The translations under genes and the position numbers were made by a program. From assembly GCA_030704845.1 (NCBI GenBank), contig JAUYKZ010000009.1:124001-188000 (forward strand): DNA of 64,000 bases. Direction: 5' to 3'. This DNA comes from an archaeon. GTDB taxonomy: Archaea; Nanobdellota; Nanobdellia; Woesearchaeales; GW2011-AR9. Shown here one piece after another: positions 1-64,000 of this stretch; within the stretch, counting starts at the first letter, position 1, and each line of letters begins with the position of its first letter. Under the pieces are notes generated by a model. The model did not search any database. It saw only the letters and a program-made list of their open reading frames with translations, and was not told where the DNA came from.

Positions 1-1017
1 CTTAATACCTTTATTTATAACCTCGTTAGCACAATATACTGCTGATTTGAAATTGGCATCTAACACCAGATTTTGGACTGCTTTTATTTTAGAAGTTAAC
101 GCCTGCTCTTGAATTCCTTTGAGATATTCGTAAGCTTGTTTTATTCCTTGAGATTCTAGTAATTCTAAACCATGCTCAATTTTAAGAGCTTCAGCGATAA
201 CGGAAACCGAACGAAGAATCTCAAAATCTTTAATTCCTTGCGACAAATTTTTCTGTAATTCTCCTTGTGTTTTAAGAAGTTCTCCTTTGGTAACATCAGG
301 CCCACGGCAATATCCGTTTTTCTGAGCTTCCAATAATTTTGATTTTCTACATTCCTGTAAGAATTTCTGGACTATCTTAAATTCCTCTGGAAATTCAACT
401 TTCGCCCAATTAATTTTAACATGCTGGACATAAGGTTTAACATCCGGATCTTGTTCCGTCCTTACTTCAACTCGTTCAATTTTTAAATTAGCACAAACTT
501 CTTTTATCTTCTCAAAATCACTTCCAGGAGAAGCGGTAAGAGCGAGAATTCTTGAGATAGAACTGGATTTTTCATACTGATCAGCAACCCAAACATAAGC
601 ATATTCTCCCGTAGCATGGTGCGCTTCATCAAAAACAAGACAACTTACTTCATTGAGTTTGACCCGCTTGTTAATTACGTCATTCTCTAAACCTTGAGGG
701 GTACTTATGATGATAGTTGCATCTTTCCATAATTCTGCTCTTTTCTCTGGTTTAACACTTCCCGTAAAAAGAACAACTTTCTCTGGTTCGATCTTCAAAT
801 ATTTTCGGAAAGTTTCTACATGCTGTTCGCATAATGGTTTCGTCGGAGCCAGCATCAAAATTTTTGAATTGGGATATTGGGTTAAACGTTGGGCGGTGAG
901 TAATAAAGCAAGTGCGGTCTTTCCTAAACCAGTGGGGAGAACAACTAAAGTATTCTTATATGCTGCAGTGCCTAGAATAGTCTGTTGATATAATCTAGGA
1001 CTGAAATTTCTAATCAT
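1..1017 (-). CDS. hef: Hef-like superfamily 2 helicase (N-terminal part; runs off the window edge)
   Basis: Reverse-strand frame begins MIRNFSPRLYQQTILGTAAYKNTLVVLPTGLGKTALALLLTAQRL...KILMLAPTKPLCEQHVETFRKYL (Walker A) with DEAH-type motif VVCLVFDEAHHATGEYAYVWVA; open to position 1. Confidence 0.85.
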   Translation of the reverse strand, partial: MIRNFSPRLYQQTILGTAAYKNTLVVLPTGLGKTALALLLTAQRLTQYPNSKILMLAPTKPLCEQHVETFRKYLKIEPEKVVLFTGSVKPEKRAELWKDATIIISTPQGLENDVINKRVKLNEVSCLVFDEAHHATGEYAYVWVADQYEKSSSISRILALTASPGSDFEKIKEVCANLKIERVEVRTEQDPDVKPYVQHVKINWAKVEFPEEFKIVQKFLQECRKSKLLEAQKNGYCRGPDVTKGELLKTQGELQKNLSQGIKDFEILRSVSVIAEALKIEHGLELLESQGIKQAYEYLKGIQEQALTSKIKAVQNLVLDANFKSAVYCANEVINKGIK

Positions 1018-1139
1018 GTAACTCTTGGAGAAGGGGTTGTTTAAAAGGATTGTGCGTGGTTGTCTAGTGGGTAGTGGGTTTTGTGATGAATAGAACCAAT
1101 CCTCGCAAATTTTATATATCATTAGAATATTAATCTTTT

Positions 1140-1502
1140 ATGTTATCGCTTGAAGAGCAAATTCGACGAATGGAGAGCGATATTAATACTCGTGGATTAG
1201 AAGCTAGGCCAGCTATCTTGGCATTTTCTCTTGAAAATCGAGATTTACGTGAATTTGTGGAAGCATATAAAACTACCTTACAAGGTTATCTTGCTACTTT
1301 TCCCAAAGTAATTGCGGATGCCATCAATGGTGGACGTAGTGTTGAGGATGTTGCTATAACTATTATGGTTCACGATTTTGATTCTTGCTCATTAGAACAA
1401 ACATACGTCAACGAAGGCGGTGTTATTCAAGTAAATCATGACCGCGATAAGGCAGAAATTATTAGAGCCTATTTAGAAAAGCAGGGATATATAACCATTT
1501 GA
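1140..1502 (+). CDS. hypothetical protein, 120 aa
   Basis: Clean ORF preceded by AT-rich promoter-like sequence; no recognised motif. Confidence 0.6.
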   Translation: MLSLEEQIRRMESDINTRGLEARPAILAFSLENRDLREFVEAYKTTLQGYLATFPKVIADAINGGRSVEDVAITIMVHDFDSCSLEQTYVNEGGVIQVNHDRDKAEIIRAYLEKQGYITI

Positions 1503-1582
1503 GAATTCTTAAGAGATAGATTTAAAAAAAATCTTCTTATTTTTACTATAAAGCAGATATCTTAAATTTGAGATAAATCAAA

Positions 1583-2155
1583 ATGAATCCCTATAAAATT
1601 TTAGTTACCGGTGTTGGCATTTCTGGTAAAAGTAATCTTGCAAAAAAACTTGAAGAAAATCTCAGTAAGCTCTTTAATCCAATTGTAAATAAAGACGTGG
1701 ATTGGGACCATGATGCTTTGATTGTCCCTGAAGAAGCTATAGTTTACATATTACAAACCCCAAAAGGTTGCCAAGCAGAAAGAAGACATGGAATCTCCTT
1801 GGCTGATTTTAATAGGATTGTATACTGTAACCCAGATCTGGAAACTTATGCTAAACTTCTTGCAAGTAGAGGTTGTGCTTGGTTTAAGGAAGGTGTTATA
1901 GAAAAAGGATTAGACGAAAATCCAACACCATATTCGTTTGAGAAGTTGCCGAACATAATCGAGAGGATAGCTGAATATGCCCTTAGAAAAGAAAGATTAA
2001 AAAATGAGGATATCGACTATTTTACAAACGCGGGTTTAATAGGGCGAGTAACATTTTTAAAACCAGTAATTGTAAATTCAACCTTGTTATCTTTTGAAGG
2101 TTATGATAATAATCTGGAACAACTAATTGGAGAAATTAACTTATGGATGAGATAG
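1583..2155 (+). CDS. P-loop NTPase/kinase-like protein
   Basis: N-terminal Walker A-like GVGISGKSNLAKKL; overlaps the next gene by 13 nt. Confidence 0.6.
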   Translation: MNPYKILVTGVGISGKSNLAKKLEENLSKLFNPIVNKDVDWDHDALIVPEEAIVYILQTPKGCQAERRHGISLADFNRIVYCNPDLETYAKLLASRGCAWFKEGVIEKGLDENPTPYSFEKLPNIIERIAEYALRKERLKNEDIDYFTNAGLIGRVTFLKPVIVNSTLLSFEGYDNNLEQLIGEINLWMR

Positions 2156-3090
2156 TTAGAGAATTTATTAAAGAGAAGTTTAAAGAGCAAAATGAAAAAA
2201 TATTAAAAATCAATAAATTAGAGACTTCTGGAAACCTGACATATAAATTAAAAACAGCTAAAAAAGAATACATATTAAGGCTGTGTGGTATTAAAAAGAG
2301 ACAGAGAACAAAAAATGAAGTTCAAGCTGAAGTTGAATTAATAAATTTTCTTCGAGAAAAGGAAATTCCGGTTCCTAAACTAATCAACTTTAGAGATGAT
2401 TTTGTAATTATTTTGGGAGATAAAGCTGGAATTTGTTATGAGTTTATAGATGGAGAAACAACAAAAAAAACAACTTTAACGCAATGTTATTTAGTTGGAA
2501 AAATGTTGGGAAAAATTCATAACCTTACCAAGAATTATAAATTTAAGTACCCTAGGAAGAGATGGGGTTTAGAAGAAACCCGAATTAAATTCGGGGAAGT
2601 TGAAGGATTATTTTCAACTGATGAATATTTGCAAAAGAATAATTTTATTGAAAGATTAACATCTATTTTAAATCAGTTAAAGTTTGAAAGAAATTTGCCC
2701 TTCGGAGCAATTCACGAAGATTTAGGCAAACGTCATGTACTTTTTAAGAACAATAAAATTAACGGCTTGTTAGATTGGGATAGGAGTTATTCTGGACCAT
2801 TCATCTTAGACTTAGGGCAAACTATCAGGGGATGGTGTTTTGATGATTGGAAAAAATTAAACCACCAAAAATTAACCAGATTACTAGATGGTTATGAAAA
2901 TCAACGAAAACTATCCCTAATTGAAAAAAAATCTTTGTTAAACGCGATAAAATTTGCGTTTATAGAACGTGTAATTGCTTTTGTTATTTTTGCTTATAAT
3001 ACAAATAAAAAAGAGTATAAAAACCATGCAATAAATGATCTTACTCTTTTAGAAAATTTAAGCTTAAATCTTAATTTACCTCTTGATTAA
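2143..3090 (+). CDS. aminoglycoside phosphotransferase (APH)-family kinase
   Basis: AIHEDLGKRHVLFKNNKINGLLDWDRSYSGPFILDLGQ matches the APH/choline-kinase catalytic HxDLxxxNxL...DWD pattern. Confidence 0.75.
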   Translation: MDEIVREFIKEKFKEQNEKILKINKLETSGNLTYKLKTAKKEYILRLCGIKKRQRTKNEVQAEVELINFLREKEIPVPKLINFRDDFVIILGDKAGICYEFIDGETTKKTTLTQCYLVGKMLGKIHNLTKNYKFKYPRKRWGLEETRIKFGEVEGLFSTDEYLQKNNFIERLTSILNQLKFERNLPFGAIHEDLGKRHVLFKNNKINGLLDWDRSYSGPFILDLGQTIRGWCFDDWKKLNHQKLTRLLDGYENQRKLSLIEKKSLLNAIKFAFIERVIAFVIFAYNTNKKEYKNHAINDLTLLENLSLNLNLPLD

Positions 3091-3116
3091 AATGGACTAA
3101 AATAAACCAAAATAAA

Positions 3117-3482
3117 TTATTTTAAATTCTGCTTGCCAGTGATAGTAACGATATTCTCTTCAGTGGTGATTATTACTTCTTCAAGATTATTAATTACAAT
3201 ATCGTTTCCCATTAAATAATAAGAAATGTTTTTGAGTTCCCTGATTCTTACTTTTTCAATATCGGGAATATCCAACACTTCAAACGGCGCTCGACCCTTA
3301 AGATGAGGATTATTTTCTTTAAAGAGACCAATGAAAGCCCTTTTGAAACCTTCTTTATCTTTACCTGGTTTTCGACTTATTACAACGCTCTTTGCTTTAT
3401 ACTTCTTTTCCATAACTACTTGTGATACAATCATACTTTTAAATGTTGCGTGGGAATGTTCATCTAAAAACATATACACCAT
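3117..3482 (-). CDS. hypothetical protein, 121 aa
   Basis: ORF only. Confidence 0.5.
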   Translation of the reverse strand: MVYMFLDEHSHATFKSMIVSQVVMEKKYKAKSVVISRKPGKDKEGFKRAFIGLFKENNPHLKGRAPFEVLDIPDIEKVRIRELKNISYYLMGNDIVINNLEEVIITTEENIVTITGKQNLK

Positions 3483-3484
3483 TT

Positions 3485-4282
3485 CTATTTGTCAGATCTT
3501 AGAAGCAAGGCTATGATACTAGCGCTAGTTGTCAGCACGATTACTATTACTAATGAAATTTTTGAAGGAATTAATAATAATGCCCCCAATAGGATATAAG
3601 AAATAATTGCGATATAATAAATTGGTCTTGAACCAAAGAATAATTGTAAACCTTCTAGTTGTGGCAATGGTAATAATGAGAAGAAACCAATAATCATATT
3701 TAACGCAAATCCTTTAGTGAAAAAATATGTACCTGGCCAAGCAAATATACCTATAGCGAAAAATAGTGCAAGTAAGAAATGAGAGATTATTCCCCATAAT
3801 GCAATCTGAGCGTTATCAGTATAAGAGAAACTAGGCGATGCTTCCCCCAATCTTTGTTTACCCAAAATTTCCGTATGAATTCTTCCCGGAAGAAGAATGG
3901 CTCCTTTACCCATGCTAATTATCCCAATTACCCCAGATAAAGCAAGACCGTTCCACCAAGGTCGGAATTTTGCAGTGTATCCTTGGTTAAGAGCATAAAC
4001 CTTTTGACAACTCACCCTAAATAATAATGATACAAAAGCTATCAAAAATACAATCAATAAATGAACTAAGCCGAGACCAAATGAGAAGTCCCCACTACAT
4101 TGACCAGCTGGACCCCAATCGCAAAAAGAGAATACTAAAGATGCAACAGCCGAAGCTATCAGGAACGCTTGAATTTCTTTCTTAGAAATTCTAAAAAAAT
4201 CAATTATACGTACACGGAGTTCCTGAAATGAGACCATGGCATTACAGAGATTGAAGGAGTATATTAAATTTATCTTCTTCAA
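3485..4282 (-). CDS. polytopic membrane protein resembling M50/site-2 protease but lacking HExxH
   Basis: Several TM segments; FFSLLPLPQLEGLQLF resembles the S2P NPLPPLDG motif; SCQKVYALNQGYTAKFRPWWNGL sits where HExxH...GY.A.F..W..GL is expected. Confidence 0.55.
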   Translation of the reverse strand: MKKINLIYSFNLCNAMVSFQELRVRIIDFFRISKKEIQAFLIASAVASLVFSFCDWGPAGQCSGDFSFGLGLVHLLIVFLIAFVSLLFRVSCQKVYALNQGYTAKFRPWWNGLALSGVIGIISMGKGAILLPGRIHTEILGKQRLGEASPSFSYTDNAQIALWGIISHFLLALFFAIGIFAWPGTYFFTKGFALNMIIGFFSLLPLPQLEGLQLFFGSRPIYYIAIISYILLGALLLIPSKISLVIVIVLTTSASIIALLLRSDK

Positions 4283-4289
4283 TAAAAAA

Positions 4290-5366
4290 TTAGTTCTTCT
4301 CTAACAGCCAACATTTATGTACATTATCACCCTTCTGTACATATCCCTCTTTAATCAAAGAAAATTTATCAGATATTGTTAATTCCCAGGTGTCTCTACC
4401 GATAAATAATAGGGTTCCCCCTTTCTTAAGAAGATATTTAGCTTGATAATATATTTCATTCAATAAAGCTTCGTCTTTCTTAGTTACATGAAAAATTAAT
4501 CGATCAAATTCCCCTTCTTCAAATTTCACATCTAACTCATCTAGCCCAAACTTATGGATTTCCATTGAATTTTTTGCACCGGCAATAGCCGCATTTTTTC
4601 TAGCTGCGGTAAAATTTTGAGTACCTTGATCAAACGCTTCCACTTTTGATGTTTGAAGTAAAGAAGGTGAAGGACTTTCCTGGATGGAAATTCCATTCGA
4701 ACAAGGAAACTTCCAGAACGCCCATTTGTTAGCATTGAGGTGTACAGGTAATCCGGTTGAAAATAAAGTAGCTTCAATTGCTAGCATTCCATCTCGCATT
4801 AAACCAACCAATATTTTTTCTTCTCGCTGAAATTTAGAAAACCGAATAAAAAAATATCCACTATCACCTTTAAATGACGCTGGATGAGGGAAAACTCGAT
4901 AATCGCGACCGGCAAGATCTTTTCCAGTAATATCTATCCCTGCAAAATATTCTTCGCCATCAAAATAAATGATGATTAGAACATCTGGTTTCTTCATATC
5001 TAATTTTAAATTTATTTTTTTTTCTTTTAATATGGGAGATAACTCGCTGAGAACTTCGCGTGAAATTTTTGTTCGGTTATCTTGACCTTTAACGCCTTCA
5101 ACTTCAATTTTACAAGAGGTATTATTGGTTAAAAAATCTTCCCATGAAAAACTTGAATCAAAATGAACTTTATCTTTCCAGTGATTTACAGATGCTAATA
5201 TCCTCTGGATAGATTGCGCATGAATTGCATACCGAATAGCTTCTTCTTTACTTGCTTCAAATTTGACAATCCCTTTAGAATAGGTCGAATTTATTTTAAG
5301 AATCTCGGATATTTCTTGGGAAGCCGTTTCTTCCAATCCCGGATTAACTAAGACGTGCCATTTCAT
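4290..5366 (-). CDS. THUMP-domain RlmL/Trm14-like methyltransferase homolog with degenerate SAM motifs
   Basis: N-terminal THUMP-like region; [36 protein letters not shown] aligns by eye to the DPxCGSGTIxIEAAL...LNRxFAFxKWP region. Confidence 0.65.
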
Positions 5367-7891
5367 TCTTGGTGGTCTCCATCCACACCCACAACGTCTC
5401 CACTTATTTCCGAACTGCTTTCATTCTCATTGTCCCCGCTGTCTTCATCATCTTCGTCTTCTTCTACGACAATCATTGCAGCAGCTGCTAAAGAATCACC
5501 ATCGTTTAACTTCATAACCCTTACGCCTTGCGTAGCCCGACCAATCTCAGATACTTCCTGACATTTAATTCTGATTCCGATACCACCTTGTGAAACTAAC
5601 ATTAATCCTTCGCTTCCATCAACTAATTTAACCAATTTAACCGGGCCGTTTTTATCAGTAATTTTGATGTTTGTTACGCCTTTACCACCCCGATTACATA
5701 ACCGGTATTCTGAAACAAGTGTACGTTTCCCGTATCCTTTTTCGGTGATAGTTAAAATTGCTTTTCCTTCTTCCGCAGCCAATAATCCAATTACTTCATC
5801 AATTGAACTGAGACGAATTCCTCGAACTCCACGAGCTGTTCTTCCCATTGGACGAACATCTTGTTCCTTGAAACGATTTGCTTGTCCGTGTTTTGTGGCA
5901 AGAATGATCTCTTTATCACCGGCAGTATAATTCACGTTAACTAATGAATCACCTTCGTCCAAAGTTATCGCTCTAATTCCGCCTTTTCTCGGACGAGAGA
6001 ATTCTACCAGATCTGTTTTTTTCACAGTTCCTTTTTTAGTCGCCATGAATAGATATCCCTCTTTGAAATCACGAACAGGAATTACCGCAGTTATTTTTTC
6101 ACCTTCACGAAGATTTAGAAGGTTAGCTAAATGTCTTCCTTTTGCTTGTCGACTTCCTTCAGGGATATAGTAAACTTTCTGCCAATAAACCTGACCTTCA
6201 TCTGTAAAGAACAGTAAGTAATCATGAGTAGAAGCGACATATAATTTTTCTACGAAATCTTCATCTTTAGTACCAGCTGCTTTAACACCTTTGCCACCAC
6301 GTTTTTGAGTTTTGTAAGTATCTAATGGGAGTCTTTTGACATAACCAGAATTAGTCATAGTTACAACTACTGTTGATTCTTCAATCAGGTCTTCCATGTC
6401 AACATCTTCATCTTCACCAACAACAATCTTTGAACGTCTAACATCACCATAATTTGTTTTAACTTCTTCCAACTCTTCTTTAATTAATGACAGAACTTTA
6501 GCTTCAGAGCCGAGAATCTCTTTGTAGAAAATAATAGCGTTCAATAATTCCGCGTGTTCTTCTTTAATTTTGTTCTGTTCTAATGCAGCCAATTTTTGTA
6601 AACGCAAATCTAGAATTGCTTTAGCTTGAAGTTCTGATAAAGAATAAGTATTCATTAAGAATGATCTTGCATCATCCACAGTTGAACTTCTCTTGATACC
6701 CGCAATTACTTCGTCAATGTGATCTAAAGCGATAAGAAGGCCATCCAGGATATGGATACGTTTTTCTGCTTGGTCTAAGTCATATTGAGTTCTTCTTCGA
6801 ATAACTTCAATCCTATGAAGAATATGATATTCAAATATTTCTTTCATCCCAAGAGTTTTAGGTTGGCCATCAACTATAGCAAGAAGATTAATTCCGAAAG
6901 TAACTTTTAACCGGCTATGTTTGTATAATTGATTGAGAAGAACATTTGGATCAGTTCCTTGTTTTAAATCTATAACTACCCGAATTCCATCTTGATCCGA
7001 TTCATCATTAATGTTTCGTATTCCCGTGACAACTTTTTCATGAACTAAACTGGCAATATGGGTAATTAAATCTTCTTTGTTAACTTGATAAGGAAGTTCG
7101 GTGATGATAATTTTATCATCTTCTACCGTAGATACAGCTTTGATAATTACTTTCCCTCGGCCTTTAGTGTAAGCATGAAACAAGGAATCTCCACAACTAA
7201 CTTCTCCACCCGTTGGAAAGTCAGGAGCTGGCACAATATCCATCAATTCTCGGACAGTGATTTCTGGATTATCGATTGTTGCAATTATCCCACTACAAAT
7301 TTCGGCAACATTGTGGGGAGGGATATTGGTAGCCATACCCACAGCTATCCCCGAAGATCCATTGATTAACAAATTTGGAACTTTATTTGGAAGCACGTCT
7401 GGTTCTTTCAATGAGCCATCAAAATTATCACTGAAATTTACCGTGTTCTTATCAATATCTTTGAGAAGTTCTTCCGCAATTTTATGAAGTTTAGCTTCCG
7501 TATACCTCATTGCTGCTGCTGGATCTCCATCAATTGAACCAAAGTTTCCCTGTCCCTTAATCAAAGGATATCGTAAAGAAAAATCTTGAGCCATCCTTAC
7601 TAAAGAATCGTATACCGCTAAATCACCATGAGGATGGAATTTACCTAAAACTTCCCCAACAATTCTGGCACATTTTTTGAATGGTTTATTATGAAGCATC
7701 CCCATCTCATACATTGCAAAAAGAATTCTTCTATGAACTGGTTTAAGTCCATCCCGAACGTCCGGGAGAGCTCTACCGACGATAACTGACATCGCATAGT
7801 TAATATATGCTGTTTTCATCTCGTCTTCTACAACACGAGGAATGATTTGTTCTCCCAAATTCGTTGGATTTTCTGCTTCAGGTGGTGACAT
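5363..7891 (-). CDS. gyrA: DNA gyrase subunit A
   Basis: [49 protein letters not shown] (catalytic Tyr); C-terminal beta-pinwheel repeats including [10 protein letters not shown]; acidic tail. Confidence 0.97.
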
Positions 7892-8030
7892 TTTTTAAGA
7901 TAAATTTACCGTCGAGAAACGACTATTTTTCCAAGTCTTCCGCCATTTATAAAGATTACGCTTCCAAAGAGAGAATATGGCTGATTAAGCTGGTTGTAGT
8001 CTTTAGAAATTGAAATAAAAATATCCTTGA

Positions 8031-8669
8031 TTATTCATCACTTTTAGCTTCTTTCATAGCTTTCTGAATTTCATCTTTGCTTTCGTCTTGATGTTTGCCA
8101 AATTCGATTAATCTTTCGACTTCATCAGCTTCTTTCTCGACATTCTCAGCTTCCCGAAGAATCTCTGAAGGTACTTGTTTTAAGAATTCCTGTTTAGCTT
8201 CCTCGCTAGGAAGGTCAAAATATTCAAAGAATTTTTTTGTAAGTTTAACCGTAAAAGTTCTTCCAAATTTTTCTTTAGCAACAAATCCTTGCTCTTCTAA
8301 TAAACGCATATGCTCGTAAGCAGCAGGACTACGCAGTTTGATTACTTCCGATTGAACAATTGGATATTTCCAAGCGATAACTGCTAGAGTTTCCATTAGC
8401 GGCCGTTCCAGTTCCGTTGAAGAAACAATATTACTAACAATTGGGACAAATTGATCTCGTACTGTTAATTTCCAACCCTCTTCTTTTTTTACAATTTGTA
8501 AAGAATTATCGCGTTCACTGTATTCTTTCTGCATTCGGGTTAAGATTTGGTCTACTTGTTCAATGGTTAATGAACATAGACTAGCTAACCTTTCAGAAGT
8601 TATTTCCTTACCAACAGCAAAAAGTACCGCTTCCACCTTCTTTTCATTTATTTCCATTCTTCTTGTCAA
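8031..8669 (-). CDS. scpB: ScpB-like segregation/condensation protein
   Basis: KKVEAVLFAVGKEITSERLASL...LERPLMETLAVIAWKYPIVQSEVIKLRSPAAYEHMRLLEEQGFV, typical ScpB winged-helix. Confidence 0.85.
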   Translation of the reverse strand: MTRRMEINEKKVEAVLFAVGKEITSERLASLCSLTIEQVDQILTRMQKEYSERDNSLQIVKKEEGWKLTVRDQFVPIVSNIVSSTELERPLMETLAVIAWKYPIVQSEVIKLRSPAAYEHMRLLEEQGFVAKEKFGRTFTVKLTKKFFEYFDLPSEEAKQEFLKQVPSEILREAENVEKEADEVERLIEFGKHQDESKDEIQKAMKEAKSDE

Positions 8670-9240
8670 CTATGAAATATTTTCCATCATTTAAATCTAT
8701 CCTTCCTTGGTCAATTAAGACGTCCATAAAATCTTCCAAACGGTCTTTTTCAACCCCGGTTAATTTTCCCAAATCTTCCGAATTCATACTGCGGCCTTGA
8801 AGAAGAACGGTAATGTAATTTGTCAATAAACTATTTACCCCCCTTTTCAAACTGTCATTTTCCATCTTAACTGTTTTAGCTACTAGATCAATGGAATGAA
8901 GTTTGGCCTGAAGATCGTTGAAAAATGCGGTTAAATCCGCATCTTTAAGTGCCAGTTCGGCTGGTTCCATTATTTCAATTTGGGCCGGCATATATTCTAA
9001 ACAAAAAATAGTCAGATCCTCTAGCAAAGGAGTAGATATTTCTAACTCCGCAATAGCTGAGAAAAAACCTTCTTCTTTCTCATTAGCTATAGCTTCTGAG
9101 ATGTGCTGAGTATGTAAAGTATACTTCTCTTCAGAACTAATCTTTTCGACATAGTTCTTAAGTGCCTGTTCAACGTATTCCTTAGGCTTTCCCAGAATTT
9201 CTAGAAGCGCCCTAAATCGAATATTTTGTGCCATAATCAC
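8644..9240 (-). CDS. uncharacterised protein overlapping scpB; C-terminal winged-helix-like segment
   Basis: Overlaps scpB start by 26 nt; LGKLTGVEKDRLEDFMDVLIDQGRIDLNDGKYFIV looks wHTH-like; possible ScpA-position partner. Confidence 0.55.
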   Translation of the reverse strand: MIMAQNIRFRALLEILGKPKEYVEQALKNYVEKISSEEKYTLHTQHISEAIANEKEEGFFSAIAELEISTPLLEDLTIFCLEYMPAQIEIMEPAELALKDADLTAFFNDLQAKLHSIDLVAKTVKMENDSLKRGVNSLLTNYITVLLQGRSMNSEDLGKLTGVEKDRLEDFMDVLIDQGRIDLNDGKYFIVDKKNGNK

Positions 9241-9277
9241 TGCGAATAGTTATTCTTTTTAAGGCTTTCTCTACTAC

Positions 9278-11026
9278 CTAAGATTTCTTGAAAACTAGAA
9301 CTACCACCAATAAACCAAACGTAATTGCCATTATATAAGGGGCCAGAATCCATGCTTTTTTAGAGGTTCCTTGATATACTAAAATACCTTTACCTTCCCT
9401 GCTGGAAATCAAGTTCGAGTGAGATATATCTCCCTTTTCTGCAGTAGATTCTAAAGAAATAGACTGATTATTTTTTTCATTTTTTACATAGATTTTTCCA
9501 GTTAATTCTTTCAAAGTTTTCTGGTCATCTTTTTGAATTTTTACTTTAATGTTATATTCTCCTTCGTCCATCTCAGTATCAAGAGGAAGAAAAAACTCAA
9601 TTACTTCTGAATTTTTACCATCTATCATAATTTTCTGAAGATTATCTTCTCGTTCTTTTTGTGAATCACTACAAGAATAACATTTATTGCCTTTGTAAAG
9701 ATAACTCCAAGCTTCATAATCGTGAGAAGTTTCATCAGAAAAAATTACTGGAATTGTTATAACATCTCCCGATGATGCACTAGACGAGAAATCTCCAAAA
9801 GAAAATTCAGGGATGGCCGTTTCCGTTTCGAATTCTTTCCGGATTTTGTTTAATTCTGAGAGATAATTCTTACATACCTCCGAATCGACATCTTCAACTT
9901 CGATTCCTTTTTCTTCACGAATACCAAAAGCTTCCACAATTAAAGTAGCTGGACCATCGTCGATTTTTTGATTACAGTTTGGAATTAATTGTAAAGGAAT
10001 TGTTAAGGGATATTCTTGATATTTTTCTTCAATGCTTAACTTAGTTGTTTTGCTAATTTTTTCTCCGCCTTTCTCTACCCAAACTTGTACAGATTGCTGA
10101 GTCTCATCGCCTTTGTAAACACTAACCTTGGCAGTAAATTGATCTCCCCATTCTGCAGTTTTATCATTACCCAGATAAATATTATCGATAGTTATCCATG
10201 AATCGTTAACTTTATACCTGGGATTTATAGCAATGAGTGTGGTGATGTCATTGTTGGTAATCGCATCATCCTCACAAGACAAATTCTCAATCCAGAAATG
10301 AAGCTGATAAATTCCTTCCTGCAAAGATGGAGAATATTCTTTCGTTCTTTTGTTAGCAATAGATTGGTTTGTCCAAGGTTTGTATTCAGTAATGATATCT
10401 CCGTTGAAATCTTCAATAGTTCCGCGGACAGTAATTTCCTGAGCCGGACCAAGAATTCTTTCAGTCTTGATAGTAAATTTTGCCGACACCGTTTCTTTAT
10501 TAAACAATGAATTATTTTTCTCAATTGAAAGTTTCCAATCACAAAAACCAGTATAAACATTTTCTTTACCTGGAGTTGGAACCGTCTTAAACCATTCACC
10601 ATTTATTTTACTAAAACTTACTCCTTCATCCGCGTCAGAAAATTTAACTTCATCAATCAATGATGATGCATTGAACGGATATCCAACAGCTAAACGGACC
10701 TCTTCAATTGTTTTGACTAAATTAAAATCACTATCACCATTACGATAAATTGTGGCGTAACAACCATTACATAGGTCTAAAGATTGAGTTGTTGTTTCCG
10801 TGATATATAATTCGTGATCATTTTCATCATCATAAAACACTAACCCTTGTAAAGAAACAGTTTTTGGCCCATTGTTATAAATCTCGATCCATTCTCCCAG
10901 AGGTTTTATTGCAGCGTCATCACCAGAAGGATCAGCCATAATCTCAGTAATTTCTAAATCTGCAAAAGTTGAGAATAGTAAGAAAAAAATGATTAATCCA
11001 TATATTATGCTCTTTCCACCACCCAT
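9278..11026 (-). CDS. secreted lamin-tail-domain (LTD) protein with C-terminal TM anchor
   Basis: Signal peptide, then LEITEIMADPSGDDAAIKPLGEWIEIYNNGPKTVSLQGLVFYDD (LTD signature); C-terminal hydrophobic helix. Confidence 0.75.
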   Translation of the reverse strand: MGGGKSIIYGLIIFFLLFSTFADLEITEIMADPSGDDAAIKPLGEWIEIYNNGPKTVSLQGLVFYDDENDHELYITETTTQSLDLCNGCYATIYRNGDSDFNLVKTIEEVRLAVGYPFNASSLIDEVKFSDADEGVSFSKINGEWFKTVPTPGKENVYTGFCDWKLSIEKNNSLFNKETVSAKFTIKTERILGPAQEITVRGTIEDFNGDIITEYKPWTNQSIANKRTKEYSPSLQEGIYQLHFWIENLSCEDDAITNNDITTLIAINPRYKVNDSWITIDNIYLGNDKTAEWGDQFTAKVSVYKGDETQQSVQVWVEKGGEKISKTTKLSIEEKYQEYPLTIPLQLIPNCNQKIDDGPATLIVEAFGIREEKGIEVEDVDSEVCKNYLSELNKIRKEFETETAIPEFSFGDFSSSASSGDVITIPVIFSDETSHDYEAWSYLYKGNKCYSCSDSQKEREDNLQKIMIDGKNSEVIEFFLPLDTEMDEGEYNIKVKIQKDDQKTLKELTGKIYVKNEKNNQSISLESTAEKGDISHSNLISSREGKGILVYQGTSKKAWILAPYIMAITFGLLVVVLVFKKS

Positions 11027-11114
11027 TTTTAGAAAAAAATAGAAGTCATTGATAAGTTTTACTATTATTGAATACTAAAGAAAGTTTTTAAACAAAAATT
11101 GCTATTAAGAGTGT

Positions 11115-11660
11115 ATGGGATGGTTATTTGGAAAAAGAAAAGAACCGAGAGTGCCGCTTCCTGAAGCTCATGAAGTAGATGATAGTTCTTTAAGATTTCC
11201 AAGTTCTTCTTCTAAAAGGGTTATAGAACCAAGAAAAATTAAAGAAGCAGTGGGTTTTGAGAAACCGTTAGCTCCTCCTGAAATGCCAATGGAATTTGAA
11301 CCAGTAATAGAAAAACCGAGAATGCCACCACCATTGCCAAAAGTGAGACCAGCTCGACCTACTTTTGCAGAACTCCCTACAATTACTCCAGTTGATAGAG
11401 ATTTTAGAGATATTCCTTCCTTGCCAGTCCCAGTTCAGGTACATCAAGGTGGCGAACATTTCGTTAAAGTAGAAACGTATCAACATTTATTAGGAAAATT
11501 AGAATCTGTACATAGTAACATTGTCGAATTAGACCATATTAGTAAGAAACTAGAACGTTCAGAATATCACGAAGAAGAAAATTTTGATAAAATGAAAAAA
11601 GCAGTAAGATCTTTACATGACAAACTACTTCGTGTAGACAAATTATTATTTAAAGGATAA
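11115..11660 (+). CDS. proline-rich/coiled-coil small protein (trio member 1)
   Basis: C-terminal FVKVETYQHLLGKLESVHSNIVELDHISKKLE coiled coil. Confidence 0.6.
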   Translation: MGWLFGKRKEPRVPLPEAHEVDDSSLRFPSSSSKRVIEPRKIKEAVGFEKPLAPPEMPMEFEPVIEKPRMPPPLPKVRPARPTFAELPTITPVDRDFRDIPSLPVPVQVHQGGEHFVKVETYQHLLGKLESVHSNIVELDHISKKLERSEYHEEENFDKMKKAVRSLHDKLLRVDKLLFKG

Positions 11661-11661
11661 G

Positions 11662-11898
11662 GTGAGACCCATGGAAAAAATGCCCGTATTTGTAAAAATA
11701 GAAGAATACAATGAAGTTCTTAATTTAATGAGAACAATCCGGAAAAAATTAGATGAAGCTAAAGGGACTCTCTTAAAGATTCATGATTTAAAAAATGAAG
11801 AAGATCATCAACTAGAGATGTGGCAAAACACTTTAGCTGAAGTTGAAAAGAAAATTGATTTCGTAGATCACTCATTAAATGAGCCGCAACATTTCTAA
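11662..11898 (+). CDS. coiled-coil small protein (trio member 2)
   Basis: VFVKIEEYNEVLNLMRTIRKKLDEAKGTL, similar to the end of trio member 1. Confidence 0.6.
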   Translation: MRPMEKMPVFVKIEEYNEVLNLMRTIRKKLDEAKGTLLKIHDLKNEEDHQLEMWQNTLAEVEKKIDFVDHSLNEPQHF

Positions 11899-11899
11899 A

Positions 11900-12379
11900 A
11901 TGCCAGCAAAAACTCCGCTAACAGCGATAATGGAACAGAAACCGCGCAAGACCGCGAAGAAGAAGACTGCTAAAAAGTCTTCTCAGCATGCGCAGCGAAA
12001 GCCAGAATATATGGTCCATGTTCCAGAACCAATGATGATGCGGAAAGATTTATTGGAAGCATTAAGAGAAATTATTATTTTCATGCAAGGGTATGATAAA
12101 TTTAAAAGAGTTCAAGGGGAGAAAATTGCTCTCTTCAAGAAATTACGTTCTCAAGTAAGAGAATTAAATTCTTTAGTAGATGGAAAAATGAAAAAACTTT
12201 TCCCGAAAGGAAGTCTTCCATCAATTATGAAACAGGAAAATGTTACACCAAAATTAGAGATGCCTATTGCTGTTTCTAAACCGCAACCAGCTCCAGTTCA
12301 ACCAAAACAACGTAATGAATTAGATGAATTGGAATTCCAATTGAAAGATATCGAGAATCAGTTGCATGGATTGAGATAG
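11900..12379 (+). CDS. coiled-coil/basic protein (trio member 3)
   Basis: Tightly linked ORF with predicted coiled coils; ATG 11900 preferred over upstream 11879. Confidence 0.55.
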   Translation: MPAKTPLTAIMEQKPRKTAKKKTAKKSSQHAQRKPEYMVHVPEPMMMRKDLLEALREIIIFMQGYDKFKRVQGEKIALFKKLRSQVRELNSLVDGKMKKLFPKGSLPSIMKQENVTPKLEMPIAVSKPQPAPVQPKQRNELDELEFQLKDIENQLHGLR

Positions 12380-12449
12380 ATTGATTCTTTAAGAGTGGTT
12401 ATTATTCTCACACAACTTTTATAAAACAGAGCCAATCATAACACAACAA

Positions 12450-12568
12450 GTGCGCGTGCCGGAGTGGTCAAACGGGATAGACTCAAGGCATATGAGTGTG
12501 ATAACCAAACTCGTTGTAAGTCATCTATTGGCTTAGTGCCTACGCAGGTTCGAGCCCTGCCGCGCACA
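12450..12568 (+). tRNA. tRNA-Leu(CAA) with a 35-nt intron (about 12488-12522)
   Basis: Acceptor GTGCGCG/CGCGCAC; D-stem CCG/CGG with AGTGGTCAAA loop; anticodon stem ATAGA-CTCAAG|intron|A-TCTAT; long variable arm TGGCTTAGTGCCTAC; T-arm GCAGG-TTCGAGC-CCTGC. Confidence 0.93.
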
Positions 12569-12625
12569 CTTTTTTATTTTCCTCAAACCAGAGTCTTTTT
12601 AAATCCCTACGTCTTTCTTTTCCTC

Positions 12626-13957
12626 ATGCCAATTGAAGTATGCTGCATTGGGGGTTTCTCAAAAACCGAAGGCAATTCTGTTGCTATTAAAGTTGATGAT
12701 GAAGTAATTCTCCTAGATATGGGGCTAAGTATGGAAGATTATATTCGTTATACCGAAGACCGAGAAGATGTCAGCTCCAAAACTTATGCTCAATTGCTAA
12801 GAGTAAATGCAGTTCCAAATTATAATTTTATTAAAGAGTGGCATAGTAAAGTCAAAGCGATTGTTCCAAGCCATGGACATCTTGATCACGTTGGAGCTAT
12901 ACCCTTCGCAGCTTCATTGTTTCCAACAGCACCAGTGATTTCAACCCCTTATTCGATTGAAATTCTAAAAAGTATTCTCTGGGATGAACATATCACCCTA
13001 CCAAACAAATTAATAACTTTGAATCTTAATTCCTCAATCAAATTATCTGATAAAATTACGATTGAATTTGTAAATGTAACCCATTCTATTCCTCATACTG
13101 CGATTGTAGTTCTTCATACACCTTACGGAAAAGTAATGTACGCTAACGATTATAAATTTGATCGCCAACCAGTTATCGGGAAAAAACCTAATTTTGAACG
13201 ATTAAAAGAATTAGGAGATGAAGGTATAAAACTTCTTATTGTGAATTGTTTATATGCCCATGAACATAAAAAGACGCCTTCAGAATCTGTCGCTAAACAA
13301 ATGTTGAAAGATGTTATGTTAGGTGTTCAAAGTGAAAAGAAAGCAATGGTTGTAACAACCTTCTCTTCCCATATTGCAAGATTAAAAAGTATCATCGAAA
13401 TGGGTAAAAAATTAGATCGGAAAATTGTTTTTTTGGGTAGATCTTTAATGAAATATGTGCAAGCAGCAGAAAGAATAAATCTGGTTAATTTCTCTAAAGA
13501 TGTTAAAATTCTACGACACCGTGATCAAATTGATAAGATGTTGAAAAAAATTGAAAAAGAAGGGCGTGACAAATATCTGATTGTTTGTACCGGACATCAA
13601 GGAGAACCACGAGCAGTCTTATCCAGAATCTCTCGAGGAGAATTGGATTTCAAATTTAAAGAAGGAGATATCGTCATTTTCAGCTGTCAAGTTATTCCAG
13701 TAGAGATCAACATTGATAATCGGGAAAAACTAGAAAAAAGTCTTTCAGCAATGAACGTAAGAATTTTTAGAGATGTTCATGTTTCCGGTCACGGAGCATT
13801 GGAGGATCATAGAGATTTATTAGAACTAGTGCGTCCAGAACATATCATTCCAATCCATGCTGAAAATGCAAAAGCTCAAATGTTAGCAGATTTTGCAGCA
13901 GGATTAGGATATAAGAATACCCATGTGATGCAAGATGGGAAGAAAATTAGTTTCTAA
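12626..13957 (+). CDS. aRNase J / beta-CASP metallo-beta-lactamase ribonuclease
   Basis: MPIEVCCIGGFSKTEGNSVAIKVDDEVILLDMG...PSHGHLDHVGAIP...HVSGHGALEDHRDLLELVRPEHIIPIHAE; ATG 12626 chosen because the track ORF start lies in the tRNA. Confidence 0.92.
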   Translation: MPIEVCCIGGFSKTEGNSVAIKVDDEVILLDMGLSMEDYIRYTEDREDVSSKTYAQLLRVNAVPNYNFIKEWHSKVKAIVPSHGHLDHVGAIPFAASLFPTAPVISTPYSIEILKSILWDEHITLPNKLITLNLNSSIKLSDKITIEFVNVTHSIPHTAIVVLHTPYGKVMYANDYKFDRQPVIGKKPNFERLKELGDEGIKLLIVNCLYAHEHKKTPSESVAKQMLKDVMLGVQSEKKAMVVTTFSSHIARLKSIIEMGKKLDRKIVFLGRSLMKYVQAAERINLVNFSKDVKILRHRDQIDKMLKKIEKEGRDKYLIVCTGHQGEPRAVLSRISRGELDFKFKEGDIVIFSCQVIPVEINIDNREKLEKSLSAMNVRIFRDVHVSGHGALEDHRDLLELVRPEHIIPIHAENAKAQMLADFAAGLGYKNTHVMQDGKKISF

Positions 13958-14024
13958 AAAGATAACTTCATTACAACAAACTTTATAAACAGCCCATTGT
14001 TGTCAGCTTCTGAGGGTGGCGTAA

Positions 14025-14771
14025 ATGAAGTTAGTATTGGCTGAACCAAAATATTTTAAAGATAGCATTGGGATTATTTCAGATTTAGTTTCTGAAGCTA
14101 AATTTAAAGCTACTAAAGATGGTCTAGAGCTAGTCGCTATGGACCCAGCTAACGTAGCGATGGTTATTTTCAAATTATTAAGTAGTTCTTTTACGGAATA
14201 TACCACAACCGGTACGGAAGAGGTTTCAATAAATCTTAACAATCTTAAACAAATTCTTAGACGAGCAAAAAGTGATGACATGTTGAGTTTAGAAACAACT
14301 GAAGATAATAAATTAAAAATTCAATTGAAAAGTAACACTACTCGGTCGTTCTCAATTCCAACTCTTGATCTGGATGATAAAGAACAAAGAGTTCCAGATT
14401 TGAGTTTTCCAATTGTCATACATACTAATTCAAGTATTCTTCAGGAAGCTATCGAAGATGTTAGCGTAGTAGCCGAATCAGTTACATTCCTTGGAGAAAA
14501 AAATCAATTGTCTGTAAAAGCTGAAGGAGATCTTTCCAAAGCTTTCATTGAAATACGAGCAGATGATAATACTATCGTGAAAAGTAGTAGCGACGAGAAA
14601 TTTAAAGCAAAATATTCTCTTGAATATCTCCGTAAAATGATCTCAGGTGGAAAATTAACTGATAATGTGAGTATTCATTTCAATACAGATTACCCAATGA
14701 AAATTGAATATAAGGTCACAGATAGATTATTGTTAAGCTTTATTCTTGCTCCAAGAGTGGATAATGATTAG
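14025..14771 (+). CDS. pcn: PCNA sliding clamp
   Basis: KFKATKDGLELVAMDPANVAMVIFKL...; C-terminal DRLLLSFILAPRV. Confidence 0.95.
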   Translation: MKLVLAEPKYFKDSIGIISDLVSEAKFKATKDGLELVAMDPANVAMVIFKLLSSSFTEYTTTGTEEVSINLNNLKQILRRAKSDDMLSLETTEDNKLKIQLKSNTTRSFSIPTLDLDDKEQRVPDLSFPIVIHTNSSILQEAIEDVSVVAESVTFLGEKNQLSVKAEGDLSKAFIEIRADDNTIVKSSSDEKFKAKYSLEYLRKMISGGKLTDNVSIHFNTDYPMKIEYKVTDRLLLSFILAPRVDND

Positions 14772-14815
14772 TTTTCTTCGTTAACTTTTTAAAGTGCCTA
14801 TAAGTTTTAGTTATT

Positions 14816-15817
14816 ATGGATACCCTACTTATTGAAAAAGCTGAGAAAGTACATCAAAGTAATTTTAAATCAACAGTTCTTTTCGAAAGAGCAATATTTT
14901 TTAGTTGGGGTTGTTCGATTGGTGATTGTACTTTTTGTTACATGAGTACTCAGCCAAAAGAAAAAATTGTTAAAGAAACTAAACGAAGTGATGCTTCACT
15001 TCTAGCAGAATTTATCCTTGCTAAACAATTAGGATGGGATATTGGTTTTTTTACGGGAGGTATCGGTATTTTTACCCCTTTAGAACTTGAAGAACTGTTG
15101 AAAAAAATAATTGTAATCACCGAAGAAAAAATTTGGTTATCTGTTGGACCAATAACTAAACCATTACTAATTAAATATTCGCCTTACATTCGCGGAATTG
15201 TCGGGTCTACAGAAACGATTAATCCGGAATTGCATCAAGTGGTTTGTCCATCTAAGCCCCTAGCTCCTTACGAAAGAATGTTTGAATCTGCTGAAGAATT
15301 AGGATTAGAGAAAGCAATGACCTTTATCGTAGGAATGGGAGAAACAAGAGATGATTTTTTATTGCTTAAAGAGTTTATCGTGAAATATAAAATTAATAAA
15401 ATTCACGTTTACGGATTGATACCCCAAAAAGGAACTCCGTTTGAAAATGCAAGCAGACCAACAAAAGAAGAACAGGCTTGGTGGATTGCTCAATTAAGAA
15501 TCAATTTCCCTAAATTAGATATTCAATGTGGCATCTGGGAAGATCGAATTGATTACTTATCTTTATTGTTAAAAGCTGGAGCTAATTCCATCTCTAAATT
15601 TAAAGCAACAAAATTGTTTGGCACAGATATCGCTAAACAGATTGAAGAAGAATCAGTTAAAGCTGGAAGAAGTTTCGTTGGGACACTAACTAAAGTGCCG
15701 GATGTTGATTGGAAAGAAATTGTAAGTAATCTGTCTTTCGAACAGGAATTAAAAGATGAAATTTTAGTTAAATTAGGACAATATCTTAAAACAATGAATG
15801 AGAATTCAAATGAGTAA
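14816..15817 (+). CDS. radical SAM protein with CX4CX2C motif
   Basis: FSWGCSIGDCTFCYM; GFFTGGIGIFTPLE; biotin-synthase-like layout. Confidence 0.75.
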   Translation: MDTLLIEKAEKVHQSNFKSTVLFERAIFFSWGCSIGDCTFCYMSTQPKEKIVKETKRSDASLLAEFILAKQLGWDIGFFTGGIGIFTPLELEELLKKIIVITEEKIWLSVGPITKPLLIKYSPYIRGIVGSTETINPELHQVVCPSKPLAPYERMFESAEELGLEKAMTFIVGMGETRDDFLLLKEFIVKYKINKIHVYGLIPQKGTPFENASRPTKEEQAWWIAQLRINFPKLDIQCGIWEDRIDYLSLLLKAGANSISKFKATKLFGTDIAKQIEEESVKAGRSFVGTLTKVPDVDWKEIVSNLSFEQELKDEILVKLGQYLKTMNENSNE

Positions 15818-15820
15818 AGA

Positions 15821-16273
15821 TTACCAATCCTTACAACATTCAATGATTTTTTTGACGACTGATTTGGTTCTGGAATTATTTCTGTAAAAGAACATACATC
15901 CAAAAGATATCCAAAGAATTCCGATAATCAAAATCGCTTCATTTAATCTGGATAATCCTTCCAATATCGAATAAGCAATTATAATAATGGTTAAATAAAA
16001 TGGAAGACGAAAGAGAAGCCACTTCTCTTCAAGATGTTTTTCTGCGACGTATAAAATTCCATGAGCTGAACTTCCCAGAAGCAAAGCCAAGATTATTTTG
16101 TCTTGAAAAAGATTTTCAAATTTTAAGACAATCAAAATTATCCAAGTTAAACTTGCCGCAAAACATAAGGCACAGAACTTTTTTTTTATTTTCTCTGGAA
16201 AAACATTTTTAAAAATTAGAAATAAGATAAATAAACCGATTATTCCCAGAATGACAAGTGTTACTTCATTCAT
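15821..16273 (-). CDS. membrane protein with CALC motif
   Basis: Several TM helices; KKFCALCFAASLTW. Confidence 0.55.
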   Translation of the reverse strand: MNEVTLVILGIIGLFILFLIFKNVFPEKIKKKFCALCFAASLTWIILIVLKFENLFQDKIILALLLGSSAHGILYVAEKHLEEKWLLFRLPFYLTIIIIAYSILEGLSRLNEAILIIGILWISFGCMFFYRNNSRTKSVVKKIIECCKDW

Positions 16274-16274
16274 T

Positions 16275-16799
16275 CTAAAACGTCACCTGAATTAATATGC
16301 TAGCAATCAGAAGTAGTCCCAGAGTTATCATCACACCTTGAAAAGGGAATACTCTTCCCCCTTCCCTCATAGAACTTAATTTCCGGCTAAGCCAGGGAGC
16401 AATCGATACCAATAACCCGCCCAGGATACTTCCTATCAAAGAAAGATTTAACAAATAAATTAATCCATATTCCCCAAGAAAAGAAAAATAAAGAGGGTAA
16501 GGTTTACTTTCCAATACCGGAAGAATTGGTAACACAGTTAAAACAAAAGAACCAATCACGATTAACGATTTTTGGAACGGAATACGGTGTTTCTTAAACC
16601 AACGCCAATTTGACATCCACCATCCAGTTGAAACTGCAAAGGCACCAATGAAAAGGCTGACAGCTGCGGGATGAATTCCCAAATATACCGCCCCGCCAGC
16701 AGCAATGGCCGCCCCCGCTGTACACAAGGGACAATGAGCTTGAACTCCCCTTAATAAAAAAAGAAATGAAACAAAAGGAATCAATTTTTTCTTGTTCAT
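16275..16799 (-). CDS. membrane protein with N-terminal HCPLCTAG motif
   Basis: Multi-TM; AHCPLCTAGAAIAAGGAVYLG at predicted first TM boundary. Confidence 0.6.
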   Translation of the reverse strand: MNKKKLIPFVSFLFLLRGVQAHCPLCTAGAAIAAGGAVYLGIHPAAVSLFIGAFAVSTGWWMSNWRWFKKHRIPFQKSLIVIGSFVLTVLPILPVLESKPYPLYFSFLGEYGLIYLLNLSLIGSILGGLLVSIAPWLSRKLSSMREGGRVFPFQGVMITLGLLLIASILIQVTF

Positions 16800-16808
16800 T
16801 ATTTGACC

Positions 16809-17279
16809 TCAGATTTCCATGAAATCAGTTACTTGCCCATCATGACCTACAGCATAGATCATCCATTTCTCTTGTTTAGGCCCAGGCATTCCAGGCGAAC
16901 CTGATGGCATTCCAGGGAGAGCAATCCCCGCGATATCTGGTTTTTCTAACAGAAGTTTTTGGATAGCTTCTGCAGGAATATGGCCTTCAACAAAATAATC
17001 CCCAACAATTGTTGTATGACAACTTTGCAATTCTATAGGAATTGCATATTTTTCTTTTATACCATTTAGATCTGGTAAATCGTTAATTTCTACATTAAAC
17101 CCTTTATCGTCCATGTAACGTGAGAATATTCCGCAACAACCACAAGAAGAAGATTTGAAAATAATAGCTTTCTCGCCATTTATTTCATTATTCTTTTCAC
17201 TAGTGCAACTTACTAAAAAGAGAGCACCAATTAAAAATAAAAATAAAATGAAAAATGAAACAGACTTTCTAGTTTTCAT
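16809..17279 (-). CDS. DUF411-family metal-binding lipoprotein
   Basis: Lipobox-like LVSC; FKSSSCGCCGIFSRYM...LQSCHTTIVGDYFVEGHIPAEAIQKLL...GIALPGMPSGSPGMPG (DUF411 signature). Confidence 0.85.
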   Translation of the reverse strand: MKTRKSVSFFILFLFLIGALFLVSCTSEKNNEINGEKAIIFKSSSCGCCGIFSRYMDDKGFNVEINDLPDLNGIKEKYAIPIELQSCHTTIVGDYFVEGHIPAEAIQKLLLEKPDIAGIALPGMPSGSPGMPGPKQEKWMIYAVGHDGQVTDFMEI

Positions 17280-17282
17280 ATT

Positions 17283-17522
17283 TTAACAACCCCCAACCAT
17301 TGCTGGAACCGAACTTTGTACAGTAGCTGATCCGCCACCACTAAGTACCGAACCAAAGAGGTTCTGTTGCAGTGAATTCAAAGCAAACGCCTGTGTTATA
17401 GAAAAAATTAATAAAATCACAGTGATGCCTATTAAGACATATAAAATCGCTGTTTCTTTACTTATCTTTTTTTCTGTATGCCCACTTGTTTTTTCATGGT
17501 GTGTTGTGTGTATTTCTTCCAT
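17283..17522 (-). CDS. small single-TM protein ending in MVGGC
   Basis: One TM; C-terminus SSVPAMVGGC. Confidence 0.55.
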   Translation of the reverse strand: MEEIHTTHHEKTSGHTEKKISKETAILYVLIGITVILLIFSITQAFALNSLQQNLFGSVLSGGGSATVQSSVPAMVGGC

Positions 17523-17523
17523 A

Positions 17524-18159
17524 TTAACATCCTCCTACCATTCCGCCAGCAGATTGACCGTCTTCAATTCCTCGATAACGGTTACTGGCAAGATTGATAT
17601 AATTAAACTCAATTTCATTTTCTTCCAAAATTCCTGCTTTGAGTTGCATTTGACCTGGGAAGAAAAGAACTTTCCATTTACCTATTTCCTCCAAGATTTG
17701 TTCATCAGTTAATTCCGAACCATGATCAAGGAGTAGATATTTAGCAAGACCGCGCATAGCGTAACTGTGAGCACAACCACATGCGGCTTCTCCATTCTCA
17801 AAAATTATTGAACGAGCACCACAACAATATTCGCAAGAAATGCCATTATGAAGCTGATAAAGTATGTTGATGTATCGATCTAGTTTTTCTCCCTCAAGTG
17901 AAAGTGTCCGGTCCATTTGCCCCAATTTCCTGATTGTTAGGTCGGCTCTCGCTGGATCTTGCGGTGAAACATCATCATATCTTAGAGATAATTCTTTGCC
18001 ATAAACTTCCGGCACACCAGTCGGAATTATCTTTGACGTGGGAGCTATATCCGTTGTTGTTGTAATGCCTTCTAAGCGAGCTAGAGACTGAGCATTGAAT
18101 AATATCACCAGAGCTGTAGCTATAAAAAGGACAGCTAAAATTTTCTTTTCTTTCTGCAT
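17524..18159 (-). CDS. uncharacterised membrane-anchored CCGA...CGCAHSYAMRG protein ending in MVGGC
   Basis: Start MQKEKKILAV at 18159 with strong SD (GGGAGGCGG); motifs ISCEYCCGARSI, ACGCAHSYAMRGLAKYLL; C-terminus GGMVGGC. Confidence 0.7.
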   Translation of the reverse strand: MQKEKKILAVLFIATALVILFNAQSLARLEGITTTTDIAPTSKIIPTGVPEVYGKELSLRYDDVSPQDPARADLTIRKLGQMDRTLSLEGEKLDRYINILYQLHNGISCEYCCGARSIIFENGEAACGCAHSYAMRGLAKYLLLDHGSELTDEQILEEIGKWKVLFFPGQMQLKAGILEENEIEFNYINLASNRYRGIEDGQSAGGMVGGC

Positions 18160-18233
18160 TGTTGTTCCGCCTCCCGGTTGGGATTTTGTAAAATACAAAG
18201 AAAACGGAGCTGAAACAATATATATATGTACTG

Positions 18234-18249
18234 ATGTAACTAGTTTCAA
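18234..18249. promoter_or_regulatory. palindromic operator-like site ATGTAACTAGTTTCAA upstream of the Cys-rich cassette
   Basis: 14/16 match to the perfect palindrome at 21517; adjacent to a TATATATATA element upstream of the gene starting at 18159. Confidence 0.5.
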
Positions 18250-18262
18250 GAAATTATTTAGA

Positions 18263-18748
18263 TTATTTATTGATAAATTTTCGGTCTCTCAAATAAGAAA
18301 TTAAAACTAAAGCTATAATTCCACCTAAGGTTGTTACAATAACATCCCAAAATCCATCCCACCAAAATATGTCTTGAAGATAGGGTGGATTGTAGAAAAC
18401 TAATTCTTGCAAGGTTTCTAAAATTTCCCAAACTAATGCTCCAATAAAAGCAAAAACAACAGCATAAATCTTTTTAGATTTAACATCGGTAAGTGAAAGA
18501 GCCCAACTAGCAATGAAACCTAATGCTACCCCTCCCATGAGATGACTGGGAATATCAACTAGGGGAATTGCCTTGTAAAGGTTATAAATTCTAATTGCAA
18601 CCTCAACAAGAAGAAAGAAAATTATTGATAATAAAGTAGCAATGAATAAATTGTTATGAGGTAAATAAAATTTATGAATCTCTTTTTGAATTCTTTTAAT
18701 CCGGTGGTTAAACTTCTTACGAGTTTTAGACGAAGAATTCTTGACCAT
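18263..18748 (-). CDS. VanZ/DUF2238-like membrane protein
   Basis: PSHLMGGVALGF...GALVWEILETLQE...WWDGFWDVIVTTLGG. Confidence 0.55.
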   Translation of the reverse strand: MVKNSSSKTRKKFNHRIKRIQKEIHKFYLPHNNLFIATLLSIIFFLLVEVAIRIYNLYKAIPLVDIPSHLMGGVALGFIASWALSLTDVKSKKIYAVVFAFIGALVWEILETLQELVFYNPPYLQDIFWWDGFWDVIVTTLGGIIALVLISYLRDRKFINK

Positions 18749-18773
18749 AGTGACTACTAGGGAACAACTCTAT

Positions 18774-19574
18774 TTATTCTTTTCTAATCTGATTTTGTTT
18801 AGCAAAACTTTCACCGGCATTTGATAGATAGTCCTTTGCATGTTCTAAATCAAGATAAGTCTTATTATCAGATCTTAATTTTCCTTGAGCATCTATAGAA
18901 AATGGCTGATGATAATTTTTAGACAAGAGTTCAATGTGTGAAGAAACATTTTCCGCACTAAAACCACCAGCAATACCAAATGTGGCCTTCGGAAGAACAG
19001 AAGGTAATCTCTCAAGAAGATCTAAAATTTTTCTAGGCCTGAAATCAATTCCTTCACCACCAGATGGATCTAAAAGGACATATTCGGCTAAACCGGAATA
19101 TACTATTGCTTTATTTATTATTTGTTCGATTGATTCTTTTAATGCAGTTTTAGGTAATTGAAGAACAATTTGTAGCCCCGAGAATTTAATCTTCAATTCT
19201 TCTAAATAATCCAATTCAGGCCACAATTGATTTAGCTGAACGGCAGTACAAAGATTTTTCTCAAATAAATCGCCGGTCTGAAAAACGGTTGTTAAATCGT
19301 CAACCAATGTAGCCGGATTAGAAGTGAAATAGTGAATCATCGGTAAAGTTCCAACTGGAGCGGCTTGTATAAGATCCGGTAAATCGTTAAATGCCGGCGA
19401 GTTAGTTCCTCTAGAAGATTTATCAGCGAGTCGCTTATCTGTAACAACATAACCAAGCATTAATTGATGAGATTCCGGGAGAATGGTTAAAGCATAATCT
19501 CCGAGAGTTCTAACTTCTTTTCCAGTAGTAAATCCAGTTATCCCCACGTAAGGTTTTGGTTTTAGAAAAGTCAT
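18774..19574 (-). CDS. TIM-barrel protein, TrpF (phosphoribosylanthranilate isomerase)-like
   Basis: ATFGIAGGFSAENVSSHIELL...FSIDAQGKLRSDNK resembles the TrpF C-terminal phosphate-binding region; start uncertain (track start 19715). Confidence 0.5.
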   Translation of the reverse strand: MTFLKPKPYVGITGFTTGKEVRTLGDYALTILPESHQLMLGYVVTDKRLADKSSRGTNSPAFNDLPDLIQAAPVGTLPMIHYFTSNPATLVDDLTTVFQTGDLFEKNLCTAVQLNQLWPELDYLEELKIKFSGLQIVLQLPKTALKESIEQIINKAIVYSGLAEYVLLDPSGGEGIDFRPRKILDLLERLPSVLPKATFGIAGGFSAENVSSHIELLSKNYHQPFSIDAQGKLRSDNKTYLDLEHAKDYLSNAGESFAKQNQIRKE

Positions 19575-19671
19575 AAATCTATTGGGAGCTAAAGAATTAA
19601 TAAAGGTTTGGGTGGGATTTACTTCTCTTTTTAAAGAAAGTAATTTATAGGAGTAAATCATTAAATAAGTC

Positions 19672-20175
19672 ATGCAAACAAAAAGGATAGGTGCAGTCTT
19701 GTTAATATTTAGCATATTCCTTCTTATCTTCTTTGTGATTACCTATCAAGAACTTTCTACTGAAAGTGAAGAAATTGGGTGTTTTAATTCACCCGATTGT
19801 AAACCAATTCAAGCGTCATTTTCTTTTGTTGATCTTGGATTTGGATTGTTTGGATTTATTGTAGCACTTTCATTTTATTTATTGTTTCTTTCAAAAGGAG
19901 ATAAAGAATTTCTTAATCATTTAAAAGAAAGAAAAAGCACCTTAAACCATGAAGAAAAGTTTTCAATCTTATTATTAGGACTTGATGAATTTGAAAAAAG
20001 AGTTCTTAAAGAAATTGTATCTCAAGAAGGAATTACTCAAAACACACTTTGTTTAAGGTCAGACATGTCCAAAGCTAAACTGAGTCAAGTTCTAACTAAT
20101 TTAGAAAAAAAGAATTTAATTAAAAGACAACAACAGAAAAAAACTTTAGCAGTATTTTCAACCATCCGTTTTTGA
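19672..20175 (+). CDS. membrane-anchored winged-helix transcriptional regulator
   Basis: Two N-terminal TM segments, then EKRVLKEIVSQEGITQNTLCLRSDMSKAKLSQVLTNLEKKNLIKR. Confidence 0.7.
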   Translation: MQTKRIGAVLLIFSIFLLIFFVITYQELSTESEEIGCFNSPDCKPIQASFSFVDLGFGLFGFIVALSFYLLFLSKGDKEFLNHLKERKSTLNHEEKFSILLLGLDEFEKRVLKEIVSQEGITQNTLCLRSDMSKAKLSQVLTNLEKKNLIKRQQQKKTLAVFSTIRF

Positions 20176-20304
20176 TTGAGATGAACGTTAATTCTTAGAA
20201 ATATTGAGGATATACGCTTTACAAAGTGTTGTGTTTTGTCCATAACTTATATATAATAACCGATATTTTTACGACTAAAAGATAATTTAGGAGGTTTGAG
20301 ACAA

Positions 20305-21030
20305 ATGGAAGATTCTGAACAAAAACAAAATGAAACGATTACTCTAAGTAAAGCTTCTTTATGGAAAGGCATATCTGGAGTTCTCGCAGTACTTTTGGTG
20401 ATAGCAATATTCACTGGAGGATTTGGAGTAGGGAACGATGGTTCCGGCCCAACTGGAAACGTTATTGCAGATTTAGGTGGCGGAGCTCCCACACCAAGTG
20501 TAGATGTGAAAGGCCTAGTTGATAATGATGATGCAGTGAGAGGAGATCCAAAGGCGCCAGTCACTATCGTGGAATTTAGCGATTATGAATGTCCGTTCTG
20601 TGGAAGGTTCTATTCAGAAACTCTTGGACAGATAGAAAGCAAATATATTGATACTGGAAAAGTGAAATTGGTCTATAAAGACTTCCCACTAAGTTTCCAT
20701 CCACAAGCACAAAAAGCAGCTGAAGCCGCAGAATGTGCTGGTGAGCAAGGGAAATACTACGAAATGCATGACTTGTTATTTGAGCAAGGAGTACAAGGCG
20801 GTGTAGCAGGATTTAAACAGTACGCAAGACAACTTGGATTAAATACCGCAAGATTTGATACTTGCCTAGATTCAGGAGAAATGGCATCAGAAGTTCAAGC
20901 AGATATGATTGCTGGTCAGAGAGCGGGAATTCAAGGAACGCCAGGTTTCATCATCAACGGTCAGTTAGTTTCTGGAGCGCAACCATTTGCAGTATTTGAT
21001 GCAGCAATCCAAGCAGCTTTGAATGAATAA
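20305..21030 (+). CDS. DsbA-family thioredoxin-fold oxidoreductase, N-terminal TM
   Basis: VTIVEFSDYECPFCGRFYSETLGQIESKYIDTGKVKLVYKDFPL; SD GGAGG upstream of ATG 20305; track start 20296 is TTG. Confidence 0.9.
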   Translation: MEDSEQKQNETITLSKASLWKGISGVLAVLLVIAIFTGGFGVGNDGSGPTGNVIADLGGGAPTPSVDVKGLVDNDDAVRGDPKAPVTIVEFSDYECPFCGRFYSETLGQIESKYIDTGKVKLVYKDFPLSFHPQAQKAAEAAECAGEQGKYYEMHDLLFEQGVQGGVAGFKQYARQLGLNTARFDTCLDSGEMASEVQADMIAGQRAGIQGTPGFIINGQLVSGAQPFAVFDAAIQAALNE

Positions 21031-21067
21031 AATTAGATCGTTGTTTTATTTTTCTTTTTTATTTTTC

Positions 21068-21457
21068 TTATTCCGACACGGGCAATGGACATTCACTCTT
21101 TTCGGCAAGTTCGGTAAAAGTTAATTCCCCAGTAATTCTTTCTTCGTTAGCAAATTCCCAGGTAGGGTAAGATTCTATTCCCATTTGTGTACAAAATTCA
21201 GTTTGACCTTGGCCATCAGGGAGAGAACATTCAATGTAAGTTACTCGATTAAAAGATTTCCCGAATAAATTTTTTTGAGCAATGCAATGTGGACACCAAA
21301 ATGCCCCATACATCAACGCTCCGCTCTCGGTAAGGCAAGTTGCGAAATCGTCTACTTCCGCTGAAGAAGAACAACTAACTAGTAAAAGTGAAAGAACAAT
21401 AAGGATAGAGATTACTACTTTATAACTTAATCCGAGATTTATATTTGTTTTATCCAT
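21068..21457 (-). CDS. thioredoxin-like lipoprotein
   Basis: Lipobox LLLVSC; GAFWCPHCIAQKNLFG; CTQMGIESYPTWEF. Confidence 0.75.
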   Translation of the reverse strand: MDKTNINLGLSYKVVISILIVLSLLLVSCSSSAEVDDFATCLTESGALMYGAFWCPHCIAQKNLFGKSFNRVTYIECSLPDGQGQTEFCTQMGIESYPTWEFANEERITGELTFTELAEKSECPLPVSE

Positions 21458-21516
21458 GATCTTATCCTCAGTGGGTTTTAATAATTAATTATTTGAAACT
21501 CTTTATTAAGTTATTC

Positions 21517-21532
21517 TTGAAACTAGTTTCAA
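21517..21532. promoter_or_regulatory. perfect 16-bp palindrome TTGAAACTAGTTTCAA at the promoter of the thioredoxin lipoprotein
   Basis: Exact palindrome immediately downstream (minus sense) of TTTATATA. Confidence 0.6.
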
Positions 21533-21562
21533 AGGAGTATATAAACAGATTTCTAATTAATT

Positions 21563-22438
21563 TTAAAGCATTAAATCTTCTACTTTTACACTTATCTCTT
21601 CTTTCTTTTTTAAAATACCTTCGCCAATAAAAACCAAATAATTTCTTCCTTGGCCTTGTTCAATTAACCACCTTCCACCAACATAATTCAAAAGATTGTT
21701 TTTTCCAGAAACATTCAAATAGCCTTTGAGACGGAAAATTTCTGAGGGTAATTTACTTAAAAAATAATCTAATTTTTCCTCGGTTGTATTGCCAGAAACT
21801 TCAATTGTAAAGGTTTCCATCTCATGGTCTTTTTTTTGTGTAGAGATGGTGTGTTTATGACCCACTTCCACACTTAATAATACATCTAGATCTACAACAC
21901 AATTAATTGTTTGAATTATTGGAGCTTTCGGATTAATTTTTTTCAAAACCATAATTATTTCTTCAACTTGTTTCTCTGAAACAAGATCAATTTTATTCAA
22001 TAAAAGGATATTTGCACTTTCAATCTGAATCCAGGTATTTCCTCCAATTGTTGGAAAGCGAACGAAGATATCCGCATCAACGATAGTTATCACCGCTTCT
22101 AAAGAGATATCAATTAAATCGTTCTCAATATCTAATACCAAATTGTCTGCCTCGGCTATCCCGGTTGTTTCTAAAATAATCATATCGGGAGAATAATTTG
22201 TGATTATTTCTTTAACACCAGCCTCAAATTCTCCTTGTAATGAACAACAAACACACCCTTCCAGAAGTTCCTTGACTGTAATATTTTCTCCTTGGATGGT
22301 ATCTGTATCAATACCAATCTCACCAAATTCGTTCATGAGAACGGCTATTTTTTTATCGGTGTTTCTGATTATATGTTTAAGTAAAGTGGTTTTACCACTT
22401 CCAAGATATCCGGCTAAAATAATTAATGGGGTTTTCAT
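21563..22438 (-). CDS. CobW/G3E-family GTPase (metal chaperone-like)
   Basis: GYLGSGKTTLLKHII; ELLEGCVCCSLQGEF; ETTGIAEAD; NKIDLV. Confidence 0.9.
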   Translation of the reverse strand: MKTPLIILAGYLGSGKTTLLKHIIRNTDKKIAVLMNEFGEIGIDTDTIQGENITVKELLEGCVCCSLQGEFEAGVKEIITNYSPDMIILETTGIAEADNLVLDIENDLIDISLEAVITIVDADIFVRFPTIGGNTWIQIESANILLLNKIDLVSEKQVEEIIMVLKKINPKAPIIQTINCVVDLDVLLSVEVGHKHTISTQKKDHEMETFTIEVSGNTTEEKLDYFLSKLPSEIFRLKGYLNVSGKNNLLNYVGGRWLIEQGQGRNYLVFIGEGILKKKEEISVKVEDLML

Positions 22439-24498
22439 TTTTCTTGTAAAGAAGCTTTCTTAATAATAATTCTTCCGCAATATTTCCCATCCATCGCTGG
22501 GTGTATTTCTTCCAAAACAATTTTTTTCATGAAAAGAGGACAATCCAAAACTAACGATTCATATTCGCCACCTTCCCCGTTAATCTGAAACCCGGTTTTC
22601 TGTTGTAAGATTTGAAGTTCTTCAATTTCCTTTTCTGTGATTAGCCTATTTAACCAAGATTCATCTAATCCATCTGCTGCAATAGAACTTAGAATTATCT
22701 CAAATTTATGCTGTAACAATTCTTTCATTTCCTTTATTTGTTCTTTATGCCATAACGGTGAAAAGATTTTTAGACCTAAAGAATCACAGACTTTTTCTAT
22801 CCGGTCTCGCTGATAAGTAGAATAAACAGCTCCCGTAACAACTCCACTAATATTAAATTTGTCTTTTGCTTGTTTTAAAGCTTCCTTGAGATCTTCCAAC
22901 TCCTTTTCTTTCTCACCACGAGTTTCTTTAACAATAATTGGTAACCCCATCGCTTCCGCTTGAAGAGGGGCAATATCTATTGCAGGAGTGTGGAACATAT
23001 ATGAATCTGGGTTGAGAGATTTCATTGTCACTAAACAACCCAATTCATAATTTTGTTTCTTCATGATGTATGCTGCATAAGTAGAATCTTTACCAGAAGA
23101 AAACAAGACCGCTAATTTTACATTATGGGCTGGATAAAATTTCTGGAGATATTCTGATTTCGAAAGATTTTCTTGTTTAGCAAGTTTCCCAAGCGCGTTA
23201 TCTATCCTTGAACCATATTGAGCTGCCGTCTTTTTACGGAATGCAAACTCTTTTCTTAAACCTGAATCTAAAGCAATTTCTCTGAGGATTAATTTTGTTT
23301 GATTATCTTGGATTTTATACTTTTCAGGAATCTTTAAAGAAAATTCAACCAATTTCCGATCAAGAAATGGTAAACGTAACTCTAAATTATTATCCATTGT
23401 GATAACATCATCGCGGTATAAATCTCGTTCGTACATTTTAAGAAGACCTGAAACACATTCCTGATTAATGTTTCCGGAACGTTTGTGACGTTCATACCCC
23501 GCAAAAATTTCTTCACTACCTAGACCAGAAAAAACAACTTTACATCCATCTTCCTTTGCTAACTCACAAGCAAGATAAAAGGTAAGAGCTACCCCTACTT
23601 TTACAACATTGGAATCTTCAATAAGCGGAACTATTTTTGTCAAGTAAGCCGGAATATCTTCTAAAGATATTTTTTTAATTTTAATGTTTAACCCAAGTTC
23701 CTCCGCTACTTTCTGGGCAGATTCCAAATCTGAAGGAATAGTTTCAGAATTTAAAACAGCGGTGTAACAAGTGAACTCGTGATTATTTTCTTTAAGATAT
23801 TTTGCAATAAATGTGCTATCAATTCCACCTGAAAAGAGAAGGCCAAATTTTTGGTTTGGGATCCGTTTAGCAATTGCTTCCTCTAACAGTTTTTTTGTTT
23901 CTTGTTTTAACTGTTCATGATTCTCTTTGTGTTCTGGAAGATAAGATACAAATGTCCTGTTTTCTTCTTCTAATGATTTGTTCTTTAAGTTATATTTCAA
24001 AATTGTTCTCGGGTTTAATTCTTGAATATCAAGATACCATAATTTTTCCAAAACTTTTTTTTCTGAAACGAATGCAAATTCATCTCTAGTATGAATAAAC
24101 CACAAGGGTTTAACCCCAAACAAATCTCTCGCTAAATAAAGAGTTCCGTCATTATAATATCCAAAGGCGAAAACCCCGTCAAGTTCTTCCAATTTATCTA
24201 ACTTAAACTTGTCAAGAAATCCAATCAGAAATTCAGCATCATTTTTTGCTTTGATGGAATATTTCTCTGAAAGTTCTGTCCAATTATAAATTTCACAATT
24301 AGCCGTGAGTAAGCCTTCTCTCTGTAATGGCTGTGGAACATGGTTAACCACGGCATGAAGAGTGTGTCCTAAAACGTCTCGAGAAGAAATTTCGTGAATA
24401 TTTGAAGCATCTTTTCCTCGGTTTTTTAATAAAACTAAAGCTGACTCTACCAGTGATTTAGCTTTGTCCTTATGAAATATTCCGATTATACCACACAT
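22435..24498 (-). CDS. fusion: glutamine-dependent asparagine synthetase (AsnB) + diphthine-ammonia ligase (Dph6)-like domain
   Basis: N-term MCGIIGIF (Cys2 GATase), FGLLFSGGIDSTFIA; C-term second PP-loop LAVLFSSGKDSTYAAYIMKK...GVVTGAVYSTYQRDRIEKVCDSLGLKIFSPLWH...GEGGEYESLVLDCPLF. Confidence 0.85.
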   Translation of the reverse strand: MCGIIGIFHKDKAKSLVESALVLLKNRGKDASNIHEISSRDVLGHTLHAVVNHVPQPLQREGLLTANCEIYNWTELSEKYSIKAKNDAEFLIGFLDKFKLDKLEELDGVFAFGYYNDGTLYLARDLFGVKPLWFIHTRDEFAFVSEKKVLEKLWYLDIQELNPRTILKYNLKNKSLEEENRTFVSYLPEHKENHEQLKQETKKLLEEAIAKRIPNQKFGLLFSGGIDSTFIAKYLKENNHEFTCYTAVLNSETIPSDLESAQKVAEELGLNIKIKKISLEDIPAYLTKIVPLIEDSNVVKVGVALTFYLACELAKEDGCKVVFSGLGSEEIFAGYERHKRSGNINQECVSGLLKMYERDLYRDDVITMDNNLELRLPFLDRKLVEFSLKIPEKYKIQDNQTKLILREIALDSGLRKEFAFRKKTAAQYGSRIDNALGKLAKQENLSKSEYLQKFYPAHNVKLAVLFSSGKDSTYAAYIMKKQNYELGCLVTMKSLNPDSYMFHTPAIDIAPLQAEAMGLPIIVKETRGEKEKELEDLKEALKQAKDKFNISGVVTGAVYSTYQRDRIEKVCDSLGLKIFSPLWHKEQIKEMKELLQHKFEIILSSIAADGLDESWLNRLITEKEIEELQILQQKTGFQINGEGGEYESLVLDCPLFMKKIVLEEIHPAMDGKYCGRIIIKKASLQEK

Positions 24499-24552
24499 GA
24501 GGGGTTAAATTTAGGCATATTTTATAAAATGTACTGGAGAGAATGATGAGGT

Positions 24553-25650
24553 TTACCTCAAATGAATCTCAAGAATGTCCTGATCCTGCAAGGTATGATT
24601 TAACATCACTCGTTGTGCATCGAACTTAGCTGATTTACCCCACACTCTAGCAAAACGAAATTTGCTTACAAAATCTTTATGCAATTTAGAACACACACCC
24701 CGGATATTAGTGCCTTTCTGAATAATCAGTGGTTCGTTCATATCGGCTTCTTTTCTTGGTTCTTTCATATAAACTCGAATGAAATCCAGTTTTTGGAAAA
24801 TTAATTCTTTGAGTGGTTCTATATTAATGCCCTGCTCGGCAGAGATTGCTAAATCAGCATTTAATTCTTTTTTTACTTTTTCAACAGTAACTGCAGACGC
24901 TAAATCGACCTTACTAATACAAAGCAGTGCAGGAACATATTTTTTATTTCCTTCGATACAATCAATAAAATCGTCAATGTCAATTGGACTGCGAATCAGA
25001 ACCTCTGCATTGACTATTTTGAATTCTCTTAACACTGTTTTCAAAGTGTCGTCATCAACTTCAATGGGAACTGTCTTGCCTATCTGAATACCACCTTTTG
25101 ATTTTTTTTTAATGAATACGTCTGGTCTTGTTTTGTTTAATCGAATGCGAGCTTCTCGCACTTCTCGAAGAATAGCGGGGTAATGTTCTGGATGATTTAC
25201 GTCAATAACCATTAAGACAAGATCAGCATTCAAAATAACTGTAAGCACTTCCTTTCCACGCCCTTTTCCCGAAGCAGCTCCTGAAACAATTCCAGGAACG
25301 TCTAAAATTTGAATTTTTGCCTGCTTATACTCCAACATTCCTGGGATAACAGAGAGAGTTGTAAAATCATATGCTGCTACTTCTGATTCAGTCCCAGTAA
25401 TTTTGTTAACTAAAGTGGATTTACCTGCCGAAGGAAATCCTAATAATAAGACAGTTCCATCGCCAGATTTTCTTACAGTGAACCCATGTTCTGATTTACC
25501 GGTTTTTTTCTGAACTCGCTGGTCCTGCTTTTCTTTAAGTTGAGCTATCTTAGCCTTAACAATTCCAATATGGCCTTGCGTAGCTTTGTTATATTTTGTT
25601 TTCTTTAACTCATCTTGCAGAGATTTAATTTGATCCTTATAATCAGCCAT
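24553..25650 (-). CDS. DRG/OBG-type GTPase with TGS domain
   Basis: LLGFPSAGKSTLVNKITGTESEVAAYDFTTLSVIPG; IQILDVPG; C-terminal RGVCSKLHKDFVSKFRFARVWGKSAKFDAQRV. Confidence 0.93.
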   Translation of the reverse strand: MADYKDQIKSLQDELKKTKYNKATQGHIGIVKAKIAQLKEKQDQRVQKKTGKSEHGFTVRKSGDGTVLLLGFPSAGKSTLVNKITGTESEVAAYDFTTLSVIPGMLEYKQAKIQILDVPGIVSGAASGKGRGKEVLTVILNADLVLMVIDVNHPEHYPAILREVREARIRLNKTRPDVFIKKKSKGGIQIGKTVPIEVDDDTLKTVLREFKIVNAEVLIRSPIDIDDFIDCIEGNKKYVPALLCISKVDLASAVTVEKVKKELNADLAISAEQGINIEPLKELIFQKLDFIRVYMKEPRKEADMNEPLIIQKGTNIRGVCSKLHKDFVSKFRFARVWGKSAKFDAQRVMLNHTLQDQDILEIHLR

Positions 25651-25726
25651 TATCCCCCTTAATCCATCATCTCTTTTTAATTTTACTTATAAATTACAAC
25701 AAAAATCCAATTCAGGGCAGATAAAA

Positions 25727-25763
25727 TAAAAAACCCAATCGCAGCAAGCTGCGGGGTATTTTT
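25727..25763. repeat. hairpin around CGCAGC-AA-GCTGCG with flanking CCC/GGG and A/T tracts
   Basis: CGCAGC AA GCTGCG at 25740-25753, extendable through CCC...GGG. Confidence 0.5.
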
Positions 25764-25766
25764 AAT

Positions 25767-25827
25767 CTTAACTGGATAATTGATTTAATAGTCGTTGCAG
25801 AGCAACGGAGTATTGGACCCAGTTAAG
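25767..25827. repeat. nested inverted repeat: CTTAACTGG...CCAGTTAAG enclosing CGTTGC-AGA-GCAACG
   Basis: 9-bp outer arms 25767-25775/25819-25827; inner arms 25793-25798/25802-25807. Confidence 0.6.
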
Positions 25828-25882
25828 AAATAAACCATTTCTTTCCGCAACGTTTATATATCAAATTTCTCCCCGTTAGCCT

Positions 25883-26422
25883 ATGGTGGATTTTATTACC
25901 GGAATTAAAGCTTATTTCAATCAAATCATCGCAGGAGTGATTATACTGCTGGTAGGATTTGGCTTAGGAATCCTAGTAAAGAAAGTTTTATTCAAAATTT
26001 TTCGAGAAATTGGCCTAAATAAAATTATGAGTAAAGTTGGAGTGATCGTAGATTTAGAAAAGTGGGTCAGTTCAATTATTTCATATGTTGTTTACTTGTT
26101 AACAATGGTTCTCTTTTTAGACCAATTAGGTATCGAATCTATCGTTCTTTATTTAATTGCTGGTGCTCTTTTAATGTTGGTTATACTCACCGCCCTAGTT
26201 GGATTGAAAGACGTCATCCCTAATTTTATTGCTTGGCTAATCCTACAACGGAGAGGTAGAATTAGACACGGAACAAGGGTAGAGATTAGAGAAATTGCCG
26301 GAGTAGTTGAAAAAGTGGGATTTTTAGAAACCGAAATAAGAACCCACAACGATGATATACTTTATGTACCAAATTCTTTATTTTTAAAATCTAAATTGAA
26401 AGTTAAACGAAACAATAAATAA
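25883..26422 (+). CDS. MscS-like small mechanosensitive channel homolog
   Basis: TM region, then RRGRIRHGTRVEIREIAGVVEKVGFLETEIRTHNDDILYVPNSLF. Confidence 0.75.
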   Translation: MVDFITGIKAYFNQIIAGVIILLVGFGLGILVKKVLFKIFREIGLNKIMSKVGVIVDLEKWVSSIISYVVYLLTMVLFLDQLGIESIVLYLIAGALLMLVILTALVGLKDVIPNFIAWLILQRRGRIRHGTRVEIREIAGVVEKVGFLETEIRTHNDDILYVPNSLFLKSKLKVKRNNK

Positions 26423-26662
26423 TCATCTTTTGCAACTTTCAAGTAAACTGATAATATCCCATACTTGAGTTCTATGATAAGAAGGGATGTCTAAAGAATT
26501 TAATTCGTCTAATTCGTTAAGAGCTTTCTCGATAAACAATTCTTCGTTGCTGTTAAGAATGTTTATTATCACGCTCATTCTTTCACGGAATTTCTTACTG
26601 ATATCTGTTTCTTCCTGTAAAACTTTTAAACAATCAATCGCATCTTGAATTGTAGAATTCAT
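26423..26662 (-). CDS. UPF0147-family protein
   Basis: Small helical protein with UPF0147-like pattern; overlaps pfdB by 4 nt. Confidence 0.6.
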   Translation of the reverse strand: MNSTIQDAIDCLKVLQEETDISKKFRERMSVIINILNSNEELFIEKALNELDELNSLDIPSYHRTQVWDIISLLESCKR

Positions 26663-26991
26663 TTTTTAGAAGATTCCTCTTCTTGGATTTCTTTTACCAT
26701 CTGCTTTTGGACAGTTTCCATTTCGGCCTGAATTCTTTTTTCTTGTTCAGTGAAATTTTTAAGGCGAACTTCGACAAGTTCTTTTTTATCTTCAAGATCT
26801 TTTTGTAATTGGTCTCTTGGAGTAGCTACCATTACTCTACCCAGAATTTTATAAGTCTTTTCAGTTTGTTTTATTTCTGAGAGAGCCGAAAGAAGTTCAT
26901 TCATTTGAGATTCTATCTGCTGTTTTTGTAAAGCTACAGCTTCAAGATTCTGGCGTAGCAACTGTAAATGATTAACACTTTCAGATGTCAT
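26659..26991 (-). CDS. pfdB: prefoldin beta subunit
   Basis: QLLRQNLEAVALQKQQIESQMNELLSALSEI...YKILGRVMVATPRDQLQKDLEDKKELVEVRLKNFTEQE. Confidence 0.9.
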   Translation of the reverse strand: MTSESVNHLQLLRQNLEAVALQKQQIESQMNELLSALSEIKQTEKTYKILGRVMVATPRDQLQKDLEDKKELVEVRLKNFTEQEKRIQAEMETVQKQMVKEIQEEESSKK

Positions 26992-27000
26992 TTTAAATTT

Positions 27001-27135
27001 TTACCTCGCTTTAACCTTTGCAGGTATTCGGCGACTTTTGTACAGCATTTTATATCCACAATATGGACATCTTACTCTCGTTCTGACGTTTTCTTCTTTG
27101 ACGGCCTTCGAACAATTCATGCATGTGTATTCCAT
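27001..27135 (-). CDS. rpoP: DNA-directed RNA polymerase subunit P (44 aa)
   Basis: Read by hand; too short for the ORF track: MEYTCMNCSKAVKEENVRTRVRCPYCGYKMLYKSRRIPAKVKAR*. Confidence 0.92.
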   Translation of the reverse strand: MEYTCMNCSKAVKEENVRTRVRCPYCGYKMLYKSRRIPAKVKAR

Positions 27136-27146
27136 TTGAAATTATC

Positions 27147-27350
27147 CTATAAAGAATAGGCCCTCCCCGCAAGTTTAACTGAACAAGAACCACATTCCCA
27201 AATACCTGCTGCAAGTCTTTTAACACTTGTTTTGTTGCAATACGGGCACTTTTGCTTTGTACGATGTTGAGTTTCGATATTAGCAAATTTAGTTTTTGGT
27301 TTTCTACCGTACCGTGCTCCAAATCTTTTTGTTGGAAGTTTTGTTGGCAT
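27147..27350 (-). CDS. rpl37ae: ribosomal protein L37Ae (eL43)
   Basis: MPTKLPTKRFGARYGRKPKTKFANIETQHRTKQKCPYCNKTSVKRLAAGIWECGSCSVKLAGRAYSL; ATG 27350. Confidence 0.95.
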   Translation of the reverse strand: MPTKLPTKRFGARYGRKPKTKFANIETQHRTKQKCPYCNKTSVKRLAAGIWECGSCSVKLAGRAYSL

Positions 27351-27376
27351 GTTTTTTTCCTCGTTTGAATATAAAG

Positions 27377-27536
27377 TGGGGCTGCCCGGAAAATCGGAAA
27401 TTGAATCTGATTCAGCCACTTTTTCTAAATCAGCTCAGGCTTCGTTCGAACCGGGGTCTAAAGGTCCCAAACCTCTAATGCTAGATTGCTCCCATAGCCC
27501 TTATTTTGCTTATGGACCAAGCTACAACACAGCCCC
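27377..27536 (-). tRNA. tRNA-Pro(UGG), apparently interrupted by two introns (T-loop ~54 nt; D-arm/anticodon region ~30 nt)
   Basis: Acceptor GGGGCTG/CAGCCCC; Pro-like TAGCTTGGTCC D-loop; anticodon arm AGAGG-TTTGGGA-CCTTT; T-stem CCCGG, TTCGAAC, then 54 nt before CCGGG-CAGCCCC-A. Confidence 0.8.
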
Positions 27537-27617
27537 ACTAGTCTATTTATAAATATTTTGATTGAAAATGGCCTTCATCTTAAAAATTCTTTGGTTTTTT
27601 TCGAGAGATTTGAATAT

Positions 27618-28652
27618 CTAAGAGTAATTTAAAGTTACTAACTCCTTGCTTGCTTTCGTTAAAATTCTGGTTTTTCCATCAAAAATAAGAGAATCTTCAA
27701 TTCGTAATCCAAATTTACCGGGGTAATAGATACCCGGTTCTATCGTAAATGCGTGGTTTTTAGAGATTTTTGATCCTTTTTTATAAAATGGTTCCTCATG
27801 AAGCTCTACACCAATTCCATGACCTAAAGAATGATTAAATGATTTGGCGTGTTTTCCTAATTTCTTACGACAAAATTCATCTAAATTTAAATATTCCTTA
27901 CCCTCAGCAACCATCTCAATGGTACTTTGCTGCGCATCAAGAAGAATATTATAAACCGATTTTTCTTGTTTTGTTGGTTTCCCTAAATAAAGAACTCTGG
28001 TCATATCGGCATTATAATTTTTGTAGCAAGCTCCAAAATCTAAGAGCAGAAATCCTTTACGAAGTTTTTGAGAAGAAGTGATATGATGAGGTATCGCTGC
28101 ATTCTTTCCCATTGCCGCAATTGTTGGAAATCCAACGCTGCAATCGTTTTCCCGGATAAAACTTTCTAAAAAAATGGCTGCAGATTGTTCGGTCTTAATT
28201 TTATTAATATTATTACTCAGAGCATTTAATGCGTTTGAAGTAACATCGCAAGCAATCTTAAGATATTTTTTTTCTTCTTCAGTTTTTTCTGATCTGAGAC
28301 TAGTTAAAATCGCTGTTACGTCCACAAAACGAGCTTTTGGGAAAAGTTTTTTTAACGATTCAAAACTTGATAAAGGTAAAGCAGATTTATTTATTCCAAC
28401 TTTTTTAACATCTTTTCGACCTACTTGCTTCTCCCAACCTTTTTTTAAAATAAAATTATTGATACCTTTAACCTTGGGTGGTAAGTCTAACTCAGTGAGA
28501 TATAATGAAGCTGAAGAACGACTTACCACCAGAAATCCATAAGAACAAGATGCCTGAATAAAATAGGTCAGATTTGGATCTGGATGACGTAAAAATACAA
28601 GATCTATCTCCTTCTTTTGAAGTTCCCGCTGGAACTCTTTTAATTTCATCAC
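27618..28652 (-). CDS. M24-family Xaa-Pro aminopeptidase
   Basis: LLLDFGACYKNYNADMTRVLYLG; HSLGHGIGVELHEEP; FTIEPGIYYPGKFGLRIED. Confidence 0.9.
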   Translation of the reverse strand: MMKLKEFQRELQKKEIDLVFLRHPDPNLTYFIQASCSYGFLVVSRSSASLYLTELDLPPKVKGINNFILKKGWEKQVGRKDVKKVGINKSALPLSSFESLKKLFPKARFVDVTAILTSLRSEKTEEEKKYLKIACDVTSNALNALSNNINKIKTEQSAAIFLESFIRENDCSVGFPTIAAMGKNAAIPHHITSSQKLRKGFLLLDFGACYKNYNADMTRVLYLGKPTKQEKSVYNILLDAQQSTIEMVAEGKEYLNLDEFCRKKLGKHAKSFNHSLGHGIGVELHEEPFYKKGSKISKNHAFTIEPGIYYPGKFGLRIEDSLIFDGKTRILTKASKELVTLNYS

Positions 28653-28758
28653 TTATAGGAAGAAAGCTATCTTAAAAAAGCTTTCTAAGAATCGGTTTTA
28701 TGATACAAGAGGTATATTTCCAAACAATTATAAACCATATAATAAACTCTTAGAGTTA

Positions 28759-29961
28759 ATGCAGAGGGTTACACTTAAGAACGGATTGAAGGTACTTTAC
28801 CAGCAAAGAAAAGGTAACGCGGTAGTAATACAAATACTTGTAAATGTTGGTAGTAATGATGAAACTCCAGCTGAAAGAGGAATTTCTCATTTTCTTGAAC
28901 ATATCATGTTTGAAGGCACACTAAAAAGACCAACAAACCAGGATATTTCTAATGAGATTGAAAAAATAGGTGGAGATTTTAATGCTTATACTACTAATGA
29001 ACGAACTTGTTTTTATGTAAAAGTTCTTAAGAAACATTTCGGAACAGCCGTTGATGTTTTAGCAGATATGATGCAAAATTCTTTATTCAAAGAAGAACAC
29101 GTAGCCAAAGAGAGGAATATTGTATTAAAAGAAGTTGATATGGTTAATGATGAACCGAGCTTCTATCAATGGATTTTATTACAAAAAAGTATTTTCACAA
29201 AACATCCAACTAGAAATCCAACTTACGGGGATCGAAAAGTTATCGAGAATCTTACTCGAGAAAAGGTTGTTAAATTTTATAAGAAATATTATCACCCAAA
29301 AAACATGATCTTATCGATTGTTGGTGATGTTGATAATTGGAAAGCGGAAATTGAAAAGAATTTTACGATTAATGGGAAGAAAAAATATGTTCGCCCGTCA
29401 TTCCATGAACCAATTCAACGAAAACAAACCCTGAAGAAAGAGAAAAGGGATATTGCTAACACCCGGGTAGCGATTGCTTTCAAAACGGTGCCTCGCAATG
29501 ATAAAGACAGCGTTGTTCTAGAAGTAATTAATGGAATTCTTGGAAGAGGACAAAGCGGAAGATTATTTTCCGAGATTAGAACTCAACGAGGACTTGCTTA
29601 TGAAGTAGGAACACATCACATCAGTGAAGGCGACTTTGGATATTTTGCAGCTTATGCATCGGTAGATAAGAAAAATGTGCCAATTGTTAAGAAATTGATT
29701 GTAAATGAATTTAAAAAATTAGAAAAAGTAAATGAGAAAGATTTACTCGAATCAAAAACATTTATTGAAGGAGATTTTTTACTGGAATTGGAAGAAGGAC
29801 AGAAACACGCAGACCAGTTATTATTTTGGGAACAATTGGGCGGAGCGCATAAGATGAAAGAGTTTCTACCTTCAATTAAGAAGGTGGAAGTAGGAGATAT
29901 TAAACGAGTTGTTAAGAAATATTTTAAAAATCCTACCGTAGTTATCCTAGAAGGGCGTTAA
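28759..29961 (+). CDS. M16-family zinc peptidase
   Basis: ERGISHFLEHIMFEGT (HxxEH); NAYTTNERTCFYVKVL; GRGQSGRLFSEIRTQRGLAYEVG. Confidence 0.93.
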   Translation: MQRVTLKNGLKVLYQQRKGNAVVIQILVNVGSNDETPAERGISHFLEHIMFEGTLKRPTNQDISNEIEKIGGDFNAYTTNERTCFYVKVLKKHFGTAVDVLADMMQNSLFKEEHVAKERNIVLKEVDMVNDEPSFYQWILLQKSIFTKHPTRNPTYGDRKVIENLTREKVVKFYKKYYHPKNMILSIVGDVDNWKAEIEKNFTINGKKKYVRPSFHEPIQRKQTLKKEKRDIANTRVAIAFKTVPRNDKDSVVLEVINGILGRGQSGRLFSEIRTQRGLAYEVGTHHISEGDFGYFAAYASVDKKNVPIVKKLIVNEFKKLEKVNEKDLLESKTFIEGDFLLELEEGQKHADQLLFWEQLGGAHKMKEFLPSIKKVEVGDIKRVVKKYFKNPTVVILEGR

Positions 29962-30974
29962 TATGCTTCTTGAGAAATTTTTTCTAATTTAATCTTATTT
30001 TTCTGGAATAGTGCTAACAGTTTATTGATCTCTTTAGCTACCCCATTTTTAAGGTCAAGTGGATGGAGTTTTTTCGCAATAAAAGATTTTTCAACTTCTT
30101 CATAAGTAGAGAATTCAATGTTTCCCCCAAATTTCTCGGGTCTTTCGATGACAAATTTTTCTCCAGCATCTTGTTTCAAAGTCATGATCACATGTTTTAA
30201 GAAAGCAAGAACACCGTTATCTTCTACCTTTCCCTCTTCACAGTAAGCCGTCTGTAATTTTTTCTGGACTGTTTTTTCATCATCTAATAGATCAATCTTT
30301 GACTTTGGATCTGAAGCAGACATCTTTTTACCAGTCAACCCGGGAAGTAACGGAGTCATGACTTCTACCCTTGGAGTGTAACCTAATTTTGGAAGATTCT
30401 CTCTAGCAAACATTAATATTTTTCTTTGGTCAACTCCCCCATATTGAACATCTGCATTAAGATACACTTCATCCAAAGCTTGCATTAAAGGATAAAGAAG
30501 ACCACTTAATTTTGGATTATCTCCAAATTTAACTACTTCCGACCCGGCTTTTTTTGCATCATGAATTGTAGTGAAGGTTGATAATTTTAAAACGTCAAGA
30601 ACATATTTTTTTTCTAATTGAAATGATGAACCTTTAACCAGTTGAACTTTCTTGATGTCGGCCCCTACTGCCGTGAACATTAAAGGAATTATTGCCTCGT
30701 AATATTTGTACCGTTTCTCTAGAATATCCCACGGACAATTATCAAGAGCTCCATGAAGATCAGCCAGAAGAACTTTAACCGTAAAACCAGCTTTAATAAA
30801 ATCTGCCATCTTTAAGACCCAGACAAAATAACCAATGTGGGGTCTTCCAGTAATTGCCGTTCCTAAATAGATTACCGGGTTCTTTTTCTTTTTTATAAGA
30901 TCCAAGAGCTCTTCTTCTTTTACGATTTCTTGAGCGTTCCGCTTTAAAAGAGCTAATTTTTCTTCAGGCTTCAT
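29958..30974 (-). CDS. tyrS: tyrosyl-tRNA synthetase
   Basis: TGRPHIGYFVWVLKMADFI; ADVQYGGVDQRKILMFAREN; KMSASDPKSKIDLLD. Confidence 0.92.
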   Translation of the reverse strand: MKPEEKLALLKRNAQEIVKEEELLDLIKKKKNPVIYLGTAITGRPHIGYFVWVLKMADFIKAGFTVKVLLADLHGALDNCPWDILEKRYKYYEAIIPLMFTAVGADIKKVQLVKGSSFQLEKKYVLDVLKLSTFTTIHDAKKAGSEVVKFGDNPKLSGLLYPLMQALDEVYLNADVQYGGVDQRKILMFARENLPKLGYTPRVEVMTPLLPGLTGKKMSASDPKSKIDLLDDEKTVQKKLQTAYCEEGKVEDNGVLAFLKHVIMTLKQDAGEKFVIERPEKFGGNIEFSTYEEVEKSFIAKKLHPLDLKNGVAKEINKLLALFQKNKIKLEKISQEAY

Positions 30975-31046
30975 GAGTATGGGAAATGGAAGTTAGTTTA
31001 AATATTTAATGGGTAGGAAAATGTAAATTTCGAACGCAAAATATAA

Positions 31047-31061
31047 ATACGCTAAGCGTAT
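31047..31061. promoter_or_regulatory. palindrome ATACGCT-A-AGCGTAT overlapping promoter of HAD/RNase Z operon
   Basis: Exact 7-bp arms directly after AT-rich AAAATATAAATAC. Confidence 0.45.
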
Positions 31062-31081
31062 CAGTCAACTTGGGGGGAACA

Positions 31082-31714
31082 ATGAAGAAAGTAATATTTT
31101 TTGATTTTTGGGGAACTCTTGTAGAGAATGGCATACCTAGCCCCATAAAACAGGTAAAGAACGCCCTAGGTATACGTCTACCTTTTTCTGAATATGTTAA
31201 AAGAATGGAGTCGGCTATGATGACAAAGAACTTTTCTTCACTAAAAGAAGCTTTTGTTGCTGTATGTGAGGAATTTGAGATCAATCCGGCTGAATATCTT
31301 ATCGACAGACTTATTGGATTATGGAACAAATCTTGGATGTTAGCTACTTTATATGAAGAAACCGAAGAAGTTCTCGCTGAATTACAGAAAGATTACCAGA
31401 TAGTTTTAGTTTCTAACACAGATTGTGTCTCAATAAAAAGTGTATTTGAAAAATTCCCATTAAAAAAATATTTTACAACAATTTACTTATCATGTGATTT
31501 AGGAAATATTAAAACTGATAAAGAATTTTTAAATACAATCATGGCTGATTTAAAAATTAAAGCAGAGGATTGTATTTTCGTTGGAGACAGCATTTTAAGT
31601 GATATGGTTGCCGCAAAGAATGCCGGAATTGACGGGATTCTTATTGACAGAAAAAATAGCCGAGATTATGAGCCAAAAATTGCATCATTGCGGGAGTTGA
31701 AAAGTTTATTATGA
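31082..31714 (+). CDS. HAD-superfamily hydrolase
   Basis: VIFFDFWGTLVENG; LVSNTD; CIFVGDSILSDMVAAKNAGIDGILID; ATG 31082 after GGGGGG SD. Confidence 0.85.
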   Translation: MKKVIFFDFWGTLVENGIPSPIKQVKNALGIRLPFSEYVKRMESAMMTKNFSSLKEAFVAVCEEFEINPAEYLIDRLIGLWNKSWMLATLYEETEEVLAELQKDYQIVLVSNTDCVSIKSVFEKFPLKKYFTTIYLSCDLGNIKTDKEFLNTIMADLKIKAEDCIFVGDSILSDMVAAKNAGIDGILIDRKNSRDYEPKIASLRELKSLL

Positions 31715-32601
31715 CCACAGTAACTTTTCTAGGTACAGGTTGCATGCAACCTACTAAACAACGTAACCATGCAGGAATTTTACTTAGCTCTGGCACCGAA
31801 AATATTCTTTTCGATTGTGGTGAAGGAATTCAACGACAAATGAGAGTTGCTGGAATAAAACCAGCAAAAGTTACCCGGTTATGCATCACCCATTTTCATG
31901 GAGATCATGTGTTTGGAATTGCTGGATTAATGAGTAGCATGGGAGCTGATCAGTTTGCAAAAAAACTACATGTTTATGGACCAAAAGGAACAAAAAAATA
32001 TTTAGATCATTTATGGAAATCGTTTGCGGCAAAAGATATTATTGAACACGAAGTGCATGAAGTTAGTTCTGGTGTTTTTTTTGAGAACGAATCATTCTCT
32101 CTAGAAGCGCAACCTCTTAAACATTCGACAACCTGCATTGGATTTAAGTTTAAAGAAAATGATAAACGAAGAATCATGGTAGCTAAAGCAAATAAGTTGG
32201 GATTAGAAGGCCCAATCCTCGGAAAATTACAACAAGGAAACAATGTTGTGGTTAAAGGTAAAACCATTAGAGCGGATGAAATTACTACCCTTGTTAGAGG
32301 AAAGATAGTAAGTTATGTTACTGATACCGCTTTGTGTAACGGCGTGAATAAACTTGCTAAAGAAGCAGATTTATTAATAATAGAGGGCACGTTCTTAGAC
32401 GATTTAGAAGAGAATGCTTCCAAATCTAATCATCTTACCGTCAAACAGGCCGCCCTAGTTGCTTCAGAAAATAATGTTAAAAAATTAGTAATTACCCATC
32501 TTAGTCAAAGATATAAAAGTAGTGCTGATGCAACTTCCGAAGCAAGAGATTATTTTGATGAGAGCGTGATTGCAGAAGATTTTATGAAAATCGAGGTATA
32601 A
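31711..32601 (+). CDS. rnz: ribonuclease Z (tRNase Z)
   Basis: VTFLGTGCMQPTKQRNHAGILL; LCITHFHGDHVFGIAGL; LIIEGTF; LVITHLSQRY. Confidence 0.95.
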   Translation: MTTVTFLGTGCMQPTKQRNHAGILLSSGTENILFDCGEGIQRQMRVAGIKPAKVTRLCITHFHGDHVFGIAGLMSSMGADQFAKKLHVYGPKGTKKYLDHLWKSFAAKDIIEHEVHEVSSGVFFENESFSLEAQPLKHSTTCIGFKFKENDKRRIMVAKANKLGLEGPILGKLQQGNNVVVKGKTIRADEITTLVRGKIVSYVTDTALCNGVNKLAKEADLLIIEGTFLDDLEENASKSNHLTVKQAALVASENNVKKLVITHLSQRYKSSADATSEARDYFDESVIAEDFMKIEV

Positions 32602-32603
32602 GG

Positions 32604-33140
32604 ATGTTAATAAGGGTTGGTTCAAAAAATAATGTTAAAATTGAGGCAGTTAGACAAGTTTTAAATGGTTATGATCAATTTAAAGATGGATTAGTAGAAG
32701 GGATTGATGTCGAATCCAACGTTTCTGAACAACCGTTCTCTCTTGAAGATACTGTTCTTGGAGCAATTAATAGAGCTACAAATGCCTTTGTTGATTGCGA
32801 TTATGGCGTTGGTTTAGAATCGGGAATATTTTTTACTATCGTCAAAGAAAATAGAAGATACTTTGAAAATACCGTCTGTTGTATTTACGATGGGAACAGA
32901 CACTGTTTGGGTTTTTCTCCAGCTTTTGAATTATCAACAACAATAATGAAATTAATTTTCTCTGGAATGAATTTAGAAGAAGCCACTAAAGAATTAAAAT
33001 TAACTGACAATCCTCGGGTTGGAAGAGCCGAAGGAATTATCGGAATATTGACCAAGGGAAAAGCTACCAGGATTGAGTATACTAAACCAGCAATAACAAT
33101 GGCTATGATCCAATATCAAAATCCCGAATTGTATAAATAA
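32604..33140 (+). CDS. inosine/xanthosine triphosphatase (DUF84/YjjX-like)
   Basis: IRVGSKNNVKIEAVRQVL; EDTVLGAINRATNAF; DYGVGLESGIF. Confidence 0.85.
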   Translation: MLIRVGSKNNVKIEAVRQVLNGYDQFKDGLVEGIDVESNVSEQPFSLEDTVLGAINRATNAFVDCDYGVGLESGIFFTIVKENRRYFENTVCCIYDGNRHCLGFSPAFELSTTIMKLIFSGMNLEEATKELKLTDNPRVGRAEGIIGILTKGKATRIEYTKPAITMAMIQYQNPELYK

Positions 33141-33159
33141 TATTCTATCTGATTTCAAA

Positions 33160-33588
33160 ATGATTAATCGTAAAGCTAAAGGAACAAATGGAGAAAGAGA
33201 ACTTATTAAGTTTTTTAATGAGAATGAATGGTCCGCGATACGAGTAGCAGGATCTGGTTCCTCTCGGTATCCTTCTCCGGATATTTTAGCTGCTAATGCA
33301 ATTAGGAGATTAGCCATAGAATGTAAGGTAACTAAAGATCAAAAGAAATATTTTCAAAACCACGAAATTGAACAATTACAAACTTTTTCCACAAGATTTG
33401 GAGCTGAAGGATGGATTGGTGTAAAATTTGGTCGAGAAGAATGGTATTTTATCATGATTGAAGATCTTGAAGATACCGGTTCTTGCAAAGCTGTTTCCTT
33501 AGAATTGGCCAAAAGAAGAGGCCTTACCTCTATCGAATTAATTCGACATGGAGAATTGATTTCTTCCAAAGATGACCGAAACATTTAA
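33160..33588 (+). CDS. hjc: Holliday junction resolvase Hjc
   Basis: KAKGTNGERELIKFFNENEWSAIRVAGSGSSRYPSPDILAANAIRRLAIECKVTKD. Confidence 0.92.
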   Translation: MINRKAKGTNGERELIKFFNENEWSAIRVAGSGSSRYPSPDILAANAIRRLAIECKVTKDQKKYFQNHEIEQLQTFSTRFGAEGWIGVKFGREEWYFIMIEDLEDTGSCKAVSLELAKRRGLTSIELIRHGELISSKDDRNI

Positions 33589-33632
33589 AAGCGTTGTCAC
33601 TCATAATAGATGGAAGAGGACACAGGCTAAAA

Positions 33633-34436
33633 ATGCGCTTAACGAAGATTAAAGTTGTTGAAATTCTTACATCCGTTATTGGAGAAGACGGGATTCCTCT
33701 AATTGAAGAGCTTCTTGGAAAAGAAAATGTTTCTGAATTTGATTTAGCAACAAAGACCAAGAAAGATATCAAAATCATAAGAAGAATGTTGTATCTCTTA
33801 TATAACCACAATTTGGTTTGTTTTACTAGGAAAAAGGACAAACAAAAAGGCTGGTATATTTATTATTGGACTTTGCTTCCCGAGAGTATTCGTTTTAACC
33901 ATTTTAAAATGAAACGAGATCTTCTTGAAAGATTAAAAAAACGATTAGAAGAAGAAAAGCAAGAATTATTTTTTGTCTGTCCGAATGAATGTGTAAGACT
34001 AAATTTTGATAATGCTATGAACTTTGAATTTCATTGCCCAGAATGCGGAGAATTGATTTCTCAAGATAACCAAGATGAAAAAATAACTCATTTTGAAAAA
34101 CGTATTAGCGAATTGCAGAAAGAATTTGATATACTTCAAGAACAGAGAAAAGTTCGCCGAACAGATACGAGAACTAAAAGAAAAGAAGTTGTTTCTAAAA
34201 AGAAAGTAACTGCAAGGAAAAAAAAAGAAGTGAAAAAAGCAAAAGAAAAGAAACCTGTAACAAAGGCTGTTCCTAAAAAGACTAAAGTAACTAAAAAAGA
34301 AATTAGTAAACCAAAGAATACTAAAAAAGGGTCTATTGCTAAGAAAAAAGTTGCTCGTGAAAAAGCTTCTGTAAAGAAAAAATCTGTTTCTAAAAAGGCT
34401 AAAAAAACTACAGAAAATAAATTAAAGAAAAAATAA
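33633..34436 (+). CDS. tfe: transcription factor E (TFE/TFIIE-alpha-like) with long Lys-rich C-terminal tail
   Basis: wHTH IPLIEELLGKENVSEFDLATKTKKDIKIIRRMLYLLYNHNLV; zinc-ribbon CPNEC...FHCPECGELI; K-rich tail. Confidence 0.85.
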   Translation: MRLTKIKVVEILTSVIGEDGIPLIEELLGKENVSEFDLATKTKKDIKIIRRMLYLLYNHNLVCFTRKKDKQKGWYIYYWTLLPESIRFNHFKMKRDLLERLKKRLEEEKQELFFVCPNECVRLNFDNAMNFEFHCPECGELISQDNQDEKITHFEKRISELQKEFDILQEQRKVRRTDTRTKRKEVVSKKKVTARKKKEVKKAKEKKPVTKAVPKKTKVTKKEISKPKNTKKGSIAKKKVAREKASVKKKSVSKKAKKTTENKLKKK

Positions 34437-34440
34437 AGAA

Positions 34441-34665
34441 TTATCTTCTTCTTTTTGAAGGACGCGAAGATTTTCTTGATTTCTTGGAAATCATTTTCTC
34501 AATTTTAGTTTCTTCCTGTAACACTTTAGAAGCCATACGTTGAATATTACCTTCTACGGATGCAATTCTTCTCTCAATTACAATAAGAGTTTTTAATGAG
34601 TATACAATTGCTAAAAGAGTTCCAATAATTACTGCAAGTATTACTTGTTCGATAGATAATGCCAT
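34441..34665 (-). CDS. small single-TM protein with basic C-terminus
   Basis: N-terminal TM, C-terminal KKSRKSSRPSKRRR. Confidence 0.5.
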   Translation of the reverse strand: MALSIEQVILAVIIGTLLAIVYSLKTLIVIERRIASVEGNIQRMASKVLQEETKIEKMISKKSRKSSRPSKRRR

Positions 34666-34797
34666 CTCTACACCTCTGTATTGGTTTTATAATACAATGG
34701 TTGTTAGTATATATAAAAGTTACGGAAGCTGGCGGATAGGATTGACAGCAAATTTAGCGCTAAAGATTTATAAAAGAAGCACGCTATTGAAGTTAAA

Positions 34798-35205
34798 ATG
34801 GATTCATACGAAGCGCTTTTGGATAAGGCTATAGAAGAACTCCCTGAACAGACAAATGAAGGAGATAGATTCAATATAGACAAAGTAATTGGACATCTTG
34901 AAGGAAGTAAAACGATTATCGTAAATCTTAAAAAAATTGCAAAAGATTTGGGAAGAGATCCTGATCATTTATTGAAATATCTTCTAAGAGAATTGGCAAC
35001 ATCCGGGAAATTTGTTCGTGATCAAGCTATATTTGCAGCAAAAGTAGCGGCTTCAATAATCAATAAAAAAATTAAAAAATATGTCAGTGAGTTTGTGACC
35101 TGTTCAGAATGTGGCAAACCAGACACTAATTTACTTGAAGAAAAAAGTGTTACTTACCTCAAATGTCAAGCTTGTGGTTCAAAAAAACCAGTGAAAACAA
35201 TTTAA
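34798..35205 (+). CDS. translation initiation factor aIF2 beta subunit
   Basis: KTIIVNLKKIAKDLGRDPDHLLKYLLRELATSGKF; zinc ribbon VTCSECGKPDTNLLEEKSVTYLKCQACGSKKPV. Confidence 0.93.
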   Translation: MDSYEALLDKAIEELPEQTNEGDRFNIDKVIGHLEGSKTIIVNLKKIAKDLGRDPDHLLKYLLRELATSGKFVRDQAIFAAKVAASIINKKIKKYVSEFVTCSECGKPDTNLLEEKSVTYLKCQACGSKKPVKTI

Positions 35206-35215
35206 ACAATTCAAA

Positions 35216-35515
35216 ATGGCGTTAATTTTTAAGGAACACCAAAGTCAACATGGTCCTCTTTATGTAGTTACTGATAAAGATCTTCTTGGGAAAGTTTTTG
35301 AGGAAGGAAAATTACAACTAGATTTGACAAAAAAGTTTTTTGATGGTGAAGAAGCAACAAAAGAAGAATTGAAAAAAAAATTAAAATACGCAAGACATGT
35401 CCATCTTACCGGTAAAGAAGCCGTAGCTCTCGGAGTGGAAATGGATTTAGTTGATCCTGAAAAGATATTATTTATTAAAAATGTGCCACATGCTGAAGTT
35501 ATAATTGATGCCTGA
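35216..35515 (+). CDS. DUF424-family protein
   Basis: YVVTDKDLLGKVFEEGKLQLDLTKKFFDGEEATKEEL...HLTGKEAVALGVEMDLVDPEKILFIKNVPHAEV. Confidence 0.75.
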   Translation: MALIFKEHQSQHGPLYVVTDKDLLGKVFEEGKLQLDLTKKFFDGEEATKEELKKKLKYARHVHLTGKEAVALGVEMDLVDPEKILFIKNVPHAEVIIDA

Positions 35516-35537
35516 AATTTAATTGCATCATGGAGTT

Positions 35538-38500
35538 TTATGACTCCATAAATGAACCCAACCCCACTTGTTTCTCTTTTTCTTTGCCAAAAATATGTTC
35601 CACGTCTGCTTTAAGCATATTGAGGGTTTGTTTAAGATACGGAGAGAAATCATATCGTTCCGCTAACATTAAAGAAGGTCCAAGATATTTTATCACAGAC
35701 CCCTCAGAGATTGTGAATATTAATTTGCCTCCGCAAGCTGAACAAATATTACTTAAAGGTGGACGACGATATTTCTCGTTACATTTGACACATCTGAATT
35801 GTTGCATGGAATATTTTCTAAGGTTTCCTTTGATATCTTTCAAGAAATGTTTTTGAATTACCAATTTAGCAACATCGTCTCGATTGACCGCCCTTACTTT
35901 TTGAGCTATTTCCATCTGGCCAATCAATTTTTCTGCCATAGAGGGCAATAATTTGTATGCAGAACATTGTACCCCCTTATTGAAATTATCAATGTGATGA
36001 GTAAAACCAAATCCTTCATACTGTTTTTCTGTACCTAATCTGTCACCGATTTGTTCAATTTTTTTATTATCTGGACCATGCTTCACTTCCCAAGGGTTTT
36101 TCATTTGAACTGCAGCTTCATAAAATTCTAAAGGATATTTCCAAACAACATCTACCCCATGTACCTGATCATCAACTTCTGAAGGATCAAGAAGGGAAGT
36201 TAAAACTAAAGGCGCATCCATGGTTGAACCACGAGAACTTGGAAGAAATTGTCTAGAGAAGTTTAATAGAGCATCCATCAACAACATAACGGCAGCTTCG
36301 TCACCATCACAATCTCGACGTAATCCTGCGTGATACATTGGACTTGTAAGAAGCCCCTGGGTTTCCGAGAAACCAATTATTCTTCCAACTAATCCCGCTG
36401 AAATGTGGGGAGCTAAACCAATAACTAACTGCCCAGCAAGATCTTCTTCTTTTTTGATATTATAAAATGGTTCCATCCCATAAAATCTTATCAATAAATC
36501 ATCAACAAATTGGGCAACCCTTGTAAGAACTTTTGGACCCGATTCATCTAACGAGTTAAATCCAGGCAAGATTACATCTTGCGGTTTAATTTCAAGAATT
36601 TGGTTATCGTTTTCTAATGGTTTTCCAGAAATGTCTTTTTGATAACCAAGCAAAATTAGTCTTTCTACGGAAGTATTGATTTCTTTGGGTTTGAAATGAG
36701 TTAAAGGTAATTCTGTTGCGTCATAACGAGTTGTTCCATCCTTATTCATATAGATATGATGTTTTGCTCTCAAGATACCTTTAGCGAGATGCTCAACTAC
36801 GTGGTTCCGATTAGAGGTGCCTCTTATCCCTTTAATTAAATCAGGAATTATCGGTTCATTTAATCGCTCCTTAGCTTTTTTTAGATAATAAGCAATGTCG
36901 ATATCCTTTGTTTTATACCCTAAAGCTTTACCATGTCGGCAAGTATCTTTTTCTAAATCACCACAAAAACGACAAAAATATTTTTGGATACAAGTGTTTG
37001 CACAATCTTCACAGGATGGATAAATTGAATCTTTAGAACATGTTGTACAAAAGAAAGACGGAAAGGTGCTGTTAATTTTTCCAGCTTCAATTGCAGCCTG
37101 GAAACTTCTTAATCTTCCACCTTCATCTCCCACCGGAAACATTACTTGTGGACTTCCAGTAAGATGTCTCATTTTAGCTTTTTCTGGACGGCCCATCCTC
37201 GCGCCAATGAATGTTCCAGCTTTATCGCGTAAATTAACTGGGCTAATTGTGTTAATAACATCAAGACCATTACTTGAAGAAATCTCTTCCGAATTGAAGG
37301 GTAATACTTTTTTATCTAACTCTTGTTGAGATGAAATCCCATAACAAAAACTTAAGATGCTAGCTTCCTTTCTTGAGAAAACAATACTTTCATTATTGAT
37401 TATTGAATGAGTAACGCCCAATCGATCTAAGATATTTTTTCCGAGAGTATGGTCTTCTGTTTTTTTATAATAAGGAAGAATTATTTTTAAAACACCTTCC
37501 TCATCACGTTTAATTTTTCCTTCTTTGAGATATTTGAAAAGATGGGCCACCTCCTTGCCAGATATCAATTTCCAGTAGAAGAGGTATTCAGAATGTAATG
37601 GGACATCTAAAAGTTTACTTAAAGATGCCGCCTCGGCCAAAGTAGGAGTATTAAACAATGGCATTTCGATTAATAATTTTAACTTTTCTAAAAGGATTTT
37701 TGTTTTCTCTGAGACCGCAAGATAATCATTATTCTCTTTTGTTTCAATAGCTCTCTCAACTTCAACCGCCCACCATTCCGGACAGTAACCGGCCGGAGCA
37801 AGATAATGGCCATTCTCCGAGAAGTCACCATAATTGAACAGAATATCTCCCAAGAATAATACTTCTTTTACTTCTTTATTGTATTGCCTAGCTACTTCTA
37901 ACGAATTTAATTGTAAAACTGAACCGTCTTGCAAACGCACAATTGGGCCTTCTATGGTGTCGCACAAAGTCACCGTAGCTCCTTTACCTGGACGTTCCAT
38001 CTTCAGTTGAGTGCCAATAGCAATAAATTTTTCTAAAACAATTAAAGTGGCCGGATGAAGTGCTGCCGAAGAAAAACCAGTAGTTCTAGTTCTTCCATAA
38101 CGTAATCGAAATCCACCTTCACCCAAAGGATGAGTTAAGATCGGTCGACCCGCAACCAGATCCATAATAAAAGTATTATTAGGTTTCACCGTTTTCTTTT
38201 CTTCAGGATTTTCTTCTTTGTTCTTGGAACCATGGGCCGCATGAATTTCTTCTTTAAGTTTAAGAAAATCACCCATCCATCCCCAATCAAGATCAAAATC
38301 TTTCCCCCATTTTGATAATCTCTTCCATAATTTGGGAGCTTTTTGACAAAGACCTTCAGCTAAAACTAACGCAACTCCACCCCTAATTAAGTTAGTTTCA
38401 ATTCGGGGAAGATCTTTATAATTTGAAACTTCAAAACGTTCAGTAGGATCACCATCAACTTCGATAGGGATATGGGACACCATAAATTTGATTTCTTCAT

Positions 38501-39137
38501 CAGAAGGATTGTATTGTAAATTGGTAACTCGATCATGATAATCTCGAACTTCTGTCGCATATCTACTTATTTCAGATTCATCCGGATCATATGGAGCATA
38601 ACCCATTTTTACCCGAACGTAATCAGCCAAGATTACCGACGTTGAAGCCGCTGTTCCTCCAGCTCCCCTTATCGGCCCCGCATATTGAACTGCAAAATAT
38701 TCTTTCCCATCTTTTCTTTTTTTGATTTTTAATCCAGTAAAACCTTCAAGAGGAGCTGAAACAATTCCTAAAGTAAGGTACGCAAAACCTACCCGAATTC
38801 CCACTTCCATTGCTTCTTTCTTATCCACAAAAGTACAGAACTTTTCTTTAGCTACTTCTTCAGCAACTTTAAACGCTACTCTCCAATCCAATTGCCCATA
38901 TTCTTTTTCTAATTCAGCAATACGTTCCGTAACATTTGTTTCAGCAATTTGAGGTGATACCACTGAAACTAAACCAACTACCCTCTCCGCCATGTTTTTG
39001 GCTAAAGGAATTGAAGGTATTTTTTCCGGATCTAGACCCTTCGCTCTAGCTATCTTAGCAATGTCATAACTTCGTTTAATTTCACCTTCAATAATATCAA
39101 AATATTTTCTGATTTCCGGGGAACAAACAATACTCAT
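35538..39137 (-). CDS. polC: DNA polymerase D large subunit (DP2), no intein
   Basis: [69 protein letters not shown]; C-term [10 protein letters not shown] (PIP-like). Confidence 0.97.
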   Translation of the reverse strand: [1199 protein letters not shown]

Positions 39138-39179
39138 ATCTTAAACTACCCTCCTATTTACCAAATTTAATTTGATTTT

Positions 39180-40916
39180 TTAACGAAACCGTAATACTTT
39201 TACTTCCCGTGTCCTTAGATTTACTAACGGAACTCTTCCGGGTTCAGGCTCATGACCTAATTTTTCTTGAAAGCCAGTTTTATCTTGCCAACAACTTCCA
39301 CTAATCATCGTTACACCTTTATAATTAGCAACACTGCAATAATGAATATGACCCGTGATGAAAAAGTCGGGAACTTTTTTTATTAACAAAGGATCTTCTT
39401 CGTGTGATGGAAAATAAGGGGTAGATGTGAAAGATGGAGCAAGATGTCTTCGTTTAAGAAGAAATTTCATAATTAAATCTGAACGTTTATATCCGCCTGA
39501 AGTTCGAATTGAACTAACATGAGCAACATAATAATCAAAACTATACCCGTGATACATTAAAACATTGAAACCACCAAAAGTGTTTGTTTTGCCGATATTG
39601 ATTAAAGAAGGGTTAGTTACTAATTCCACATTAGGTAAATCAAATAACCCCGGTGAAAATTCTGGGTAAAAAGCTGATTGAGGTTCAGCTAAATGAACTG
39701 CATCATGATTCCCAGGACACATAATTATTTTTTTATCTAAAGGTATTTGAGAAATCAATCGAGTGAATTCCACATATTGTTCACGAATGTCTTTGATAGC
39801 TAATTCTTCTTCTTGAGAAGGATAAATCCCAACCCCGTCAACAAGATCACCAGCAATAAAAATGTATTTGACTTTGTTTGCAATACTGCGTTGATTATCA
39901 TTGCCCGTTTCTCCCCTTAACCATTTAAGAAATTTCTCAAATTCTTCTTTAAGAAATAATTTAGAACCAACATGAATATCTGATAAGAAAATAGCATATT
40001 CATCAGCATCGCCTTTTTTCAATTCTGAATCGCGTGGAATGTCTGGCCAAACAATATTTTCGGCAAATATTATTTTATCACCACATGTACCATTAATGCC
40101 TACTACTTCATCCACAACTAAATCTTGCGCCATCGCATAAATCTCTTTTTTAGATTGAGTGATTAATACTTTCATTCTACCAGTTGGATCTTCAATAGTC
40201 AAAATAAGATTTTTATTTTTAGTTTCACTAATATCTTCAACAATTCCAATAATTGAAATTTGTTCTTTCTCTTTCTTTCCAAGAACTCGGTTGATAGTAG
40301 TGGTGTTGTTTAATTCTTGTCTATTACGAAGAAGACTTTCTAAAAATTTGTAACGGGTGATAAAACAGTTTGTGAACCCAGTAATCAAATGCTTCTGAGG
40401 ATAATTTTTGTGCGAGATTAAAATTGTTACAGAAGAAGGAGAAGTATTAGTTAGATTCTCAGGATTGTCCGTTAAAAGGCTCGTAATCTCAATCTTAGTT
40501 TCATCTACATTAGAAGATTCTTCTTGATCCACAGAAAAACCAGAACTTAATTTGACCCCTTCTTCGGCCAATTCTAAATCAGATTCTAAACTAACTACTT
40601 CTTGATCTTGATTAAAGGAATCCGATCGAAGATTTAAAGTAACTTGCCTAAATCCTTGCAATTGAGTTTGATATAAATCTTCATCTCGGTCTTTTTCAGA
40701 TTCTACCCGATATCGATCTAACTCGTACCAATCAACAAGTGAAGATTGTTGTTCAATAACCTCGCGGTAATCTGAATTAAGTACGATTAAATCCTCTTCA
40801 GCACTTATTTTCTCAATTAAAGTATCATCCAATTCTTGATTTAGAGAGTCCTGACTAAGGAGGATTCCTTTTTCAAACATTTCTTCTATTTTTTTTTGAT
40901 GTTTTTCTTGATCCAT
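39180..40916 (-). CDS. polB: DNA polymerase D small subunit (DP1)
   Basis: OB fold then FLSDIHVGSKLFL; FIAGDLVDGVGIYPSQ; MCPGNHDAVH; ITGHIHYCSVANYKGVTMISGSCWQ. Confidence 0.95.
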   Translation of the reverse strand: MDQEKHQKKIEEMFEKGILLSQDSLNQELDDTLIEKISAEEDLIVLNSDYREVIEQQSSLVDWYELDRYRVESEKDRDEDLYQTQLQGFRQVTLNLRSDSFNQDQEVVSLESDLELAEEGVKLSSGFSVDQEESSNVDETKIEITSLLTDNPENLTNTSPSSVTILISHKNYPQKHLITGFTNCFITRYKFLESLLRNRQELNNTTTINRVLGKKEKEQISIIGIVEDISETKNKNLILTIEDPTGRMKVLITQSKKEIYAMAQDLVVDEVVGINGTCGDKIIFAENIVWPDIPRDSELKKGDADEYAIFLSDIHVGSKLFLKEEFEKFLKWLRGETGNDNQRSIANKVKYIFIAGDLVDGVGIYPSQEEELAIKDIREQYVEFTRLISQIPLDKKIIMCPGNHDAVHLAEPQSAFYPEFSPGLFDLPNVELVTNPSLINIGKTNTFGGFNVLMYHGYSFDYYVAHVSSIRTSGGYKRSDLIMKFLLKRRHLAPSFTSTPYFPSHEEDPLLIKKVPDFFITGHIHYCSVANYKGVTMISGSCWQDKTGFQEKLGHEPEPGRVPLVNLRTREVKVLRFR

Positions 40917-40942
40917 GTTTTCAAAAATAATTTAAAGAGGTT

Positions 40943-42142
40943 TTAATCCAGATGGATTGATTTTTCTAATATTTCTTTAAGTTTTAAGGTAATATTTTCA
41001 TCTAAAGGCATGGAAACTTCCCTAGTACGCCCGTATCTTCCTTTAGACACAATTTCTGCATTAATGAAACCCAACATATCAAATTCAGCAAGAATGTCAG
41101 ATATCCTTCTTTGAGTAAGAACATTAAATTTGCATTTATTGCAGATTGTAGTATAAATTTCATAAATTTCCCCAGTAAAGAATTTTTTCTTTTGGGGTGA
41201 AATTAATAAAATAGCATATAATACTGCTTGAAATTGTTTAGGTTGACTTATTGCAGCATTGATTATTTTGTCCGCTTCAACTTTTCTCTCGGCTTCGTCC
41301 AAGTGACTTATCTCCACAAATAAACTGCCACTTCTTTCGGCAACTTCACCAGAAACACGAAGAAGATCAATGGCTCTTCTGACATCACCATGTTCTCGAG
41401 CAGCATAAGCAGCGCACTTTTCTATTACCCCGGGCTTCACAGAACCATCTTTAAAGGCTTCAATTGACCGCTTACGCAAGATATCTTGTATTTGTAAAGC
41501 ATTATACGGCGGAAAGATTATTTCTTCTTCAGATAGACTACTTTTCACCCTCGGATCAAGATTTTCAGAAAAAACAAGACTATTAGAAATGCCTATTAAA
41601 CATATTTGAGATTTTTTAAGTTCAGCATTAACTCGAGTAAGATTATAAAAGATTTCATCGCCTATTTTTTTAGTTAATTGATCAATCTCGTCTAAAATTA
41701 ATATAACTGTTCCTTCTTGGGCATCAAGTAATTCATAAAATATATTATAAACTTCATCAGTAGGAAGACCTGTTGGAGGGACTTCCTTCCCAAATTCTTT
41801 GATTAATTGAGCAATTAATCTGTATTCCGTATCCGCTACTTTTTTTAATTTGCAATTGATATAAACTGTTTTCAGATAAATCTGGTTATTTTTGGCTATT
41901 TCATTCATTGAAGATACGATATGTTTGACAGATAATGTTTTACCGGTGCCAGTTTTTCCGTATATAAACACATTAGATGGCTTCTCTTTCCTTAAAGCTG
42001 GAGCGAGAATGTTCGCTAATTCTTGTATCTGCTCTTCTCGATAAAGAATCTGATCTGGTTTATAACTAGACGACAATACAGCTCTGCTTACAAAGAAAGT
42101 TTCTTTTTTTAAGAAATTTTCAAAAAAATTATTTATCTTCAT
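40943..42142 (-). CDS. orc1/cdc6: Orc1/Cdc6 origin-binding protein
   Basis: FIYGKTGTGKTLSVKHIV; VILILDEIDQL; GISNSLVFSENLDPRVKSSLSEEEIIFPPYNALQIQDIL; C-terminal wHTH. Confidence 0.96.
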   Translation of the reverse strand: MKINNFFENFLKKETFFVSRAVLSSSYKPDQILYREEQIQELANILAPALRKEKPSNVFIYGKTGTGKTLSVKHIVSSMNEIAKNNQIYLKTVYINCKLKKVADTEYRLIAQLIKEFGKEVPPTGLPTDEVYNIFYELLDAQEGTVILILDEIDQLTKKIGDEIFYNLTRVNAELKKSQICLIGISNSLVFSENLDPRVKSSLSEEEIIFPPYNALQIQDILRKRSIEAFKDGSVKPGVIEKCAAYAAREHGDVRRAIDLLRVSGEVAERSGSLFVEISHLDEAERKVEADKIINAAISQPKQFQAVLYAILLISPQKKKFFTGEIYEIYTTICNKCKFNVLTQRRISDILAEFDMLGFINAEIVSKGRYGRTREVSMPLDENITLKLKEILEKSIHLD

Positions 42143-42150
42143 TACAGCCA

Positions 42151-42173
42151 GACCCCCCTATTTCTGATGGAAA
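42151..42173 (-). promoter_or_regulatory. ORB-like element L1: TTTCCATCAGAAATAGGGGGGTC
   Basis: Resembles euryarchaeal ORB core (TTCCANNGGAAAC...GGGG). Confidence 0.7.
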
Positions 42174-42261
42174 TGTAAACATTTTCGTTTGAAAAACATT
42201 CGGTGTGCGTTTTATAAACACTCTCAGCATCCAATATCCGTATCATTTGATATATGTTAAA

Positions 42262-42284
42262 GACACCTTAATTGCTGATGGAAG
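42262..42284 (-). promoter_or_regulatory. ORB-like element L2: CTTCCATCAGCAATTAAGGTGTC
   Basis: 17/23 identity to L1, same orientation. Confidence 0.65.
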
Positions 42285-42591
42285 CAGTTATAAATACTTA
42301 TCGTCGAATTGAAAAGTGGTAACAACTTTTTTTCTCCACTTTATTATTATTATTATTTATAGATAATTATTATATATATATATTTTCTATATAGTAAATT
42401 ATTATTATTATTATTATTAAAAAGGGTAGTTTACGAGAGAAGATAGAAAGATTGGTTAGTAATTGATTATAATTTAGATAAGTATCTTTTATTATTATTA
42501 TTGTTATGATTGGAAGTTACCAATAATATAGTTGGCGAGTGCATTTAACTCCAAGATGATATGAACTGATAAAAAATTTCTTTTAAAAGAT

Positions 42592-42614
42592 ATTCCATGA
42601 GAAATGATGGCGGG
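42592..42614 (+). promoter_or_regulatory. ORB-like element R1: ATTCCATGAGAAATGATGGCGGG
   Basis: 15/23 identity to L1, opposite orientation. Confidence 0.5.
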
Positions 42615-42702
42615 CCGTTGTTAGTTGGGTTGATATCAATTCTAAAGCAAACTAATTGATTAGATTACAAATGATTTCTTTTGTATTTTTGTTTTATTAA
42701 AA

Positions 42703-42725
42703 ACTCCATAAGAAACAAAGGGGTC
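42703..42725 (+). promoter_or_regulatory. ORB-like element R2: ACTCCATAAGAAACAAAGGGGTC
   Basis: 17/23 identity to L1, opposite orientation. Confidence 0.65.
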
Positions 42726-42868
42726 TCTCTCTAAATTGTTTTTATGAGAATAATGAGATCAGATTATTCTTAAATAAGATTGCATTTAACTCTTTATCGA
42801 CGTAAATTGTCTGGTATTGTTTGTTATTAAAACAAAATTATTTAAAGAGTGTTGTCTTCTACACTCAA

Positions 42869-43726
42869 ATGGTTTTGGAATTATTATTAAATCCGTTCCA
42901 ATTAAAGAAAAGGCCGTGGGAATTATTTGTGGTTGGGATGGTCTATACTGCTATAGCTATATTTCTTTCTTACTTTGTTTTTCGTGATGGAGCTGGTCTC
43001 TTAATGATTTTCTTGATTGTCTTAGCTACTTTACCTACTCTTTACACCACTATCAAACATGAAGAAGAAATTGATTTAGTATATGATAAAGAAATAATGA
43101 TGTTAAAGGAACATACTAAAGTAATCATATTCTTAATTTCTTTATTTATGGGTATAACTTTTGCTTTAGTCTTATCCTACGTTCTTTTGCCTAGCGCAGT
43201 AGTTGATTCTATTTTTGTTCTTCAACAGAATGCTATAGCAAACGTAATTCAAACGGTTAATGATGATGTTATTTTAACAGGAGATATTACTAAACTAAGT
43301 TTGTTTGGAAATATTTTTATTAATAATATCAAAGTTCTCTTCTTTTGTTTAGTCTTTTCTTTCTTATATGGTACGGGAGCAATGTTTATCTTGACTTGGA
43401 ATGCTTCAGTTATAGCTACAGCCATGGGGACTCTAGTTAAGAATGAATTAGGAAATGCTGCCCATTTAGTTGGTTTACCTTATTTGTCAGCTTACTTCGG
43501 GGCTGCCACATTTAGTTTTTTTAGATATATGACTCATGGAATCATTGAAATAGCGGCTTATTTTATTGCTGGATTGGCAGGTGGTATTATTTCAATTGCT
43601 TTAATTAAACATAATCTTAACGAAGATAAGGTTTTAGTGGATGCTTTAGATTTAATTTTGATCAGTTTAGGATTTTTATTTGTGGCTGCATTTGTAGAGG
43701 TTTATATTACCCCAATAATATTCTAA
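42869..43726 (+). CDS. SpoIIM/DUF95-family membrane protein
   Basis: NIFINNIKVLFFCLVFSFLYGTGAMFILTWNASVIATAMG...YLSAYFGAATFSFFRYMTHGIIEIAAYFIAGLAGG; ATG 42869 preferred over track TTG 42821. Confidence 0.85.
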   Translation: MVLELLLNPFQLKKRPWELFVVGMVYTAIAIFLSYFVFRDGAGLLMIFLIVLATLPTLYTTIKHEEEIDLVYDKEIMMLKEHTKVIIFLISLFMGITFALVLSYVLLPSAVVDSIFVLQQNAIANVIQTVNDDVILTGDITKLSLFGNIFINNIKVLFFCLVFSFLYGTGAMFILTWNASVIATAMGTLVKNELGNAAHLVGLPYLSAYFGAATFSFFRYMTHGIIEIAAYFIAGLAGGIISIALIKHNLNEDKVLVDALDLILISLGFLFVAAFVEVYITPIIF

Positions 43727-43753
43727 TTGTCTATTTCAAAGTCTATTTCAAGA

Positions 43754-43846
43754 TATACTAAAATGTGTTAGATTTCGAATATATTAACGCATTTTATATA
43801 TATAAAGTGCCAAAAATAAGTTCGAAAGCTTTGGCACTTTAGTATA
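43754..43846. repeat. double-hairpin repeat element, copy 1 (93 bp)
   Basis: TATACTAAA/TTTAGTATA outer arms; AATGTGTTA/TAACGCATT and AAAGTGCCAAA/TTTGGCACTTT inner hairpins, each loop containing TTCGAA. Confidence 0.9.
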
Positions 43847-43853
43847 ATTTAAT

Positions 43854-44564
43854 TTACAATACTTTTACTTTTCCTGGTTGATTCTGGAAGATATCTCCTT
43901 TTTCTAACATTTTTTCGAGAATTCTTTCTGGCTCATCCACCATCGCTCTTTCTAGGACATCTTCAATTAGTGCACCATCTCCCTTGTCAAGTTCTTTAAT
44001 TAATAGCAAAACTTTTTCCATTGGTAAAAGAGGATTACTTTTAATTTTTATCTCATCCTCTAACTCATCAATAACTTCTTCTTCAAATAGTTCATCTGTA
44101 TTTTGATTATCTTTGTTAGAGCTCAGTTTTTTCTTTTCAGGCGTAATTGGGATTGATGCTAAATTTTCAATTTGATTTTTTAATTCAGCTAATCTTACTT
44201 TTAACCATTCAGGGCTAGTTTTTTTCACAATTTCGGCAGAGATATATTTTTCTTCATTAAATATTCTGACTTTCCCAATAACTAAAATAACATCCTCTAA
44301 ATTTAGTTTATCTAGCGTCACGTTTTCTTCAAAAAATCTTAAAGTAATCTGTCCAGTCCCATCGTCAAGAAGCATATTGGTCATCGAGCCAACTTTATCT
44401 TTATTTGCAATTATGCCTAAAACATTTATTCTATAAACTATTCTACTATCTAACATTTTCAAATAATTTGGATTTTGTTCTTTTTCTTGAACAAACTCTC
44501 CTCTATTCAATTCGATGATTGCTGTTTTTATTGCAGTTGCTCTAGTTATTTTGTCTTCTACCAT
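43854..44564 (-). CDS. RPA32-like OB-fold single-stranded DNA-binding protein
   Basis: DSRIVYRINVLGIIANKDKVGSMTNMLLDDGTGQITLRFFEENVTLDKLNLEDVILVIGKVRIFNEEKYISAEIV; C-terminal wHTH-like region. Confidence 0.8.
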   Translation of the reverse strand: MVEDKITRATAIKTAIIELNRGEFVQEKEQNPNYLKMLDSRIVYRINVLGIIANKDKVGSMTNMLLDDGTGQITLRFFEENVTLDKLNLEDVILVIGKVRIFNEEKYISAEIVKKTSPEWLKVRLAELKNQIENLASIPITPEKKKLSSNKDNQNTDELFEEEVIDELEDEIKIKSNPLLPMEKVLLLIKELDKGDGALIEDVLERAMVDEPERILEKMLEKGDIFQNQPGKVKVL

Positions 44565-44586
44565 TTTAAATAAAAATTAATCAAGA

Positions 44587-46641
44587 TTATAATCTTTGAA
44601 TGAACCCTCTTTTTGGTTCAAATATGTCTCCTGTTCTTCTCAACTTTTCAAGAGCTTCTTCAACAGATTCTTGGGAAATGTTTTTTTCTTTAGCAGCTCC
44701 AATTATTTCTTCAGTAGGAATCATTTTTGTGGATAGTTGATCTTCAAGGGCAGTAATTATTTCTTTAATAGTGCCAATACTACTTCGTTGGGTTGCAGTA
44801 ATTCTACTACTTAACCGATCAATATCAATTCTTCCAGTTTCACTATCTTTTGCAATTTGATTTAAACAGTAATCTACCAACTCAATAGCTTTTTGTGCAT
44901 CTTTTTTAGTTACAGTTTTAGACATCCTTAATTTTGCTGAAGCTTCAGATAAACGAACTAACCCTTCTAATTGACGGGCAGTAATTGGAATACTTTTTAT
45001 TCCTGCTTCTTCAGAAATACCCGAATTTCTCATTGAAATATAATAATGTTTTAATTCCTCGATTGCTTGATCTGTCATCTTTGGTTGAATTTTTTGTCGG
45101 ATATATGCAAAATATTTTTTAAGAAGAGTGGAAGGTATTTCTGCAACACCCAGGCTAGGATTTTGATGAAGTTTTAAGATAAATGAAGCCATTTGTTCAT
45201 CGCGTTCTCGATTAGGCATATCTTTAACTGGGAAAATCAAATCAAACCTGTTAATTAAGGTAGGTGGCAAATTAATTTGATTAGCAATCAAGTCATATGA
45301 GTCAAAACGGCCAAACTTAGGGTTAGCTGCTGCAAGAACAGTAGTCTCACATCTTAAAGTTGCTTGGATGTTAGCCTTAGCAATACTAATTGTTTGCTGT
45401 TCTAAAGCTTCATGTAAAGCAGAACGATCATCTTTTCCCATTTTATCTAACTCATCAATAATTGCAAAACCTTGGTTTGCTAATACTAATGTACCTGCTT
45501 CCAAACTCCACCCGCCAAGAAATTCATCTTTAACAACGGAAGCTGTAAGTCCTGCTCCAGTTGCACTCTTACCGCTGGTAAACCGAGCTTTTGGAGCTAT
45601 TTTTGAAACTCTTTTTAATAATTGAGATTTACCTGAACCGGGATCTCCAATTAATAACATGTGCATATCTCCTCTCGTGACAACCCCGTCTGGATGAACT
45701 TTCCTACATCCTCCGGCTAATTGTAAAACTAACGCTTCTTTAATTTTATCATGACCATAAATTGAAGGCGCAAGGTTTTGGGCAAGAATTTCTATGGCCC
45801 TACCAGATTTAGAAATCTCTTTGATTTGTTCCATTTCTTCCGGGGTTAATTTTAATTCAGTGATGGTGTCATCTTCCATCGGTTCACAATGATTAGCTTC
45901 AATAATCAAATCATATTTAGTTGCTTGACCACCTGTACGCAGGATTACCGGTACTTCTACCAACCACCCACATAATTTCACTCTCGCCCCGGGACTAGTT
46001 TTCTTTTCCGAGAGAGGAGAGACTAAATCATCTTTAAGAAAAACGTTAATTCTTTTTGGTTGAGCTCCATCAAGATCTTCAGGAGATTCTTCTAAAACCA
46101 ATCCTTGTCCATCAACAAGTTCTTTAGAAATTTCTTTAAATTTTCCTTTCCTACCACAACCACACCTAGTTGGTTCTTTATACTTTTTATCAAGTTGTAA
46201 TACTTTCAGAATATTTCCACAAGAAGGACACTCAAAGCGGGAAGATGTCACATGAGGACGTACAGTGGTTTTATTTCTTACGATACCTTCTGCCCAAATA
46301 AATTTGTTTAAATGTTTACTCCTCATCTCGCTAATCATAACTTTTTGAGACTCGGGCAGGTTAGTAAATCGAATATTAAATTTAGTTACTTTTTTTGGAA
46401 GATCAAATTCTTTAATTGAAAGTTCTGCGGCTTTAAGAAATTCTTCTGGACTTTCAAGCATCTCTTCAGAAAACTCTGTGTTAAACTTAATAAGTTCAGA
46501 AAAATCAAATACTAAATGTTCCTTTCCTTTACGAACAGCTTCCAAAATTTGTGGATAATAATTCTGTTCAGCAAATTCTCGGAATATTTTTATCTGTTCG
46601 TCTACTTCCATTCCCAACCCCCAACTCTTATAAAAATCCAA
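44587..46641 (-). CDS. mcm: MCM replicative helicase, no intein
   Basis: MHMLLIGDPGSGKSQLLKRVSKIAPKARFTSGKSATGAGLTASV; FAIIDELDKM; LINRFDLIFPVKD (arginine finger). Confidence 0.97.
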   Translation of the reverse strand: MDFYKSWGLGMEVDEQIKIFREFAEQNYYPQILEAVRKGKEHLVFDFSELIKFNTEFSEEMLESPEEFLKAAELSIKEFDLPKKVTKFNIRFTNLPESQKVMISEMRSKHLNKFIWAEGIVRNKTTVRPHVTSSRFECPSCGNILKVLQLDKKYKEPTRCGCGRKGKFKEISKELVDGQGLVLEESPEDLDGAQPKRINVFLKDDLVSPLSEKKTSPGARVKLCGWLVEVPVILRTGGQATKYDLIIEANHCEPMEDDTITELKLTPEEMEQIKEISKSGRAIEILAQNLAPSIYGHDKIKEALVLQLAGGCRKVHPDGVVTRGDMHMLLIGDPGSGKSQLLKRVSKIAPKARFTSGKSATGAGLTASVVKDEFLGGWSLEAGTLVLANQGFAIIDELDKMGKDDRSALHEALEQQTISIAKANIQATLRCETTVLAAANPKFGRFDSYDLIANQINLPPTLINRFDLIFPVKDMPNRERDEQMASFILKLHQNPSLGVAEIPSTLLKKYFAYIRQKIQPKMTDQAIEELKHYYISMRNSGISEEAGIKSIPITARQLEGLVRLSEASAKLRMSKTVTKKDAQKAIELVDYCLNQIAKDSETGRIDIDRLSSRITATQRSSIGTIKEIITALEDQLSTKMIPTEEIIGAAKEKNISQESVEEALEKLRRTGDIFEPKRGFIQRL

Positions 46642-46661
46642 ACACCCTATTTGGATAAATT

Positions 46662-46764
46662 GTATACTAAAATGCGTTAGATTTCGAATATATTAACGCA
46701 TTTTATATATATATATATATAAAGTGCCAAAAATAAGTTCGAAAGCTTTGGCACTTTAGTATAC
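46662..46764. repeat. double-hairpin repeat element, copy 2 (101-bp core)
   Basis: Near-identical to copy 1 except (TA)4 longer and AATGCGTTA for AATGTGTTA; outer arms GTATACTAAA/TTTAGTATAC. Confidence 0.9.
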
Positions 46765-46791
46765 GTCTAAATTAAAAAAAATAATAAAAAT

Positions 46792-47355
46792 CTATTTATT
46801 AAGTAGCTTTTTTAAGTTTTCGATTAACTTGTCAGTTGCATCGTTAACTTCTTTTTCTGTTTTAGTTCCGGTACAAACAATTTTTCCATTACTAAATAAT
46901 AAAAATGTAGCATTTGTTCCTTTAAGTTTATGAACTAACCCCGGAAACTGTTCTGGTTCGTATTCAGTATTTGGTAATTGGATTCCTAAAACGTTAAGAT
47001 TTAAATCGATACCTATACTACCCGAAGCAACAATGTTCTGAACAGTGATTATTGGTTTAATTGTTACATTAATATCCATTTTTTTAAGACTTTTGATGAT
47101 ACTTAAGATACTTAGATCAACTTCTTCTAGAGTTCTAGCTCCAGTACATACAACTTTACCACTTGAGAAAATCAAAGCAGAGGTCTTTGGTTCTTTAATT
47201 CGCAAGACTAACCCTGGAAACTGTTCTGGATTATATTCAGTGTTTGGAAGAGTAGCAGCCATCTTCTCTAAAGGTATATCCTTCTCAAGAGCGGTTGATA
47301 CTACAATATTAACAATTCGAATTTCTTTCTTTGCATTTACTCTTTTCTTTGCCAT
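46792..47355 (-). CDS. tbp: TATA-box binding protein
   Basis: Two direct repeats with LPNTEYNPEQFPGLVLRIKEPKTSALIFSSGKVVCTGARTLEEV / LPNTEYEPEQFPGLVHKLKGTNATFLLFSNGKIVCTGTKTEKEV. Confidence 0.97.
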   Translation of the reverse strand: MAKKRVNAKKEIRIVNIVVSTALEKDIPLEKMAATLPNTEYNPEQFPGLVLRIKEPKTSALIFSSGKVVCTGARTLEEVDLSILSIIKSLKKMDINVTIKPIITVQNIVASGSIGIDLNLNVLGIQLPNTEYEPEQFPGLVHKLKGTNATFLLFSNGKIVCTGTKTEKEVNDATDKLIENLKKLLNK

Positions 47356-47501
47356 AATAACTTCCCCCAGTATTAATTTCATTTATAAATGGCCTTGGCC
47401 TTTTTAAATATTCCCTTTATAAAGCACCTTTTCAAGAAAAAGGGCATTTTTATGACTTTAACCAGGTAACATTTTTAAAATGCCTTTCTTTTGGGCATTT
47501 A

Positions 47502-48326
47502 ATGGTTTTTACACATATTGTAGTGCGTTATGGGGAAATATTCCTAAAAGGCAAGAACAGAAACGTTTTTGAGAACCAACTTTTAAAAAATATTAAAGAG
47601 ATTACTGGGTTAAGAAAAATTTCTAATTTAAGATGCAGGTATGTGTTTCCTTACGTGGATAATCACGCTGATTTAAGGAAGGTTTTTGGCTTAGTTTCGT
47701 ATTCTAATTGTGTGCGAGTTGATAAGAAGTTAGATCTTATTAAAAAAGCAGCAAGCGACTTATTAAAGGATAAAATTGGATCTTTCCGAGTTGAAGTAAA
47801 AAGAGCTGATAAAACATTCCCTGGAAATTCTCCAGAAATTGCAATGGAAATAGGGCAGCATATAGAATCTACAACTAAAGCTACATTCACTTATGGCTCG
47901 CCGGAAATAACCTTGGGGGTCGAAATAAATCTCGATGGAGCTTATTTATTCCTAGAAAAAGTTCCTTGTCGGGGTGGATTACCAACAGGAGTAGAGGGCA
48001 AAGTTATTTTGATTGTGGAGAACAAAGCAAGTATCCTTGCTGGAATTCTTTTCATGAAAAGGGGAACTTCCTTGATTGTGGCGGTAACTGAAGATCAAGA
48101 TTTATCATTATTGGAGAAATATAATCCGAGCTCTCTGGCAGTTAAAAGAATAACTAATTTATCCGAGTTGGAGGTATTAGGCAAGGAAGAAAAGATTAAT
48201 GTTTTAGTTAGTGGTCAAACATTTGAAACGTATAAAGAATATTCTTCCGAGATGATTATATTTAGACCACTGATATCTTTTTCTAAGGAAAGAATTGAAA
48301 AAGAAATTGCTGAATTAAGTTCTTGA
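47502..48326 (+). CDS. ThiI-like THUMP protein with degenerate PP-loop
   Basis: VVRYGEIFLKGKNRNVFENQLLKNI; CRGGLPTGVEGKVILIVENKASILAGILFMKRG where ...SGGxDSPVAA... is expected. Confidence 0.8.
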   Translation: MVFTHIVVRYGEIFLKGKNRNVFENQLLKNIKEITGLRKISNLRCRYVFPYVDNHADLRKVFGLVSYSNCVRVDKKLDLIKKAASDLLKDKIGSFRVEVKRADKTFPGNSPEIAMEIGQHIESTTKATFTYGSPEITLGVEINLDGAYLFLEKVPCRGGLPTGVEGKVILIVENKASILAGILFMKRGTSLIVAVTEDQDLSLLEKYNPSSLAVKRITNLSELEVLGKEEKINVLVSGQTFETYKEYSSEMIIFRPLISFSKERIEKEIAELSS

Positions 48327-48328
48327 AA

Positions 48329-49291
48329 TTAATTTTCTATATGTTTTGCATAACATGCCAAAGCTTCTTCTTCAGAATTAGCTTTAATTATTGCTCTTCC
48401 GTCTTTAAACAAAAGTATGTTTTGAAATTTAAAAAGGTCTTCATCCAGTTCTACTTTATCAATAATTTCAAGTTTATGTTTTAATGCGATGAAATCTTTT
48501 GGGGTTCCATCAATTTGATATTTACCTGAAGAACAGAACTTGATTTGTTTTGATTCAGTCAAATTATTTAGATAGTTATATCTTCCGTTGCAAGCAAGAC
48601 ATTCCTTGTTTTTTGAAATTGATAGTATCCTGAATTCTGGTTTCCAAAGGTCGTAACAATATAATTCGGGGGCGGTTTCTTTCCCTAATAAAATTTTCAA
48701 AGCTAAACTCACTTGTAAAGCAGAAATTGATGATGTAGCTGAATTTAAAACTCCGGCAGTGTTACAACTTTCCGTTGGAGTTTCTTTGACAAAACAACTT
48801 AAACAAGGACCGCCTGGGAGAATTGGCATCACTTGTCCACTAGTTTTTATGGCTGCAGCATAAATCCACGGCAAATTGTTTTTTTTACAAAAATCGTTAA
48901 TTAAAAAGCGGGTTGAAAGATTATCAGTACAATCTAGGATTAGATCGGCGTTCTTTAATACTGAAATGTTTTTTGAATTAAGATGGATTGAATATGAAGT
49001 TAAATTTAAAGTGGAATTAATTTGGGTTAATCTTATTTTTGCCACATTTGATTTACTTTTACCAAGATCATTTTCCGTGAATAAATTTTGTCTTTGCAGA
49101 TTACTCAGTTCGATAACATCTCTGTCGATAAGAATCAAATTTCCGATACCTGCCCTCGTCAGAAGTTCTGAACTTACCGTACCAAGAGCACCGATACCTA
49201 CAATAGCAACAGTTTTATTTTTAAGAATAAGTTGTCCTTCTTTACCAATGTCTGTCAGAAGTTCTTGTCTGGAATATCTGTCGTTAAGCAT
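48329..49291 (-). CDS. E1-like adenylyltransferase (MoeB/ThiF/UbaA family)
   Basis: RYSRQELLTDIGKEGQLILKNKTVAIVGIGALGTVSSELLTRAGIGNLILIDRD; CxxC pairs ...CLSC...CLAC. Confidence 0.92.
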   Translation of the reverse strand: MLNDRYSRQELLTDIGKEGQLILKNKTVAIVGIGALGTVSSELLTRAGIGNLILIDRDVIELSNLQRQNLFTENDLGKSKSNVAKIRLTQINSTLNLTSYSIHLNSKNISVLKNADLILDCTDNLSTRFLINDFCKKNNLPWIYAAAIKTSGQVMPILPGGPCLSCFVKETPTESCNTAGVLNSATSSISALQVSLALKILLGKETAPELYCYDLWKPEFRILSISKNKECLACNGRYNYLNNLTESKQIKFCSSGKYQIDGTPKDFIALKHKLEIIDKVELDEDLFKFQNILLFKDGRAIIKANSEEEALACYAKHIEN

Positions 49292-50234
49292 TTTTTAATT
49301 CCTCCTTTAACACACAGGCATTACACACATCTTTATTTGCGGGTTCGGTGCAGATTGTGCATCTAGTAGGCGGAGCGTAGGATTCTCCTCTTGCTTGTTC
49401 TTTCAATAAGGGTAGCATTGCTAAAAATGAATTGATGATGGATTGTTTAGTACCCTTATACTTATTTTCAAAATCATTTAACATATCTCGGATGTTGGCT
49501 CTGAAACCGTCTGCAGCGTAAGGGCATTCAGTGAAATCTACTTTAAATCCTTTCAAGACAGTATATAATCTGGTTTCTTTTTCCGTGCAAAAATAAAGGG
49601 GTTTAACTCTTTGAACAAACAAATCTTGTTCTTTTGTTCCAGAAATCGGACCTAAACCGGCCGATAATTTGGTGTTGGCTTTAAAGATATTCATCAACAC
49701 GGCTTGAGCTTCATCATCTAAATTATGGCCAGTGATAATTTTTGTAGCTCCAAATTGTCTAGCATATTTATTAAGAAGATATCTTCGCCATACTCCGCAG
49801 ATGTTGCATGGTTTTTTTTTAGTTTCTTTATTGATAATAGGATATGCTTCATCAAGAGTGTAACCAAATTCTTCTTTGTTCGTTACAACTTTTAAGGGGA
49901 TGTCATAGTTGTTGCAGAACTCTTTAAGGTCACTAAGGGTATGTTCCCGGTAATTATTAATTCCTTCATCGATAACCAAAGCAAATAGGTTTTCTTTACT
50001 TATCTTTTTTTCTTCCAAGTATTTTTTTGTTAAATAAAGAACAGTTAGAGAATCTTTTCCTCCAGATGCAGCAATGCAAATTTTATCGTCTCGGTTAAGA
50101 AGGTTATATTTGTTAATTGTCTTGAAAACTTTTTCTTCAAAATAAGACAGAAAATGATTCTGACAGAGAGCACCATGTTGTAGAAGAATGATACCTTTCT
50201 TTTCACATTTACTACAAGAATTTTGGTTGCTCAT
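49284..50234 (-). CDS. TtuA/NcsA-type tRNA 2-thiolation enzyme
   Basis: CSKCEKKGII; IAASGGKDSLTVLYL; KPCNICGVWRRYLLN; ITGHNLDDEAQAVLMN; C-terminal CTICTEPANKDVCNAC. Confidence 0.93.
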   Translation of the reverse strand: MSNQNSCSKCEKKGIILLQHGALCQNHFLSYFEEKVFKTINKYNLLNRDDKICIAASGGKDSLTVLYLTKKYLEEKKISKENLFALVIDEGINNYREHTLSDLKEFCNNYDIPLKVVTNKEEFGYTLDEAYPIINKETKKKPCNICGVWRRYLLNKYARQFGATKIITGHNLDDEAQAVLMNIFKANTKLSAGLGPISGTKEQDLFVQRVKPLYFCTEKETRLYTVLKGFKVDFTECPYAADGFRANIRDMLNDFENKYKGTKQSIINSFLAMLPLLKEQARGESYAPPTRCTICTEPANKDVCNACVLKEELKNA

Positions 50235-50235
50235 T

Positions 50236-50439
50236 TCATCCTCCGGAAATAACGCTCAATAGTTCGAGACAATCATTTTCGGAGAGGATTTCGTGTTCAG
50301 TGATTACTTCATTGTTTTTTACAACCAAAACAGTTTCAGGATTAATAGCAAGATGATTTAGAAGATCTAAAACGGTATTTCCTTCTACTGAAACTTCTTT
50401 TATACTCTGGTCTTTTTCAAAAGTAACTTGGATTTTCAT
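50236..50439 (-). CDS. ubiquitin-like sulfur carrier (ThiS/MoaD/TtuB/SAMP type)
   Basis: 67 aa beta-grasp-like sequence ending ...LLSVISGG*. Confidence 0.88.
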   Translation of the reverse strand: MKIQVTFEKDQSIKEVSVEGNTVLDLLNHLAINPETVLVVKNNEVITEHEILSENDCLELLSVISGG

Positions 50440-50554
50440 CGTTCCTCCCCTCCGTCTCCTAATGAGGCAAAGGTTCGTTTAATCACCGTTTAGTTATGTT
50501 TTTTAAAAACTTTTGGTGGTAAAAGTTAAATAAGGTAGATGTTTCTTTGTTAAG

Positions 50555-51079
50555 ATGGACAATTATTTAGTTATGAAGAAATCTGGAGAAATAGAGAAGT
50601 TATCTAAATCTCTTGGATTTGAGAGAACATATTTTATTAATGAAGATTTTGTAATACTTTCTAATCTTTCTCAGAAAGAACTCCTTAAACAAGCAAGTAA
50701 AGCTAAACAGAAGAAATTAAAAGTGTTTTATCGGCCGGAATCTGAAGAAATGGTACGGTTTGCGTTAGAAAAAACTACAATTGATGCAATTTTTGGAGCT
50801 GAGCTAATCAATCCAAAAGATAGTGTCCATTTTCTTAGGGGCGGATTAGATCAAGTTCCCTGTAAAATTGCTTCAGAAAAGGAGAAAATAGTTGGATTTT
50901 CATTTCATGAATTGATGGAAGCGCAAAATAAGGGAAAATTATTGGGTAGAATGAAATTTAACGTTTCTTTATGTAGAAAATATAAGGTTAAAATGCTTTT
51001 TTTAACCCTTTTTGAGAAATCAGAAGAACTGCGTTCAGCTAAGGATTTACAGCTATTTCTAAGATTATTAGGCATATAA
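50555..51079 (+). CDS. rnp3: RNase P protein component 3 (Rpp30)
   Basis: HFLRGGLDQVPCKIASEKEKIVGFSFHELMEA...FNVSLCRKYKVKMLFLTLFE. Confidence 0.85.
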   Translation: MDNYLVMKKSGEIEKLSKSLGFERTYFINEDFVILSNLSQKELLKQASKAKQKKLKVFYRPESEEMVRFALEKTTIDAIFGAELINPKDSVHFLRGGLDQVPCKIASEKEKIVGFSFHELMEAQNKGKLLGRMKFNVSLCRKYKVKMLFLTLFEKSEELRSAKDLQLFLRLLGI

Positions 51080-51142
51080 ACCGAAAAGTTTATAAAAAAG
51101 TGTCCTTGTGCAGTAGTAATTAACTTAATTAGAGGTTCAAAA

Positions 51143-51928
51143 ATGAAAAATATTAAAAATTTAGCTTTAGTGGCCGGAATGGCTTTTAGTGGTTGTGGAG
51201 AGGATAGTACGCAAGTTAGCGGATTAGAAGATCAATGTACTTCCGATTTTGATTGTAAAGGCGATAGAGTTTGTGAGAGTACATATGAGGGTGGGCAAGA
51301 AGTAAGAACGTGCGTTTCTCCAAATGGTTATGTTCCTGAAACTCCTTCTACTGAAGAAGAAGTTAGGTTAGAAGATACGACTTGTGAAGGTTCTCCATTA
51401 AACGGAATGTATGTTCGTGGTCTTCCCGGATGTCGATTTCATTCTTTAGAACCGGGAGATCCCGAAACGTGTAAAATGCAAGTTTCGTTTTATGGTGATG
51501 GTAGCGTTGCCGATTTACATTATAATTCAGATGGACAACTTTGGTTTGATTATAGTCCAGAAGTTTACGGAACATATGGGTATCAAACAGATTATCTGTA
51601 CAGATTAACCCGTTCTTTCGATAAAAAGGAAGTAAATTACGGGATTGAAACTGATGGTCACGGCGAATTTACTTGCGATATGGCTGGGAATATGACTCCC
51701 TCAACAATAGAAAAGTTATGGAGAAAATATCAATGTGTTCTTCAAAATAATCCAGATGTTTACGGGTTACGAATGGAATTCATTGAAGGCCGTTATCAAG
51801 GAGAAACAATGGTTTGTTTAAATATTACCAATTTAAACAGAATTCAAGTTTCTAACACTTTGATTTCTTCAGATGACAGTTGTCTTGCTTATGACGAAGC
51901 GATTAAAGCTGAGTGTGTGCAAGAATAA
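51143..51928 (+). CDS. Cys-rich predicted lipoprotein
   Basis: LVAGMAFSGCGED lipobox; QCTSDFDCKGDRVCEST. Confidence 0.65.
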   Translation: MKNIKNLALVAGMAFSGCGEDSTQVSGLEDQCTSDFDCKGDRVCESTYEGGQEVRTCVSPNGYVPETPSTEEEVRLEDTTCEGSPLNGMYVRGLPGCRFHSLEPGDPETCKMQVSFYGDGSVADLHYNSDGQLWFDYSPEVYGTYGYQTDYLYRLTRSFDKKEVNYGIETDGHGEFTCDMAGNMTPSTIEKLWRKYQCVLQNNPDVYGLRMEFIEGRYQGETMVCLNITNLNRIQVSNTLISSDDSCLAYDEAIKAECVQE

Positions 51929-51949
51929 TTGTTTTTTTCTTTATTTTTT

Positions 51950-51969
51950 TTATTCGGTAAGTTTATATA
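51950..51969 (+). repeat. 20-bp direct repeat TTATTCGGTAAGTTTATATA, copy 1 (contains TATA-like element)
   Basis: Exact match to 52665-52684. Confidence 0.85.
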
Positions 51970-51991
51970 ATTTTACCACTCTTTATTTTAA

Positions 51992-52365
51992 ATGCGTAAA
52001 GAAGCTCTCCGTTGGTTGGAACAGGCAAAAATAGATTTTAAATCAGCTACAATCAATTTTGAACAAAAAGTGTATTATGTCACATCATTTCTTTCTCAAC
52101 AAGCAGTAGAAAAGGCACTCAAAGCTATTTAATAGAAAAAGATCACATGATTCCAAAAGTACACGATTTAGTTTTTCTTGCGAAGAAAGCTGGTATTGAC
52201 AGTGATTTGCTTTCACGATGCGATGAACTCGCAAAGGTGTACTTAGAAACCAGGTATCCAGACATTTCCAAAGAGAAGCCTTCTGATAAATTTACTAAGG
52301 TAGTTTCGGAAAAACATTTGGCAATTGCCGAAGAGGTTTTACAATGGGTCAAAAAACACACCTAG
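51992..52365 (+). pseudogene. HEPN-domain protein, frameshifted near 52126
   Basis: MRKEALRWLEQAKIDFKSATINFEQKVYYVTSFLSQQAVEKALKAI* then, +1 frame, YLIEKDHMIPKVHDLVFLAKKAGI...LETRYPD. Confidence 0.8.
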
Positions 52366-52661
52366 CTAAATTGAAGACTTTTAAAAAGGAATTGTCAAAA
52401 GACATTGTAGTAAACGAAATGATTCTCTTTGGCTCAAGGGCATGGGGTAAACCAAACAGGTATAGTGATTTTGATATAATCGTTGTTTCATCTTCTTTTA
52501 GAAAGAAAAAATCTTTGAAAAGGAGTCTTGGCTTTTACAAGCGATGGAATTTAGATTATCCTGTTGATTTCTTATGCTATACACCCGAAGAATTCAATAA
52601 ATTGAAAAAAGAAATTACGATTGTCCAAAAAGCAGTACGAGAAGGCATTATAATCACCTAA
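52344..52661 (+). CDS. MNT-type minimal nucleotidyltransferase
   Basis: MILFGSRAWGKPNRYSDFDIIVVS...PVDFLCYTPEEF. Confidence 0.88.
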   Translation: MGQKTHLAKLKTFKKELSKDIVVNEMILFGSRAWGKPNRYSDFDIIVVSSSFRKKKSLKRSLGFYKRWNLDYPVDFLCYTPEEFNKLKKEITIVQKAVREGIIIT

Positions 52662-52664
52662 TTC

Positions 52665-52684
52665 TTATTCGGTAAGTTTATATA
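52665..52684 (+). repeat. 20-bp direct repeat TTATTCGGTAAGTTTATATA, copy 2
   Basis: Exact match to 51950-51969. Confidence 0.85.
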
Positions 52685-52713
52685 TGTTTATTAATTAATT
52701 AGTTCTTAGTACA

Positions 52714-55700
52714 ATGAATAAAAAAAGAGGGATTTTTGTAGCTTTAGTAGTTGTTTTTGTAGTTACAAGTTTGTTTGTTTATGGTTCTGAACAATTGTTT
52801 GTTGATTTTGAGGAATTTGTTTTTGGAAATAACGATGACTTTCAATATACATATGCTTTAGGTGTTGGTGAAGTTGATGATGATCGTAAGGAGGGCTGTT
52901 ATGATGAGCCAAGAAACACTGTGAAGTTTGGAGTGTTAGAACAGGTGAAAAGGGATGGTGATTTATACGTGTCTTTCGATCATACAGCAGTCGATTTTTT
53001 ATCTGGCGACCCATTGTATTGTGTTTGGGAAAATTTACCAACTAACCAGCAAGGTTGTTATTTTTTATCAAGTGAATGGGATCAATCTCCTGGTGATCAT
53101 GCAAACATGGACGATTGTGCCGGATGGGTTATTCCAGAAGGCAAGCAATCAAAAATTGATTCTATATTAGTTGAATCAGCAAAGGAAAGATTTTTTCCTG
53201 TAGAAAACGACCCTAAATATCTTCAACAAAGTTTTCCTTCAAAAGGTTTAAATGAGATTGAGAAATTAGTTTCAGGGGAGGCTGAAACTGATGCGGCTTA
53301 TGGGGAAGGTCAAAATGCCATTTGTATCTTCGATGAACATAAATTCAAACCAGAACAACAAGCGTTCATTTGTAACAAACGTGATAATGAATACAGATGG
53401 TACATCTGTGATTCTGCTCATGTTTCTGAAAGAACAGGAAACTTCTTACCTTTGAAGATTAATATTGAAGGTGCAGATAGCGGCCCTTCTGAGAATACTC
53501 CCGTAGGATGCACAGAAACTCAAGTTGAGATTCAAGGCTCTGATGGATATTATTGCCTAGAAAAAGACAAACCCATGTACGTTTCGGCAGACATAAACGA
53601 AGCAACTAACGGTTATTTCTGTATGGAAGACGAGGGAGAATATTCCTGGGAAGAAAGAGAATTAAAATGTGATGATCCCGGTGTTGATTGTGGAATACTA
53701 CAAAGTGTGTGTGAGTCTGATACAAATAATTTTGATTGGGATGATGGTGGTAAATGTTGTGGTGACAATGGTTTAGATGATCTTAACATCACAGCAAATG
53801 GGGCTAGATCTATTTGTCTTTACAATGAACCACTCTTTGTTGGATCTCAAGGAAGCGATTTGAAACAATCATTAGGTAGCGCTTGGTCTTGTGAGAATGA
53901 CTGGTGTTGGGTGGAAGCAGATAATATTGATGCACAATTCAAAGTTCTTACATCAAAAAGATTAGGAGAAAAACCACAAGATATTGTTTCAAATACTGGG
54001 GAATGGGTAACTTGCGAGGAGGAAGGAACTCTTCCGGTTACACGAAATTTTCTTGATGAGTATGTTGATCCAAACGTTCCTTTCCAATCAATCACAAATA
54101 GGTTTTATTGTTTCGATGACGGGAGCAGAATGAATTGGGTTGAATGTGCAGACTTTCAGGACAGCGCAGAAAATGTGAATACCATCAAAGGGAGATATCC
54201 AGGAGAAGCATTAAATTCTTTTTTCCTTGGGCCAGTTGAAATTGATCCAGAAAATAATGCAAAAAAAACCGGTGGAATAAAATATAGTGGTGGCGGTATA
54301 ATTAATATTTTTCCGGGAAGAGAATACAAATTCTATTACGGAGAAGATTATACTTTTGATTTCAGTGGATATAAATATCTTGAATTGATGATTAAGTTTG
54401 TTAATGAAGATAATCAAGAACCATTAAAAGAAGAAGATCTCTCTCTTCCGGTTGATGTAAGATTACAAATTCAAAGCGGAGATGTAGATGTCTTTAATCA
54501 ACCTTTGCTAGGTTACATTACTCACGGACCAATATTTTCAGAAGACGGATGGATGCACGTAAAAGTTCCGATAGATGAATACAAAGGTGTAACAGCTATA
54601 ATTATTCAAAGTACAAATATTGACAATGGCATTGCTGTTCAGAATATGTTCTTAAGCGGCGATAAACCAACCAAGGTTTGTTCCGGCGAAGATTTTCCTT
54701 CCCTTCCAGATGATTTGGAAGCTACCGGTTCATGGATTGACAATTTAGATTATGCTAAAAGTGGGGTTTCTAGCGTACAAATGTGCACAAGTTTATTTGG
54801 ACCAAATGCTTGGTTAGGTGAAGACGTGCCGGTAGCAGATAGGATGTGTTGTGGTAATCAGGAAGGAGAATATTATGCTGGAATATCTGCAGTTCAGGCT
54901 ACCGATAACGGAGATGAATATTATGGTTGTTGGAATTCACAACCGGTAAAATCTGGTGATACGATTATGGATGTGCAGTTTGAAGTGTCTTCAATGGATT
55001 TACAGCCGGTGGTGGAGTATGAGGAATTTGCTGTGGTAAGTGGAAATATTATTCTGGAATATGATTTTGAGGATCTTAAATCAATCAGACTTGGGCTTGT
55101 TCAGGGCCAGACTTGGTTTAATACGGCAAGAGTTGTTTCTTTTTCAAAATCTGAAGAAGAATATACTTACTTATTGGAAGGGACCGATAATGAAAATAAT
55201 CGGGTTGTAAGTCCTTTTGTCGTTAGAAGACCTTCTGTAATTAATGTTCCTTTCAGTGAAAATATACCGAGCGGAAACTATCTAAATCAAAAATTAGCCC
55301 TTATTTTGGGAAGTTCAGCAGATTTTACTGCTCGAAGTGGAGCAACTCCCGGTGTTATATTACATTTTAAACCGGTGGGAGCATCTTTAGAATTCCTAGA
55401 AGATGAAGAACCAAGTGGTGCTGGTTTATTAAACAGTAAAAATCTTGAATTTGGACCAGCATTAGATTTTGAAGATATAAATGAGATATCTCTTTATGCT
55501 CATGTTTCTCCAAAATCAATTCCTCAAGATGGACCAATCCCATCAACAAGAACTATCAAAATAAAAAATTATACTTGTGTGGCAGATGAGTGTTTATATC
55601 CGTTACCGGGAGAACCTACTTATTTTATCAAAAATCCATACCCTTACTTATATGAATTATATTTCCTAGAAGAAAAAGAAGATGGCGGAACTAAAGAAAC

Positions 55701-57999
55701 TCTAATCACCAGCGAACAACAAGCATGGAGAAATCCAGGAATGCTTAAAGTGAAGAAAATCTCTCAGCAAATTCTTTACGTGAACGAAGGAGAAGAATCA
55801 GATAACCCAATTGCATTCTATGGTTGTCAAGCTCCGTCATTTGTTGAACAAAGAGTAAGGCAAGCAGGATTAGATAATCAGGAATTCAAGAATACTGATT
55901 ACTGTTCAGTGCAAGGAGATAAAACTAAAGATAGAATCTTTTATTGTTCACCAAGTATGGATTTACCTAGCTTGGAAGAAGAGGGAATCGAAAGAGAACG
56001 ATTTAAAATTGTTAATTCTTGGAGTAATGCAAATATAAAAGAAGTTGGTTACCAAAATCCTAACAAAATCATTTCTGATTTTGGTGTACAAGAAAGGGTA
56101 TTAAAGAATTTGGAAGAAGCTCCAAATTCAGTGATCCTTCCAGAAAACATCAATTGGAACACTTCCGTTTTACCAGGAAGAAATTTCTTATCAAATGCAA
56201 TCTTTGAAACTAGCGGAGCTAAAGAATTGCCACACTGGGAAATATTTAAAGATGGAGTTTTAGTTAACGATGGAGAAGATAATGAAAAAAAACACATTCC
56301 AGAAAGCGATGATGTAAGTGCCAACACTTTAATTTTAAGAGCAGGAGAAATTCTAAGATCGGAAAGAATACCTGTGCCAAGATTAGTTAACAAAGATCCA
56401 GAGCAACCAGTAATTCTTAGTTTTACTTCATCGGGAACATGTCAAGAAAACGTAGCAATCAAATTGATCAATAAAAACGGGGAAGAAGTTGGAGATGCAG
56501 GTAATTTAAACAGTATTAAAGTAGCTGACGCATCTTATCTTGTAGTAGAAATAACCGGGGCATGTTCAATTAAAGAACCTATGTTGCAATTGTTAGATAC
56601 CTTAGGTCCAGTAGATTATTCCTTTCAGCAACCGGTTGGTTCAGAAAACTTGGGAAGAGCAGGTTTAGCATGTTGCCCGGAAAGTTATTGTTGGAATGGT
56701 CAAGTTTGTGTTGAACCAATGGGGCAGTATAGTAAATTGTCTGAAAAGGTTGACGATGGCAGAGATTACAGATGTATTGAAGGAGAGTGGACCTACCAAC
56801 CTATTAAAGTAGATTGGGTGAAACAAGATTGGGGATTCTGTAATGAAGAAACGCAATGTTTCGTAACAAGTTCTACCAATGAAGGATTTGATGTTAGCGA
56901 TGAATACACCCCGGAACAATTCTATGAAGGGAAAAACCCAACTTGTATTAATGATGGATCCTACATTCTAGATCATTTTTGTGAAGAAGGAGACTGGACT
57001 TCAAGAACAAAAGTGGTGGCACAAAAATTATTGGAAGTTGCCCAGAATGATGAATATGTGTTATATTGTACTAACCTGTGGGGCGCTTTAGTCGATACTG
57101 AGAATGGTATGCAATTATTGGAGGGCGAGGGAATATTAAGTGATGTTCCTTCCGGTGATCAAGATTTAGCTAATGCTATAGCTGGTGAAACAAATCAAAA
57201 ACAAACCAAATCATGTTTCGAAAATCTTAATGCTCCTGGAAACCTTGTATCACAAGAAGAAAACACTTGCGTAAACACGGTTTGTGTGTTAAGGTATAAA
57301 GATGGTGGAAATTTCAAAACAGCATTTGCAACCACTTTAAACAAGCCAAGTGATGACCCAGATACGTTATTCAATGCATTTAATATTGGCCCTAGAGAAG
57401 TAAACGACCGTTGTGAATTATCTGAAGAAGGATTTGTTAATTGTGATCTGCAAGGATTAGAGTTAGGCGGAGATTTATGGTTTGCTAATGATACCCATTC
57501 ATTGATTTACGGCAAGCAAGGAATTTCAATAAATCCTGGAGTTATTGAACAGTTGGTGGATTGGTTGAGAAGAGCAATTGGACTGGCGGATGCAGATAAC
57601 AATGGCGCTCCATTCTTGGAAAACATTGAACAATTTAGAGACCTTTATTTGTTACATACTTCTGGTAAAGATGTAAGAGCAGTCCATTCTGTCGAATATC
57701 GATTACCACCACAACCAGAAGAAGAAAATGTTGATGCAGAAAATCAAATTGATGTTGCAACAGATGGTATCAGAAAAGATATCTTAGTTGCGGAGTACCA
57801 AGGATTTGATACGCCTGTATGTACTTATGTTGATCAAAATAATCTAGCTCTTCCAACCGCATTAACTACAGAAGTGCTTGAAGATGATCAGAAATTGCAA
57901 TGTGTTATTGATGGAGATGTTCAAAGAATTCAAGCTGAAGTTAATGGTGGAGTTCCAGAAATTTGGGCTAAACTTACCGGAAAATTGAGAGTAGAATAA
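52714..57999 (+). CDS. giant (1761 aa) Cys-rich surface protein
   Basis: N-terminal signal/TM; repeated Cys modules (KCCGDNGL, RMCCGNQEGEYY, CCPESYCWNGQVCV, CEEGDWTSRTKVVAQKLLEVA). Confidence 0.8.
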   Translation: MNKKRGIFVALVVVFVVTSLFVYGSEQLFVDFEEFVFGNNDDFQYTYALGVGEVDDDRKEGCYDEPRNTVKFGVLEQVKRDGDLYVSFDHTAVDFLSGDPLYCVWENLPTNQQGCYFLSSEWDQSPGDHANMDDCAGWVIPEGKQSKIDSILVESAKERFFPVENDPKYLQQSFPSKGLNEIEKLVSGEAETDAAYGEGQNAICIFDEHKFKPEQQAFICNKRDNEYRWYICDSAHVSERTGNFLPLKINIEGADSGPSENTPVGCTETQVEIQGSDGYYCLEKDKPMYVSADINEATNGYFCMEDEGEYSWEERELKCDDPGVDCGILQSVCESDTNNFDWDDGGKCCGDNGLDDLNITANGARSICLYNEPLFVGSQGSDLKQSLGSAWSCENDWCWVEADNIDAQFKVLTSKRLGEKPQDIVSNTGEWVTCEEEGTLPVTRNFLDEYVDPNVPFQSITNRFYCFDDGSRMNWVECADFQDSAENVNTIKGRYPGEALNSFFLGPVEIDPENNAKKTGGIKYSGGGIINIFPGREYKFYYGEDYTFDFSGYKYLELMIKFVNEDNQEPLKEEDLSLPVDVRLQIQSGDVDVFNQPLLGYITHGPIFSEDGWMHVKVPIDEYKGVTAIIIQSTNIDNGIAVQNMFLSGDKPTKVCSGEDFPSLPDDLEATGSWIDNLDYAKSGVSSVQMCTSLFGPNAWLGEDVPVADRMCCGNQEGEYYAGISAVQATDNGDEYYGCWNSQPVKSGDTIMDVQFEVSSMDLQPVVEYEEFAVVSGNIILEYDFEDLKSIRLGLVQGQTWFNTARVVSFSKSEEEYTYLLEGTDNENNRVVSPFVVRRPSVINVPFSENIPSGNYLNQKLALILGSSADFTARSGATPGVILHFKPVGASLEFLEDEEPSGAGLLNSKNLEFGPALDFEDINEISLYAHVSPKSIPQDGPIPSTRTIKIKNYTCVADECLYPLPGEPTYFIKNPYPYLYELYFLEEKEDGGTKETLITSEQQAWRNPGMLKVKKISQQILYVNEGEESDNPIAFYGCQAPSFVEQRVRQAGLDNQEFKNTDYCSVQGDKTKDRIFYCSPSMDLPSLEEEGIERERFKIVNSWSNANIKEVGYQNPNKIISDFGVQERVLKNLEEAPNSVILPENINWNTSVLPGRNFLSNAIFETSGAKELPHWEIFKDGVLVNDGEDNEKKHIPESDDVSANTLILRAGEILRSERIPVPRLVNKDPEQPVILSFTSSGTCQENVAIKLINKNGEEVGDAGNLNSIKVADASYLVVEITGACSIKEPMLQLLDTLGPVDYSFQQPVGSENLGRAGLACCPESYCWNGQVCVEPMGQYSKLSEKVDDGRDYRCIEGEWTYQPIKVDWVKQDWGFCNEETQCFVTSSTNEGFDVSDEYTPEQFYEGKNPTCINDGSYILDHFCEEGDWTSRTKVVAQKLLEVAQNDEYVLYCTNLWGALVDTENGMQLLEGEGILSDVPSGDQDLANAIAGETNQKQTKSCFENLNAPGNLVSQEENTCVNTVCVLRYKDGGNFKTAFATTLNKPSDDPDTLFNAFNIGPREVNDRCELSEEGFVNCDLQGLELGGDLWFANDTHSLIYGKQGISINPGVIEQLVDWLRRAIGLADADNNGAPFLENIEQFRDLYLLHTSGKDVRAVHSVEYRLPPQPEEENVDAENQIDVATDGIRKDILVAEYQGFDTPVCTYVDQNNLALPTALTTEVLEDDQKLQCVIDGDVQRIQAEVNGGVPEIWAKLTGKLRVE

Positions 58000-58048
58000 G
58001 TATCATCTCATAAGTTTTATAAGCCTTCTTTCATTTATTCTAGTTAAT

Positions 58049-60727
58049 ATGAACAAAAAGAGGAAAGATGTTGCTAGAAAATTCTCTACAAAAGGACAGA
58101 TTACAATATTTTTAATTCTCGGTGTAGTGGTTTTGTTCGCATTTCTTTTTGTTTTCTTATTAACCTCTGGAATTCAGAAAGGACAATTGCTTCAAGAAAA
58201 AGAAAATGTTCTTTCGAAAGCTCTCAAGAAAGAATCGCTTAGAATTTTTGTTGAAGATTGTTTGTATGATAGTATGGCGGAAGGATTATCTTTGTTGGGC
58301 CAACAGGGAAGAATTTGGAAAGATCAAGGTGGTCAGATTAATTTTGTTAATGGAGTAAACGGATTAACCCTTGATAACGGAGACCAGGTAGCGTATGCGA
58401 TAACTGACGAAAGGTATGCAGATGGACACCTGAGCGCATACCCCTGTAATAATATCAACAATTATCCGGAATATTGTCTTTATTCATCTCCAAACATTAC
58501 GACCGGATTTGGTACAGTGGTACTTAGAGAAAGTACAATCGAAGGAGATCTGGGTGGTTTCCTTCTTAAAAAAACAAAAGAATGTGTGACCGGGGATATT
58601 TATGAAACTGTTTCTGAAGATATTATACCTGATGATGAAGGAGCAGAGTTAACTCCAACAATTACCCGAGATGGAATTGTGGTAAAAGTATATTATCCAT
58701 TACGTTTAGAACTAGCCGGGGAAGAATTCTTTCAAGTTTCAAGTTTTGATTTCTTCTATAAATCAAGATTGCAAGATCTTCTTGACGCGGCTATAAGTTC
58801 GCCGGTTCGGTTGGACCAGAAATATGTCGATTTTAATTATTCTGGGTTTGATGAAGAAACAGGTGATACTTTATCAAAAGAATCATTTACATATCAAAGC
58901 CCAAAACAATCTTTTGGATTTCAAAATTCGCCGTTATGTGAAGGAAGTAACGCACCATATACTTGTCAACTTGTGTTAAGAAGTGATTTGTATGGGCAAT
59001 TAGCAATGGAGAAAGAAGTAAGTGTAAAAGAGGATACTCACGATACAATCCTTACATTTACCACCCCTAACTCTAACATTTTAACCCAGCCTGGAGAAAA
59101 TGAAAATGTTGAAGGAATGTATCAATTTAGAGTTGCTCGTCAAAATAGACCACCAGCATTAGATTACATTGGAAGAAATCAATGTTTTGATGCACAGGAA
59201 CCATATGATTATTTAGTAATTCCCAATTTAATTGATGACGAAGGGAATCTCAGAGAATTGAGTAAGATAAATATTCGTGCAACGGCTCAAGATGCTGATG
59301 AAGAATTGCCAACAATTAGTTTTAAAGAGATTGATCCAGTGTTAAATAATCTTGATTCTCCAGATGATGATGCGGGCTCGGAAATATTCTTTAAATCTGT
59401 TTCTTCTTCAGTCGAACCGGGAATTTATCCTTTAACAGTAATCGCTTCAGATGGAATTAAAGAAGATAATCAAACGGTAAGGGTTTTAATTGACAGACCA
59501 ATTGAAACAGATGTATCTATTTCGTTGCCGTATACTTTAACTGGTGGTGTATACGATGAAATTTATGCTGGAGGTGATTTCTTTCCAATCTCAAAAGAAG
59601 ATCCTGTGTTTGTGAATGTGGTTCTACCAGATGAATCTGCGGCATTCGGGGCAGCTGGAGCTAAATTGTTGACGTATAAATACAAACCAGAAGACGAAGA
59701 GATTATTAGTTATGACATTCCGATGTTCAGAAAAGATACTTATAGTTTTCCTGGAGTAAGGTTACCCGGTGGAGACATTGATAGTTATTCAGAAGAGGAT
59801 ATTGTTTCTTGGGATTTTTCTAAAGGTCCATTAAATCCGTTCTCTCAAGAAACAGATAGGGGTTTATTATCAGTATCATTTGGTATGACTTATTGTGGGT
59901 TGCCAGATGAAATTGAAAGTAAATCTACTGTTGAAGTGCGGGTTGCTGAATGTATCCCAAATAAGAATTCGCAACATCCTTATGCTTATCCTTATAATAA
60001 TTATTACACAGAAGATGGTGATCTAAGTAAATTGAATTTAGTTAATGAAAACGATCCAAATGCAATAAATCCATTCTTAGCAACACATTCTTGTTGTACA
60101 GATAGATGGGAATATGTTGAAAAAAATGATCCCAATAATCCTTGTTTTGTGAATCCAGAACCGGGGTGTTATGGGCAATTAACAGAATATGTAGGTGGTC
60201 CGACCTTACTTAGTGATTCGCTGAAAGGTTACGTGTGGGAAGAGCAAGTTCAATTATGTAGCGGTGAAAGAGGAAACATTTGTAATGGAGCATTTAATAA
60301 TCAATTATATAACAACCAATTGTGGTGTGGGATACAAGGAAAAAACAGCTGCACTAGGCCAATAAATGATGCTTGCGAAAACAAACTTGCTTTTACTTCT
60401 ATTGAAAATCAAGGCGTATGCTGGGGAACGTTGGGTTGTGGAAATAATTTATGTACTCAACCGCTGGCGTATACTGGACAGGGAAATATTCCAAATATTA
60501 ACACAAAAGCTACGGAATTATTTTTACAATCGGGATCTAACCCAACGACAGCTCCTGGGTTTGAATTTTCTTGCGGTTGTCCGGAAAATGATCTAGGTCC
60601 AGACGGCGTTGATTTGGTAACAAATGTTCGTTGTGATGATGATTGGTCTGGGAATTTTGATGGTTTTTGTACTTTATCTGGCAGATGTGAAATTAGTGGT
60701 TCAATAAGCGAAGGAGATAGCGGATAA
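58049..60727 (+). CDS. large (892 aa) surface protein with pilin-like N-terminus
   Basis: FSTKGQITIFLILGVVVLFAFLFVFLLTSG; Cys-rich C-terminal half. Confidence 0.75.
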   Translation: MNKKRKDVARKFSTKGQITIFLILGVVVLFAFLFVFLLTSGIQKGQLLQEKENVLSKALKKESLRIFVEDCLYDSMAEGLSLLGQQGRIWKDQGGQINFVNGVNGLTLDNGDQVAYAITDERYADGHLSAYPCNNINNYPEYCLYSSPNITTGFGTVVLRESTIEGDLGGFLLKKTKECVTGDIYETVSEDIIPDDEGAELTPTITRDGIVVKVYYPLRLELAGEEFFQVSSFDFFYKSRLQDLLDAAISSPVRLDQKYVDFNYSGFDEETGDTLSKESFTYQSPKQSFGFQNSPLCEGSNAPYTCQLVLRSDLYGQLAMEKEVSVKEDTHDTILTFTTPNSNILTQPGENENVEGMYQFRVARQNRPPALDYIGRNQCFDAQEPYDYLVIPNLIDDEGNLRELSKINIRATAQDADEELPTISFKEIDPVLNNLDSPDDDAGSEIFFKSVSSSVEPGIYPLTVIASDGIKEDNQTVRVLIDRPIETDVSISLPYTLTGGVYDEIYAGGDFFPISKEDPVFVNVVLPDESAAFGAAGAKLLTYKYKPEDEEIISYDIPMFRKDTYSFPGVRLPGGDIDSYSEEDIVSWDFSKGPLNPFSQETDRGLLSVSFGMTYCGLPDEIESKSTVEVRVAECIPNKNSQHPYAYPYNNYYTEDGDLSKLNLVNENDPNAINPFLATHSCCTDRWEYVEKNDPNNPCFVNPEPGCYGQLTEYVGGPTLLSDSLKGYVWEEQVQLCSGERGNICNGAFNNQLYNNQLWCGIQGKNSCTRPINDACENKLAFTSIENQGVCWGTLGCGNNLCTQPLAYTGQGNIPNINTKATELFLQSGSNPTTAPGFEFSCGCPENDLGPDGVDLVTNVRCDDDWSGNFDGFCTLSGRCEISGSISEGDSG

Positions 60728-60728
60728 A

Positions 60729-61136
60729 ATGGCAGCAGAAACTTCATTCGGGTTAATTTTTGGTTTAATGCTTTTAGCAATTGGAGCAATAATTTATTTT
60801 CTAGCAAGAAAAAGAAGCCTTCCTCCTTTACCTGAAGATGATGATGAACAAACGAGTTCCGAATCAATCTTTTCGCCCTTTTCAAAGAACTCTGAAAGAC
60901 AAAAACATATCAAAGAATTACATCATAAACATTCACATAAAGTTCTTGAACAAGAATCTAAAGAATTGTTTCCGGGAATTTCTAAACATAAACGAACTAG
61001 CAAAGACTTTCAAAAATTAGCCGAGATTGCAAGGAAAAACAGACTGAAAAAGAGTGCATTTAACCATGAGCGAGAACAAAAATCCATTGCAAACAAAAGA
61101 GCGATTGAAAAATTAAAGAAAATGGCTAAAAAATAG
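60729..61136 (+). CDS. small single-TM protein with basic His/Lys-rich cytoplasmic region
   Basis: TM GLIFGLMLLAIGAIIYFLA; starts 1 nt after the previous stop. Confidence 0.6.
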   Translation: MAAETSFGLIFGLMLLAIGAIIYFLARKRSLPPLPEDDDEQTSSESIFSPFSKNSERQKHIKELHHKHSHKVLEQESKELFPGISKHKRTSKDFQKLAEIARKNRLKKSAFNHEREQKSIANKRAIEKLKKMAKK

Positions 61137-61200
61137 TCCTTTCTCAGACGTAAATCCAACAACATTTATAAACTAAAACTCTTTCTTAAATGCTAAGACT

Positions 61201-64000
61201 ATGAGATGTCAAAAAAGAGGTTTTTACGTAGTTTTATCTCTATTCCTGTTAGTTTTCTTTGCATCAGTTGTTTCCGCTCAAACCGAAGGATGTTATGTGT
61301 ATCCTGGCGGGTCGGAAGATTTGTATTGCATCAGCGGAGTTTTGGATACAGATGCTCAAGCAGATTGTGAAGAAAACGTAGATTGTAGTTTTGAAGATCA
61401 TTTTATTCCAGGATCAGATTGTAGCGAGTTCGATGCGTGCCGGGTTGTTACTTGTTCAGTTGATTGTCGAGTTCATGCGTTAGGTGTTTGTCAAGAATTG
61501 GGCGGAGTGGAAGTTTCTGATGACGATTTTTCTTTATGGTGTTCTCCAGGATGTTGTAAGGTTGGAAATAATTTCTGTCAATTTAATCTAAATTTAAATC
61601 AATGCCAGCAAAGAGCAAGACAATTAGGTGTAAATCCGGAATCAGTAATCTTCGATAACAGTATTGGGATGAGTACGGAAAGTTGTAACCAATTGTATTG
61701 CGCAATTGATGTTGGGCAAGGTTCAATTAAAGGCTCAGTGAAAGATACAGATGGAAATGTTATCGCTGGAGCCGGTATTGATGCAGAAGGTATCACTTCA
61801 ATTTCTATTCAAGCAAATGTAAATGGAGAATTTTCAATAGCTAGTTTAACACCGGGAACTTATCGAGTTACAGCAAGAGCAGAAGGATATCTCCCTAGTT
61901 CCGCATCGTTAGCTGTTTCATCTAATCAAGAATTAAGACAAGAATTTGTTTTACAAAGAGCCGAAGCTAACGCAATAGTTTCAATTTCGGTAACTTCACG
62001 TGATGGAACTCCAGTAGATGGAGCAACAGTTGTTTGGAGCGGAAATGCCCAAGGAAGAATTACCACCGCAAGAGATGGCAGGGCGCAAACACCACAAATT
62101 CCTCCGGGAGATTATCAATTCACTATCAGCAAAGTAGGATATTCATCAAGAGACCAAAGAGTAGCTGTGATTGCGGGGGATAATCCATTAAGAGTAATTC
62201 TAGATGTTGCAGCTATCCAAGGAGTTCAAGGATTTACGTTTATTGATGTGAATAGTAACGGAAGATTTGATGCAAATGCAGAGCAAGTAATTTATGGTGC
62301 TAAAATTATTATTGATGGCATCTTCAAAGGATTTTCAAAGTTCCCAGATGGAACTTACATTTTCCCGATAAGTGTCGGGGATCACAAAATAGGAGCAACT
62401 TACCAGGATTATTCTTTCCCTGAATTAGAATTTGCTCTTGCAGAAGGAGATGACGCAACAACAATTCCAATTCCTCTTTCAAGAATCATTGGAGACTGTA
62501 CTTTGCCTGGAACGGAGAAAAAAGTGGAAATATTTTCGGCAACTCAAGTTCAAGGAGAACAAGTATTGAAATTGGAATGGACAAAACCTTGTTTTGAAGT
62601 TGCAGGATATGAAATTAAAAGATTTAAAGATGGTCAATTAGACGGAGATAAAATTTATCCGACTGCCGCAGAAAATTCGTACATAGATGGGAAAGTCGAA
62701 TGGAATACCGAATATACTTACGAAATCACTGCCTTGTATGCAAATCCTGCTCGTGAATCTGAACCAACAAGATTAAGGGAATCAGTTAACCCGGGAGATG
62801 AAGAATGTGAGGGAAGATTTCACGATCCAGAATGGGAAACATTTTGTATGGTTAGTTCTGAAGAAATTAGGAAACAAGTCTGGACATGTAATGTTCAAAA
62901 TCAATTGATTTCTTCAACTGCCTGCGCAGGTGCAGGAGAAGGAGCTAACTTTTATTGTGCTCAAACATCAAAAACGGATGCCGAATGTAAAGATGCGGGA
63001 GCGTGTGAAGGTTTACCTTTATCCGGTCCATTTGGTTTATACCACTCACGTTCAGCTTGTTATGGAGCTGAAACTCCAGAAGATTTCCAATCGGAAACAT
63101 TCTGTTATTATGATTCAACCGAAACTATCGTTAATCAATGTAATAGTTGTTTAGATGTTCAAGACTGTTTTGCTTATCAAAGTAAAGATGCCTGTGAAAT
63201 CAATAGTTGTTTAAGTGAAGCTTGTAAATGGGTTGATGGAGCTTCAAATGAAGAACCAATTATTGATTACGGTCAAGTTATACCTCAATTCGTAACTCCA
63301 GAAACCGGAGAAGGTTATTGTGTTCCAGTCGAAGAAAAATTAACTATCGAAGAAAGCCAATGTCAATTATGTGGTCCAGAGAATGGATTAGATATTTTCT
63401 CGAATTATTATTGTACGGCTGATGTCTGTTCAGGATTAGGTAAATGTTTCTCAGATGTTTCTTTAGCAGAATGTAACGCTTGTCCTGAATCACCAAGAGG
63501 CGGATCAGATCCAGCAAATTGTTATGCTTATGCATCAGAATTGGAATGTGTTGGTAATCAGCCAGTTCAAAAAGATCCATTTGGAAGTATCACATTCTCT
63601 GATGATCAGTGTGGTTGGAATAGATGTTTATGGCAAGGTGCACCAAACGGATTCGGTTCGGGTGGATGTATAAAAGATGGTAACGGCGATTTAGAAAATG
63701 ATTGTGATGGGTTCAGGGGAGCAGAAGTAGTTTCTTGTCGTTTAGATTCAAGCGCTCCAAGAACCGAAATAGTTAGCGCAACCGTTCCGGTAATTTCAAC
63801 AACGAAACAAACTGTCTTGTTCCATGGTGTTGATAATTTCCATGAAGCTCTTAATCAGATAAATAAGATGGGAGTTCTTGGATATTGTCTTGAAAGTGCG
63901 GAAGAAGGGGCACCTCAAACTTGTCTTACAATAAATGGTGAGAATCCTTTTGTAGAAGTTCCATATCCAGGAAGATTACCCGACGAAGTTGTAGAAGTAA
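61201..64000 (+). CDS. giant Cys-rich surface protein with carboxypeptidase-regulatory-like domains (partial, runs off window)
   Basis: Read by hand: MRCQKRGFYVVLSLFLLVFFASVVSAQTEGC...GSIKGSVKDTDGNVIAGAGIDAEG...PGTYRVTARAEGYLPSS...; open to 64000. Confidence 0.8.
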   Translation, partial: MRCQKRGFYVVLSLFLLVFFASVVSAQTEGCYVYPGGSEDLYCISGVLDTDAQADCEENVDCSFEDHFIPGSDCSEFDACRVVTCSVDCRVHALGVCQELGGVEVSDDDFSLWCSPGCCKVGNNFCQFNLNLNQCQQRARQLGVNPESVIFDNSIGMSTESCNQLYCAIDVGQGSIKGSVKDTDGNVIAGAGIDAEGITSISIQANVNGEFSIASLTPGTYRVTARAEGYLPSSASLAVSSNQELRQEFVLQRAEANAIVSISVTSRDGTPVDGATVVWSGNAQGRITTARDGRAQTPQIPPGDYQFTISKVGYSSRDQRVAVIAGDNPLRVILDVAAIQGVQGFTFIDVNSNGRFDANAEQVIYGAKIIIDGIFKGFSKFPDGTYIFPISVGDHKIGATYQDYSFPELEFALAEGDDATTIPIPLSRIIGDCTLPGTEKKVEIFSATQVQGEQVLKLEWTKPCFEVAGYEIKRFKDGQLDGDKIYPTAAENSYIDGKVEWNTEYTYEITALYANPARESEPTRLRESVNPGDEECEGRFHDPEWETFCMVSSEEIRKQVWTCNVQNQLISSTACAGAGEGANFYCAQTSKTDAECKDAGACEGLPLSGPFGLYHSRSACYGAETPEDFQSETFCYYDSTETIVNQCNSCLDVQDCFAYQSKDACEINSCLSEACKWVDGASNEEPIIDYGQVIPQFVTPETGEGYCVPVEEKLTIEESQCQLCGPENGLDIFSNYYCTADVCSGLGKCFSDVSLAECNACPESPRGGSDPANCYAYASELECVGNQPVQKDPFGSITFSDDQCGWNRCLWQGAPNGFGSGGCIKDGNGDLENDCDGFRGAEVVSCRLDSSAPRTEIVSATVPVISTTKQTVLFHGVDNFHEALNQINKMGVLGYCLESAEEGAPQTCLTINGENPFVEVPYPGRLPDEVVEV

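Follow-up and report, generated by a model that had tools for sequence, protein, structure and literature searches.

Archaeal tRNA genes carry up to three introns (PMC8450103), and their non-canonical intron positions include 20/21 and 59/60, with Crenarchaeota and Nanoarchaeota named as rich sources (PMC4090602). For instance, tRNA-Pro(UGG) of Pyrobaculum islandicum is interrupted three times, at 25/26, 37/38 and 56/57 (cited in PMC4090602). The splicing endonucleases of DPANN hosts with interrupted tRNA genes have also been described, namely an (alpha-beta)2 enzyme in Nanoarchaeum equitans and an epsilon-2 enzyme in ARMAN-2 (PMC6379350, PMC12397907). The gene described here encodes the same tRNA as that of P. 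islandicum and likewise has several introns off the canonical site with bulge-helix-bulge (BHB)-type junctions. Nevertheless, the positions differ (19/20 and 59/60, with none at 37/38), the endonuclease is of another type, and the host is assigned to the Woesearchaeota (DPANN) because the closest named relatives of its ribosomal protein L37Ae are Woesearchaeota MAGs, an assignment based on this one protein and on genomes of the same family. The first-pass annotation had instead looked to Thermoproteota as the chief hosts of such introns. With respect to the list in PMC4090602, the T-loop intron falls on the listed 59/60 and the D-loop intron adjoins the listed 20/21, whereas 19/20 is absent from that list, which is open-ended. 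A literature search that covered few subscription papers and no bioRxiv preprints found no account of such tRNA introns in Woesearchaeota; the one paper touching on both subjects deals with group I introns of rRNA. Multiply interrupted archaeal tRNAs and 59/60 introns have already been published, and it is well supported that the present gene is a new example of them, in Woesearchaeota.

The tRNA-Pro(UGG) gene lies on the minus strand at 27377-27536 of the window (the whole stretch of 64,000 nucleotides that was analysed) and consists of 160 nt, in which three exons are separated by two inserts that interrupt the D-loop and the T-loop, respectively. All tRNA pieces named by the first-pass annotation, which had proposed a twice-interrupted tRNA-Pro(UGG), are present on this strand: the GGGGCTG acceptor, TAGCTTGGTCC, AGAGG-TTTGGGA-CCTTT with the anticodon TGG, CCCGG plus TTCGAAC, and CCGGG-CAGCCCC-A. 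Exon 1 (27517-27536) runs from the acceptor 5' strand through G19 (GGGGCTGTGTTGTAGCTTGG) and is followed by a 31-nt D-loop intron (TCCATAAGCAAAATAAGGGCTATGGGAGCAA, 27486-27516) at position 19/20. Exon 2 (27445-27485) comprises the remainder of the D-loop, the D-stem 3' strand, the anticodon arm, the T-stem 5' strand and TTCGAA (nt 54-59). A T-loop intron of 54 nt (27391-27444) at position 59/60 separates it from exon 3 (27377-27390), which holds U60, the T-stem 3' strand, the acceptor 3' strand and A73; CCA is not encoded. The excess of about 30 nt noticed earlier is real, but it follows G19 and precedes nt 20, so that it interrupts the D-loop itself and not the stretch that joins D-arm and anticodon stem. 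The length of 54 nt first given for the T-loop insert was exact, although the bounds of 27390-27443 were one base off. By eye, C versus T at nt 60 leaves the T-loop register ambiguous, and the BHB together with the consensus U60 settles it.

In-silico removal of the 31 nt and the 54 nt gives a 75-nt tRNA with a canonical cloverleaf (GGGGCTGTGTTGTAGCTTGGTCTAGCATTAGAGGTTTGGGACCTTTAGACCCCGGTTCGAATCCGGGCAGCCCCA). The predicted spliced T-loop has the normal 7 nt, UUCGAAU, and the predicted ligated junctions read GG joined to TCTAGCATT in the D-loop and TTCGAA joined to TCCGGG in the T-loop; intron-less orthologues match these junctions (GGTCTAGCATT and TAGCTTGGTCTAGCATT in L026, GTTCAAATCCGGG in L020). 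ARAGORN calls tRNA-Pro(TGG) for the doubly spliced form only; neither the precursor nor either of the forms with a single insert removed receives this call, and a spurious tRNA-Cys call arises from one singly spliced form in intron mode. In their standard use the finders missed the gene, whether by ARAGORN in default mode on the window, by Rfam at gathering thresholds on the window or by an RF00005 scan over the whole genome. Therefore, the tRNA sets of draft DPANN genomes are probably richer than they seem. A second interrupted tRNA of the window, Leu(CAA) at 12450-12569 on the plus strand with a 35-nt intron, was called by ARAGORN in intron mode and missed by the Rfam gathering scan. An Rfam match to IS009 near the tRNA-Pro locus (E 0.97) was regarded as chance.

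Both inserts carry a BHB at their junctions, so that the BHB introns proposed in the first-pass annotation can be given definite splice sites. In the D-loop, exon GCTT (27519-27522; nt 15-17a) faces intron GAGC (27488-27491) with all four central pairs, between the 3-nt bulges GG^T and AA^T; the inner helix, of five pairs, is formed by the CCATA...TATGG already noticed in the excess. This motif has no contiguous strict outer pairs and is HBh'-like. In the T-loop, exon TTCG (27447-27450; nt 54-57) faces intron CGAT (27393-27396) with three of four central pairs, the exception being a U-U mismatch at nt 54 that is also found in L021 and L023. Its bulges AA^C and TT^T are again 3 nt each, its inner helix GAAG/TTTC has four pairs and its outer helix is the 5-bp T-stem. 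Compared with the strict hBHBh' form, the T-loop intron thus has both flanking helices but one central mismatch, whereas the D-loop intron is without a strict outer helix. When each insert was dinucleotide-shuffled 20,000 times, a BHB at least as good as observed was found in 0.065% of cases for the D-loop and 1.6% for the T-loop. Since 1.6% of shuffled inserts score as well, a chance origin of the T-loop motif alone is only moderately improbable. MFE folding recovers the hairpins of the introns as well as the T-stem but misses the T-loop BHB's short central helix, and was therefore given no weight as a test.

With a probability of about 0.93, this is a functional and apparently the only tRNA-Pro(UGG) gene of the genome, whose two BHB introns are cut by the tRNA-intron endonuclease EndA and whose exons are joined by RtcB. 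The gene would be transcribed as a 160-nt precursor with the 31-nt intron after G19 and the 54-nt intron at 59/60. The introns would then pair back on the exons to build the BHBs (nt 15-17a, GCUU/GAGC; nt 54-57, UUCG/CGAU), EndA would cut every 3-nt bulge behind its second base, and ligation of the exons by RtcB would yield a 75-nt tRNA that has a 7-nt T-loop and presumably serves in translation. Real introns with slightly shifted cuts, for example in the next D-loop BHB register, would yield a D-loop of another length. The neighbouring register does have three helix and four inner pairs, and D-loop length varies among orthologues (28, 29 or 30 nt spliced upstream of nt 27). The chosen register, however, has all four pairs plus five inner ones and gives a D-loop as in the intron-less L026, which makes a shift improbable.

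What we regard as decisive evidence for introns, from the comparison of related genes, is the occurrence of inserts at both same positions in relatives. The linkage of tRNA-Pro to L37Ae is conserved across the genome family and beyond, and 77 distinct syntenic tRNA-Pro genes linked to L37Ae, including the present one, were parsed for introns. A D-loop intron occurs in 27 of them, a T-loop intron in 34 (the present gene and 33 other distinct genes with the same site) and a 37/38 intron in 30. All eight combinations are represented: no intron in 18, D-loop only in 12, 37/38 only in 6, T-loop only in 14, D-loop plus 37/38 in 7 (one entry, L032/L066, has masked bases and an uncertain 37/38 state), D-loop plus T-loop in 3 (the present gene, L029 and L153), 37/38 plus T-loop in 12 and all three in 5. 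The D-loop site recurs together with the same GCTT/GAGC helix; all four helix pairs are found in 23 of the 27 D-loop inserts, and three or four of four in the 34 T-loop inserts. In most of the D-loop motifs of this set the outer helix is not firm, and the same holds for the inner helix in many of the T-loop motifs. At least 12 (D-loop), 14 (37/38) and 19 (T-loop) changes are required on the L37Ae tree, whose support, from 67 residues, is too low to tell intron gain from loss. Being present in eight combinations of three sites in Woesearchaeota and near relatives, the introns of this L37Ae-linked locus offer a natural series for studying gain and loss.

The exon and intron partners of the central helices also appear to vary together. 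At nt 57, the 34 T-loop introns have G-C in 10, A-U in 18, G-U in 2, A-C in 3 and G-G in 1 (Fisher p 6.5e-4 in a 2x2 table of C versus not C). At nt 17, the 27 D-loop introns have U-A in 14, C-G in 9 and C-A in 4 (Fisher p 1.5e-4); neither test takes relatedness into account. On supported branches of the poorly resolved L37Ae tree there are one or two independent contrasts, too few for significance, and in these the partner changed as expected or was unchanged, never the opposite.

A pseudogene broken by two unrelated insertions, with another tRNA-Pro(UGG) active in the cell, is highly unlikely given that the inserts lie exactly at the sites used by dozens of orthologues and have BHB motifs. 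The gene keeps intact acceptor, anticodon and T stems. Decay might be read from nt 10 (window 27527), which is T here and G in 75 of the 77 linked genes; this T, which leaves nt 10-25 as a U-U mismatch, and the weakened D-stem are unique to the present gene among the 77. For T10, incipient decay, a tolerated substitution and an error in the assembly are all conceivable. A second copy could also be missing from the genome, which is a draft (1.016 Mb in 24 contigs, 97% complete). An intact tRNA-Pro(UGG) elsewhere, for which the first-pass annotation had advised a check, was found in this draft neither by BLAST of the mature sequence nor by Rfam. Furthermore, other tRNAs of the genome are similarly interrupted: in an inventory drawn from searches and single loci, at least four contain an insert at 59/60 whose junctions are of BHB type (L017, 75 nt; L018, 29 nt; the gene next to L156, 34 nt; L158, 84 nt), and several have introns at or near 37/38. 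A split or permuted tRNA, for which Nanoarchaeum gives a precedent of split tRNAs (PMC4090602), or self-splicing introns, group I introns being known in Woesearchaeota rRNA genes (PMC6125680), can practically be dismissed, as the exons follow one another in their normal order over 160 nt and the inserts of 31 and 54 nt are far below group I or II size and match no Rfam intron family.

Both enzymes needed for processing two BHB introns in this way are encoded in the genome. The RtcB ligase gene is clearly recognised (E 4e-173), and one EndA gene, at C16:17166-17759, encodes 198 aa with catalytic and N-terminal domains (PF01974, E 3e-29). By sequence, this EndA is nearest to the N. equitans alpha chain (3iey_A) and M. 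jannaschii 1a79_A. An 8-residue gap relative to A. pernix 3p1z_B covers Lys44 and its neighbours, so that the loop linked there to relaxed specificity (PMC6379350) has no counterpart. No second subunit was found in the genome by PF01974 at E<=1 or by tblastn at E<=10, a search within whose reach an N. equitans-like beta chain falls (E 1.3e-14) and which a very divergent or very short one might escape. The EndA locus exceeds the cut-off in 38 of 40 family genomes, one in each, in G017 as two overlapping pieces. A further EndA-like match in the present genome, at C8:202632 (PF01974, E 0.1), overlaps a short ORF, covers only positions 22-61 below the cut-off and was put down to chance. Compared with N. 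equitans and ARMAN-2, the host is likewise a DPANN archaeon with interrupted tRNA genes and its catalytic subunit is nearest to 3iey_A, whereas here one EndA gene was found per genome, with no beta or fused epsilon chain detected.

Many of the junctions are of the relaxed type, yet the sole EndA found is alpha-like and without the crenarchaeal loop linked to relaxed specificity. Given how often a firm helix is missing, on the outer side in most D-loop motifs and on the inner side in many T-loop ones, either a divergent partner may have gone unseen or the specificity rule may have an exception. That one alpha-type EndA, having no beta subunit and no crenarchaeal or ARMAN specificity loop, splices relaxed BHB introns of the D- and T-loops in Woesearchaeota is a tentative and rather doubtful suggestion. 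These observations raise the question of how relaxed motifs are processed by an apparently single-subunit endonuclease without known specificity loops.

Directly downstream of the tRNA on the minus strand lies its conserved neighbour, the L37Ae gene (27147-27350; PF01780, E 1.5e-20), whose start codon is 26 nt past the tRNA. Upstream, a TATA-like TTTATAAA (27546-27553, minus strand) occupies -17 to -10 relative to the start of the tRNA, and among 75 orthologous genes about 60 have a TATA-like match that begins at -17 to -14. If the usual archaeal TATA spacing holds, this element would be too close to start the tRNA itself; it might start the L37Ae mRNA inside the tRNA gene. An A/T-rich TTTTTAAG (27579-27586, minus strand), at about -50, is a possible promoter box A of tRNA-Pro, and TTTAAA-like boxes are common at -57 to -44 in relatives. 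Several other tRNAs of the genome have TATA-like boxes near -34.

Some linked genes show further peculiarities. In more distant relatives (L125, L115 and L127), T-loop introns reach 121-202 nt and the tRNA-Pro gene up to 294 nt. The canonical 37/38 introns of many relatives (L022, L030, L036, L058, L112 and L113) share a near-identical GGTGAGCTTCGGCGATGACCGG that is kink-turn-like (UGA ... GAUGA), and precursors with this element might be bound by L7Ae. Upstream of L37Ae in L097, L112, L096, L128 and L135, the tRNA-Pro 3' end (acceptor 3' strand) is repeated downstream of the gene, including the T-arm in L112 and with up to three extra copies in L097. These resemble the repeats of tRNA 3' ends that integrating elements leave behind (compare the published model in PMC3293823), and such repeats might be a route to T-loop introns.
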